64,000 nt of DNA from Paramecium tetraurelia (Eukaryota > Ciliophora > Oligohymenophorea > Peniculida > Parameciidae), in the NCBI RefSeq assembly GCF_000165425.1, contig NW_001799026.1:124001-188000 (forward strand). Reading direction: 5' to 3'. The translations under genes and the position numbers were made by a program. This document shows positions 1 to 64,000 of the stretch, piece after piece. Position 1 is the first letter of the stretch. Every line of letters begins with the position of its first letter. Below the pieces are notes generated by a model. That model was not told the origin of the DNA. It did not search any database and was given only the letters and a program-made list of their open reading frames with translations.

Positions 1-173
1 TTGAAATGTATTGTATAATACATAGTGAATCCTGCAGTAATTATATTGAATGGGACAAGTAAATACAAACGATAATTAGGTAAGTATTACTCTTTATATC
101 TTTATTCAAGTATCTTTAACTATTCTTCTGTTAAATTGTCAATATTATCCATTCTTATCTCATCGTCTTCCAT
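1..173 (-). CDS. Membrane protein, N-terminal fragment (runs off window)
   Basis: The gene starts with the ATG complementary to 171-173 and reads left off the window edge. About 57 residues are visible with the ciliate code: an acidic start (MEDDEIRMD), a Gln/Lys/Glu-rich stretch, then a hydrophobic segment (LYLLVPFNIITAGF) that looks like the first membrane helix. TAA and TAG are read as Gln. I do not recognise a family. The remainder, including any introns, is outside the window. Confidence 0.55.
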
Positions 174-334
174 CACAAATAATTTTATAAATAATAGTAT
201 TATTCAAGAAAAAAAATGAACGAAATCTCATTCCCCCCAAATTATCAATTTATTAATCTAAACCTCTCTGGAATTCCAATGAATTAAGAGAACGATTAGA
301 AAGCACAATATATAATGAAAAAAGCTTAAATATA

Positions 335-1309
335 TCATTCATCTAGCCATCTTATCTTCTTTCCATCTTCCCATTCTCCTTCTCTTTCAATGCCATTACT
401 TCCTCTATACACTCCTTTACCATGTTATTATCCATCCTTCCAAAATCCTTTGTACATTCTGCCATCTGGCCAAAAGAACTCACCGAAACCATGCTTCTTA
501 TCATCGAAATATTATCCTTTATATTTTCTACCATCCTTCCAAGTGAAAATACCATTTCCATCCATTTTATTGTCTTTCCAATCTCCAGTATACTCCCTAA
601 AATCTGCCCATTTATAAACTCCTTTTCCATGAATATTATTGAGAGCAAACTCTCCAGTGTAAGTACTACCATCGCTCCAAGTAAATGTACCAATTCCATG
701 TTTTAAACCCATATCATAGTCACCTTCATACATGGCTCCATCAGCCCATTTTTCTAATCCAAAACCATGTTATTTATCTTCAAACCACTCTCCTACATAG
801 GATGCTCCATCTTTATGAAAGTAGGTTCCTTTGCCATGAGCCTTGTCATTGAGCCATTCTCCAATGTAGACATCTCCGTCAGCATGAATCAACCTTCCTT
901 TTCCGTTAGCCATATCCTTAGCAAAGTAACCTTCATAAACAGAACCATCAGCCCAATGCTATTTGCCTCTGCCTTATCTCATCCCGTTCTTCCACTGTCC
1001 TTCGTAGTACACATTAGTTTCAATTTCCAACACTCCAGAATAAGGGAGGGCGAATATATCCTCAGTTGGGTCGTCGTATTAATAGGGACCAACCCTATTT
1101 AATGCTTCTAGAGTGAATGAATTACATATAGCAAGCATAGAAGTTAGTGTTTTGAGATCGGATCTAATGTGTTGAACTAATTGAGAGGATTGTTATGATT
1201 TTGGTTTGACATTCGAGTTTTCTTAATTGTCAGGTACCTTCCTTGCTGGTTTGAGTTCATTGCGAGATTCATATTGATTTGGATCATCACAGGTTGCGCA
1301 ATTGCCCAT
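335..1309 (-). CDS. MORN-repeat protein with MGNC N-terminus
   Basis: A single-exon gene of 324 residues when TAA/TAG are Gln; TGA at 335-337. Residues from about 95 to 310 are tandem MORN repeats (YEGxWxxGxxxGxGxxxWxDG pattern, for example [15 protein letters not shown] and [15 protein letters not shown]). MORN repeats bind membranes or act as scaffolds at the cell cortex and in cilia. The protein begins MGNCAC: Gly2 fits N-myristoylation and Cys4/Cys6 fit palmitoylation, so I infer membrane anchoring. The start was chosen for that motif and because the next gene starts only 22 bp away on the other strand. Confidence 0.9.
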
Positions 1310-1331
1310 TTTGACTGTTATAATTTATATT
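1310..1331. promoter_or_regulatory. 22-bp divergent promoter between MORN and Kelch genes
   Basis: Only 22 AT-rich bases separate the two start codons (minus-strand ATG at 1309, plus-strand ATG at 1332). Any shared promoter and both 5' UTRs must fit here or overlap the coding sequences. This is inferred from gene positions; no defined promoter element was recognised. Confidence 0.5.
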
Positions 1332-2917
1332 ATGTTATCAAATCGATCAAATAAGGATACCAAAGAAGTGAAACGTATTAGTTTGATTCCAAGTCGACAA
1401 GAGCAATAACAGGAATAGGAATACAAGTACATTCAACCTGTAAAATCTGTGAATGTGGAGAATCAGGATCCAAAATGGTCAGAACTGAAAGTAGATGGCA
1501 AGAATATCAACCACAGAGCTTACACCAGCATAACAATTCACAATGATTTGTATAATTTTGAGTGTTATCCTAGTCTGTACTTGTATGGGGGATACCAAGT
1601 TCAATTAGGAATCATGGATGAATTCTATCGTATGAATCTAAAGAGTTAAAGTTACCAATGGGAAAAGCTGACTTACAAGGAAAACCCAGGACCAAGAACT
1701 CGCCATCAGATGTGTACATACATGGATAGAATCTACATTTTTGGCGGATAGATTCACCAATCTGTCTCCACCAATTCCATGTGGTACTTTGATCTCAACT
1801 CCCACACTTGGGTCAAGTGCAAAATTAATCAATCATACCCTCCAGAAATAGACAATCACACAGCCATCATCCACAATGATAATTGGATAGTCTTTGGAGG
1901 CTTCTTCGGAGGAACTGTGGGTTTGCATTCCAACTATGTGTATAAATATGATTTTAGTTCGAACACATGGCAAAGAATGCAACCCTAAAGCAGCCTTGCT
2001 CCTAAACCTAGAGATGGAGCAGGCATAGCTATGCATAAGAACATACTCTACATGTTTGGAGGATCTAATGGTCATTTGAGGTTCAATGATTTATGGAAAT
2101 TCGATTTCTAAGTTTGGACCTACATACCTGTTAGTTCCAAAGATTTACCAAGAATCAGATCAGGCCATGTGATGCTAGTTAATGATGATAAAATTATTAT
2201 CTTTGGTGGAATACATGATATCACCTGGGAATTAGATGACTTAAATGTATTTAATCTTAAGAAAATGGAATGGATTAAAGTTGATGAAGATAGTGCTAGG
2301 AGAAAAGATAAATAATTGTTGTCTCCAACCAAGGATAATAAATAGGATCAACATTCACGAAGGCAATTTAGAAAATCAACTAGAACTGGCAGCATTAGGA
2401 AGACTATTAAAAGAACTACTGTCTCTCCACTCAAAAAACCAGATTAATCTGAAGATAGTTTGGAGTCGCCAACTAGAAATTTATCCTAAGCTTAATCTAA
2501 TTAAAAAACACTTGATGAAAAAAAAAAAAAAGAAATTTAACAAAAAAAAATGGCCTTATTAAAGATATTTGAAGTTGATGAAGGCTAAAAGATACAATTC
2601 AGAGATAATTCACCCACTTCTGAAAAAATGAGAAACTCTCTATTTCTAGTTGGCAATCCAAAGGCTGACTTAAAAATTAAACAGGGGAAATTGACCGAAT
2701 TTGGAAAACCTTTAGTTTCAAAGTAAATTAACATATATATTTAATAAGATTTCTTCAGCCACTCCAATCAATGTAGAATTAGATTGTTGGAAAGAAACCC
2801 TGCGCTAGAGATGGCCATTCATTTACAGTTTATCAATCATAACTCATAATTTTTGGTGGAGACAGACATTAAATGTCCTTTAATGATATTTATTCCTTAG
2901 ATTTAACAAAAATTTGA
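1332..2917 (+). CDS. Kelch-repeat protein
   Basis: 519 residues after removal of one 26-nt intron (2723-2748, gtaaat...aataag). Five or more kelch blades are visible, each with a hydrophobic strand plus GG (IYIFGGQIHQ, WIVFGGFFGG, LYMFGGSNGH, IIIFGGIHD), and a last GG blade (IIFGGDRHQ) in the exon after the intron. A Ser/Thr/Lys-rich linker of about 100 residues separates the fifth and last blades. Kelch propellers mediate protein-protein contacts; the partner is unknown. The intron is required because the final kelch motif lies in another frame; it ends in AAG rather than the usual TAG. ATG 1332 is the first in-frame Met. Confidence 0.85.
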
Positions 2918-3499
2918 TAATATTAAATTAAACAATTATTTATTACTCTTAATTTGAGAATGACATATTTAATTTAGTCCCCAATCTTTATTAATGTATT
3001 GATAATTTTTTTACTCTTTAAAATTAATATAAAAATTTCTATGCTCAAAATCATGCCGATTTTTAAAGTTACCTTCAGGAAAATAATGTTACCATGAACT
3101 GCTGATAAATAATATTATTTCTATCTATTCGATTACTCAAATTGAAAGCAAATAAATATCAATAGATAGTTGCAACTTTATAAAAATAAACTAATAATAA
3201 TTAATGCATAGTTTTTAATTATAAAACAAATTCATTTCTTGTGAGATAGAGTTGCCAGAATATATTTGTAAACGAACTTACAAATATTTTGATTACTTTT
3301 GAACAATTATGGAATTTCTGTTTAATTCTTTGTATTTTATAAAAAATTATACTATATAATTTCAGTTAGATCAACATAAAAAATTTCATAAAAAAGTATT
3401 TTTTCTAGATTTTATTGATTAAGCATTAGAAATAAATTAAACATATCTTTTTCATGATATAAAAGCCACCGTTTTACAGTCTAATTTTTATAAATAAAA
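2918..3499. other. AT-rich intergenic region
   Basis: About 580 bp of strongly AT-rich sequence between the Kelch gene and the small secreted protein. I could read no convincing coding frame, with or without mini-introns, and no RNA gene. Confidence 0.5.
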
Positions 3500-3851
3500 A
3501 TGAAAAAGATTTTGGCAATTGCATTACTAATCCTTTGTATCACAGCTAAAAAGCATCACAAATAAGAGGAGGGCCAAGAAGAAATAACTCCCATGGTTTA
3601 ATGCCTTTAAGATCATTGTCTTAATGAAGCATTCGGATGTGTCTTCAATGAGGAATGTAGCAAGACCATGGAGAGTTGTGATAAGGAATATGGAGAGGGT
3701 ATCAAATTAGAATAGGTACTTTTTATTTGAATTATTTTAGTTTGTTTCATGTACCGCAAATGATGAAGCCGCTTCTGCATTGGCTGCCTGCATGTAAAAC
3801 AACTGTGCCAGTTTTGAATAAATGATGAGATTCTTCAACAAAAGAAAGTGA
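3500..3851 (+). CDS. Small secreted cysteine-rich protein
   Basis: 108 residues after removing a 25-nt intron (3716-3740, gtactt...tttag). It starts MKKILAIALLILCITAKK, a clear signal peptide. The mature part holds about eight Cys in spaced pairs (QDHC, FGC, EEC, ESC, VSC, AAC, NNC), suggesting a disulfide-stabilised helical secreted or granule protein. Charged residues follow the signal. No named family recognised. The C-terminus ends in Arg-Lys before TGA. Confidence 0.75.
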
Positions 3852-4919
3852 TTTTGATGATTTTATAATAACCATATTCAAATATAGTCATCATTCATTG
3901 CCAAAAAAATTTTTTTTCATTTGAGACTTAACACAAACAAGTGTTAAAAATCTGTTAATATTTATATATCATTATGATGCATTCTTCAAACTATGATAAT
4001 ATTGTTCTAAAGTTTATGGAGCAATTACCTATCAACAAAAAATTTAGTAAAATATTGGTGAGGAACGAACTGCAGAACAATTGCTTAAATATATATTAGA
4101 TTTTATTAATACATCCTTTCATTATTAAGTTTTATTTGAAATTTAAAATAACTTAAAGTCATTATTAATATAGTATTAGTATTGATTAAGATAGTGAATA
4201 TTAACTTAATTCAATTTCATGTATAATATCTTATAATAACAACATTTGCCAATTTAAAAAACTTGTACTATTATAGATGAAGAATAAAATTCGAAAAAAT
4301 TTAGTTAGTACTCAAAAACAAATAAATAAATAAAAAGTAAACCTAAGTACATATACTCAACAATCGTCTAATTGTTCCCAATTCTTCTAGTTTATAAAGA
4401 CACAAGTGATATTTATTAACTATTAATCACTATCAGATTTCAATAAGGGTTGAATGCAAAGTTGGTTGAAGATGATTGAAATAAGAAATTTGTAGGCTGG
4501 TCATCAAGTTAAAGATATTGAGATGTATAGGATTTACTAGGTTCAATGAGAAAGTTTGATTTTTATGATGTACTTATTTATAAATATTATAATATAAAAT
4601 ATGTCCAGATATGTAAATCCAGGAAGTTTTTAATTATTACTTTTTTTCAACTAGAGCAGCAACAATTGTTTAGATTACTTAAGTTTTACTAGTTAATTGT
4701 ATGAATAAGCTTTAATAATTGATCATTCGGATTATAATATTTTACAAAGTTAAATCATATTATTCAATTAAACAATATAAACTTCAGAATAATATGTCAT
4801 GTTCAAACAAACTTCATTCTTTAATTTCACAGATTGTTTTTCAGGAATAATAATGTATTTGATTATTATTAGAGAGTCATCTCTACATAGATTTATAAAA
4901 AATAAATGAAATATTTAAG
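3852..4919. other. AT-rich region with a possible gene relic near 4005-4180
   Basis: Mostly low-complexity AT sequence. A 159-codon frame without TGA is open on the plus strand from ATG 3974 to TGA 4451-4453, but with only one stop codon in an AT-rich background this is weak evidence. In another frame around 4010-4180 the translation (IGEERTAEQLLKYI...) loosely resembles the first HEAT repeats of the PP2A scaffold subunit. I treat it as a possible relic, not a gene. Confidence 0.25.
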
Positions 4920-6919
4920 TCATCCTATAAAAAATGTACTAGAAGTGCTTTTTGTATTTTTTGAGAGATTTTTTTCATAACTATATCCATTAAATAGATT
5001 CTAAACGGAGTTTTTCTTCAATAAGAGTTTATTTTCTCTGATCAAATCATCTTGGCTTTCGTTATCCTCACTAATTTAATTTAAATATTCAATATTGTCA
5101 TCAATTTCCTAAATCTAAATATTGTTTATACACTTGGGATATATGGAGATTAGATTTCTTTATTCAAGAGTTTTTACCAAGGAAAATTTCTAAGCCAAGG
5201 ATGATTTTTGACTTCATCTGGCCCTTTAAAACCAAGTCTATTTATTGGTTTTCTTTATATTAATTTGTTTATAAAATCAGCACCTTCAAATGACCAATCA
5301 TTTGGAACCTCAGACTTTTTGATCTAGACCTATCTAGTGAGGACTTGGTCTCGAATTTCCTATCTCGACCTTCCATTATAAGGTCTCCTTCCTAACATAA
5401 ATTCATAACCCATGACCCCAAGAGCAAAGTAATCCACAGCTATTGTATGGTTCTATCTGCACATGACCTCAGGAGCTACAAATATTAATGCATAATCATA
5501 CCCATGTATCCTGGAGTGCCACTAGTATCTTGTGAATTCTCAGGTTTCCAGATCCTGGCAATTCCTAGATCTGTTAGTCTGACGTATCCATATTTATCCA
5601 AAACCAAATTTTCTGGTTTAAGATCTCGATGTATAATGTTGTTGTTGTGCAAGTATTCTAATGACAATAGAACACAAGCTACAAAGAACTTGGTTTGGTG
5701 TTCTTTAAACCTTCTCATTTTACCAATGTGATATCTGAGATCTCCTCCAGTTAATAAATCCATCACCAGATATAAGTTGTCTCTATCTTGAAAACAATAA
5801 TTCATGTTAATTAAAAAGGGATGTTTAAATTAGGCCAAGAGATTCCTTTCATTCATTACTGAATTGACACTTCTTTTGGCTATTACTTTTGCTTTTGACA
5901 TTTCCTTCATTGCATACAATTGTCTTGATTTCTTTATTTCAACTTTCCAAACCTTTCCAAACCCGCCCTTACCAATCACATAATGAAATTGAAAATTATT
6001 CTTGTTTACTTGAATATTGCAATCTACCATTAAGCTTTAATCATCGTCATCGCTTGACTCTTGTTTTTCTTGTTGTTTGACTATGCTCTTGGAATTCTCA
6101 TATCTAGAGTTATGTTAATAATTCATCATTGAGTTCAATAGATTCTCAAAGCCTTTAGAGTACTTAAATTAGCTGGGCATTAAGAATTCCTACTTATGAA
6201 CTTAAGGCGCTTCATTTATGTGTAGAGACACTTTTTCAACAGGCTTGTTTTCTTTAACTAGACTGTTGGAGTAGTTGATAAAATTGTCTGGGGGTTGAAT
6301 TTGATGAGCGCTGGAAAATTTTGGATAGACAAATGGCGATATGATTTTTGTTGAAGTATTTGGTGATCGAGAATTCTTACGAGCTGTGTTTCTGTTGATG
6401 ATGTCTAGGTTCTCGAAAATGGCTGGTTTGATAGGGGAGTGATCTTTGGATCTATTCTGTGATTGTATTTAAGAATCTTATTGATGATGTTATGACATTA
6501 ATTTGGATAATGCGAACATAGAACCACGAGAACTTGCATTTAAATAAATAAGTGTACTTCTCTTTATGAAATGAATTGTTTCTACTGCTATTAATGTTTG
6601 TTGCACTCTAATTCCTTAGATGCTTGGATTGAATTTGTAGGTGCGATTCATTTTATTTTTGCATATTCAATTAAATGATTTTAATTTTATTTGGGGTTGC
6701 ACTTCTCTGAGAGGAAGGTGCTTATCTGTTTTTGGTGGTATTTTAAGCTATTTGGAAGAAACTTGCAAATTAACTTAATCCTAATGGAGATTTGTTGATT
6801 TGTTTGGGACGATCATTTTAGAATTCCTTATTGTAATTAGGATCATGTCTTACAGGTTTGGGTTTAATAAAATTCAGTTTGGTTGGAAATAAGTCCTTGA
6901 GATTTCGGTGGTTAGACAT
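4920..6919 (-). CDS. AGC-type serine/threonine kinase (STK32/YANK-like)
   Basis: 641 residues across introns 6533-6557 (25 nt), 5476-5501 (26 nt) and 5109-5131 (23 nt). A basic, Ser/Asn-rich N-terminal region of about 290 residues precedes the kinase domain. Visible motifs in order: glycine loop GKGGFGKVW, catalytic Lys in YAMKEM, HRDLKPEN, a variant metal-binding motif DLG in LTDLGIAR, and YMAPEV, whose Ala is built across an intron. A C-terminal acidic, Ser-rich tail follows. The layout is closest to STK32-like AGC kinases. DLG instead of DFG is unusual but compatible with activity. Substrate unknown. Confidence 0.85.
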
Positions 6920-7070
6920 TATTAATATTATATTAATATAAATTATTAAAGTTTGTAAGTTCAGTGGTGATAATTTTGCTGGAATCAAAAAGCTGTGGAA
7001 TATGATAATTGAGTAGTAGAGAGTTGTGTGAAATAAATGATAATAAAATTATATATATATTTAAGCTGAA

Positions 7071-7880
7071 TCAATCTAATGTTTAATTGTAATTGTACCA
7101 CCAAGAAATCTATTGTTTAGGGGAGGTTCCTCTAGTTCCTCAACGATCGGTTAATGAACAACATGCTATTGTTTAATTTACTTAAAGGCTGTGAAATCGA
7201 TGGTTCTCTTCTCATGTCGATGTGTACTGATTTCCTCAGGTTACCTAGGTATTTCTCCCAGATGTAATCGATTAATTGGTGTCGCCCCTTTTGCAGAATG
7301 AATTTCAATCATTTGACATGGCTTGTTTTCAATCATTATCTGAAGGTTCTTCTTCTTCATGGTTGGATTTGGGACTATTTTGTCAAAAACGCATTTCTTG
7401 ATGCAAAAGACTTCTCCGATGGTTGAATTACAGAAGACATCGTAGGTGTAATTGTCATTGTGAATTTCATCCATTCCGATCACGTCCATCACCTTGAAGG
7501 TCTAGGAGGGTAATTATTGTAGATAATCTTACGCGAAGCTATTTCTATATTTGAGGTTCCTGTGCAAATATCTTACTTATGTAAGATAATGGATTCTTGG
7601 ATTGCTACTTCACTAATATTGGTTTGCTTGAATAGACATACCATATTTGACTTATACGAATTCACCCTTTGTTACAACGTATACGTGTTTGGGGACTTCA
7701 TTGGAAACGAAGATCTTAGAGTTCAAACAATACTATCTAAATTATTATGCTTCTTATGGCCATTTTTTTAATGCCTAAGATACTGCCATCAAATCAGTTT
7801 TGGACTTATCTTGTTTGTTGATAAATTTCAAACATTCCTGCATTCGTTAATTATGCTTTTACCTGTTGAATTTGTTCCAT
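7071..7880 (-). CDS. Cyclic-nucleotide-binding-domain-like protein
   Basis: 233 residues over five exons; introns 7838-7862 (25), 7613-7641 (29), 7502-7532 (31) and 7076-7098 (23 nt). The short first exon encodes MEQIQQ. The sequence follows the ciliate CNB pattern: a helical start (ALKKWPQEAQQF), a beta-strand motif VYVVTKGEFVQVKY, a later block KVMDVIGMDEIHND and STIGEVFCIKKCVF. I did not find the canonical phosphate-binding Arg-Ala signature, so ligand binding is doubtful. The C-terminal 50 residues are charged and Pro-rich. Read only after splicing; the last intron supplies the TGA at 7071-7073. Confidence 0.65.
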
Positions 7881-7893
7881 TTTTTAATTTATT
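7881..7893. promoter_or_regulatory. 13-bp divergent promoter
   Basis: The minus-strand ATG at 7880 and plus-strand ATG at 7894 are separated by 13 bp of A/T. Both starts are supported by long spliced reading frames. Transcription of both genes must be controlled from inside or across the opposing coding sequence. Confidence 0.5.
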
Positions 7894-9188
7894 ATGAATA
7901 GTTATTTAATAAGTAAGTACTCTCAATCATCTCATTATCATTATAAAAAAGGAATAAATGACATTTTGGAAGGAAAAAGATGTTAATTGCTAATCAAACT
8001 AAAAGATCTATAATGTTATGACACACCCCAAGAACACTTAACCAAATATTATCACATTAATCAGTTAAGAGATAAATTACATATGTTGGGAGAATACTAC
8101 AAAGTATGAAATACAATTAATCAATCAGTATCATAATGACATACCACGTTTATTTATGATTCCTGCCATCATCCCCTTAAACTATTTTCATGATCGCAAA
8201 AGAAGACTTGCATTTTTTAGAATTGCACGCTTGATTGCACAAGAAAATCATAACAACCCTGACAAACCACAAAAAGGAATCGTAGGTGATTCACCCATCC
8301 CCTTGACAAGCGAACAAATCACACCACAAGATCCTAGCTCTTCAGATGAAGTATATATATTCAACCAAATTGCATTAGATCCTCTCTAAAAATGATAAAA
8401 TCCTATAAGGAATCAGTTTCTTAATTTAAGAACCCGATTCAATAGAAAAAATAAAACAATAAATTTAGTCGATGATCAAATTAAAGAAATAGCCAAATAC
8501 TTCCTCCACCAAAATCAATAGTATTGGAAGTAACACCACCACCAGTAAATCTAATAAGTAATCCATTCTAAAATAAACCAAATAAACATAACCACAAAAA
8601 AGTAATTCTCCCTCACTCAAAATCCAATCCGCTTCCATTCAACTCATTGATGTCGCCTCACCCAGAGACTAAAAACCATCCAAACACATTTCCCCCAATA
8701 ATTTACAATAATTCACCAAAAGCAAACCAAAATCACCCTCAGTCAATATGGCCTCCCCAGTCCAACAATTCATTAAACTATCAGCCAAAATGAAGCAATC
8801 ATTCAATAAACAATAATGTAGCAGTGCCAGAAACAATACCAACATCCCAAATAGTGCTAATTAAAGAAAGAGCAGTGTTACTCATATTCTAAACATTCTC
8901 AAGTCACCAAACAAAAACAGCTCTCATTAGATCCAACACATTTCATACACTCCAAGAGATTAGGAATCCAAAAGAAGTTTTAACAATAAAAAGGTTCATC
9001 AATTAGAATTGCAAGTGATGTCTGATCTTTAGAGCTTATTGCAAAAAAAGACTTGTCTAACTCATCGTAGTTCAATGACCACTAAAAATTAAATTAAGAA
9101 GAAACTCAATACTAGAGAATTAAATTAATTTAAGTGCGTGAGGTTGCCACTATCCAATAGAGACAATAATAATCAACAAAAAGAATGA
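7894..9188 (+). CDS. Ser/Asn/Lys-rich hypothetical protein
   Basis: 413 residues, introns 8104-8128 (25 nt) and 8351-8378 (28 nt). The first 120 residues look folded (GINDILEGKR, TPQEHLTKYYHINQLRDKL, then IPRLFMIPAIIP and a basic helix DRKRRLAFFRIARLIAQE). The rest is a long basic Ser/Asn/Pro/Gln-rich region with phosphorylation-site character. No family recognised. Start chosen at 7894 because the exon it opens splices cleanly into the frame containing the conserved-looking helix; a later in-frame ATG at 7958 reads without that splice. Confidence 0.65.
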
Positions 9189-9292
9189 TTTTCTAACTAC
9201 ATAGTTAATATTTTATTATTATTATTTTAAACCATCAAATCACTTTGCATTTAGTAAAATGATATTTATAATAATAATATTTAATATAAAGA

Positions 9293-10749
9293 TCATTTTA
9301 TTAAAAGTTGTTTTCTTATTTAATTCTAATTCTAATTTTAATTCCCTTCTTTCATTGCTTCATTAAACTGTTTTACAAATTGCAGCATTTTGCTTAAAAC
9401 TATTCCAATTACCGAATAACAAAAGGCAAATCCATAAATTATGGTCAACTTTACAGTTGCTATCCATAAAATCGATAATTACAATTTATTTTAGGCAATT
9501 AACTCAAAACACTAATCACCCAAATATTGAAGATATTGATAAACATTTAAATCAACCCGAATGACAACCCCTAAGTTCTAAAGTTTTGTTTCTGTATGCC
9601 AATCAAACTTGCACTTGATATCTAGAATTGTATTGCATATCATTCTTACTTAAACAACTGTGAAAATGTATTGCTGCATAACTAGTGTGACAATGAAGAA
9701 GAACACCCTCAACCATAATAAACTGTTTGTACAGGTCAATTAAAGTGTGCTTAGTAAAAAATACATCAAAGAATCTGTTGTCTTGTCTGTCAAGTATTTC
9801 AGAGCGTTATCCTACTTCTAAATGTTCTTGGCTATGTACCTAGCAAATATTATAGCTACGAAATCTAAGACATTTAAATACAAATGATAATTGGAGCTTC
9901 TTAAATAGTAAAGCCTAAAATTATATATCCATTCTTAGATTCAATGAAAAATAAATCTATCTCGCTTTTAAAGTTATGATACAATGAAGTTACATCATAG
10001 GATTGCCATATCTATATGATACTCATTATTGATCCTGCTGCTATTGCGATTATTGCTCTATCAGTGTTAAGAATCTCCTTTAGAGCCTACAACAAGTTTC
10101 CTTTAGATTGTATGGGAATCAATTACAATTCTGGTATTTTTTAAAAGGCATCAACTTTAAAAGTTGCAAAGGAGCGTTAAAAACAAATTGTGAGACTCAA
10201 CAGAATTACCAAAGGTATTGATGACATCACCAGTGTTGAAATCTCCCCAGTTATTATGGAAATACTATTCAACTTTTCCAATCTATAATATATGATCAGA
10301 GTTATTATGGCACAAAGAAGCCTTCCAGTATATCCATATTAATAAAATAAAGCCAACTGTCTAGGAATTTTATCTTCAGGAAAATGCTTTGAAATCATAG
10401 TCTGAATTATTATAGTCTGTAATTGTTATGCCAATATCTAAAATCCTATTGCAAAGTACAAATAGTCTTATATCAACTTCCAACAATATCCTAAAAAGTA
10501 TATATAGGAAAATATCGTCAAGAATAAACTTATGAAGAAGATATTTAAAGTGTATTAGACATGATCTATGATAAAGCCTCCTAGAGCAGGACAGATAATT
10601 TTTAAAATAGTCATAATGACAAAAAAGAACAATTGGTTAATACCTGAAAACAAGCTTAAATTATAGTATTGATAAGCAATAAAAGTGTTTACAAAGTCTG
10701 AGAAATAGAGCATGTTGAAAAGCAATCTCATTCGTATTTCAGATATCAT
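9293..10749 (-). CDS. MFS-like multi-pass transporter, paralogue 1
   Basis: 458 residues, introns 9856-9881 (26), 9578-9608 (31) and 9460-9482 (23 nt). About 10-12 hydrophobic helices, a cytoplasmic-loop-like middle section (IPIQSKGNLLQALKEIL) and a late QGLSFG followed by IIYGFAFCYSV. It is a clear paralogue of the plus-strand gene at 27153-28627: shared blocks include GFIIDHVQ, GDYLYFANGF/DYLYFAIGF, IIYGFAF and SKMLQF, and two intron positions coincide. Overall pattern fits a major-facilitator-type permease. Substrate unknown. It faces the preceding plus gene tail to tail with about 100 bp between. Confidence 0.7.
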
Positions 10750-11027
10750 TTGCTATAAATTTCTGTATAAATATTCTTAATATTAAATATGATTATGTTG
10801 AATAAAAAATAGAATTAATGCTTATGCAAAAGAACTCATTCCTCATATTTATCATAACGCAATCTTCCTTCTAGCTCCAATCTCCAATCCAAGTCTCTCC
10901 TCAATGTTGCATAACCTTAAATAATTGCAATCAAACATATTAGCAAATCTAAATAAAGTCAACTCTCATTTTAGCTAAGTTTAACTTTAGATAGTAATTA
11001 ATGAATAACAAAATTTAATATAAATAA
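10750..11027. other. Intergenic gap with a short unresolved open frame
   Basis: 278 bp between two minus-strand genes. A short minus-strand frame (10849-10966 region) reads as a charged peptide ending RLRYDKYEE, but I could not join it to a start codon through any plausible mini-intron, so I do not call a gene. Confidence 0.3.
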
Positions 11028-14000
11028 TCAAAGTTCAAATTCATTCCCATAATCATAGTTTATGGGTTTAACCGTTCTTAGTTTTTTCCAATAAATATAT
11101 ATTGCTATTATTAAACAAAAGCCTACAATCGATATTAATCCATAAACCCAATTATTTGGATTTCGTTAATATATAAAAGTCAACTCTGTGTAATTTTGCC
11201 CAAATGCATTCTCTGCGAATAACTAGTATTTAAACTTCTCTGACTTAGCGAATATGCTGAGATTAAATTTACAAGTGATTGACATAGGAGTGATATTATA
11301 TAGAGTTCCATTATTGTAACCGGATTAATATAATAAACCATTTTACTTTTTGATATCATATACTACAGCTACCATTTATTGACTGTTTTATGGAGCTAAA
11401 CCACCAATCATGAGTAATGGTTGGCTTAGATCAGTAACTTTAATTTTAATCAAGTCAAATAATGTATAATAATATACGTCATTTTCACCTTTGTAAGTAT
11501 TGATCAATAGGCCATCAGCCAATTGAGAATTTATTAAGGTAGAGTTACCATAAGGAGGAATGGTTCCAATAATTTATTATGCCTGATATTGAAATTTTGG
11601 CGAATCATACGCCAAAGATAGGATTAGAGTACAAAAATCAGCGGTAGTCAACAATACTATAATTTCTGAATAGTAATTTTTCACAACCAAAAATTGAAAG
11701 GGCTTGAATTGTTACTCTATTTGGATCTTCTTTTCTAACTTAATTTCTTATTCCTTTGTTATTATTTACAAATCTTAAGTTATTTGATTATATTTCAGTA
11801 TCTTGTAGTACAATGAGTAGGAACATACATAAAAGACAGAAATTAAAGAAATCCTTTGAGAAGCTTAGGTTGTGTTTCTAAAGTTAGTAACACTAAAATA
11901 AGTGCAATTCTTACAATCTGTTAGTTTTAATAAAGAATTTGTCGGAGGAATAAAGATAAACACATCACATTGATTATTCATTTCTCCTAAAATAAAGTAA
12001 ATTTCAAATAAAACTATAAACTGTAGTGGTTGGGGACTTGGAGTCTATTACAAAACATATGTTGGCAATTCCTATATGTCGAGGCCATTTATAATAAATG
12101 AAATTATAACTAACTATTCAAGTTGATTTAAACAAATTGAATATAAAGTTGTATAAGATGTAAAGGATTGCAAGCATTTTATAATAAAATTATATGTATA
12201 TTTCTAAGGTGATTATCCTAATACTACTATATTGTTTTAGTTCTGTAACACAAATTGTCCATTAACAGCAGTAAGAATATTGTACTTTTAATTATAACTA
12301 TATAGGTCTAATTAAGTCAATAAATTATTCAAAATGCATTGACTATGCTCATAAGAGGAATCCACAATGTTAAACGATACTACCTGTGAATTGTTGGTTA
12401 TATTTTCCTACCTCAAAATAACAACTTCATCCTTTTATATATATTGATCAAATTCATTTAGTGTGATATTAGCAAAGGAGTTAATCAACCTGAGAGTATA
12501 ATTTTGAGTCAATTAATAGGTATCTTTATTTAATCCTGATGTAATGTTAAACTAATAAGAAACAACCTTTTCATAAGTTGGGTGATAAAGCGAAAGATTA
12601 GGAGTAAATTTCATCACCATTATGGGGTACAAATTATAAAAATTACCATTATATAATAATTGCGAAAATTCTTCGACATAAGTGCAAGCCAAATAACTTT
12701 AATTATAATGGAAAGTGTAATAGAGAGACATATGTTAGGGCAAGTTTGGGTTATAGACTAGCAAAGTATCTGATTTTAATTTTACAAAAAAAAATTAGTT
12801 ATCAGAGGCTGACATCTCGTATTCATCATATGAAGTGCATATCAAATTCTTTTCTAAGATGATGCTTTTCATATCCACCATGACCCAAACTTAAAAACAC
12901 ATAGTTAATAAATTATCTTATTTGTATATAAGTATTATTTTGTTCTTTGTTACTTTAATATCGTAAACAATAAAGTCTAGATCCTACACCAATAATGGAA
13001 TTAAAATAGCATTATTTGTAATTGAGCATATTAGTATCTATTGTTCATTACCGATTACTAGTATGGAGGATTAATCAAATTAATTTAAGGCCATTGCAGT
13101 TGGTTTAAATTTTGATACAAATGGAAAAAATTGCTTTATATTATCTGAATGCAATTCAAAATTAATAATATTGCTCAAAGTTACAACAAGTATTTCGTCT
13201 CTCTTTGTTAATACAATAATGCAATTGTAATTCTACAAAATAGATTGAAATGGTGGAACAGTTACTTCAATATAACTAGCAGATGAGATTGGTAAGTTAT
13301 ATGTAAAAAGCAATATTTATTTTGAAGCAATTGAAACGCTCACAAAAATAGCACCTTCTAAATTGTATGCCATTTAAATTTATTAAATGTCCGATTAATT
13401 CAAATCCTATTGATATACTTAGTAGACTTGACTTGGAGAGCCATACTAAAAATAAAGGGTTTCATTTTGTATCCCTGCTATAAAAATCTTATATTTATGT
13501 TAATATTAAATTAAATTCATCATAGATGCAAGCTCAAAATTCAGATTAATTGTTGAATTTACTGATTAAAGAATTGCTAGTTCGAAATCTCCCACAAACA
13601 TTTCTGAAAATTAACTGGAAAACTATAATAAGGATCCCGAATAGTTTTCGATTATTTGATTAAAACCTTTGTTTATTACAACATAGTTTATCGATGTATC
13701 ACTTTGAGTTGTCTCATAAATTAGAGAGTCATTTTCACTCAATAATGTATAATTTATTTTAACTTTACATCGAGGATCTATGACATCTAAGATTGTCCTA
13801 TAGAGTGTAAAGCTACCAGAGGTTTAACCTTTGGGGAAATATCCACTTAAATTAGGGATGTCCACCAAATAAGCTATAAAGCGGTAGCCAAACTCAAACA
13901 AGATGCTTTTTGATTAGTCAAAATGGAGGAATCTTGTTAAATCAAATTTTTCATCATTCTCCAAAATAGCTTCTTTTAAGACCTTCTCTGGAACATCTAT

Positions 14001-15027
14001 TTGATAGATAGTAACCAAATAATTCTATTGCAAAATTAAAAACTATGAGTTAGCAAAAATCATGATGTTTTACGAAATGATTCCATTCAAATTGAAATGA
14101 TAACTACGATACACTATAAAATTCATATAGCAGGCTTAAATATGCCATAGATTCATATATATTTCGGAGTTCAATAAGATAATTAATTAATCACATTGCG
14201 AATTTTTGAGAAGACTGTTATAAAGCGTGAATGCTCTTATTTCAGCGTTTTAATTAAACATTGTCAAAATATTAAATTATCCATTTTCAGTGATATCTAT
14301 CTAAAACAAGGTTTCGCTGTTGCTTATGTAGACAAAATTTGAGTTGTTGGACCCTTGGGATGTGAGAAAATCTTAAAATCCCTATTGCCACGTTGATACA
14401 TTCTAATATGATAGATTTCTAGCTTTAAATAAAGTCAAAAGTTAATAGTCTTCAAAATACTAGCCATAAAGTATATAGTTTGATGGTTGAGTAAGCAATT
14501 AAAGTATTTTAGTTGATTTTGGTAGCTAGCTTTCATGTTGATAGATTCTCAATAGTGAATCATTTTGTAAATAAAATAAAAACAATTTATTATTATGATA
14601 GCAATCTAATAAAACTTTGTTTTCTAAAGTATAAAATACATTGAAGCAATGATACTCAATTTAGCCAATCTTATATGATTTATATAAATTAAATTAATCA
14701 CCATCCCAACCATATGTAATAACCTCTTGATTTTTTGTTATTGTTACAAAATTAGTGTTGTTTAAATTAGAAGATATTGATTTAAATAGATGTTCTAATA
14801 TTAACCAAAATATTATTACTGCTTTCAAATTTATTTCCAATTTAATTTAAAGTGTTCTATAACTGTACTCCATATGGGCATCCTCTGCATTCATAAGTTA
14901 TATTTTCGCCAATAAAAAGACTTTCCATATATATCCTATAATACTCCCCTTCTGTTGGGAATATATTTTCTTACTCTCTTATAATCTTGCATGCCAATAT
15001 ATATGAAATATAAAAAATAATTATCAT
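11028..15027 (-). CDS. Large type I membrane protein with huge ectodomain
   Basis: 1324 residues with a single 25-nt intron (14795-14819) near the 5' end. The N-terminus (MIIIFYISYILACK) is a signal peptide. A short Cys motif (ECRGCPYG) follows, then about 1200 residues rich in beta-strand patterns, aromatic residues and many N-x-S/T sites. One transmembrane helix lies near the C-terminus (VYGLISIVGFCLIIAIYIYW), then a cytosolic tail of about 23 residues with a Tyr-Asp-Tyr motif. The long uninterrupted frame, about 3.8 kb with many in-frame TAA/TAG and no TGA, is strong evidence of coding. No family recognised; probably a surface or secretory-pathway protein. Confidence 0.8.
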
Positions 15028-15084
15028 TTTAAAAATTAATACTTTAGTTTACTTTAAATACATAAACAACTAAAAATAATTTGA

Positions 15085-15647
15085 TGGAATATTATCACTT
15101 ATAGATTATTTCCTTATAATCAATAGGAAAAGTACCCTGCATAATTATTGAAGTTTGATAAAGAAGATATTATAATTTTTGCATTTCTACTTAAATTTAA
15201 TTAATTCTAAAGTAAGATATCTTTCCATTGTATAGATAATAATTGATTATCTTCAAGATAACCTAAAATTTCTATTATTTGCTTGTAATCAAACAGACTA
15301 ATGGAATAATTTAAATGTAAAATCTATTAGATTTCAATCAATATGCCTCAAGAATATTTTATTCAAATTTGGATTGGCTCTCAACAATATTTGAGGTTAA
15401 TTAAATATATCCATTAAATTACTTTATTTCCTACTAATATTATTTATTGTATGAGAAATCCGTTTAAAAATTAAAAATGATTTTCTATTCTGATTAACAT
15501 GTTGAAATTGAATGGCAAAATACCTCATTTGATTTTCGAGTTATCTAATAAGTCATATTTAGGTTTGAAATCCTAATTGAGAAGCATATGAAACTATTAT
15601 TTAAGGAATTAAAAAATTTATTGAAAATTAATTCTTTTTCGAGATGA
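15085..15647 (+). pseudogene. Possible gene relic or incompletely resolved small gene
   Basis: Coding-like stretches without a convincing start. One stretch reads QQEKYPAQLLKFDKED and then DNLKFLLFACNQTDQW after an intron-like segment (gtaaga...tatag near 15210-15233), ending at TGA near 15390. A second open frame, ATG 15477 to TGA 15645-15647 (56 residues, starts MIFYSDQHVEIEW), may belong to the same unit. I cannot join them and recognise no family. It could be a decayed gene or a gene whose introns I failed to place. Confidence 0.3.
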
Positions 15648-15976
15648 TAGTATGGAATGTAGTTAAATAATTATTTATCTTTTGCCAATTGTTATTTTTT
15701 CGCTTAGTAATAGAAAATTAATAATTAAAATATGAGAACATATATGAAGAGAACAATTCTTTTTATTAATTAAAATAGTAACAAACTATAGATTAGTTAA
15801 ATTGTGAATGAATCAGTCCTTAAAACATGAATTAATTTGTGTAATAATGAATAGTATGCAAATATATTATTTAAACCTTAAAAATTTACGAATAATTCTT
15901 TTATTATTGTGTTTGAAACTCAGATGAATTGATTAATCTATAATTAATAATAATAAAAAACAAAAAACAAGCTAAT

Positions 15977-16921
15977 ATGTCCACAATAGAGAAGCAAATC
16001 TAGAAGTAAAGAAAACTCAGCCATGAATTCGAATAAACATACAATTCTACAGAAATCCATTCAAATTTATCTTTCTTTGATGAGGAGAGAAGTTAAGATT
16101 TTGACGATGATAGCTCATTAATAGAAGAAGACTTTTAAGAATAATGGGAAATGTCATCAATTTGTACAGAGAATGTACCTTATACTTTTAAAAATATTTA
16201 GTCCTTAAATCCACAATCCATAGAAGAAAATCCAACAAATAAGAGATTTAGAAAAAACCTTACTCCGAAATAAGCATTGAAAAGAGGGGGCTCTGAAGGA
16301 GAAAGTATTTTTGTTGAAGCTTCTGACAGCACAAGAAAAAATACCAATTCTGGCAAGGGCATTGCCATTGACGTGCTTGGACATGGATCCATAGGTACCT
16401 AGAGCAAGAAGGTTTAAAAATCGTAAAAATTACTCAATAAATAACTTCAATGCAATAATAATAATAATATTAATATTAATAACAGTAATAATAGTTGGCA
16501 ACAATAACCATACAATCAGTATCAAAACTATAATTCTTAAAGCTAGTCATAGCAAGAACAACAATAATAAAGAGGCTCAGCATAAGATGACAAGTAAATT
16601 AAATAGACTTAAAAAATAACACTTTCCTATTTGTTAATGGAGAGAGAAATAGAAAAATAAGCCAGAATAAGAGCGCTCAATTTTATAGAGAAATACATGG
16701 CAAAATGTAATGTGGATGATGTTCTTCAAATGATTTCAGAAACCTATAAAATAATGTTAATACCAGATCAGTAGCTGTAATAGCTTGTAGCTGTATTGAA
16801 TTAATAAGAAAGGCAACTTTAATTAAACTAATCTTTACTGCGCTTGCGTTTACCTCATAATTCACATCCACTAGCCTCGAAGGCTTAAGATAAGTTGAGG
16901 AAATACTTCATACATTGTTGA
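15977..16921 (+). CDS. Acidic, Gln/Asn-rich hypothetical protein
   Basis: 314 residues in one exon as drawn. The N-terminal half is acidic and Ser-rich (FDEERSQDFDDDSS), the middle a low-complexity Asn/Gln region where TAA/TAG supply many Gln, and the last 90 residues a helical segment (LLMEREIEKQARIRALNFIEKYMAK). From about 16730 a second plus-strand frame is also open to 17168 and reads as plausible protein (CSCIELIRKA, VEEILHTLLR), so the true C-terminus may use that frame through an intron I could not fix. No family recognised. Confidence 0.6.
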
Positions 16922-17419
16922 GAACCAGTAAAAATGATTTGCAAGGAAGAATGAGAGATTTATTCGCATTATAGAAAATCTAATCTTTAAAATATTTTAT
17001 AAAAAGTAATCTTTCTCCATTGATAGCCCATTCATCCATATTTTAATTGACTTCAATTGAATATGAATTATTATCTTACCTTTTACTCTTTTTCATTATT
17101 TTTGCATTAAAATCCTTATGTCATTTTTCAAATAACATCCTAAGAATTAGTTTAATGGTGAAAATAATATGATTTTTCAATCATCCCTATGGATATGAAG
17201 ATCGTTTACTAATTCACTTGTTATTTTTACATTTACACTAATACTATAATTTAGAATATTAATTAGAGTAAAATAGATTTTATCAAATAATATATTTTTC
17301 TTAAGTAATATTGCTTAATGCAACATGTTCAAACAATTGTATAAAAATATTACTACATTTCTTTAAAAATTTATTTGCATGTTAATATGAATTAATTTTC
17401 ATATGTAAACTATTTAATA
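16922..17419. other. AT-rich intergenic region, partly open frame
   Basis: Roughly 500 bp. The first 60-70 bases may be the real 3' end of the preceding gene in an alternative frame. The remainder is AT-rich sequence with no clear coding content. Confidence 0.4.
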
Positions 17420-18039
17420 TCACATTTCCTCTAATAATACGTAATTACTTAACCTAATCTTGAATTTTCCAGGGGCTTAGCCCAAAAATACATAAATCTA
17501 TTTTTAACTTTTTGTTGTATCAGGATCTAAATGGAGTTCAAGTTTTGTGGTTGAGGCCTTGGTTTTTAATATTTTACAGCCATACTCACTCTTCACATAT
17601 GCTGTAAATTCCAATAGTTATGATTTTGGCAATACTATTAGAATTAAAAGATTAATTTAATACAATTCTTTATGCTAAAGTGATACACATCTACTTTATT
17701 GGGATCATTTTAAGGGTTTTTATTACTTTCATTTTAAAGGGGTTTCTCTCTTTAAATTTCTTTTTCTCTTTATTCTTTTTCTTTTTATTCTTTTTCTTTT
17801 TATTCTCTTCTTTCTCTATCTTTATTCATTTAAATTTTGTCTAATTCTATTTAATATTGAATAATTTCGATTTAGTAATCCCCAAAATGATAGCTTTTGC
17901 AATCTCTCTTCATTTCCTTTTCTTCCTCATAAAATTGAATGTTCGATCTGAATAGAGCTGGAGGAAGTAGGCCTTCATAAATCTTCTTTATTAACTCTTC
18001 AGTTCCTCCCAACCTTTGTTCTTGCATAAAATTATTCAT
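17420..18039 (-). CDS. Hypothetical protein with charged EKEQK repeats
   Basis: 196 residues with a 29-nt intron (17635-17663). The N-terminal 70 residues look folded (LGGTEELIKKIYEGLLPPALF). A highly charged repeat follows (ERREQKEKEQKEKEQREKE), encoded by a 15-nt tandem purine repeat, then after the intron an Arg/Lys-rich C-terminal domain (EFTAYVKSEYGCKILKTKAS, IYVFLGQAPGKFKIRLSNY). The splice join was chosen because it alone links the two coding-like frames. No family recognised; a coiled or extended charged linker is likely. Confidence 0.7.
17771..17810 (+). repeat. 15-bp tandem repeat inside coding sequence
   Basis: On the plus strand the unit tattctttttctttt occurs at 17771-17785 and 17786-17800, with a degenerate third copy from 17801. 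On the minus strand it encodes the charged EKEQK repeats of the gene at 17420-18039. Confidence 0.85.
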
Positions 18040-18261
18040 AAATTTTTATATAAATTATTAATATTTAAATCAATTCATATTAATTTGACATTAGTCTTGG
18101 TTAATAGAATTCAACTTTAAATCATATGAATGAATTAATTGACTATATCATTTTATTTATTAATTATCATAATTATAATGCCCATGTAATCAATAATTAT
18201 AAATATACAATAATTGTACTTATAACGATTTACAATGTATATACCAATCGTATATAATTTA

Positions 18262-20990
18262 ATGTAATTTAATTGGATTTTAATAAAGTTTCATTCAATA
18301 AATGCACTCAATATCGTTTTGGGTTTAATACTTTATTTATAAGATATCACTTAATTGGGATCTCTGATATTGTTGATGCTAAATATAACAGTAATGTTGA
18401 CTGGGACTTTGATTTTGAGAAGGAAATTAATAGATTAAAATCAATTACAACAACTCATACTTGCAATACTAAGTGTTCATATATCCTATTGTTGCTTTCT
18501 CAATCGTTAATTAAATGCGAGCAGCTATTTGCTGCTTAAATTTCAAGAGGCCTATATAATCAAAAAATAGTCAAGAATAAGAAGCATTTTATATCACATC
18601 GTCTACAATTCAGTTTTATTTTCTTTATTAATATTTCACAGCGAAAGCATCATTCTATACATTTTGGCTTTCTACTCCACTTTACTTATGATTCCAAATA
18701 ATAAATCAAATTTTTAACTGCAAAACCAAGATTTTGAGTTACCTTTACATTTAAGTAAGCCGACGACTCAAAGAAATTCAGAAGTAATGAACATCGTACA
18801 AGATACCATAAGCAATTCATGGATGATTAAGTTATAAAACATTCCAGTAGGAATCATGATAGTAAAAAAGGAGAACTTGTAAATAATGTTTAAAAATTAA
18901 TCCCTTTTATAAATTCTTGAAGGAATTACAGATGTTGAATCTTATTTAATGAATGAACTCTAATTTCAATTACAGGTGAAGAGAGTGAGGAAGCAAGTTA
19001 GAGAATCCAGTATCAAACAGTCGAAACAACTAAATAAAATACAAAGCAATAGTTTTCCTCAGTTTTAAAGCTAGAAGAAGATCCCAAGTCAATAGAAGAT
19101 ATCAAATACCTTGAAAAGTATTCTTGCAGAATTGTAGAATGGAAAACTGGATCAGATTTACTAAAAGGAGAATCATTTAGAATTGGTAGGACAAATCTCT
19201 AAACAGAAGTAATCATAACTATTTGAAGATGACAACATCCGTAAGATTTAATGCAAGGTCTTTTGTGGCTAAAATGACCAGGAATATTTCATAATAGTGG
19301 ATGACATCTCATTATAAAGTTATTTGTAGAAATTAGAAACGAGAGAAAAATTCTAAGTTCGCATCATCGATTCTTTTTCTCATGAATTGCGAACACCATT
19401 GAATAGTGCTAAACTATTCCTAGAAGCTCTCTTAAATGATCCTAAACTTCAAGATCACTATAAAACTAATTGTATTGAGCCAGCAGCAAATGCATTAAAG
19501 TTATAAGCTTATTTAATTAGAGATATTATAGATTTCACTCAATATCATTCACATTTGATTAAGTATAACATTTAAGAATTCAATTTTGAAAATATCATCT
19601 AAGAAGTCAATGATATATTTAAACCAATTTGTTTAATCAAAAACTTAGGATTGCGTATTAATGTTAAGAATTCAGTTCCACCTTTAATAAACTCTGACTT
19701 TGATAGAATCATGTAGATTATAGTGAATATTATATCGAATTCAATTAAATATTCCGAGAGAGGATTAATAATTTTGGAAATATCTTGTTATGAAAAGGCT
19801 TTGACTTTTTGTGTCAAGGATCAAGGAGTAGGAATTCCCTAAAACAAATTATAAAAAATTTAAAAGTTTCTAAAGTCATATAATTCAAGTAGAGATGTCT
19901 CAAGTTAGGATGAATGGGAAGGGTTTGGATTACTGGTTAGTCAGATGAATTTACTTAAATTAGCCCCTTAGAATAAAAGTCAATTAAGAATAACATCCCG
20001 TGGTTAAGCAGAAGGATGTTAAGTGACTTTTAAAATAAGAACCACTTAATCTACAAATACTTAACTTTTGAGAGGAAACACTTTTTAAAGAACGAGTTTG
20101 AAATGTGCCTTTACTGTGCCTGATCTATGTATGGGAATCTAAGGAATTCTAATAATAAATAATCCCAAATAATATAATTCAATCATTGACAATTCTATTT
20201 AGTAAATTCCAATTCGATAACAACACTCTGTGGCTAATTATTTCAAACCTCAATAGTCAACAGGTGCGTTAAATCAAAGTGTTTTTTAAGAGACAGATCT
20301 CATCGATGATTAAGATACCGACAGAGGTAATCCTGAGGAATAGTTATTAAAATTAAATAGTCTAAGCAAGAGTTCCAATTTAATTATAACAAACTCTAAT
20401 ACCAAAGAAAAATAGAGTAAAAAGCGAAAGCAGTCCTCATTTAGTATATCTGATTTAGATGCATCTTCTAGTAACAGACCCAACACCCTTATATCTAGAT
20501 TGATTTAAAGAGAAGAACAAGAGATTGAAATGGAAGAACAGTTCCAAAATTTAAGATTTGCTTGTAAGTGCTCTCGTATTTTGAGCGTAGACGATGACAT
20601 CTTCAATCAGAAAGCCTTGCAAGTGATAGTTAGTCAGATGGGTTTTCGATTGTAAATAGTATGTAATTCAGATATATTTAGGCGTACAATGGATAATAAG
20701 CAATAGAAGTGATTCAAAAGACAGAGAAATGTTCTGAAGCTTGTTAATTATTTTATTTTATTTTAATGGATTGTTAGATGCCAATAATGGATGGCTGGAC
20801 AACCACGAAGGTGTTGATGGACATGATTAGATAGAATATTATTCCAGATATACCCATAATTGGATTGACAGCCTTTAATTCAACTGAAGATATTGAGAGA
20901 TGTCTAGATGTTGGAATGAGGGAAGTCTTCACAAAACCTTTGAATATCAATTCTCTTAAACAGGTATTACTTAAACTAATTAATCGATGA
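18262..20990 (+). CDS. Membrane hybrid histidine kinase with receiver domain
   Basis: 901 residues; one 23-nt intron (20659-20681) inside the receiver domain. About 140 N-terminal residues form four or five hydrophobic helices (LNIVLGLILYL, GSLILLMLNITVML, a membrane sensor). The dimerisation/phosphoacceptor motif SFSHELRTPLNSA places His near residue 374. The ATPase domain has NIISNSIKYS (N box) and VKDQGVGIP (G1 box), then EGFGLLVSQM. After a Ser/Asn-rich linker the receiver domain has SVDDD (near 775), the phosphoacceptor Asp in LMDCQMPIMDGW (near 829) and FTKPL. All catalytic landmarks appear intact. Such hybrid kinases phosphorylate a His then their own Asp and are found in ciliates; the signal sensed is unknown. 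Confidence 0.92.
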
Positions 20991-21075
20991 TCTTATATAT
21001 ACAATCTTACTATAAATGAATCAATTGTAATCATAATTTATTGTGAACTCATTCTAATAATTATTATCCGTTAAT

Positions 21076-23411
21076 ATGAGTTTCAGAGATTTAGAAAATC
21101 CAGAATAGGCAGTCTTTATATCCCAAGATATGCTAAACGAATCCTTTTCCTAAATGTCCCAAGAGCAAAATGCTGAATAACAATAAGAATTTGCTAACAA
21201 TAATGAGAACTACCCTCAATTTAGTCAGACCCAGAATTCCCACATCCTATCCGAGATAATCAATACTCCATCTCAACCAAAATTGCAGACTAAAAAATCC
21301 ATATTGCTTCCTCAATCAGGTGGGCTATTTTCATATTTAATTGACAATCAGAGCAGAATTTATGACATCTTTTAAAATTTCATGCACCGATTATTTCAAT
21401 ACTACTTCATCAAGAAAGGGATGGATCAGAATATCGTATAAAACTACATCGATTTGTAAGCAGTCAAAAGGAAACTCAATTATGTTCAATAAGTGTATAA
21501 CTAAACCTTTTGCGCTTTGAAAAATAGCATCCAATATTATTAAGATAAGATCTTGATATTGACATCAGAAATAGATAAAGAGGATCCTTATTCCTTATTA
21601 ACTCAACATGAAATTGATCTTAGAAGAGGACTACATGATTTCTATCAATTTATAGATTCAGAGGACCTACTCACATCCAGTAAAGGCATGGGAGGAAGCC
21701 AAAATATGTATCTATTTAAATATAACCACACTTAGAAGTCAATATAAAACAATTTAAATAGAAGTGTTCAATCCAGCTGACTTGAATTCTCTAGACAAAG
21801 TTGCTTAGTTTGTATTAAACAGCATCGAACTAGAATAAATTAACATCACTCCTATACAACTATTGAATGATGATTTGTCATTGAATTTACTCAAAGTTAC
21901 AATGCAATTGTTACAAATATGGCAACATTTATTTAGATTTTTGAACCAAAATGATGTGACCAATATTCAATTCAATTACGAAGTTGATCAAGTCAATCAC
22001 AATGCTGCAATTGTTGCCGCATAGACCTTCTTGTTGGTTCCTTTGGATATCTCAAATAAGATTCTGAAAGGCCAATATAAGGAACTCACAAATTATCATC
22101 TCAATTCCAATAACAAGTTGCCACTCAAAGAGGAGTATGAAAAGAAAAGAGAAGAAAAGAGTTAGGCTAAATTATAGAATACACTTCATTTTGATAAATC
22201 AGAAAACATCATCAAAATAGCTGATGATGCATTAACAAATGAGGCTGAGAATTTTTCATTTTCAAATGCTGAGCATTCCTTAATGGAAGAATAATCTGAC
22301 TAGTAGTAAACGATTCAAAAATATAATCATAAATATTAATTAAATTCAGAATAATATAAATAAACAATATTAGATCAGGCAGTTGAGTTGAGTTTCAAAG
22401 GCAAAATAAATGAATCCCATTTACTGGACATTCAGCCTCCAAAACATAGATCCTATATTGCTGAAAGTGGTTAATAAATATTAAGAATAACACCAATTAC
22501 TATATGCACTTTGAATTGTTTAAAACCAAATGTAGAATTTAATCATGTCAATTATTTCACTGATCCTCAAAAAGAGTTTTTACACTACTTTAAACCCAAT
22601 ACAAAGTTTTTCTTTTAATGGTAGATCGATGCTGAGAACGTTTAAAAGATAGTTTGCGATGTAGAATACTAATTTACTAATGAATTGATTTCCTTTGCAA
22701 CCAAAGAAGGAATCATATTTCTATTCAATCCATTTTCCAAGGCTGCAGATAATGCATTCTATAGATACAATGAACTAAGCTCTATACTTTAAGCTCTGCC
22801 TAATATGATCGAGAAAAGAAGAAATTTCAGAGTTGCTCAAGTAGGGCATTACATTTATCTGATTGGTGGAGAGAATCAAAATAATCAGGTAACCAATACT
22901 TGCGAAAGGTTTAGTCTAAAAACATTAGAATGGTAAAAGATCAAGTCTTTCTAAACTCCTTTAACCAAAGTCAATCTTGTTGTTTTCCAACAAAGATATT
23001 TGGTTAGATTTGGAGGTTTGAATCGCTTCGATCATTTTGATAAAACTGTAGAAAAGTAAGTTAGAAATTTACAATTATAGGTATGATACAAAACGACATA
23101 AGTGGTATCCAATAAAATTGACTAGTGGACAAGATTAAATATTCAAGTTGAATAGTGTTTGTCTGTAAATCAATTCTAATTCAATTTTAATATTTGGAGG
23201 ATAAAATGAAAATGATCACAGCGACGCAACAATACAACTACTTACTATTGATGAGGTTGATAGGAAGAAGAATGAATATGCGGCGCATCTTTAAGAACTA
23301 AATGTACAATAATAATTACTATCATTCATTGGACAATATGATTTAAATGTTTACTACTAACACGACAGAATACACTTATTTAGAAAAAACTACAGTTCAT
23401 TATTATTGTGA
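21076..23411 (+). CDS. Kelch-like repeat protein with helical N-terminal half
   Basis: 760 residues; introns 21708-21735 (28 nt) and 23056-23080 (25 nt). The first 450 residues are helical, acidic and Gln-rich with no recognised domain. The C-terminal 270 residues carry kelch-type blades (HYIYLIGGENQNN, YLVRFGGLNRF, SILIFGGQNEND) with intervening TCERFSLKTLEW and YDTKRHKWYPI strands. It is therefore a propeller protein, presumably a binding module. It starts 85 bp after the histidine kinase and on the same strand; a functional link is only possible, not shown. Confidence 0.8.
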
Positions 23412-24350
23412 GAAATTTAAATATTGGAATATATTTATTATATTAATTATAAAACATATATATCTGTCTTTGTTTATTCATATTTTAAATATTATTAGTG
23501 GCTGAATTAGATCATTATTTTTGTAATATAAATCTTATTAATAAACAAGTGATTTAATTTAAAATTAAACTTCTTGTATTTTTAAACATTCAGATGATGA
23601 GGCTCTTTTGAGTCTAAGAAATTATAACCAAACTTGATTGATAACATTATTATTAGATAAAGTAAGTACCAAAAAAAATTGATGATATGCAAACAATTTA
23701 TAAAAAATCTTAAAATCCTAGGACACAACCAAAAAAGAAGCTAAATGTCTAAAATGTCTATAAAAAGAAAAACATATAAGACTTCTAAAAATAATGAAAT
23801 TTATACATTTTTAATACTTTTAGTCTGAATTAAAATAATTTCGGAACACAAAAATTACAAAGACTATTTTGTATTTTTTCTTAATTTTTATTTTTACTTA
23901 AACATGATTTCAAATTATTTATATACACATACAAAGTAAAGCATCCTTTATTCTTAAGTAAATTACAAAGGAGACAAATATAATATAGATAAAGATATTA
24001 ATTTTAATCAATATATTATCAATTAAATTCAGGTTTTTCTTGACTATCAATACTTAGTGTTGCATGAGAAACAAAATTTAAAAATATTGCTACTTGTAGA
24101 GATGTAGCTGGTACTTTAAGCAAATATTTATTTCATATGTAAAGGCTTAAATTATAATATAAATTAATATTGTCTTATGTAAAATATTGATATAAGTATA
24201 TAAAATTATTCTTAGGGATTTTTAAATACTGGTTATTCTTTTTAATATCGAAATCAATAATTCCGTTTTTAATGATCTCTATGATACAAAATCTGCTTTT
24301 AAATATTCTCTTATAAACAATTGATTATTTATAAGTAATATATAAATTAC
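23412..24350. other. Long AT-rich intergenic region
   Basis: About 940 bp with very low GC and scattered homopolymers. No coding frame with plausible composition was found on either strand. It separates the Kelch-like gene from the phosphatase pseudogene. Confidence 0.5.
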
Positions 24351-25388
24351 ATGAGTTTAATTGCTCTTTTCAAAAATTGCTATGAACATTTTAAAGGAAA
24401 GTTCTAAAAGAATTACATTCCAGCTCAGACACCAAAAATTATTTATTTAGAAGAAAGTATTGGTTTTAGATTTAGATGAAACATTAGTACATCTGAATTC
24501 AAGGAAAATGAAAATTTTTAACATGAAGCTATTCTTAAAGTCATACACAGAGGATTAGAATACAAAGTATATTGAAAGTTCGACCCTACCTAAATCAGTT
24601 TTTATTAGAAGCAAGCAAAGATTATGAAATTTTCATTTTTATAGCAGGCTATGAAGATTATTGTTAAGAAGTATTAGGTTTTATTGATAAAAAAAAATAA
24701 TTACTGACTATTTTGCAAGAGGAAGCTGTCACTTTATAGATGGGATTTGTTATAAAGATTTATTATTAATCGATAGGCCTATGGAAGATATAATATTCAT
24801 TGATGTAAATAAAAAAATTATATTTAGAATAATCCAAATGCTTTTATAAAGTACCAGAATAATGGATTGTTAATTCCATCATTTCTAGACTCAAATGATG
24901 ATGATTGCCTTTTAAAATTACTTTTATTTTTAAAATATATGGCTAAAAAAATAGATGTGAGGCCAGTGGAATAATATCTAAGAAATTATGAAGATAAGAT
25001 CGGTACAACAGTATTCAGCGAAGCCAAAAAGTCAATATAGTTAGAACAAGAAGAACCAGACGAAGATACATTAAGTGAAGGAAAGGTTGTAAAAAGAGAT
25101 TAAGAAGTTACAGATTTAGATATCAAAAATAAAAAATCCCAAACTCAATAAGAAATTGCTAACAAGGTCAAAAGTAAAATAAGAAGTGCCACCTTTATTT
25201 TCCAGTTCACACATTAAGTGATTTATAACTTTTTGATTGTCTTTGACTACCATTTATATGTCATTAATCCTTAGATAATCTAACTTTCAAATGGCTTTGA
25301 TTTTTGTTTAATTAAATATATTATTTTTTAATTTAAATATTAAGTTAATATTGCCTTATATAGAAAAAATTAATCATTTCTAATTTGA
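24351..25388 (+). pseudogene. CTD small-phosphatase (FCP1/SCP family) pseudogene
   Basis: The HAD-phosphatase signature VLVLDLDETLVH is at about 24455-24490 (D-x-D-x-T nucleophile motif), later VRPYLNQFLLEASKDYEIFIF, an aromatic/Cys stretch (YFARGSC), RPMEDIIFID and NNPNAF match the SCP catalytic domain in order. Reading them in one protein requires frame changes near 24445, 24500, 24570 and at a nine-A run at 24689-24697; none can be explained by introns. A normal 23-nt intron (24805-24827) is still intact. An acidic Lys/Gln-rich tail follows to TGA at 25386-25388. I conclude a recently decayed copy; base errors in the sequence are the main alternative. Confidence 0.75.
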
Positions 25389-25405
25389 ATTGGATAGCCT
25401 TCAAT

Positions 25406-26364
25406 TCATATGTAATCTTAAAAGGACTTTTAATATAGGGGGCTTAGGTTTGAATATTAACTGTCCTGATTTTCTTATTAACTTCTGATTGGTAGTGGAG
25501 AATTTACTAAATATAGTAATTTTAATAACTTACATTAATTAGGGCTAAATGTTGATAAGTTTTTCTTCATTGAATAGTTGAGTTATTGTTACATCATTCT
25601 AAGAATTGGTGATAGTGATTCCATTTATTAAGTTTGTGATAATGAGGGCTCAAACTCTATCTTAACATTAGTTTTAAATAAATCCTATTCATTGTTGTTT
25701 TCTTTGATGCTTGTATCTTGTTATTTTAGAAAGAAGCTTAGCAAATAGCTGAGTCTATCTATTTTCGCATCCAATGATTATCTTGACAAGCTTAATTAAG
25801 ACCATATTGAGTTATGTTGTTCCATAATAATCTAATTTTATTCACTTATCGCTTTGAAATCATTTTCAAATTAGTGCTACCTTTACTTTAAGAATGTCAA
25901 TTCTTATTCCATTTGTTGTTCAAATTCTACCTCTGTAGATTCAACTTTTGCATTCTTCTTGTCTTTCTTTAGTAAGACCTTTTATTTAATTGGATTTCTT
26001 TTAATTAGAGATAATTGCTTCCTATTTTTATAATTATGAAATACTTGCATCCTTTTTTGAAATTTGGATGGGTAAATATTTCGTGATTCTCTGAATTGCG
26101 TGCTTTTTGGAACTCATACATATTTAATTGTCTTAAAAAAGATTAGTAGTGATTGTGTTTGAAATATTGTGGTAGGATCTGGGATTCCATTTCTTTAGGA
26201 TTCACAACGATTAAGTATTCACCATCATCACTCCACTTAATTATTGTTTAAAATTACGGAGTGCTCTTTATGGTATTATCATATTAAAATACTTATTCGT
26301 CAAGCATATCATAAAGCTTTATGATAAATGCGGGGGTAGAGAAGGGTCCTTATTGATTAGTCAT
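25406..26364 (-). CDS. Heat-shock-factor-type transcription factor
   Basis: 302 residues; introns 26022-26044 (23 nt) and 25507-25533 (27 nt). The N-terminal DNA-binding domain has the HSF layout: FSTPAFIIKLYDML, IIKWSDDGEYLIV, ILPQYFKHNHYQSFLRQLNMYEF and IFTHPNFKKG, the recognition helix being SFLRQLNMY. A basic linker and a coiled-coil trimerisation region follow (EFEQQMEQELTFLKQRQHQFEND). The C-terminal part is Ser/Gln/Leu-rich, as in activation regions. It would bind heat-shock elements as a trimer in the nucleus. It lies tail to tail with the phosphatase pseudogene, 17 bp away. Confidence 0.92.
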
Positions 26365-27152
26365 TAAGAATTGAAGATATTGTTCTTTTTATATCTTATA
26401 AATTATATTTTGAAAATAAAATAATAATAACCATTCAATTATTAATCTTTCTTAGCCTTTTATGAGCTAATATTTATTAATGCATTTTTTAATGGCTTAA
26501 ATAGGCGAGTATAACCTTGAAAAAATGAAAGTAATCGTGAAAAATAGCAGTAACTGAAAGTAAAAATTAGTTTTGAAAACAACAATAATCTACAATTTTT
26601 AGAAATTTGGTATTCCTCATTTACTGAATTTCTTGACTTTCAACATATATATGTTAGTTAGATCGGAATTTATTTTTCTGAAAATAAATTAGAAATACAT
26701 TTCAAAAGATAAACTTATATTATTTTTATTTTGTGATTGGTTTGAATTTAATTATTGAATATTAGTCAATGGGTCAATTCTGTATAATCCTTTGTTCCAA
26801 CTTTTTATTTTGTGTAAAAAATTGCAAAATATTAAAACCCTATCCAAAAATGCTTAAAATATTTGGGAAATCATTTTTATCATCAATTGTTGTTCTTGAT
26901 TAAAAGAACGCCTTAAAGACATTATAGAAATAAATATATCAAAAAGAGAAAAATTATTAATATAATTTTTGTGTACAAAATTTAATACTAAGTACAAAGA
27001 TCTTGTGTACTTGTTACTTAGTTTAAAATCTTTAAAATTTAAAGGGAACTTAATGTTAGTATCAAAAATATCAGAAACCTATCATTAAACATGATTCAAT
27101 ATAAATATATACATAGTTCTATTATTATTTTTTAGATATTAAACATTTTGCA
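26365..27152. other. AT-rich intergenic region
   Basis: About 790 bp between the divergently transcribed HSF gene and the second MFS-like gene. It must contain both promoters. I saw no coding frame or known element in it. Confidence 0.45.
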
Positions 27153-28627
27153 ATGAATATCAAAATTACTATGACTTTGCTATTTCATCTAGTCTATTTT
27201 GTAATCTTTATAGATTCATTTTTGGAAACTTTATATATGGGCATTTTCCTTTTTAGGGGACAATATACTTAAAGACAATAAACTTAAACCTTTTATGTTA
27301 TATTGACAGCTTTAAAATTTATTTTTTCAGCTCTTATAGGTTTTATAATAGATCATGTGCAATATACATACAATTTGCTATTTGGAAGTTAAATATTGAT
27401 TTTGTTATCCTACTTCTTTTATTTGGTATTCGTTGTGAAATCTGTTTAAGAACAATATTCAGGTGATTACTTGTACTTTGCTAATGGATTTCTAATTTTG
27501 GGTTAATAGATGGCAGCAATCATTATATTAACTCTGATTTCTAAGCACTACCAGAGGAATGATGTTCCGTATTAGATAGCAAATTTGCAAATTTATAGCT
27601 ATTCTGGATAAATATTTTGTTCTTTGATATTTTTGGTAGTAGGATTAATCTTATATAATTCAATAGAAAAATATTCGTTTTAAACACTTATAGAAATATA
27701 CAAGGATACCATCATAATTTTATCAATAATTCCTTTAATTATATTATTGACCCTTATGATATTTCTCTATAAAACATTTATATATTTTAAATAAGAGGCT
27801 GAAGAGTTAATGCCTGAAATTAAAAAGATTCCCATTCAGCAGAAGGGAAACTTACTCTAAGCCATAAAAAATATTTTCAAAACTGACAGCGCTTGGGTTG
27901 CCTTATCAGCAGGAATTATCTTGGGAATCATAAATATTTGGTTAGAATAATACTAACAAAGTTATGTGTAATCCTTATTATCAGATTTATCTAATGTTAA
28001 AATTTATTAGATTTTCGGTAATTACTTAATCATTGAATTACCCACAATCATAAGTAAAGATACTAGTAAATCTAGGTTTGAGTTTGGTTTAAGTAATTGT
28101 AAAAAACTTTGAAATTGAATCAATTTCTCTTTAAGCATTAATCGACAAGGCCATAGATTCGTTTGTTCTATTTTTACTATCAATTTTATTTGCAACTTGT
28201 TTCGATGAAAAAGAATCTGGCAGTGGTGGAAAAAGCATAATATTCCTAATTATTGAGATATTTTAACAATACTGTTTAACAGTAATAGCCGTATTAAATT
28301 ATAAAAGTTAATTAGATTTCTGGTGCCAGTATAATAGGCATACAGAAATAAAATTATAGGAACTAAGGCTTAACCTTTGGAATGCTGTGGATGATTTAGA
28401 ATGGATTTGCAGTTTGGGTTGTTCTGGCAATTTGTTTTGGCTAGGAGGCATAAAATGGCATTATCTATGGATTTGCATTTGGATATTCTTTAATCAGCAT
28501 AATATCTAGCAAGATGCTTTAGTTTGACAAACAAGTGAATAAATTAGGCCATAGAGTAGCCAACGTAGAAGTACAAATAAAAAACGATGAACCACAAGAT
28601 GAACCATAAGAAGTAGCATAATCATGA
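27153..28627 (+). CDS. MFS-like multi-pass transporter, paralogue 2
   Basis: 473 residues; introns 28054-28075 (22 nt) and 28329-28359 (31 nt). About 12 hydrophobic helices: MTLLFHLVYFVIFIDSF, FIFSALIGFIIDHVQ, LILLSYFFYLVFVV, FLILGQQMAAIIIL and others, with the late MFS-like block GLTFGMLWMIQNGF. Shares sequence and two intron positions with the gene at 9293-10749, so the two are paralogues about 17 kb apart on opposite strands. The C-terminal tail is charged (NVEVQIKNDEPQDEP). Substrate unknown. Confidence 0.75.
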
Positions 28628-28667
28628 AACCATATAAATAATGATATTATTTTAAATCTTAAATTTG

Positions 28668-29978
28668 TCATTATACAATCTCAATCGGAGGTTGGCTAGA
28701 AGAAGTCTAATTTAAATCATCTTTGAAAAGCTTCCTTTTAACATCACTTTTGTGTTGAGGGATCAAGATTTTATTTGGTCTACTACCCCTTTGAGTATAG
28801 AAGGCAAATTAGGTTTTATAAGCATCAACCATTGAAACACCATAGCTACCCACAGTTGATGCTTATGAGCCAGTTATATTACCTTTAACTGGACTTGCAG
28901 TTCTGTAAATCCCGCTGAATTGATTAACTGCAGAGTAGATTTGATTCGTTTTAATTGGTGAAAGTACTCTTACTCTTTATGGTGAAACCTTGTATGGAGA
29001 CAATCTTTATGGCGAATAGCTTATTATTTTTTAAGGTGATGGTGATCTAGAATAGACATTCTGAGTCTATAGTTTATTTATTCTTTAAGTCATAACATGT
29101 TTTGGGTCCTAGAATCTAATTAGTTTAGTCTATTATGGCACTTCTTTTTCGGTGCTAGTTGATCTATATTATCTCTTTATCAGTATCTAAGATAATTCTA
29201 TGAAATCTGGTCTTTTCTCTGGGGTATTATTAAGCATTCTAGCCAATAATTATAGTAGCTATTAAGAATATTCACCTACTAATGAAATTACTGTTTCTTT
29301 TAGACTCAGATGGAATTCTACATACAATTTTATATTACTTTTCTTTGTCATTAGCTCAACCATTACTTATGCTAGATCATATACATCCTATTTAATTTAT
29401 TAAGAACTTGATTAAATTGTAATTTAATCTAAAGTCTTCAATGTCTAATCTTAAGTGATCATGATATTATCTGAAGTAATTTTACCATGAGAATATCCAT
29501 TTTACTATAAATACTACAGAACACTAATTAGTTGTTCTAGTGACTAAGCAATTAGTATATTAAAATACTTTCCAAACTTCTATTTCTCTGAATGGTTCTG
29601 ATCTTGCACACAAGTACTAAGAAAGTGTCTAAGAAATGTATTCAAAGTAGAATTGCTAGGTTTCAACATTTCCACAAAAAGAAGGAGAATTTTAAGTGCA
29701 AGCATAATATTGTAATAAATTCGGATGTTTTAATTAAGTTCTCTACTAATGAATTGTCAATAACATGGAATCTTAATAGTAAACATGTCTTGTCTTAAGT
29801 TATTAATATTCATTACAAGAGAAAAGATCTCAATAGTTGTTTTATTCTTCATTTTCCACAACTGGATATTGCCAAATGCTGGATGAGATATGGTTCCACA
29901 GCATTAAATTTAAGCATTTAAATCAGAGGTAAAAGTCATTTCAGTATTGCAATTCACATAAGCTTAAACAGCACCCAT
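28668..29978 (-). CDS. Pseudokinase-like protein
   Basis: 420 residues; introns 29794-29816 (23 nt, ends AAG) and 29544-29568 (25 nt). The fold resembles a protein kinase: QLKHPNLLQYY matches the beta4 region, FYFEYI the hinge, SLEQLISVLQYLQQNGYSHGKITSDNIMI the catalytic-loop segment, DVYDLAQVMVELM helix F and PEKRPDFIELSQ helix I. The key residues are missing: no glycine loop, the HRD Asp position reads HGK, and there is no DFG. It begins MGAVQAYVNC, so Gly2 could be myristoylated. The C-terminal 150 residues are Ser/Pro-rich with repeated S-P sites. Probably a catalytically dead scaffold. Confidence 0.7.
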
Positions 29979-30311
29979 TCTTTGATTTATTTAATATATT
30001 TATTTAGATATGAAAATAATTCTTAGCATTTTTATTTAATAAAATTATCATAAAATTATAATGAATAATATCTAATCAACTGTTGATTAATATAAAATGA
30101 TGAAATTATCAAGTTTTACCTACCAGTAACTCAAAGCTTATTATTTTTGAAATTATTCTCATAAATTAACGATATTCTATTGTCGATTTTGTAGTAGTAA
30201 ATTGCTCTATAAATTATTCAAAATAGTTGATTTAATTAGCAAAGGAAAAAGAAAAAAATAAACATTAAAAAGGGATTTTAAATATAAAGATTTTTCTTAA
30301 TTAAATTTTAG
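29979..30311. promoter_or_regulatory. Intergenic region upstream of RPL11 and the pseudokinase
   Basis: 333 bp, AT-rich, between divergent starts. It must include the promoter of the ribosomal protein gene. No discrete element was identified. Confidence 0.35.
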
Positions 30312-30940
30312 ATGTCTTAATAATAAGGAAAGGGTGGAAAAGCTTAACAACCAAAAACCGAAGCTAAGCCTGCAGCTCCAGCCAAGGTTGTCAAACCATA
30401 AGAAACTAAGGAGAATGTGATGAGAAAGATTAGAATTGAAAAATTAATGGTTCATATTTGTGCAGGAGAGTCTGGAGATAAATTGACAAAGGCAGCCAAA
30501 GTTTTGGAGGATTTGACAGGATAAAAACCAGTATTCGGTAAGGCAAGATACACAGTGAGATCATTTGGTATCAGAAGAAATGAAAAGATTTCAGTGTTCT
30601 GCACAATTAGAGGAGATGCTGCTAAAGATATCTTATTCAGAGGATTGAGAGTTAAGGAAATGGAATTGAAAAAGAGAAACTTCTCTGAATCAGGAAACTT
30701 TGGATTTGGCATATAAGAACATATTGATTTGGGATTAAAGTACGATCCATACACAGGTATAAATTATTACAATGCTGTTTAGGTATTTTCGGTATGGATT
30801 TCTATGTCATCTTGTCAAGACCAGGATTGAGAGTTGCTCAAAGAAAATCAAGAAATGCAAGATTGGGAACAGCTTAAAGAGTTTCCAAAAAAGAAGCTAT
30901 GGAATGGTTCAAACAAACCTTTGAAGGCAACGTCTATTGA
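30312..30940 (+). CDS. RPL11: 60S ribosomal protein L11 (uL5)
   Basis: 200 residues with one 26-nt intron (30757-30782). After a Lys/Gln/Ala/Pro-rich N-terminal extension of about 36 residues, the eukaryotic uL5 sequence is plain: [76 protein letters not shown]. It belongs to the large-subunit central protuberance, contacts 5S rRNA and is made in the cytosol. The extension is longer than in most eukaryotes. Usual length of the family is about 170-180 residues. Confidence 0.97.
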
Positions 30941-30979
30941 TACATTAATACAATACATTAAAATATAAATCATTAACAT

Positions 30980-32841
30980 TCATTTTTGAATAATAGGTAA
31001 TTCAGTGTCCCCTTGTTTTTGTTTCTCCTTTTGCTTTCTTGACTTTTTTGACTTTTTCTCAATAAAATAAGCCTTCTTGTCTTTCAAAGCATCTCTGCCT
31101 CTATAAATAAGACGATCAGAGAATGTCTCAGTAAACATAAATTCCTTTAACCCCAGAAAATTCATAAATCTATCATACAAATCAAAGTAATTAATGAAAC
31201 ACAAAAAGAGAAGTATGGCAGGCATTAATTAAATGACATTAACTCCGAAAATTGGCACAAATTCCATCTTAAATTATACAATATAGCAATTACCTCTCCC
31301 ATGGCAAATTTGAAGGCAGGTTCACAGTTCATTCTTTATTTGATTCTCAACATATTCAGAAAATTTTAACATAATGGAGCTGCCACTCTACTAAAGTTTA
31401 TTGTTGCAAACAGCAAACTTGGAGCATCCGTTTGATGATCATCATATAATCCATAACATCCTGCTATCTTGATTCTAAACATTCCATAATAAACACAAAA
31501 TGCAATATAAAATAAAGGAACAAAACAAAATATCTGTAAGGTAATCACCCCAGATTACAAGGATATGGGCATACCAAAAATTGAAAAAGGAGTGTTCAAA
31601 AACAATGTGGTTTCTGAGACTATTACTAACAACGACAAGATGCTCAAAGCCAAAGAGAAAAATATTTTGAATTGGGGCTTATAATGGCATAACCAATACC
31701 ATTCCAAGGTATCTAGAGTTTGAGAACAAGATCCTTCTCTTCTATTAGTTTTCACTTCGTAATGAATTTTTTTATCTGGACTTTCAATTGAATTGATCAC
31801 GTTTTCCAAAGCATAAGCCTTCTTACAATTCTCCTTCCATGCTGCTTTCAATCTTCTAAATGTTCTGGACTTTGTTCTAATATCTCTGTAGATTTCAACT
31901 ACTTCCTCATCTGTTGCTTCTGGTTGTTCTTTAAAGAACATTCTTTATAGATAAGAAATTCCAGGTGCCTTAGATTTGGCATCCTCCTCCTTCAACTCAT
32001 TGAACATGGTTTTAGGAATTGCATCAATACTCATCTATAAATATATCTTTGATGATTATAATTGAAATTTCTCCTGATTTCTAATGCCTACTACACGCTT
32101 AGCTTTTTCTTGCAAATAATGCTGGGCATCATCCTTTTCCTCTGTAATTTTAGCTGTTTTAAAATACAAATATTTCAATTGAACATCGAGAGTAGAAGTT
32201 CTCATATGTGCTCTTGGAACCGCAATGAGAGAATATCTAAAATGTTAATAGATTTTCATTACCCCAACAAAACTATAATTAGAGCAACACCAAAGGAGTT
32301 AGCCATACTTTTAAGTAGCTTGGCTAACCCATAATCTGATGCTTAGCCTGTCATAACAAGTATTACAACAAAAGCAATACCGGCTATTCCAATGATGAGA
32401 TAAAATTTGCCGTTATTGATCAATGACCTTACAATCTTCTAAGCTTTATTAAGATCTATTGCTTCTTCGTATTCCTACATGATTGGAATGATTGTCCAGC
32501 AAAGTATGAAATTTGCCCAATACAACAATTGATATAGCTAATTGAGATTATAAATATACATTTGCTATTGCTTCATATTCTCTTGAGTGCATTTCCTAAC
32601 CATCTTGATTACTAAATTGCTCTTGATCTCTAAATGTTATGTAAATATCCAATGGTAGCAAAATCAGCAAAATGAAATTTGTCAACCATGAGATTAAACA
32701 TGTTACTTTTACAGTATAACCTACATCTTTGCAGCAAATATTGTTAATTAATTTGGCACAATAGACGGTAACTAGAATGATTTCAAGTAATGTTAAAATG
32801 TACATATTAATATTAATTATTCTAAACTTCACAAAAATCAT
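30980..32841 (-). CDS. LMBR1-family multi-pass membrane protein (LMBD2-like)
   Basis: 595 residues; introns 32538-32559 (22), 32237-32262 (26) and 31268-31293 (26 nt, ends AAG). Hydrophobic helices flank the conserved block TLDTLEWYWLCHYKPQF, typical of LMBR1-like membrane proteins; upstream ILCWTIIPIMQEYEEA and GYSLIAVPRAH also match the family. A coiled segment (VVEIYRDIRTKSRTFRRLK) lies between helices. The C-terminus is very basic (KKSKKSRKQKEKQKQ). The family acts at plasma and endosomal membranes in receptor and trafficking processes. Tail-to-tail with RPL11, 39 bp apart. Confidence 0.85.
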
Positions 32842-33070
32842 CTCTTTTTTCTATCATGAATATGCATTTGTGTATTTCTGATAATTTAAATCAAATTTTA
32901 TTAAATCTAAATTTAGATCATTATTATTATATAAATCTTATACTATACTAACTAAATCATTTGATCAATCTTTCCGAATGGAAGTTTTCAGAAATCAACT
33001 TATTTTTACTCTTCATAATATAAAAACCAGAAATATTAATTAAATATAAATATTAATAATAATTATTATA

Positions 33071-33628
33071 ATGTTCGAATAGCAATTTACAAGACACAGT
33101 AGAATCTCAGAGAACCTCAAAAAGATCCATGTGTAACAAAAGTATACATTTGACACACTGTATGATGATATTGGTGTTGGATTCATAAATTAATCATTCA
33201 TTTTTAAGTTATTTTAAAAGAGATTGAAAATTAAGAGCGCGCTGTTTTTGACAATAGTGTTTTTATTGTTTTTGGCTGCCTACTCCATGGTCACCTCATA
33301 CCTCAGCCATATTATGTTAATTGGATATGCAATTTTATAAACAAATTATGAAATTCAAAGGTAAAAGGATTCCAAAAAGCAGCTACTAATATTTTGGCTC
33401 ATATTTTCAACTGATATTTTAATTGAGAATTATTTTGCAAAAGACAAGTTCACATTAATTAGATACACCAAATTTATAATTGTACATGCTTGTTTCATGT
33501 ATAGATTGTATATCCTATCCTTCATTTTATAATTTGTAAATAATGATATTAAATATTAGTATAACTTATTGACAATAGGAAAGAGCTTCACAGGTCCCTA
33601 AACTTCTAAAAAGTCCTATTTTTAATGA
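33071..33628 (+). CDS. Small membrane protein, possibly TB2/DP1/HVA22 (REEP) type
   Basis: 185 residues, no intron. A hydrophilic N-terminus (about 60 residues) is followed by a hydrophobic hairpin (ALFLTIVFLLFLAAYSMV, HIMLIGYAILQT), then LLIFWLIFSTDILIENYF and a further helix (FIIVHACFMYRLYILSF). The order resembles REEP/Yop1 proteins that curve tubular ER, with W-hydrophobic-E spacing in the second hairpin. The assignment rests on this pattern only. The C-terminal tail is short and basic. Confidence 0.5.
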
Positions 33629-33927
33629 TTTTTAGTCTAATTAGTTTGTGTTCATAAATTATAAAAGTCAACCATTAAAAAAAATATATATTATTTTATT
33701 ATATTATATTATTTTTGAAAAATAAAAATAAAATTTATTATTATTATTCTAAATAGAATATAAAGTTTTGCGAGATATTTAGTGCTATTTCTTGTTTTTT
33801 TGTAAATCAAATGTTATTTTTTGTTAATATGATGAATTTCTTACAAAGAGCATAACTCAAAGACACAAAAATCCTATTTTTTAAGACCAAGAAATGAAAT
33901 AATTTTCAAAATAATTAAATAATACAG

Positions 33928-34633
33928 ATGTATAATAATGATGATGATTTCAGCAACTTCGAAGATGAAATATATGATTCTAATTAATTAAATCCATTAC
34001 ATTCCCTGTTTTATTAGTCGGCATGTGTATAGTCTGATGAAAAGAGAGTACAAAATCTAAATACAAGAGAAAAAAATACTATTTAATAAATATCAAGTGA
34101 ACTCTCTAATCCTCCTATTTAAACACAAATAAACCAGTATATACCTTAAGGTAATGCCTAAAAATATTCTTTATTTCATAATTTAGGTGAGGAACAAGAT
34201 AATTTCTAAGAAGAAAAGAATGAGACATAAAAATAAAAGCTTAAAGTATACTTTATTTCATTCTATTTTTTAGGTAATTGCTGATACAATGATTCCAGGA
34301 GAAAGTAAGAATTTATCTAAATGCTATGCAAGATACCTATAACAATTTATAATCGAGGTTTGTGAAAATACAGTAGACCCTAAATTGAAAGAATTGAGAC
34401 ATGAAAAAGATATTTAAAAGTTTTTATCAAATAAGGCAGAAAACTTAACAAATTTTGATTTATCCTAATTCATAGAGAGTGAAAATGGAAGAATCTTTGC
34501 TAAGGAGTATTTTGGCAATTGCCTTTGGAAACAAGGTGTTGTCAAAGAATCAAAGACTAGTGTCCCCGTGCTTTACAGACACAATATTGAATAATTTTCT
34601 AAAGCTATCAAAGCCAAAAAGATAAAAGAATGA
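33928..34633 (+). CDS. Hypothetical protein
   Basis: 213 residues; introns 34151-34186 (36 nt, long for this genome) and 34246-34273 (28 nt). The N-terminal 100 residues are acidic and Asn/Gln-rich, the C-terminal 115 residues look like a folded helical domain (IPGESKNLSKCYARYLQQFI, GRIFAKEYFGNCLWKQGVV) ending in a Lys-rich tail. Both introns are supported by the restored frame. No family recognised. Confidence 0.65.
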
Positions 34634-34713
34634 ATATTATTAAAAAATAAAAATAATGACAATTCCATAACCTATTATTCTAGTTTATTTTGAAGTATGA
34701 TAACCACAAATCT

Positions 34714-34914
34714 TCATTTTAAATCTCCTCTAATATATTCGAAATTTGCGTTAAACCATTCTAATTTTGCTATTAGTTTAATAAGTTCCTTATTTCTGTT
34801 TAAATATTTTGGATAAGTAAATTTTAATTATTTAATTAATATTTATAATTTAAAATATTTTTTATTTTTATTTCGTTTTAAAGTGGGAAGATAAGCATTA
34901 CTATATTAGTTCAT
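34714..34914 (-). CDS. Possible small basic protein
   Basis: A 66-residue frame on the minus strand from ATG 34914 to TGA 34714-34716, no intron. It is rich in Lys, Asn, Tyr and Leu (KELIKLIAKLEWFNANFEYI near the C-terminus), the last part looking helical and more protein-like than chance. In an AT-rich genome with one stop codon such frames can arise by chance, so confidence is limited. The rest of 34634-35282 is AT-rich with no clear coding content. Confidence 0.35.
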
Positions 34915-35282
34915 TTTGTGAGTCTCTTTATGTCTGATAATCATACTCATGATACTAACTTATCAGTTATTTGCACTTATGATACTGAGACACACAATTT
35001 AATACATTGAATAGATACTATAATATTGAATAATACTTTTTATTATTGAAATAATAATTTTAAATATTTAATTTATTAGTTTCACGCACTGAAACAACAT
35101 TATTCTGTAATCACTTAGTTAAGGTGTAATGGCAAACAAGAAAATATTTGTTTATGGTTGTGTAATGAGAATTATATTATTATTTTTGTAAAGTAACTAA
35201 AAGTTATGTTATATAAGTTATTACATAATAGGGGTCATTCAGTTTAATATTTAACATATAATAAAATAAATAAATAAGTTTA

Positions 35283-36738
35283 ATGAATATCATTATATAT
35301 GCATGCATAATTGGCTATGCGATTAGCGAGGTATGGTTTCAAGTAAGTTGCTTTTAGACTGATTTAGATTAAGCTTATAATTATTTGGTTGAAAATTAAG
35401 ATCAATTAATTCTCGGTTAATGGACGGCAAGCTCGGATTACTTAGTTTACATAAATATAATTTATGATAATCAAAATCTGATAATGTAAGTCTATCCCAA
35501 AAGGCACAATCTCTTGCATGAAAAGCATTATTTCAGACTCAGTTATTCCCTTTTGAACAGTTCATATTATTATGATACAGTTGAAAGGTATCCAAATATA
35601 AAATAAATAGATATATGACTTGGCAGAACATAGATGTTGTGGTTGAATTATAAAACAGTTAGAAGCACCCCTAAACTATATGCAAGGCTATGCTGTAGGT
35701 GGAGGTTTCAACATAAACGATCATTCTCCATAGTTAATTTGATGAGCAATGCAACGTAACTGAAGAGAGAATCCGCCTTTTCATATTCAGTAATTCGGTT
35801 TACGAAATCCAAGTGTTATCATATACTATCCTAATTATATTCATATCCCTAGTACAAATAACTAGTGCTCATTTATATTTAAAGTCAGATCCAGCAGAAA
35901 ACTTGGGAGCATCAATGACTATATCAATAATCTTGACGCAAGATATTTTCATTTGTATTTTCAGCTCATTGCTATTTGATATGCCAAGATTGTACTATTT
36001 CTTACCTTGTTTACTTTGTTAATTGACAGCAATATACTACGATCTCAAATTGAAAGCCAAACTCACTGTAATTATATTATTATTATAATTTAGAACATGG
36101 AGAGAAACAAGAAAACCCTAATACTTTTGCAACTTATTGAAGTATCATCTGTCACTTTTTTATTTTTAAGAATTAGACATTCATTTGAGTTAACACTCTT
36201 AAATACATTTTTAATTCCCCAAATTCTAATCACATTTTATTCAGGAGAAAGACAGAGGTTCAATAAATACTATGTGGGATCAATATTCCCAAGAGCTCTG
36301 CTGTCCATATACGCAAGGGGATGCTCTCAAAATATATTACAACTTATGCAAAAAGTTCATGTGGTCTATGTCATAGTGCTTATCCTATTGATCTAGCTCC
36401 TGGTTTATTATTGCTAAAACTAATTTGGATGGTTTATTCTAAGAAGGAATATACACAACTACTTCATCAAGTAAACAGATGAGCATCAATAATCAGATTG
36501 TGCCATCTGTTTAATTAAACTATCATAAACTCCTGAAAATACGTTGAGTAAAGGGGAACCATATGTGTTACAAACCATTAATTAAGCATCTCGAGATCAT
36601 TTGTTGATGAACACTCCTTGTGTAAATTATAGATAATTACATTAGAATCATTAATTTCACCCTTCTTGTTTGAGTTAGTGGATGTTAATCAATCTTTCTT
36701 GCCCATTATGTAAGAGTTCTCTGCCTTAAGTGTTTTGA
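35283..36738 (+). CDS. Multi-pass RING-finger E3 ligase (TUL1/DSC-type)
   Basis: 468 residues; introns 35588-35610 (23 nt) and 36068-36093 (26 nt). A signal sequence (MNIIIYACIIGYAI) and luminal domain of about 150 residues are followed by several membrane helices (LIIFISLVQIT, TISIILTQDIFICIF, YVIVLILLIQLLVYY). The C-terminus is a RING finger: CAICLIKL, CVNYRQL, HQNHQFHPSCLSQWM, CPLCKSSLPQVF, giving C-x2-C, C, H-x-H-x2-C and C-x2-C ligands. This order matches TUL1-like Golgi/endosomal E3 ligases that ubiquitinate misplaced membrane proteins. The assignment to TUL1 rather than another membrane RING is inference. Confidence 0.8.
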
Positions 36739-36881
36739 TGATCCTGAATATAGTTGTGTATATTATTTGTAATGATTATATTAAATGAGAATTTGCATAT
36801 GAATTTATAGAGATAGTAAATTATTAAATTAATTGAAGGTATATATAGGGATCAAAATCAAATTGAATACGATGTAATATT

Positions 36882-37365
36882 TCATTCAACTTGATCTTCA
36901 GATGAATCTGATATCATATCGAAGAATGACTCTTGTTTAGTGTTTTTGTTCTTTTATTTTTAAATCATCTGTTGTTTGGCCTTCATTTGTTGAATCTATT
37001 TTCTGGCAGTTTGATTGAGATGAACAAAATCATTATCTGACATCTTCTTCACTTTATATAATCTATCGACCATCCCTTTGAATTCATCTCTGTTTAACAC
37101 TCTTTGTTTCTTTATTGTTGGGTATAGCATCACTTGTCCATCCAATCCCTTCTTTTCACATAAGCCAAGCATTTGCAGTTTCTTTTTTAGAAAATCTTCT
37201 TCAGTTTATGATTGCCACTAAATACTGAACATTCATTACATCATCCATCTTATCATAGCATTTCTTTATTAATTCTTCGTCCTTCTCAATCATATCAATG
37301 ACATCAGCCTTATAATTCTCATTTTAGAAATGATTCCGAATTTCTCTTTATAATAATTTATCCAT
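36882..37365 (-). CDS. Small helical hypothetical protein
   Basis: 153 residues with one 22-nt intron (37218-37239). It is Lys/Gln/Glu-rich and helical: QREIRNHFQNENYKADVIDM, EEDFLKKKLQMLGLCEKKGL, then YPTIKKQRVLNRDEFKGMVD and a basic ARKQIQQMKAKQQ, ending acidic (ISDSSEDQVE). The intron join is forced by the two frames. It starts 24 bp after the end of the B-box gene on the same strand. No family recognised. Confidence 0.65.
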
Positions 37366-37389
37366 AATAATAAAATATTATATTAATAT

Positions 37390-38543
37390 TCAAAACCTAT
37401 GATAAGGTGGTATAAAATGAGTTTAAGGGAAATATTGCGGATGAATAGGCAATGGTGGATGTCCTGGATGCAACGGAAGAGATTGATGAAAATGTTAAGG
37501 ACTTCTATGAGCCTTCACTGGAGTAGGTGGCTTTGGATATTAGTGTTAACTGGTTTCAAATTGTGTTTTCTTCTCTGGAATTGTGACTCTCAAGGGTTCC
37601 TTTATTCTACTTCCTTAAAGTGACTTTATTTTAGTGCTTTCAGTCACATTTGTAGTTGGTAACTGATGTATTCCGATGAAATCAGGAATGGAAGTATGCT
37701 AGACTCGTATAATGGATTGTAAAAATAAACTTAATTCCGATCTATATTATTGTTATCTGATTATACGCTCTATGTTAATCGATGTGCACTTCACTACTCA
37801 CAGTTGGGAATGCATTGATATATTCTCCTATCTTCTTATAATAAACTTGATTGTCCTCTTGGAATGTTGTTGTGAAATAAGGAATCAAGGCTGTGAGACA
37901 ATCGCTCGATTAAAAGGTGACCAACATCTGCTTCATTGAACTCCATCTCTCTTCGATCATTTATAATAAATTTCTAGCGTCTCTTTCCTAATTGTTCACA
38001 TTCTTTTTCTATTTATGCTCAACCTCGTTCTCAAGACCACTGAAGAATTGTTCTACCACATCGGTTATACGTTTCTTTATTTCTCGAATTCTCTTTATTG
38101 TTTTCTCAGCATGAACCTCAAATGTATTCACATGCTTCTTGATATCGTAATACGAGTTGGTGAATTTCTTCACTAAAATAATGATTATCATTTCATTCTT
38201 ACATTCATTATTGACATGATCACTAGCTTAATTCAATAACACCTCTAAAGATTCAAAAACTGGATAGGTGCCTTCGTTCACATGCTCTTTAGAATGTAAA
38301 TGAATGCACAATGGACACAAAGGTATAACACATTAAGGAGCCCTGCACATATTGGATATGTAATATCCTTTGTGATAGTAGCACTCCACCTGTTAAATTT
38401 ATAATCTCAATCATTACTTATGGGAGATTATTTGAATCAAAGAAAACACTTCTACCAATATTGTCATTTAATTTCTCTGGTTATTGATAAGTACCTTAAT
38501 CCTATTCATTGTACTCATCCTCGACATTCTCCACAATATTCAT
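37390..38543 (-). CDS. B-box zinc-finger coiled-coil protein
   Basis: 356 residues; introns 38390-38417 (28), 38173-38202 (30) and 37742-37766 (25 nt). Near residue 44 a Cys/His cluster, CYYHKGYYISNMCRAPQCV followed by CPLCIHLHSKEHVNEG, fits a B-box-type zinc finger. A coiled-coil follows (EKTIKRIREIKKRITDVVEQF). The C-terminal 90 residues are Pro/His/Gln-rich (HPGHPPLPIHPQYFPQ). No RING lies upstream, so it is not a full tripartite E3 as drawn; a binding or scaffold function is likely. On the opposite strand open frames at 37399-37939 are shadows. Confidence 0.75.
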
Positions 38544-39224
38544 TAAATTCGTTATTAAAATTAACGTATAAATACAAATTTTAAATCACATAAAATGCTT
38601 TTGCCATATACTTAAAATACATCATATTCCACTTCTATTCAATTTATATACCAACTATATTTAATCAATCAAGCAGTCTTTTTACTTATGAGTCAATTAT
38701 TCTTAAGAGGTCTGTCCTGTTATTAGATTATAACCCAAATCATATTTAAACATACGTATTAGTAAACTGAAAAGTAGATTTGATCTAGATCTAATATGTC
38801 AGAATTTACAATTTATATCAATTTCATAATTAAAAATTAACATATATTTACATCATACAAATACAAAAATTGTTGATTTCAAATGTATCTCAATATCTGT
38901 TCTATAAAATTATACATCATTCTTATAGAATTAGAATTAATGAGAAAGGAGTGATTAGAAAATTTGGAATAATAATTGGCTATCAGTTTATAAGATTATT
39001 TATATTCTGATTATTTGGTTTGGGTCATGAATTCATATCTTAAATCAATGATATATTTACTTTTTAATTGAATAAATAAAGCTTATGCTTTAAACTTTTG
39101 ACATCATAAAATTAATTTATTTATTAAAGTATTTGAAATTTAGTTCACTCGAAGGTAAATGTGTTATGGATATGATTGTAAAAGAATTTATAGTTAATAC
39201 AATACATTAATAATCAGAAATAAA
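38544..39224. other. AT-rich intergenic region
   Basis: About 680 bp with no readable gene. It precedes a probable plus-strand gene starting at 39225 and follows the start of the minus-strand B-box gene, so it contains at least one promoter. Confidence 0.45.
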
Positions 39225-39777
39225 ATGGAGGACTAATTAGAACATAACAATAATATTAATTGTTGTTCATTTACAGTTTACGTATAAAGACTATAATATA
39301 AAATATTGAATATATATAAAGCTAAGATGTACTATAAAGAATTTAATAACTTTAATGGATTCAATCAAAAATATCAATCATTTAAATTAGAAATGATTGG
39401 CCTGTTAATTTGAACCTTAAAATTTCAGGAATGGTTCTATTCACTTTAGAATATCATTTGAAGGAATGTATAAGCATGAATTTTTCTATATTGTACTGAT
39501 GGTATAAATCACATGTATTAGATATAATAAAACTGTTCTATTGAGAAAATGTTCAAATAGAATAAAGAACTTTTTGAATGATATCACTTTAGATAACTTG
39601 TTAGCATTCGTACTTTCTCTATAATTTTGGAGATAATAAATATTTAAATTAATTTTTTAAACCTTTATACTAGCTCTAATTGAGCAAGATATTAATTTTT
39701 TGTATAAAAATTAATATCTTGATTTCATTATTTAATTATTAAAATAAATTTTGTTAGATAATGTCACACTAAGTTGA
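39225..39777 (+). CDS. Probable hypothetical protein, 3' end uncertain
   Basis: ATG 39225 opens MEDQLEHNNNINCC; a 25-nt intron (39404-39428, gttaat...ttcag) joins it to a frame reading NGSIHFRISFEGMYKHEFFY and continuing to TGA 39775-39777, 175 residues in all. The splice is supported by the restored frame. The 3' end is doubtful because it overlaps the start of the next gene (39761) by 17 bases and contains a perfect inverted repeat; a further intron is possible. No family recognised. Confidence 0.4.
39685..39721. repeat. Perfect 16-bp inverted repeat (hairpin)
   Basis: Left arm 39685-39700 (caagatattaattttt) and right arm 39706-39721 (aaaaattaatatcttg) are exact reverse complements with a 5-base loop tgtat. 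It lies 40 bp upstream of ATG 39761. It could fold in DNA or RNA. Confidence 0.9.
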
Positions 39778-40603
39778 TTAAAATGATGAGTCTGGGAGCA
39801 ATTTTAGTAACGTTTATCCAAATGATCGCTTTAATTATGAGAATGAATGTTTTAATTATCTACTTTCTTCATTAAATAATCTAAATGAAGAAGGTCTTTT
39901 GAAATAAGAGAATGAAATTAAAAAAAATACCCAATTTTCTGGCAATAAACTCTTTATCAATAACAGAATAGAGGGTCTTTTGGATGAATACAAGATTACT
40001 GAGGAATCGATGGAATGCAATGACGGTGATAATGAAAGAAATGAGGAAATAGAATGCTCAAATAATTTACGTAATCATTCTGGAGGTGATAAGTAAAAGG
40101 CGTAACAACAGCCTTTGTAAACGACAGAAAGGATTGCAACAAATAGATAAAGATACACAAAAAAAGATATTCAAAGCTATTAATTAGGAACTGCAAGTCC
40201 TATCAAGAAACAAAACAAATAGCAAAATCAAGAAACTAGAAACCTACCTAAATATTTTGGTAGACACATTATAAAGAGAGTTAGAAGGAAATTAGAGGAT
40301 GAGTAAAATAGTTAAATTAAATCTGAAATTAGCAACAAATTAGATAGATTAGAAATGAAGCAGAGGTAAGAAGGTAAATAAAAAATAAAAAAAATTGAAT
40401 TCAATCTTAAGTTATTAAGAGACATTTTAGATGAGTCCTATTTTAGAGAACAGGCAATCGAATATTTAACCAGCTTCGACTTTTTGGATGACTTGCTGCA
40501 ATCAGATAAATAGCAAGACATCAGGCCACAAATCAAATACGTTAATAGAATGTATGAAGGATGTTATGACAGAAAAAAGTTATTAAGATGGAAAGATTCT
40601 TGA
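39761..40603 (+). CDS. Hypothetical protein with charged C-terminal helices
   Basis: 280 residues, no intron. The N-terminal half is acidic and Asn-rich (ESMECNDGDNERNEEIECSN); the C-terminal half is charged and helical with RHIIKRVRRKLEDEQ, then LKLLRDILDESYFREQAIEYL and YVNRMYEGCYDRKKLLRWKD. The frame is TGA-free for 843 bases. No family recognised; a coiled, nucleic-acid- or protein-binding role would be a guess. Confidence 0.65.
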
Positions 40604-40875
40604 TAATTCCATAAAAATTTAAGAAACAATATATTATATATAATTCTGATTATTTTGTATTGATTCTGAGAATTCTATCATTATAGATCTAAATTATAAT
40701 TAACTTAGATTTGGGTCATTAGAATCATCTTACCAAAAATTATGATTCATCTGGAAGATATATAGAATTGATTCTTATATATATTAAGGATGCAACTTTT
40801 AGTCTGAATGAATAAGATTATATTTCATTTATTGAGAATAACTACTAACAATTATTAATTAGAAATATTAACAAT

Positions 40876-42859
40876 TCATTATGTATTTAATAGAGTTTGA
40901 TAATGCTCTATCTTTTCAGCCCAAGCCTTTTTATTTTCTGTGATTTACTCAATGAACTCAGATAATTGTGGCAGTATTTGTGAAAGAGTATTATAATAAG
41001 GGAGAACCTATTACTATTTTTTGTGTTTTTACCATAAAGTCAATAAATCCTATTTAGCTTTTGGCAACATTCGTTGTCCTTCTGTCACAAAGCATTGTAA
41101 CTGGAAGTCCTAACTCCTTCTCTCTGTCTCCTTGGTGCCAGAATTCCCCTAAAACTCTAAAGGTCCATTACTCATAGTTTTTCATGGGTTTGAAAGGATT
41201 ACTGATATCTGCAGCATGTAATAAAGTATCAAAACAAATCCCTTTATCTTTAGATCCAGGGTCAAAATCATTTGAAGCCAATCTTGCCTTCAATTTATTA
41301 TAATCTAAAATAATTGAATGGAATACCTTTTCCATGCATGGCATTGTCAGTACTTAGAATCATGTTAATTGATTTTTCTCTAAAGTATTTAAAATCTTAT
41401 AGTGTGAAATGAACCAACAAATCAGTCTCTCTAATGTATCTGAACAAGGTAGCTGCATGATGTTATTCAAGGGGAGACTTATCATTATAAGTCATAGCCA
41501 AATCATGTCTAGTGTTGGATAGGAAAATGTTATTTAAGCCTGGATGGTCAGCATCATGAGCTGCAGCAGACATTAAGAGAATAGAGTAGTCTATTTTAGT
41601 CAGTTTTCCTATTTCCTTGAAGTTGCATTTTTAAATGAAGAAATAGACAGTATGAGTGACATCAAAGGCATGAATTACGTTATGGTATAAGTTATCTTTG
41701 TGATAACTTAATGCAATTTTGTCTACACATTTCTTAAAAGATTCTGGAGAGATCCTCAAGTTACTGAACAATGACTCTTGTTGGAAGTAGTAACACATCA
41801 AATGGGTCAGTATGGAACTATCATATTTTTAAAAGAGAGAAAAGTAATCATAATCTAGATTCAAGATGTTTTAATCGAAATCCAGCTTTAATTATTCTGG
41901 CAGATGAGATTCATCAGGAAACTATGTATCAGATGACATTGAACGCTTCAAATCTTGAGAAATATGTTGTTGCTATTATTGTTGATAGAGCCATCCCAAA
42001 GCTTCACTCTTTTTACCCTCTATTATGGGTTCATAGACAGTGTTGTTGGATATGTGAGTGATGCCCCAATTCAATTGTTTTATAATGTCTGGATCCTCGA
42101 ATTGATCAGCAAGATCCCTCATTATTTCTATTACTTTTTCGACTGGGGAACGAACTACGTATCTTGTGCCGGCATTATTTATCTTTTTGACTTGATTGTA
42201 CTGTTCGAAAATAATATTAAAGAAATTTACTTTGCGAAAGACTAAAAATAGCCTTAAAAATCTGAAGATTCCTCTTAAAACTTTGCTTATCGTAGTAAAT
42301 GCATCACCTTCTAAATTGAGATCGAGAATGATCAAAACGATTGAAGCAATTATAATGAGAGCATCGAAGACTGACCACAAATCGGAAAAGTATGTCTAGT
42401 GTATATGAATATGGTATACTATGGGTCCAACATCGATACATCTGATTGAAATTTCTAAAACAAATAGAATGAGAATGACTAATTCAATTATTTTAGTTAT
42501 AAAGAGAGTCTTTTCTATGTCGGGATCTTCTTTAGCATCGTTAGCTATACAAATTATTACTAAGTAAGTTACATGTAAATGAGAAGTTAATGAACACCAG
42601 TAACGTAAAGAGGACAACTAGAATGATGACAACCTTATCTATCAGTGGAATTCCAACCAGCTTTTGATCAGTGATTCTGCAATTATTTTGTAAAAATTTA
42701 CTCATCCACAACTACACGATCAACCCCATCTATATTGTAAGAAGACCTACGATCTCCCAGAATGTTAGAAATTTCCTTTGAACCTCGTGGAACTACTTTG
42801 GCCCCCATTTGACCTGCATTCCTTTTGGAATCCTCATTCAATTGCTATTCTTCTGCCAT
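40876..42859 (-). CDS. Voltage-sensor-like domain fused to cyclic nucleotide phosphodiesterase
   Basis: 619 residues; introns 42677-42701 (25), 42545-42572 (28), 42396-42419 (24), 41305-41326 (22) and 41008-41032 (25 nt). Residues about 60-230 form four helices: S1 KVVIILVVLFTLLVFI, S2 LVILILFVLEISIR, S3 LWSVFDALIIIASIV, S4 LRGIFRFLRLFLVFRK. The S2 Glu...Arg, S3 FD and Arg-rich S4 are voltage-sensor hallmarks; no pore helices follow. The C-terminal half is a class I phosphodiesterase: HNVIHAFDV, HDADHPG and LLHAADISNP supply the metal ligands, with GEFWHQGDRE and GFIDFMVLPYY later. It would hydrolyse cAMP or cGMP at a membrane, possibly under voltage control (inference). Confidence 0.88.
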
Positions 42860-43053
42860 ATAAGTTTATTTTATTAATTAAATTTTCAATCCTTGAATCT
42901 TTGTATGTAACTGCAAGAATTACTCATTACTCACTGAGGGTAGAAAGAGAATTCAGGACAAAAACTAAACTTTTAGGTTTTCGGTTTTTTTTCAATAATA
43001 ATAGTAGAGCTTCAACCTTAAAAATTCTATAATGTTTTTAATAGATTATATTT

Positions 43054-44051
43054 TCAATCAAATCGAGGACCATCTTCAATTTAGCCATCCAAAACTATTG
43101 TAAACAGTATATCTTACTCATATCCTCAATTTTTCTTTCAATGTTGATGTCCTATCCGAACTGGATTTAGAAGGGAAGATTGACAAGCTATTGAAATGGT
43201 ATCTGAGCTATCATTTGGTTCAAAGGAGGTGGATAAGGAAAAATGATGTGTTGTGGGAAGTAGGGAGGTGGTTGCGGTCTATAAGGGTTGAACTATTATT
43301 CTTAAACAGGTTGCGTTTTAATTCTTTTGGTTAGTGATGGTTCAGCAGGTTTCCTCCCTCTTTTTTTTGGTTCGGCTTGTTGACCTGGGTTCTTTGGTTT
43401 GGGTCCTCTCTTTTTAGGAATTGCTGATGTAACTACATCAAAACAGGTGTCGTTTTGAAATTTGTTCTCATCCTTGCTTTTATAATCTTCACTTACTATT
43501 TTTAATATCACATGAACAAATTCATGTCTGTTAAAACAATTGATGTGATCTGCTGATTTGATATGCTAAATTATTAGATTTCTAAATGTACATCCAAATA
43601 ATCATCATAAGGTTTACGGCAAACTCCGCAATATCTGTGTTTTCTTCCTGGCTTAGGAATTTACTATCTATATAATGGAGTATTACTAATTTGGTTTTTT
43701 TTGTTGTGTATTCCTAAACCTTTTTTTAGTGATCCTCCTTATATTTCTACATGCTCTTTATATAGTCATTCTAATTAAAGTATTCATTTAAATTATACTC
43801 GATCCACTTCCAAAATGAACCCTGGTAAGCATTGCTATTCATCCTAGTTGAAAACAGGGACAATATTTTCATAACAAGATAACTACACTATTTAGATCTC
43901 ATACAGCATCATTGTATAAAGGGCAAAAATCAATGTTGGTAACATTTTTGAGCCAACATTTGGTACTCTTGGGTTGGAGATTGAATTGATGTTCAGGGCA
44001 TTTAGGTTGACACTTGCGTTTGCCTGAACTTTATAATTTTTCTCCGGCCAT
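43054..44051 (-). CDS. DBF4-type zinc-finger protein with AT-hook-like motifs
   Basis: 291 residues; introns 43883-43904 (22), 43771-43798 (28), 43664-43686 (23), 43566-43591 (26) and 43095-43117 (23 nt). Spliced, the centre reads GRKHRYCGVCRKPYDDYLDH then IKSADH, i.e. the C-x2-C...H-x(5)-H layout of DBF4-type zinc fingers, which bind the Cdc7 kinase in replication-origin activation. After it come PKKRGPKPKNP and PKKRGRKPAEP, AT-hook-like minor-groove motifs, and a Pro/Tyr/Gln-rich tail. The N-terminus is basic and Cys-containing. The finger is split by an intron and visible only after splicing. DBF4 identity is inference. Confidence 0.72.
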
Positions 44052-44214
44052 TTAAATTAATTATATATTTGATATTCAATTATTTCCCCCTTCCCTTGTA
44101 GACATTGGGACACTCCGCAAGAATCATTTGGAAGCTTTTAAATTTTGGAGTATCCACATGTTGAAAACAAACACTTTTCCTTATTAAAAATACAAAAATA
44201 ATTATTATTTAATT

Positions 44215-46476
44215 ATGCAATATATCGATTAAGGAAGTGCTCTTTCTAATAAAAATGTCCCAGGCAGAAGACTTCAAAAGAAGAACTCCCTCTTCTATCA
44301 AGTAACACCATTGTAAATAGAATAGCAAGCCGTGTTAGAAAATGAAGAGTTTACACAACGCTACCAAAAGAATGCCGATGAATTGCAAGTATTCAAGGAT
44401 GACCCTTACCTTGAACCCCACAAATAGCACTTCTCAGTAAGGAACGCGAAATTCTTCGAACTACTTGAATAGATTGTCAAAGTGGAGTCATCTCTGAAAG
44501 ATTTTGCCAAGGGGTAACTGGATCTATAAATATTAGATACGAAAAATATGGGTTTTAGGTCTCAGACACTGGAATTACATATAAAGAATGGGCTCCTGGG
44601 GCGAAAGAAGTTTATTTGACTGGTGATTTCAATAATTGGGATAAAATGCAATATTCTCTAACTTCAGATTCTTTTGGAAATTGGGAAATATTTTTACCCA
44701 GAAATGAAGACGGCTCCTATTTGATACCACACGGTTCACGAGTCAAGACATACATAAAGGATGCCAATAATCAATACTAATTCAAAATTCCAGCATGGAT
44801 TCGAACTACTTGGTAGAATCAAGACAATAAAGTATTTAATCAATAATAATATATTTAAGTTATATGACGGAGTATTTTATAATCCCGAAAACAAATACGA
44901 GTTTAAGTCCAACAGACCACCAAAGCCTAGATGTCTTAAAATATATGAGGTACATATCGGAATGGCTGGTATTGATCCAAGAGTACACACCTTCAAAGAA
45001 TTCACCCAAACAGTTCTCCCAAGAGTAGTCAAACTGGGATACAATGTCATCTAAATAATGGCAATACAAGAACATGCCTATTATGGAAGCTTTGGATACC
45101 ATGTTACCAACTTCTTTGCTGTCAGCAGCAGATTTGGCAGTCCAGATGACTTAAAAGAGTTGATTGATACAGCACATTCCCATGGAATTACTGTGTTGAT
45201 GGACTTAGTTCATAGTCATGCATCCAGTAATGTTTTAGATGGCATTAATCAATGGGATGGCACCGATTATCAATATTTCCATGCTGGTGGTAAGGGGAAA
45301 CATGATTTGTGGGATTCTAAACTATTTGATTATTCTAAATGGGAAGTGATAAGATTTCTATTATCCAATTTGTCCTGGTGGATTAACGAATATTAATTTG
45401 ATGGCTTTAGATTTGATGGTGTTACATCGATGTTATATGTTCATCATGGAAATGGCTATGGTTTCACAGGAGGATATCATGAATACTTTAATGAATTAGC
45501 TGATATCGATTCATTAGTGTATTTGATGTTGGCAAATGATCTCATACATGAAATTCATCCTAATGCAATTACAATAGCTGAAGATGTGTCTGGTTATCCA
45601 ACATTGTGCCGTAATATTAAAGAAGGTGGAATTGGATTTGATTACAGAATGGCTATGGCTGTTCCTGATAAATGGATTAAATTACTTAAGGAATTTAAAG
45701 ATGATGATTGGGATATGGGAGATATCGCTCATACTCTTACCAATAGACGTTATTTAGAAAAATGTATATGTTATGCTGAATCTCATGACTAAGCCTTGGT
45801 GGGAGACAAAACTCTCTCCATGTGGCTCTTTGACAAGGAAATTTATAGTGAAATGAGTACTCTTTAGCCAGAAACTTTAGTCACTTTTAGAGGCATGGCT
45901 TTACATAAGATGTTGAGATTGATTACATTTGCATTAGGTGGAGAAGGATACTTAAATTTCATGGGTAATGAATTTGGACATCCTGAATGGATTGATTTTC
46001 CAAGAGAAGGTAATGGATGGAGTTATCATCACGCCAGAAGAAGATGGGATTTAGCTGACGATTAATTCTTAAGATATTCTAGACTCCTGTAATTTGATGC
46101 TGAAATGATCAACCTAGAGGATAAATATCCCTGGTTGCCTAATGGTGAATAATGGGTGACTGAAAAACACAATGAAAGCAAAGTTATTATATTTGAAAGA
46201 GGATCCTTACTCTTTGTATTTAATTTCCACCCTACTTAAGTATTTTGTTTTAATTAATATTAGTCATATGAACATTTTAAGGTGGGCACTAAATTTGAGT
46301 CAGATCACCAAATTGTTTTAGATACTGATGATGTTAGATTCGGAGGGCACTCGAGGGTATCACCGTCTTATGGTCAGAATTTCCCAATCTTAAAGGAAGA
46401 ATGGCAAGGCAGACCTAATCATATCCAAATATATTTACCAAATAGATGTGCTATCGTTTTTAAATCAATTGAGTGA
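44215..46476 (+). CDS. GBE1: 1,4-alpha-glucan (glycogen) branching enzyme
   Basis: 728 residues; introns 44514-44536 (23), 44832-44859 (28, ends AAG) and 46240-46263 (24 nt). Order: helical N-terminal segment, CBM48 module ([20 protein letters not shown]), then the GH13 barrel: [31 protein letters not shown] with the nucleophile Asp (45415-45417), TIAEDVSG with the acid/base Glu, YAESHDQA, and [20 protein letters not shown]. The C-terminal beta domain ends [11 protein letters not shown]. It makes alpha-1,6 branches in glycogen in the cytosol; all catalytic residues look intact. Start 44215 gives the longest frame with family-like N-terminus ([11 protein letters not shown]). Confidence 0.96.
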
Positions 46477-46524
46477 TTTTTTGTTTAAAAAAGACATGCA
46501 TATAACGATTAATTTAATTTTAAA

Positions 46525-48161
46525 ATGTATTCACTATAGAAATTAGTGCCAAATAGTAAATTACAAATTAAGCCTGGAGCATTCTCTCAACATCAAAAAT
46601 TAAATTAAAGTGTCGATGGTGTATTGCCTGTAAATTAATAATCCTTACAGCAACTGCAAACTCAGATACAAATTTTAACTAAAAAAGAACCTATGCGTTA
46701 ATAAAATAAGAAACAAGAGTTACTATAGATCTTAGAGAATGCCTAAGCAAACCAAAAACAAACTAAATCAATGTCACCTAAAAGAACACCTTAGAAGTAG
46801 AAGAGTAACAGAAAATTGAATTTCAATTAAATCACAGATCAGGACAATATATTTTTGAATTCCAGTAATGCCATGGCCAATATGATTATTGAGAACATCT
46901 TAAATAAGGATGAATATTATGAGAAAATCAAATTAGAGAACTAAGAACTCAAAGATTAATCTTCCAAATTGTAAGTCACTCTAGGAGATCTCAAAAGGAA
47001 AATTACAACTCTGGAACGTCAGAATAAAGAGATCAATACCAACTTAAGCAATGAACGTCAAACCTATCAAAACGAGCTAATAAAAATCAATGAAAAAATT
47101 CAATCCATGAAAACTATGCAACAGAACTTATAGATGGAATAGAAGAAAAATGAATTGCTCTCAAAACAATTACAAGATCAAATCACAATTAATAATGGCT
47201 TAAAATCTTTTATCTGTGAAAACTGTTTGTAAAGTATAGAGTTCTTAACCTTCTTCTAAAAGTCGGTGTAAACCTTTTAACCACATCTAAGCAATGCCTA
47301 TGAAATTTTGATTTCGTTATCCAAGTATTCAACATCCTTTATTTTGGAATTTATCTCCAAAACCTAAAATTTGAATTTACCTGCATTGAGAAATTGCCTC
47401 CTACCTGAAGAATTTGATGTCAATGGATTTTTTGAGACTTTAGAAGAATTAAAGATGAATGAATCACCAGAATTATCATTTCGAAATAAAAATAACAATC
47501 CTGTCAAATAGAGTAATCATGCAAATAGCAATATCAACCTACCAATGCCTGAACCACAAAAATAAAATAAAAACACTTCTTTGTAAGAATAGTTCAATTC
47601 ATTCCTTGAATCTAGTGAACCTTTCTCGGATTCACAACTAGGGAGTCCTTATTTCACTGATCTAGATACTGTCGATAAGCAACGACCTATTAGTAAGGAA
47701 AAGCAAAGAAATTAGATGCCTTTGTAAATGAATGCTGCTAAAAGAATAAAACCAGAAATTAACTAAGCTCCTCATTATTTTTAATCATTCAAATAAAATG
47801 ATAATGAACTAACAGTTTTCGATTCTCTAATGAAAGAGCCACCAACAAACAAAGATCGATGCTCATCAGTTCATAGTTTAAGATATTTAGATTAACAAAT
47901 TCAAAAGGAATAAGACAAATCAACAAAAAGAAACAAAGAAAATTAATAAAATAATTGTCAATTCGTGATGGCTAAGTATGATTATAAAGCTTAAAAAGTA
48001 TTTATTATTATAAATGAAATTAATAGGATATTGATTTGAGTTTCAAGAAGGGAGATTAAATTAAACTACTAAAAAAGACAACAAACGGATGGTGGTATGG
48101 TGAAGATAAGAATTAGGTCAAAGGATACTTTCCACATAATTTTGTTCAATTATTAGGATGA
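46525..48161 (+). CDS. Coiled-coil protein with C-terminal SH3 domain
   Basis: 535 residues with one 29-nt intron (47998-48026) inside the SH3 domain. A Lys/Gln-rich N-terminus, then a coiled-coil at about 110-220 (LERQNKEINTNLSNERQTYQ), then a Ser/Asn/Pro-rich linker. The final 60 residues are an SH3 domain: FVMAKYDYKAQK, DLSFKKGDQIKLL, NGWWYGED, GYFPHNFVQLLG, with the ALYDY-like, double-Trp and PxNFV features. SH3 domains bind Pro-rich peptides, often in actin or endocytic complexes. It begins 48 bp after the branching enzyme on the same strand. Confidence 0.85.
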
Positions 48162-48183
48162 TTGTAATTAAATAAATTAGTTT

Positions 48184-51100
48184 TCATTTTTTGATCTTAA
48201 CTTTCCAAAACATATCGATTTAACAATTTTATAATTTCTTATGTAGATTCTATGACTAAATTGCTATTCTTTTCAACTTAATCTGAAATAGAGACACAAT
48301 GAAATTTCTATGTAATATAAACTATAATACTTTGTTTAATGGCATGTTGGCGGATTAAAATATCAGCATTATCTTTTCTAACCATCCTCTATCAAATGAA
48401 ATGATATTAGCAAATGACACCAATCCCTTTTAATTTGTCTCATTTATTATTATCATCCTTAACAATTCCTCTATCTGTTGATACTAATGTTTGATCTATA
48501 TAGTATAATTCTCCTAAAAAACCAAGTAGTCATCAAATTCTATCTTTAACTCTTTAATTAAATTAGAAAAGAAAACATTTGCTGCAGCATTTGTATCTTT
48601 AACTTTCTCTTTTAAAGACAAAGTGTAAATTTAATTTTTCTCAGTTAAATTCAAATGTTCCATAAGAGATAATTACTATAACTTACCTTCAATTTGATCG
48701 TCTTTCTCTATAATTTATTAGAAGGAGGTGAGATTATTTTACTTTATAAAGAGTCCATCCTATGCAATCATATATAAATTATTGATTGATCCAAAGTTCA
48801 ATTCCAGAACTTCAGACTCTTAATCAGATACAATAATAAGGGTATTATTCTCATCCTAAGCTAATTTTTCAAGTGCTTAAACTAATTAATCTAAGTTTTA
48901 GATTTTCTGCACAAATCTCTTAGTATAAGCTAAAATTATAATTCTCTGATTATCCTAATGATTGCTATTAGAGAATTTAGACACAATGTTGGTGGTTTCA
49001 ATTGAACAGAAGTGTTTATCCTTTAATCCAATTGTTAATTCTTTGGCTGAATCATATAATTATTTATCAAGCCAAGAATCTTCACAATAACTCAAATGAT
49101 CATTCAACCTAAGTAACCAATCATTACTGCTTGGAACATTAATAAATGTTGGTTTCTTATCATTCAAGTAATTCAAAATAGCTTGAGCTGATTCTATAGT
49201 GTTATTTGGATTGATCTTCTTGTGGTCTACTTTTAATGAACACCATTAACTCAAGACTAGCTTAGCTGACTTCTTTCTAGATTATCTAATATAGATATAT
49301 TCCAAATAGTTCGAAGATATGCTTTCTCTTAGGGGTGTTTTAATGAAGATATCAGTCTTTCCGTATAGACTTATTAGTTCACTTTAGGATAGATCTAGCT
49401 TTATTTAAATTAATTCCTATTGATATTTCTAATTAATCTATTTGGCTATGGTTTTTATTTCTTCCAAGTATTTTTATATCTAGCAGTTACTCTAATACTC
49501 TTCATCATTATTTGTATATAAGATTTGAATCAATTAAATCCTATATTACTTTAGTAAATGCATCTACTCAACTATTTTGAATTTCTGCTGTAGACCACTT
49601 AAAAGTGATAGACTATCAACTCCAAGAAGTGTGAATTATTCTTCCTAGACAGGCTCATCTGCTGTTATTAAATTTTGTAATTATCTGATATTGAGACCGA
49701 CACTTCCATAATCCAATATGATTTTTCTGCCTAATACTTCAATAGTAAATGCACTCACACCTTAGACCTGTGTTAGTTTCTGGTATTTTTATGGTAAACA
49801 ATGCACAAATTGATACAAGTCTTTTAATTGTATTAATGAGATCAAATCACTCATTAATATAGACGATAAAATAGTTTCGCTACAAGATAATATTCTAAAC
49901 TATTTTGGATTTGGAAATGATCTTCTCATTATTATACATATTCTTGGTCTGCTCTCATTCTTCCTAATCAATCCTTCCTTGATATAGATTGGAATCAAAT
50001 AAAGGTGGTAATCAAAAATGAAGATAGAATGCAAATGACAAAATTAATTTTGAAATAGTGTACAATTTAGTGCTTCTTGTACATATTTTGCAAATATTTT
50101 ATTGATTTCCATATAATCATCTTCTGAATGCAATCGCAATTATGGGGTTAAATTATTGAAGATTGGACTTATCAATTAAGGGAAACACTCTAATAAATCC
50201 TCGTCTATTTAAATTCCAAAACACTTGTACTATTCGTAAACATGTTATTAAATTAGAATGTATTCATTTTCATCCTAAACTTAAATTCCCATCCATCCAA
50301 TCCAAATCGCCTTCAGACTTAATCTGTTGCTAAAGAGATTGTACATATTGGCATAATAAGGATCTGAGGTCAATTCAAACTTGTATTTGTTTGTTATATC
50401 TTGATATAATTACTATTATAAACATACCCTGTTTGTTTTTCACTTAATGAAATTAATCAATTAAAGTTATTTTTATAGGTATCTTCAACGACAAACAAAT
50501 CACATAAGAATCTATGAGTATTTGAGTTGAGTTGGATCGCTTCCTTTTGTAATCGAATATCAAATCAGGCGATCCATATTATTCAGATATTTTTCTAAAT
50601 TTAGAAATTGACTTTAACTTTTGTTTACTTTCAAAATGACTCTAATTTAGATTACCTTATTATATTACTTTGATTAAATCTCGCCAATCGATTTCTAATT
50701 AACGAATGCTTGTGGGACCTCTAACTTCTTTCGCATATTCTGGAATACTTTCATTATCGGACTTAATATTTAAAGATTAACATACTGAATCTATGGCCAT
50801 ATCAAAGGGGTTATAGTCTCTTGATCGATTCATTTTTTAAACTTTCACTAAAATATAATTAACACAGATGCATACTTAGCTCTTCTTGAACAAATTCATG
50901 TGATATTTCGTATTTTTAAAAAGTTCTAATGTTCATTTAAGGATCATCAAATTTTATATATAGGAAATTGCGCCTAAAATCGCACTTGTGAATTCTATTT
51001 GGGATATTCTCCCATATATAATTATCTCCATCTTAAATTAGACACTTGAATTCTAATATAAAACCTAAGAATAGCTCAATATGATTCTTAACTTGGATCA

Positions 51101-51267
51101 ATTTGAATTTTGCTTTCCTGAGTCCATTCAGGGTAAGTATCACTTGAGGTGCAGAGCAGGTAAGAATCATGAGGATTCCATTGACCTAGAAGGGGATGAT
51201 TACCACAAATTCGAACAATTTGTGAATATTTAGTCTCTTTTGTCACCTTAAAACTAATGTATGACAT
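48184..51267 (-). CDS. CBM20-trehalose-6-phosphate synthase/phosphatase-like fusion
   Basis: 999 residues; three 28-nt introns (51065-51092, 50848-50875, 50400-50427). Residues 1-100 are a starch-binding CBM20 domain (VRICGNHPLLGQWNP, LEFKCLIQDGDNYIWENIPNR). Next is a GT20-like domain: FSNRLSLKAIWIGWMGI, IIMRRSFPNPKQFRIL, ADLI-like MSDLISLIQLKDLYQF, and the late donor-site region LYGKTDIFIKTPLRESISSN ... LVLSQWCS ... INPNNTIESAQAI. A TPP-like C-terminal part lacks the HAD DxDxT motif. Several GT20 catalytic positions are changed (RDGMNL-like site reads RESISS; the LSEFAG Glu reads Gln), so it may be regulatory. The two domains only join after splicing; an internal ATG at 50833 is not needed. 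Confidence 0.82.
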
Positions 51268-52198
51268 CTTAAATTATGGGAATTATAATTTATTTAATAA
51301 TTGAAGAACTGATCTTTCAGGGAAATAAATGATTTTGTAAGAATATTTCTTTAAATCCTTTTGATACTTCTATTTTTATCATAGATCTTTATATTCGATT
51401 ATAATATGAGTATACTAAAATTGAATTAGAAATAGAGAAGAGTTTTGAACAATTATGGATGAGTTTTGAAAAATAATATAAATTTAAACACTCATGATTC
51501 TGTTGAATATGCTTTTAAAGTATTTTGAAGGTGAAATTATATACATTATCTAATAAATAGTCAATATCAAAATTAAGATTTAATATTTTAAATGTATCAC
51601 TAAATGGGTGGGTTAAATATTGTGTGATTGAAATATTAAGTGAAAATCTATGAAATTAGACATCAATTATGGGACTGTTGACTTAATTCATTTTTATAAA
51701 TACTTATTAAAAAAGGAGAAAAATGAAAATAGTAGTGTACATATGTTAAAAAAAAATACAAATCCATTTAGGGCAAATAAATTATTATATTTAGAAGTAA
51801 TTGAATAGAAAAAAAGTATTTAATTTAAAAATTGGGTGTTATATCAATTAAAAGGGAGAGATGACATATATAGATTTCAAAATGATGGACCATTTTCAGT
51901 GAAAATTTAAAAATTTTCATTTTCATTTTCATTTAATTTGCTTAGTAAAGTATAAAGTAATTTATAATTTCAATTTGATAATGAATGAAAATATCTAAAA
52001 TATATGATGAGCACTTCACTGAAGTAGAGTATAATCAATAATATTAATGAAGAGAAGAGAATTAAAATTAATTAGATGTTTTTAATCGATTCAATAAAAT
52101 AATTTAATTATAAATAATATATTCTTAACCAAAAAAGAATAAAAAATGAATGGTTGTTGTTGATTTTATATATGTTGTGATAAATATCACTTAGATTA
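51268..52198. other. AT-rich region with a weak open frame (51650-51988)
   Basis: About 930 bp. On the plus strand, ATG 51650 to TGA 51986-51988 is open for 112 residues (starts MKLDINYGTVDLIHFYKYLL, Lys/Phe-rich, with a repeat of SFSFSF from ttttca repeats at 51920-51938). This may be chance. Otherwise low-complexity A/T. It contains the promoter of the CBM20 gene and the 3' flank of beta-tubulin. Confidence 0.35.
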
Positions 52199-54012
<1,814 letters not shown>

Positions 54013-54028
<16 letters not shown>

Positions 54029-54889
54029 TCATTCCTTTTTCTTATTGACAAAATAAAGTAAATTAATATCATATATATGGTACCAGAAATACCAAATAAG
54101 AAGGAATAATATATTAAAGATAACTAAAGCAAGTGTTTAAATGGTTCTACCAGTTTCTCCAGAAATTGTAATTCCATGAATATATGGGTCATCAACATGT
54201 CTTAGTTACAATGATAGGTTTTCAAAACTTGTAGCTTCATCATCTATTAGTTCTTTATAAATAAAACCATTCTTAAAAGCACCCTCCTTAAAAAATATAA
54301 TTTATCCTTCTTCATTGATAACTTTAAACAAATATCAGTCAAAATATATAATTTTTCCCCCTTCCAATACCAAGGAGTTACAGGTATGCCACTTGACATA
54401 TTGCATTATGGCAATTTTTTTATAATTTTTTATGTTTTTAGTTTTGATATATAGAGTTATAAACAATATGTTTGTGGCAACATCATGTTAGCCAACTTCT
54501 GATCAACGAACCCAAAAAATTCATGAAAATTTATTTTCTAGTAGTATGTTGTATTGTTGGTTTCAAAATAAGGATCGTAGTGATTTTAGATGAATCTGAA
54601 TTTTTAATCATTGAGTTCTCCGAGTATTGAGTATTGTCCAAATTGCTTTTAATTCAAGTTCAGAGACCAATCTATAGTTTCCTAGATAATAGTTACAAAT
54701 TACTTTTTCAATTATAAATTGCTATTGGAAGTCCTCTTATTGGTAAGGTAGAATAAAAAAGGAACACGAAAATAGAAGTAAGATTAAATCAATAATGCAT
54801 ATGGCATAAAATAGAATACAAAAGAATCTATTTGGAATGAGTTGCTGTATTTTAAAACAATCACATCTAACAAGATAAACTTATAACAT
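54013..54889 (-). pseudogene. Probably damaged membrane-protein gene
   Basis: ATG 54889 and one 22-nt intron (54689-54710) give an N-terminal half that reads well: MLQVYLVRCDCFK, a membrane helix (FFCILFYAICIIDLILLLFS), then DWSLNLNQKQFGQYSILGEL and NNTTYYQKINFHEFFG. Beyond about 54515 the best protein (NILFITLYIKTKNI, MQYVKWHTCNSLV, FKVINEEGQIIFFKEGAF, VDDPYIHGITISGETGR plus a C-terminal helix) lies in a different frame and is interrupted by TGA at 54335-54337. The original frame is also open to TGA 54013-54015. I infer one indel near the T6 run at 54514-54519 and a TGG-to-TGA change; unrecognised introns or sequence errors are alternatives. Confidence 0.55.
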
Positions 54890-54905
54890 AAATTATTAAT
54901 GTATT

Positions 54906-56426
54906 TCAATACGATTATCTTTTTAACTATTGATTCTCTTGTTCTAATTATGAGATTCTCTAAACTAGATTGCTTTGTTCCTTCATATACTGATCCAAGA
55001 GTTGTTGCATTTCATTCTGTTAAATCTAGAACTGTCTAATCATGTCAATATGCATCGAACTAACACTATCTTAAACAATCTTTTTTAATTGATATGATTA
55101 TTCATTGATCTGTTGCTGAATGAATTTCTTCTACTCATCAGTGAAGCTAGATAGAAGTAAAAATAAAGCAATTACTCGTTTTATCCTCCAATAACTCTGC
55201 TCACCTCGTATTTTCTAGAGATGTCCTCGATTTTGCTAGTACTTTAGTCAAATTTAGATTACTAACTTGATTACACACGAGATTGGACTATTACCTAAAT
55301 AAATTGGATTTAGTTTACATTGATCATATTGCATTTGCTTTTGTTACTCAATCTTAATCATTGACTCCTTATTACTCAAAGCATTCAAATCCTTACTACT
55401 ATCCTTCTTAATATCCTAAATAGTTGGGGATTTAGCTTAATTGATCTTTAGTTACGATTGCACACTCAAGTTGCTTTCATTTAACAGTCTTTATGATGCT
55501 GGAGGTTGTTGAGATTACGCTTCAATGTTTTAATATTCCATATAGTTTACACTAGAGTTGTCGTGTCCTCTAAACTGCAATTTAGGCTTTTAGGTCATTC
55601 TTATATCGTACACATAGATCTATCCATAGAGAGTGCCCACGGTAACAGAATAATCGTCATTTTGCATTGCCACTGAATTCAATGGATTTTCACACGCAAT
55701 TGTATGAGTTACCTTTTTATCAACAATACTATAAAGATGACATTTTTAATCGGTTCCAACACTGCAGACTAACGATTAAGTAACACTTAGTCCTGTCACT
55801 TTACTTGTATGTTAGGATGAGAAATTGCAATGATATTCATTTTTATTTAGATCAAAGATTGTCACAGACCCATCATTACTGCCTGAACACAAGAGATTTT
55901 TGCTCATAAACTTAACTGCCTTAAATCCAGGGGTTTTTGATCCTTTTAAATTGAAAGTGGATACTGCTATCTATGTACTTACATCATGGACAAGAATATC
56001 GCCTACGTTAGAAGCACTTGCAATTAGGGTGTTTGCAGAATTCCAATGTAAAGAATTAATCTATGAATAATGTCCTTTGAGATGACTTTGAATAGTTTTC
56101 TTTTTCAAATCCCATACCCGCACAATTGAATCATGACCTCCACTTGCTAAATATTGACTATTTGATGTGAATGAAATCGCATTAATTGCTTTTCCATTAT
56201 GCTCCAAAGGCAGAAGTGATTAACCATCAGTAGATCGACTCAAAACGATAACTCCATCATTGCCGCAACTTGCAATTACACAATCTATTAAATAAACAGT
56301 ATTGATACTATTGTGATTCCAAATGCAACAATTAATACTAGATTTATGTGGACTGATTCTTAAAATAGGGTCCATTGATTAATCATGTATGAGAATACTT
56401 TTACCACATGAAACCAATTAACTCAT
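54906..56426 (-). CDS. NEDD1: NEDD1-like WD40 protein
   Basis: 488 residues as drawn; introns 55242-55266 (25 nt, ends AAG) and 55147-55175 (29 nt); a third, frame-neutral 24-nt intron at 56285-56308 is likely. Residues 1-320 are WD40 repeats (YLASGGHDSIVRVWDL, LIASASNVGDILVHDV, LLCSGSNDGSVTIFDL, TVGTLYGQIYVYDIR). After a low-complexity linker the C-terminal 70 residues form a helix VQDSVSSMHIDMIRQFQIQQ then NEMQQLLDQY, closely matching the gamma-tubulin-binding tail of NEDD1/GCP-WD. It would recruit gamma-tubulin complexes to basal bodies. It ends 16 bp from the start of the damaged gene. Confidence 0.85.
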
Positions 56427-57014
56427 TTCAAATATATAATATAATTTTTGATAAAATAATATTCATATTTTGCGCCAACATATTTAATATCATTATCATC
56501 TGTTCTCATTCCATCCATTTTATATTTATTAATCACATTTAGCGATTTAATTTTCCATTCTTTCTCATAAGAAAATATTTTAAATTTTAGGTATTTTAGA
56601 TAAAATTTATATATGATTTAATAGAATTTTGCAATATTTAAGTAACTTTTTATATTGGGTGATTTTAATATAAAAGTATAATTTTGTTGGAATTTTCTGA
56701 TCATCACCAATCTGGCTTAATAAATAGATAATATTATAAATATATTATTTTAAGATAATATTATAAATATATTATTATTAATTCAACTCTTTATTGCTTT
56801 AAAAAATTATAACTTATTTATCCTTACTAGGTTTATTTTAATTTATTAAGTCATTATCACATGTTTTTTAAGCAATTTCTTACTTTTAAATCACGATACT
56901 GTGAAATATAACTTTTAGATAGTATCATATTTCATCTAAATATATATATATAATTAAACCAATTCTAATACATATAATTCATCTCTTTATTAATGCATTA
57001 ATTAATATAATAAT
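56427..57014. other. AT-rich intergenic region with direct repeat
   Basis: About 590 bp between divergent genes. It contains a 23-bp direct repeat (56727-56749 and 56754-56776) and several A/T runs. No coding frame seen. Confidence 0.5.
56727..56776. repeat. 23-bp direct repeat, two copies
   Basis: The sequence beginning gataatattataaatatatt occurs at 56727-56749 and again at 56754-56776, offset by 27 bp. Each copy is itself partly palindromic AT sequence. Confidence 0.85.
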
Positions 57015-57687
57015 ATGCATAGTAGACAACATGTTTCAATAAAGAACCTTGATTAACCCAAATTGGATTCAACTCAAGTTCGTCGTAAGAGTTGTGTTTG
57101 TGAATATTGTGGGACTACAGCTCTGAAAGAAGATCGTCTACCAAATTAATTATGTGAAATAGCCTACCACAAATAAGAACGAATTGGCTGATGTCTTTTT
57201 GAGTAAATTGGAAGGAGCAAGAAAATATATGAGGAATGACCAAAAAAAAAAGAATTTCAGAATATACGCCAGAAATCCACTATTTATACTACGTTCTCAG
57301 CCTGATCTGGAAGAAAGTATGCATCTTCCAACTTCACCTACAAAGGCTCACACTCCAGAAAAAGAACGTTTAAAGACCGAGCAACCTTAGATTGCTCCTT
57401 ATAGATCCTACAAATACATTCCCACTTCAAATTGCTTTCTATAAAATATGAAGTAACAGGTTATGCGTTCTAACAAAACCATCAATCGATTACTCACTGA
57501 TAGAAAGGTAGTGTAATCATTTCAGTTTTCCACTTCTGACAAACTACCAGTCACGAAATCTCCTTAAAAAAATAAAAAAAGCTTTATTAAATAACTGAAG
57601 CCTCTTCCTAAATAGAAATTACTTTAAACTAAATTTGACTGCATGATCAGATAATTTTTTAACTCATCAAAAGCCAAATAATTCTGA
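57015..57687 (+). CDS. Hypothetical protein with Cys cluster; frame conflict
   Basis: ATG 57015 opens a frame with SCVCEYCGTTALKEDRLPNQ, a compact Cys cluster that could bind zinc. That frame meets TGA near 57183. From about 57140 another plus frame is open, reading NELADVFLSKLEGARKY, RNDQKKKNFRIYARNP and a basic Ser/Pro-rich tail to TGA 57685-57687. I found no ordinary mini-intron of the right length to join them; a 34-nt candidate (57093-57126) would remove the Cys cluster. Either a frameshift exists or the splice is unusual. No family recognised. Confidence 0.5.
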
Positions 57688-57729
57688 TGAAATGATTATA
57701 ATTTTTTTGTGTTTATTAAACATTATTCG

Positions 57730-59207
57730 ATGCAAGAGACTGAGCAATCAGAAAAAGATATGATAGGTTCTCTTCTTGATGGTAATCACTTTTCTTAATT
57801 CCGTAGACGACGAATCAAAATGCTCAGAATTTCGATCTTCCATTACCAAATCCCAGTAGCATTCACAATCTGTAATTATAATATAGATTTCTTTTAGCCA
57901 ATCAAAAGTTTCAAGGATCTAAAAGAGAGTCCTGTTATAAATGAGGATCCCAAGTATTCTTAGAAATATTGATCTAGTTAACAAGAATTTCCTGCTGCCG
58001 ATCCTAGCAACTTCTATATTACAGTGTAGCCGACATTCATTCAGCAACGACAACATTCCTTAAGTCACGAATTCCACTCATACATGCTGCCTCAACAACC
58101 AGTTTACTATCCTTGTCAAGAAGGCTATTTCTCTTAAAAAAGAACAAAAAAATTACAATTATAAACAGAGATTGATTCAACAATTGTACAATTTATTTAA
58201 TTAAACTACCTTAGTCACAATAATGTTAAGATCAATACGCCTCTTTGATTATTCAATAGTCGTTCATCTAAGGAAATGAGTATTAAAGAGAGAAAATATT
58301 TAAAGGCCTAGTTGATGATTTACTCCTACTGTCAAAACACAAATTTGGAAACTATGTCATCTAGAAGATAATTGAAAACAGTAATCAAAATACCAGAACA
58401 CTTATTTTTGAGCAATTAAACCCTCATATTTTAGAATTGTCTTATGACAGATTTGGTTGTAGAGTGATACAAAAATTGCTAGAATTTATTCTCAATTAAC
58501 TAAAAGTCTAACTCATAAATTAACTCAAACCATACGCCTTAAAATTAATATTCGATCAGTGTGGAAACCATGTTATTTAAAAAATAATAGATTTGGTTAC
58601 TGATGCTGATTTTATTATAGATCTGGTGACAAATAATGTAGATAAAGTTGTATCCCATCCTTATGGATGCAGAATAGCTTAGAAATGCTTAGAAATGTTT
58701 CCCAACGATCAATTGTAGGCACTTTACATATCTTTGATTCCACTATGTGAAAGATTATCATTTTGTTAATATGGGAATTACATTGTTTAAAAAATGATAA
58801 ACTCAGGACCCCCAAAAGGATTTGAAGTCATAGGAAAGTTTATCAAGCAAAGAATAATAGAAGTCAGTTAAGATAAATACGCTAGGTAAAATTGTTAAAT
58901 CTAATGTAGTAATGTAGCTCAAAGGTACATTACTTTTGCTTAAGATGAGGACATTGCAAGCATTTGCAAGATTCTCATGAATTAAACTGTGCCACCCATG
59001 CTATTAATTTTGATTAATAATTCCTTTGGAAATTATGTAATGCAAAATTTTTATTCGAAATGCAATGATAAATAAAAAGAGTAAATTCAAATTCAAGTCT
59101 CAAAATACGAAGAACATTAATTCACTTAATTTGGTACTTTAAATTTAATAATAACTATAATAGGTCGACATTTCTTATAATATTTAGCCAGATTTCATGC
59201 TTGTTGA
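57730..59207 (+). CDS. Pumilio (PUF) RNA-binding protein
   Basis: 437 residues; six introns: 57782-57806 (25), 57872-57897 (26), 57954-57977 (24), 58225-58259 (35), 58886-58909 (24), 59134-59163 (30 nt). After a Ser/Gln-rich N-terminus the PUF domain shows repeat cores: KHKFGNYVIQKII, SYDRFGCRVIQKLL, IFDQCGNHVIQKII, HPYGCRIAQKCL, CQYGNYIVQKMI, KYASNVAQRYI, NSFGNYVMQNFY, QFGRHFLQYLARF. The paired residues (N/S..Q, G/C..Q) that read RNA bases are present. PUF proteins bind UGUA-type sites in mRNA 3' UTRs to repress or destabilise them. The YASNV core appears only after splicing. Confidence 0.92.
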
Positions 59208-59290
59208 TTGTTTTATTTTTATTTTATATATGAATATTAATATTATGTATATTTTTATAACAGTTAAATTAGAAATACAAAGAAACAATA

Positions 59291-62200
59291 TCAAAATATA
59301 TTACATTTTGGCGATTATTGTGTTTATAATTCAAATTACTTTTTTGGCGTATAATTATAAACTTAAAATTACTATTGATTCTGCTGCTATTTCTCAATTC
59401 TCTTTTACTTCTCAATAACCTCCTTTTTGATGTCATTTGTATTAATTTTCAACTATTTATTGTCACTGTATATCAGCCACTTCAGCCATTCCTTTTTAAA
59501 GTCCATTTGATTATTTAGAGTATCTATTCTTGAATACGTCTTTCTAGGCTTCTAATTATTTTACTTTCCATCCAAATAATGTGATAACAATAAATTTAGA
59601 ATGCTTTGAAAGAGTTTATTTTACCTTACAGATTAACAATCTTTAGATAAGGTAAAGATTTCTCCTATTGGCACATAAAAATATCTGATTGGATGAATCA
59701 AAAGATCAAGATTCTATTCCTAATCAGATTTTTATAGATTGTACAATAACCCTAAGATTTGTTTTTCTTCACTTACTCTCAACATGTCTGATTTTAATAG
59801 TGAATAGAGTGTGTAATATGGTAATTAACATAACTTTTCGTTATAATTATATCCACACCAATGCATGAGAGCAGAATGAAGTGGATCTTCTTGTATGTAT
59901 ACCTTTAACCATAATTAAGAATTCACAGTTTATATATCCTCAAATCCCACAGTGTGAAATTAATTTGTTGGATAAGTATGATACATAACTCTCTCATTGC
60001 TCTATTCTTATTTGTTAAGTATGGCTACTTTAACTAAGACACTGATAAAATTCAATTTGGTATACTAAGGTAATGATTCATCCATCAAATTATCTTCAAG
60101 ATTCATGTACTTTAGATTATTTTTTATTGAACCCCTTTCTTGCAAATAGATTGATATGATATTCTAATCATTAATATCAATGATCAATCTCCAAGCAAGA
60201 CTTTAGGAGGCAAAACATTCTGAAATCACAATTGAATTACCAACCACATTGTTGATTTTCATTTCATAAACCAATTTGTTGATTTTACAAGTATTTGCAT
60301 TTTATTGGTAAAATGAATATTCATCAAACAATGATTCAGAATAATGAAATTCTTAATCAGTAAAAATAGAGCTTCTCCTTCTTTTGGTTTCTTGAAGTCT
60401 TTAAGGATAAACAATAATCTAATTATTTAATAGAGGCAAATTCTATTCGAATTGATGGTTCGTGAAATCTTTGTACTTGAATCCACAATTAGATAAATGG
60501 TCCATAGACAATTACTTAAGTAGATCTATTTGTTAACATTGCTTTTTTTCTGTAATCAACCACAATAAATTGTCAACTCCTTCGAAATCAGTCTACATTA
60601 AAGGTTGCTAAACTAGAAAATATATTTCCTCCGGCGTCATCAAATCAAATATTTTCTTGTATCTATTTTACATCTATTAATCTTAAATTATGGAATCATC
60701 CTATCTCCCTCTAATTTGATTGATTATCGTTCTGCAATTTAATGAAAAGTAAGTTACTGTATAAACATAAACAAATTTAAAAATGTAAGAAAGGTGGGAG
60801 TTCTAATTCCTAAAACCTATAACATACCAATCCAGTACAAATTCATTGATCATCATAGGAATTACAACTCTACTTATCAATTATTCTATCAATTGATATA
60901 ACTCTAATTTCTCAGCCAATCTATAAAATTTAATTGATTAATGGATTCCTACTTCATTCCATTCAGAATCTGTCAGTTTACCCAAGTAAATGTATTTGTA
61001 AACCAAATCAAATAACTATAAGTTGTCAACTTACAAAATTAACTCACATTATTTAGTTTCTAACAATTCCTTGAAGTAGTTGGAAACCTAAATCAAAACT
61101 GATTTATGAGATTTGTATTGATAATCATTAACTAGTAAAACAATGTCTGAAAATTTCTCATTTCGATACAATGCATTAAAATTGTGATTTTTGTGATCTA
61201 AAAATAACCAAATTATTTACATCTTGTCGATTAACTTAATAGACCTTATTCAATTTCTTACATCTTTTTTTATGCTCTATTTGATCTCAAATCTACAAAG
61301 TCGTAAGGGTGGATTGAATTAATTTTGAGTTTGCATTTGAATGGAATCTCATTGTCCTTTATTTAAGCCCCTTCCTTCTAGAGTATTTTTTAAGTATTTG
61401 ACAATTAAAATTCAGATTTTTTTTGTTGCTTTATTGATTAACGTATAGAATATCTATAAGATGTTTTGTTTTAAGGTTCAGGATTTGAAGTTCTCTTCTT
61501 TATGATAACAGATTCATCTTGTTTTTGAGGACTAAAAGACCACTTTTTAGGAGAAATCTCCAATTAAGGTTCTTCAAAATAATACTGCTCTTCAGGCTAT
61601 TATATTTATAAATTATTTGGATATTATTGCAACTACTGATGATATTGCATCATTTGATATTGTAATTACTATTATTAATATAATTGCTATTGTTATTATT
61701 ATTAGAATAACTATTGCTATTATTATTCATAATAATATTATTATTGTTATTATTAGTATAAATATTATTACTATTAGTATTACTATTATTGTTGCTGCTG
61801 ATAATCTTTATTTTAATTTAAGAATAGCTGTGGTTGTTAATTATAGAATTAATTTTGTTATTATTGTTATGAATATAATTCCTAAGTTTCAAAATTGCGA
61901 TTAGAAGTGTGCTATTAAGAACTACCAAAATAGAGCGACTCAACATTGTAAGGTTAAAATATTTGTTAGCTTTACTACAAATTATTCGAAGGATTTTCTA
62001 CTTCCCTACACAGATCTTAATAAATATTTTGTAACTATTTTGGATCCAGCAGATTGCTTAGATGTTCATTAATAGCAGAATCCTGAGTAGTTACAGTTTG
62101 ATTTCTTATTTCTGAGATTGTAGACTATTCCTTGTGAGTCAGAGGAGCATATGGATTATGATGTTTATCCAACATTTAAGAATCAGAACTGGTTAAGCCG

Positions 62201-63275
62201 TCTATAAGACTAGGAAATTTAGGGGCATTTAGGTATTTGGACTCTAAATTTTTGGTATACAAATCCAAATCATCAGGCTTTGCACTGGATTATTCGTATT
62301 GGTTTTCTTCAATTCGAAACAATTATAAATTTTTAGAAGTGGTTTATGGTACTTTTGGATGGTGCTCTTGTTCAAAACCTGTGAACTTTTAGCCTTTGAT
62401 TTATTCTATTTTATATTATAGATTTGATTTAATAGGTTGAAGAGGGTCTCTAGCTGAGAGTAAGTACAGTTATTTGAGAATAGGGTGGGATGGAGACTGC
62501 AATGACTTTTATTCTTTGAGTTAGACTTCTCCAATTTAGGATTCACAAAAGAATTGGAGAACAGGAGTATTGCCAAATTTATGAGAAATCAAAGGTAGTA
62601 TCTGTGTACTTGAGTTATCAATAAACAAATCGAACAACCAAACGTTTTGATTGTCTAGTGTGATCTATTTTTATTTGGTATCAGTATCTTATAGTTCATA
62701 GTATTAATCTCCATCAACAAATTGCATTCCACTCAATTAAGAATGATAATTCAGCCATCCTTGAATGTGGAGTCCAGTGTTCTTTTGAGTAATGGAGTCA
62801 ACAATCACATATTTGGATTGCAATACGATTAATAATAGATAGAAATTTGAGTTTTCATAAAGATGAATATAACAATGCGTTAAATGCTACTAATAAATGA
62901 TGGGATTGTTTATTTGCTTATTGAACATCGATTTAAATTTTTATTTGGTGGAATCTGAGAGTCGACTACAATATGGTAATTTAGAGATATACTTGCGATA
63001 TCCGCTAATGAGTTTAGAGTAATCGTTGGTCTTCTATTTCATTATGTGATCAGATAGGAAATGGATATCTGTCCCAAAATTATTGATTACAGCCAGGATG
63101 TCATTTGGATTGATGCATGGCGATTGCTTGGGTAATTGTGAAATATGATTACTTGCATTTCACTGTTCTATGAGATGGATTCAAATAAGGGGGTGAGACT
63201 GGTATCAAAATATAGAGGGTTTCCTCTTACACAATTCAAATCCCTAAGCAATTCAACTGCAAATTAATTTAACAT
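59291..63275 (-). CDS. Large BTB/POZ protein with polyglutamine tract
   Basis: 1311 residues; introns 63127-63152 (26 nt, ends AAG) and 61198-61220 (23 nt). The N-terminal 270 residues are a folded region of unknown family (DILAVINNFGTDIHFLSD, YVIVDSITQKNTGLHIQGWL). A Ser/Asn/Gln-rich linker ends in a Gln/Tyr tract (61661-61800). The second intron falls just before a BTB/POZ domain: NEKFSDIVLLVNDYQYKSHK, VLIQVSNYFKELLE, LVYKYIYLGKLT. The C-terminal 500 residues are of unknown fold and end Gln-rich. BTB domains dimerise and often recruit cullin-3. An internal ATG at 61263 gives a shorter BTB protein; the upstream frame is open into it, so the long form is preferred. Confidence 0.75.
61661..61800 (-). 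repeat. Polyglutamine/tyrosine tract encoded by TAA/TAG
   Basis: On the coding (minus) strand about 25 of roughly 47 codons are TAA or TAG, mixed with CAA, CAG, TAT and TAC. With the ciliate code this is a Gln/Tyr-rich low-complexity stretch; in the plus strand it looks like an (att)n trinucleotide region. Confidence 0.85.
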
Positions 63276-63325
63276 ATATAAAAAGTTCAAATTTTATATT
63301 GAATTATTTTGATTAATCCATAATT

Positions 63326-64000
63326 TCATATATTACTTATCTTATAACTGCAATTGTAATTTGAAGTGATTCTTTGCTTGAAATCATCAGAGGTAGAAAC
63401 AGTGACTTCATCTCGGACAGCAAAGGTTTGTTCTTTGGATAGAGAGTTGCTCTTCACCTTATTGGCTAAATCATCAACACTTATTCCCATGGTTTAAGTG
63501 ATCATGCCTTGTCCATACACCTAAAGGGAGAGCTTTCCTGAAGTGAAAACCTTGTCATAAAATTAAAATAGATCCTGTTTTGTAACCATACCAATATACT
63601 GTGCAGCAATATCCTTTTCTTCAAATGCCAAATCATTATTCTTAATGTGTGACCAAGTGCTTCTTGCCTTGTCCTTAAGATTCTTCTCAACTTCCTTCAA
63701 TCCGGATATCTAAAATTATGATAGAATATATTACAGTGGTTGTTTTGAGTTCCTCAAATTATTGATCAGTCATCTCTTTCAATTCTCGTCCATAATTAAT
63801 TAAGAACTCTTCTATATGTTAATTCACAACATAGGGAGGTTTCGCTGTTCCCTAAACCAAAATTTGAGCACTGTCCAAACAGCCAACAGGCTTGAATTTG
63901 ACACTTACAACATAACCCAATTATAATTATGTACGCAAATAGGCATATGCTGCATTGTGGAGAATCTTATATAATAAATTCATCATTGCTAATTACTTCT
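63326..64000 (-). CDS. Insulin-degrading-enzyme-like M16 protease, C-terminal part
   Basis: About 216 residues visible, running off the right edge; one 25-nt intron (63710-63734); TGA 63326-63328. The sequence matches the C-terminal, catalytically inactive half of inverzincin M16 proteases: ILHNAAYAYLRTQLQLGYVV is the conserved RT-x2-QLGY region, followed by EEFLINYGRELKEMTDQQFE, KARSTWSHIKNNDLAFEEKD and FYDKVFTSGKLSLQVYGQG. The zinc-binding HxxEH half lies outside the window. These enzymes degrade short peptides such as insulin in a closed chamber. The next gene starts 50 bp away on the same strand. Confidence 0.88.

Follow-up and report, generated by a model that had tools for sequence, protein, structure and literature searches.

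Can a voltage-sensor-type domain be joined directly to an enzyme that breaks down cyclic nucleotides? The question is raised by a locus of Paramecium tetraurelia in the window G000:C73:124001-188000 (the whole stretch of DNA that was analysed, 64,000 nucleotides), where an earlier note had placed such a fusion on the minus strand at 40876..42859. We read the locus with genetic code 6 (TAA and TAG as Gln, TGA as stop) and searched the genome to which it belongs, 69 Mb in 231 contigs. The gene does run from an ATG at 42859 to a TGA at 40878-40876, and the spliced model codes for 609 residues in the order four helices (S1–S4), linker, and complete class I phosphodiesterase (PDE). Its features, in window positions, are as follows.

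40876..42859, minus strand: VSD–PDE gene, seven exons, 609 residues; spliced model, with the same six intron places in the paralogues L040 and L041
42702..42859, minus strand: exon 1, N-terminal residues 1-52 plus part of 53; N-terminus aligned in both close paralogues
42677..42701, minus strand: intron 1, 25 nt, GTA..CAG; spliced model
42573..42676, minus strand: exon 2, S1 at about residues 66-87; spliced model
42545..42572, minus strand: intron 2, 28 nt; spliced model
42420..42544, minus strand: exon 3, S2 with E108, F115, E118 and R122; spliced model
42396..42419, minus strand: intron 3, 24 nt, in frame; the C198 paralogue has 20 nt at the same place
42231..42395, minus strand: exon 4, S3 (D140) and S4 (R170, R174, R177, R183, K184); the exon end is exactly the S4 end
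42201..42230, minus strand: intron 4, 30 nt, in frame, reading VNFFNIIFEQ if kept; paralogue introns of 26 and 28 nt
41327..42200, minus strand: exon 5, linker (SPVEKVIEIMRDL..), then HNVIH (H357) and HDADHPG (H399, D400) in the PDE's first half; spliced model
41305..41326, minus strand: intron 5, 22 nt; spliced model
41033..41304, minus strand: exon 6, HAADISNP (D508) and SQIGF (Q559); spliced model
41008..41032, minus strand: intron 6, 25 nt; an alternative of 19 nt, 41032-41014, would add two residues
40876..41007, minus strand: exon 7 and stop TGA (40878-40876); spliced model
42231..42648, minus strand: voltage-sensor-type domain S1–S4, residues 63-184, with introns 2 and 3 inside; Ion_trans profile and PDB profile search
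41268..42641, minus strand: one open frame, 457 codons with no TGA, holding S2–S4, HNVIH and HDADHPG unspliced; ORF reading

The final splice model was built by spliced alignment to paralogues on contigs C198 and C39. Introns of 20–30 bases are found across the gene and its paralogues, a length that together with code 6 suggests Paramecium; the six of this gene measure 22–30 nt each. The earlier count of five thus has to be raised by one: the in-frame 30 nt at 42230-42201, directly after S4, are also an intron, because the C198 and C39 introns at this place (26 and 28 nt) would break the frame if retained. We accordingly rejected a model that keeps intron 4, since the paralogue introns cannot be coding. 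Its removal raises the Ion_trans score from 42.7 to 46.7 bits, and the C198 intron at this place uses AAG, a less usual acceptor. Likewise, the in-frame intron 3 is read as spliced because its 20-nt counterpart in C198 forces splicing. The direct joining of helices and PDE, as originally claimed, does not hinge on these choices, for the unspliced frame at 41268-42641 already spans S2–S4 and the HNVIH and HDADHPG motifs.

Codon-based prediction by itself missed the full gene. One codon-score predictor proposed a start at 42837 in another frame, which we rejected because residues 1-55 align in the paralogues; a retrained version split the gene and called a PDE-only gene, which was rejected on the same grounds. 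Such scores mark down membrane segments, a further reason to set these predictions aside.

Genome-wide protein searches with the sensors of the window and of C58 recovered six VSD–PDE loci forming two subfamilies: subfamily A comprises the window gene on C73, C198 (547/609 identical), and C39 (509 of 610 columns identical), and subfamily B comprises C58, C138, and C157. The two are about 29% identical over sensor and linker, and they have in common the SPVEK..LADQ linker; the subfamily-B models start at the place of residue 57. In the C138 copy (L043), the frame looks disrupted between linker and catalytic part, with the sensor exons reading through—a copy in recent decay, or an assembly fault. 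A comparison of the window gene with C198 showed purifying selection across all parts, with dN/dS of 0.043 for the sensor, 0.038 for the PDE, and 0.159 for the N-terminus; in the comparison with C39, synonymous changes have reached saturation. One tblastn scan each of genome_contigs (47 pattern matches) and viral_contigs (93) found no relatives elsewhere, which says little because neither set, as far as stated, holds ciliates.

These data bear on the simplest challenge to the fusion, namely that helices and enzyme are made separately, either from two genes or through alternative splicing that yields mainly soluble PDE. A codon-based predictor did call a PDE-only gene from 42122, and the same genome has a seven-helix gene beside a PDE gene as two genes on C168 and C47. 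However, no TGA lies between helices and PDE in the one frame, the paralogues share the joined order, the intron positions, and the linker, and every part is under purifying selection. We regard separate products as very improbable.

The enzyme had been described as an intact class I PDE with HNVIH, HDADHPG, and HAADISNP, and this is borne out by a Pfam PDEase_I match over the full profile (1-238 of 238) at 265 bits, against a cut-off of 24.8 (E=9e-79). The PDE domain matched 151 PDB sequences at E<=1e-10, and the best solved relatives among the top 60 examined are PDE4B (1.6e-51), PDE1B (5e-51), and PDE9A (2.7e-46). H361, H399, D400, D508, Q559, and F562 lie inside motifs aligned to PDE4B; in class I PDEs, such H/H/D/D residues bind the metals and the Q/F pair forms the purine clamp. 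The predicted target of hydrolysis is cAMP or cGMP, with the choice between them a guess; section 3 of PMC10865986 warns against inferring PDE substrates. No Pfam match at E<=10 to a PTEN-like phosphatase domain, in whose stead PDEase_I is found, or to Guanylate_cyc was detected in the 609-residue protein.

The genome-wide inventory of PDEs yielded 69 matched stretches, which we grouped by position into 42 loci; these counts are lower bounds. Among the 22 loci examined individually, six have the sensor and 16 do not. In those 16, the sensor profile gave at best E 0.6, at 4 kb upstream, and the linker profile gave nothing convincing (best E 0.11). For the remaining 20, absence of the sensor rests on the genome-wide protein searches, in which no sensor match beyond the six coincides with a PDE locus.

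Two side observations came from this inventory. First, the genome combines at least 42 PDE loci with 105 cyclase-domain stretches, a cyclic nucleotide repertoire that is very large for a unicellular organism. Second, at L059 and L060 (C168 and C47), a seven-helix gene (..ICWLPS.., ..FNSLVY..), receptor-like in our own reading of its sequence, lies about 0.9–1.7 kb upstream of the PDE domain, in both copies on the strand that carries the PDE gene. A receptor–PDE fusion considered here was rejected, since the first gene stops at a TGA and the PDE gene has an ATG of its own; a hand-joined query had no Pfam match.

Turning to the membrane part, the profile check against ion-transport models proposed in the earlier note gave a clear Ion_trans match over residues 67-194 (profile 6-121 of 241, E=3e-12, 46.7 bits against a cut-off of 25), with PKD_channel below threshold (18.8 against 22.4 bits). 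This alignment ends at 121 of 241, whereas four channel frames in the same genome run to profile position 234-239, two of them three times each; thus, S5-pore-S6 is absent from the protein, as had been noticed. When the single 609-residue protein was searched against PDB sequences, 105 matches were obtained at E<=10, and nearly all of the 60 listed are channel sensors, with one plain stray among them (a photosynthetic reaction-centre chain, E=0.33). A family profile of the six VSD–PDE members found 62 PDB matches at E<=0.01, the best of those listed being Cav3.2 (8e-17), and these include 3wkv (7e-8), Ci-VSP 4g7v (5e-7), and TPTE2 9c49 (4e-4). By name, 55 of the 60 listed are calcium or sodium channels, voltage-sensing phosphatases, or chimeras. 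The other five carry the names 'Ion channel' or 'Ion transport protein', which we take to be an Hv1 chimera and a bacterial sodium channel. Among the matches listed in these PDB searches, the sensor scores highest against those of calcium and sodium channels.

The residues of a sensor are likewise present. S2 FVLEISIR, S3 VFDALIII, and an Arg-rich S4 with R170, R174, R177, and R183 at spacing 4, 3, 6 were all found as previously described. Channel work assigns such S2 and S3 acids (E108, E118, D140) the role of counter-charges and places the aromatic (F115) at the constriction. These roles are also described in parts of PMC13095418. All four positions are invariant in the six rows of the family alignment (as E51, E61, D83, and F58, the two S2 acids standing ten apart), together with R117, R120, R126, and K127, which are R174, R177, R183, and K184 of the window protein. 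The S4 core FRFLRxFLxxRK, the two S2 acids, and the S3 Asp are invariant in 6/6 loci. By our own count, conservation among the four helices is highest in S4, where 11 of 18 columns (110-127) are invariant against 5 of 22 (9-30) in S1; S4 is identical at 24/24 residues in each of the three subfamily-A pairs, with synonymous sites changed (pS 0.56-0.93). Profiles and conserved paralogues give strong support to a pore-less voltage-sensor-type domain fused to an intact PDE.

In an every-third-position register of S4 (G171, R174, R177, L180, R183), three charges fit with a gap between them: G171, the first position of the register, and L180, where a charge would be expected, interrupt the basic series, and R170, which is off register, is found in subfamily A only, with Gln in B. 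The effective charge of S4 may be small, and these irregularities speak against voltage gating.

The break at L180 would suit a relic or adapted anchor, in which S1–S4 fix the PDE to the ciliary or plasma membrane without voltage sensing, perhaps by docking onto channels or the channel-cyclase. Alveolates commonly have membrane-bound PDEs: parts of PMC5746546 describe Plasmodium PDEs with up to six helices, and parts of PMC10865986 describe six in most apicomplexan clade A PDEs. However, the S2 acids, the S3 Asp, and the S4 arginines would be dispensable in an anchor, yet they do not vary between subfamilies that share only about 29% identity, and S4 is the best-conserved helix. We hold the anchor to be unlikely, though it is the foremost competitor of voltage control. 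A further alternative has the sensor conducting or sensing otherwise, as a proton (gating-pore) path or as a lipid or pH sensor that regulates the PDE. In its favour, sensors without S4 charges often leak through a gating pore, according to parts of PMC10651576, and the PDB matches include the 3wkv sensor chain; against this, the strongest listed matches are calcium and sodium channel sensors, and a bulky Leu occupies the S4 charge gap. It appears improbable, well behind the anchor.

On balance, the sequence evidence slightly favours a cyclic nucleotide phosphodiesterase that is bound to the membrane and gated by its potential, a counterpart of the channel-cyclase. In this mechanism, depolarisation would move S4 outward past the F115/E118/D140 constriction. 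S4, whose end is an exon border, would continue straight into the linker, and the predicted helical SPVEK..LADQ segment would alter the arrangement of, or access to, the catalytic domain. Hydrolysis of cAMP or cGMP beneath the membrane would change in consequence; that depolarisation switches it on is a guess at the sign, by analogy with the voltage-sensing phosphatase. Together with a hyperpolarisation-linked channel-cyclase, such hydrolysis would make the cyclic nucleotide level read voltage more steeply. Parts of PMC4588038 and PMC8964087 report that hyperpolarisation accompanies a cAMP rise, that the cyclase carries a K+-channel domain, and that PDE activity is integral to cilia; a ciliary location of the predicted enzyme is a guess. 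The physiological role is contested: in the relevant part of the review PMC8208649, cAMP injected under voltage clamp left beat frequency unchanged, which speaks against a motor role, and the same injection raised the voltage threshold for reversal.

The fusion is best set against known systems. The voltage-sensing phosphatases (Ci-VSP, TPTE2), whose sensors are among the matches above (4g7v, 9c49), have a pore-less S1–S4 N-terminal to a cytosolic enzyme, as here; their enzyme, however, is a PTEN-like lipid phosphatase rather than a PDE, and the phosphatase S4 has four in-register arginines (R223, R226, R229, R232, as given in parts of PMC13095418) against three here. The channel-adenylyl cyclase of Paramecium, Plasmodium, and Tetrahymena also joins a channel-derived membrane part to a cyclic nucleotide enzyme in the same kind of organism (parts of PMC4588038 and PMC10651576). 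The proposal that our protein is its reverse stands as a fair analogy of function and does not extend to structure: the cyclase makes cAMP, carries a K+-channel domain (parts of PMC4588038, PMC5746546, and PMC10651576), and keeps its K+ pore, whereas the VSD–PDE is pore-less with a sensor nearest to those of calcium and sodium channels. Such channels in the same genome share the sensor half of Ion_trans, yet extend to 234-239 and are repeated, in contrast to the one half-domain plus enzyme. The apicomplexan multi-helix PDEs couple N-terminal helices to a class I PDE (parts of PMC5746546 and PMC10865986); they differ in that their descriptions give as many as six helices and call the 'regulatory domains not defined'. 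Fig. 1 of PMC10865986 covers Paramecium PDEs with Pfam domains. SLC9C1 (sNHE) and Hv1 have a sensor on a non-channel or alone (parts of PMC10651576), and are an exchanger and a proton channel without a PDE.

Section 4 of the 2023 review PMC10651576 lists, as sensor proteins, channels, sNHE, the cyclase with a K+ pore, Ci-VSP, and Hv1, and no PDE. A text search of the main text of PMC13095418 found no 'phosphodiesterase', and full-text literature searches outside subscription papers and preprints showed no description of a sensor–PDE fusion among the titles and abstracts listed; databases may list the architecture without comment. On this review list and these searches, the VSD–PDE is a sensor-coupled enzyme with a new enzyme. 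In parts of PMC8670190, PDEase_I and Ion_trans are reported, for syntenic regions in four Euplotes subgroups, to be 'always adjacent'; this may reflect the same fusion, split by annotation into two genes.

Pore-less coupling of a sensor to an enzyme is known for a lipid phosphatase, and breakdown of cyclic nucleotides is absent from section 4 of PMC10651576. We give about even chances that the pore-less sensor directly gates hydrolysis, in which case voltage-controlled enzymes would number three kinds, this one joining the lipid phosphatase and the channel-cyclase. If the sensor works, neither calcium nor a channel would be needed for membrane potential to set cAMP or cGMP, and the tie between voltage and cyclic nucleotides in Paramecium swimming would become testable through one small family. 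Such a protein would also provide a natural building block for tools that turn voltage into a cAMP or cGMP signal. If this is true, ciliates would control both the synthesis and the breakdown of one messenger by voltage.
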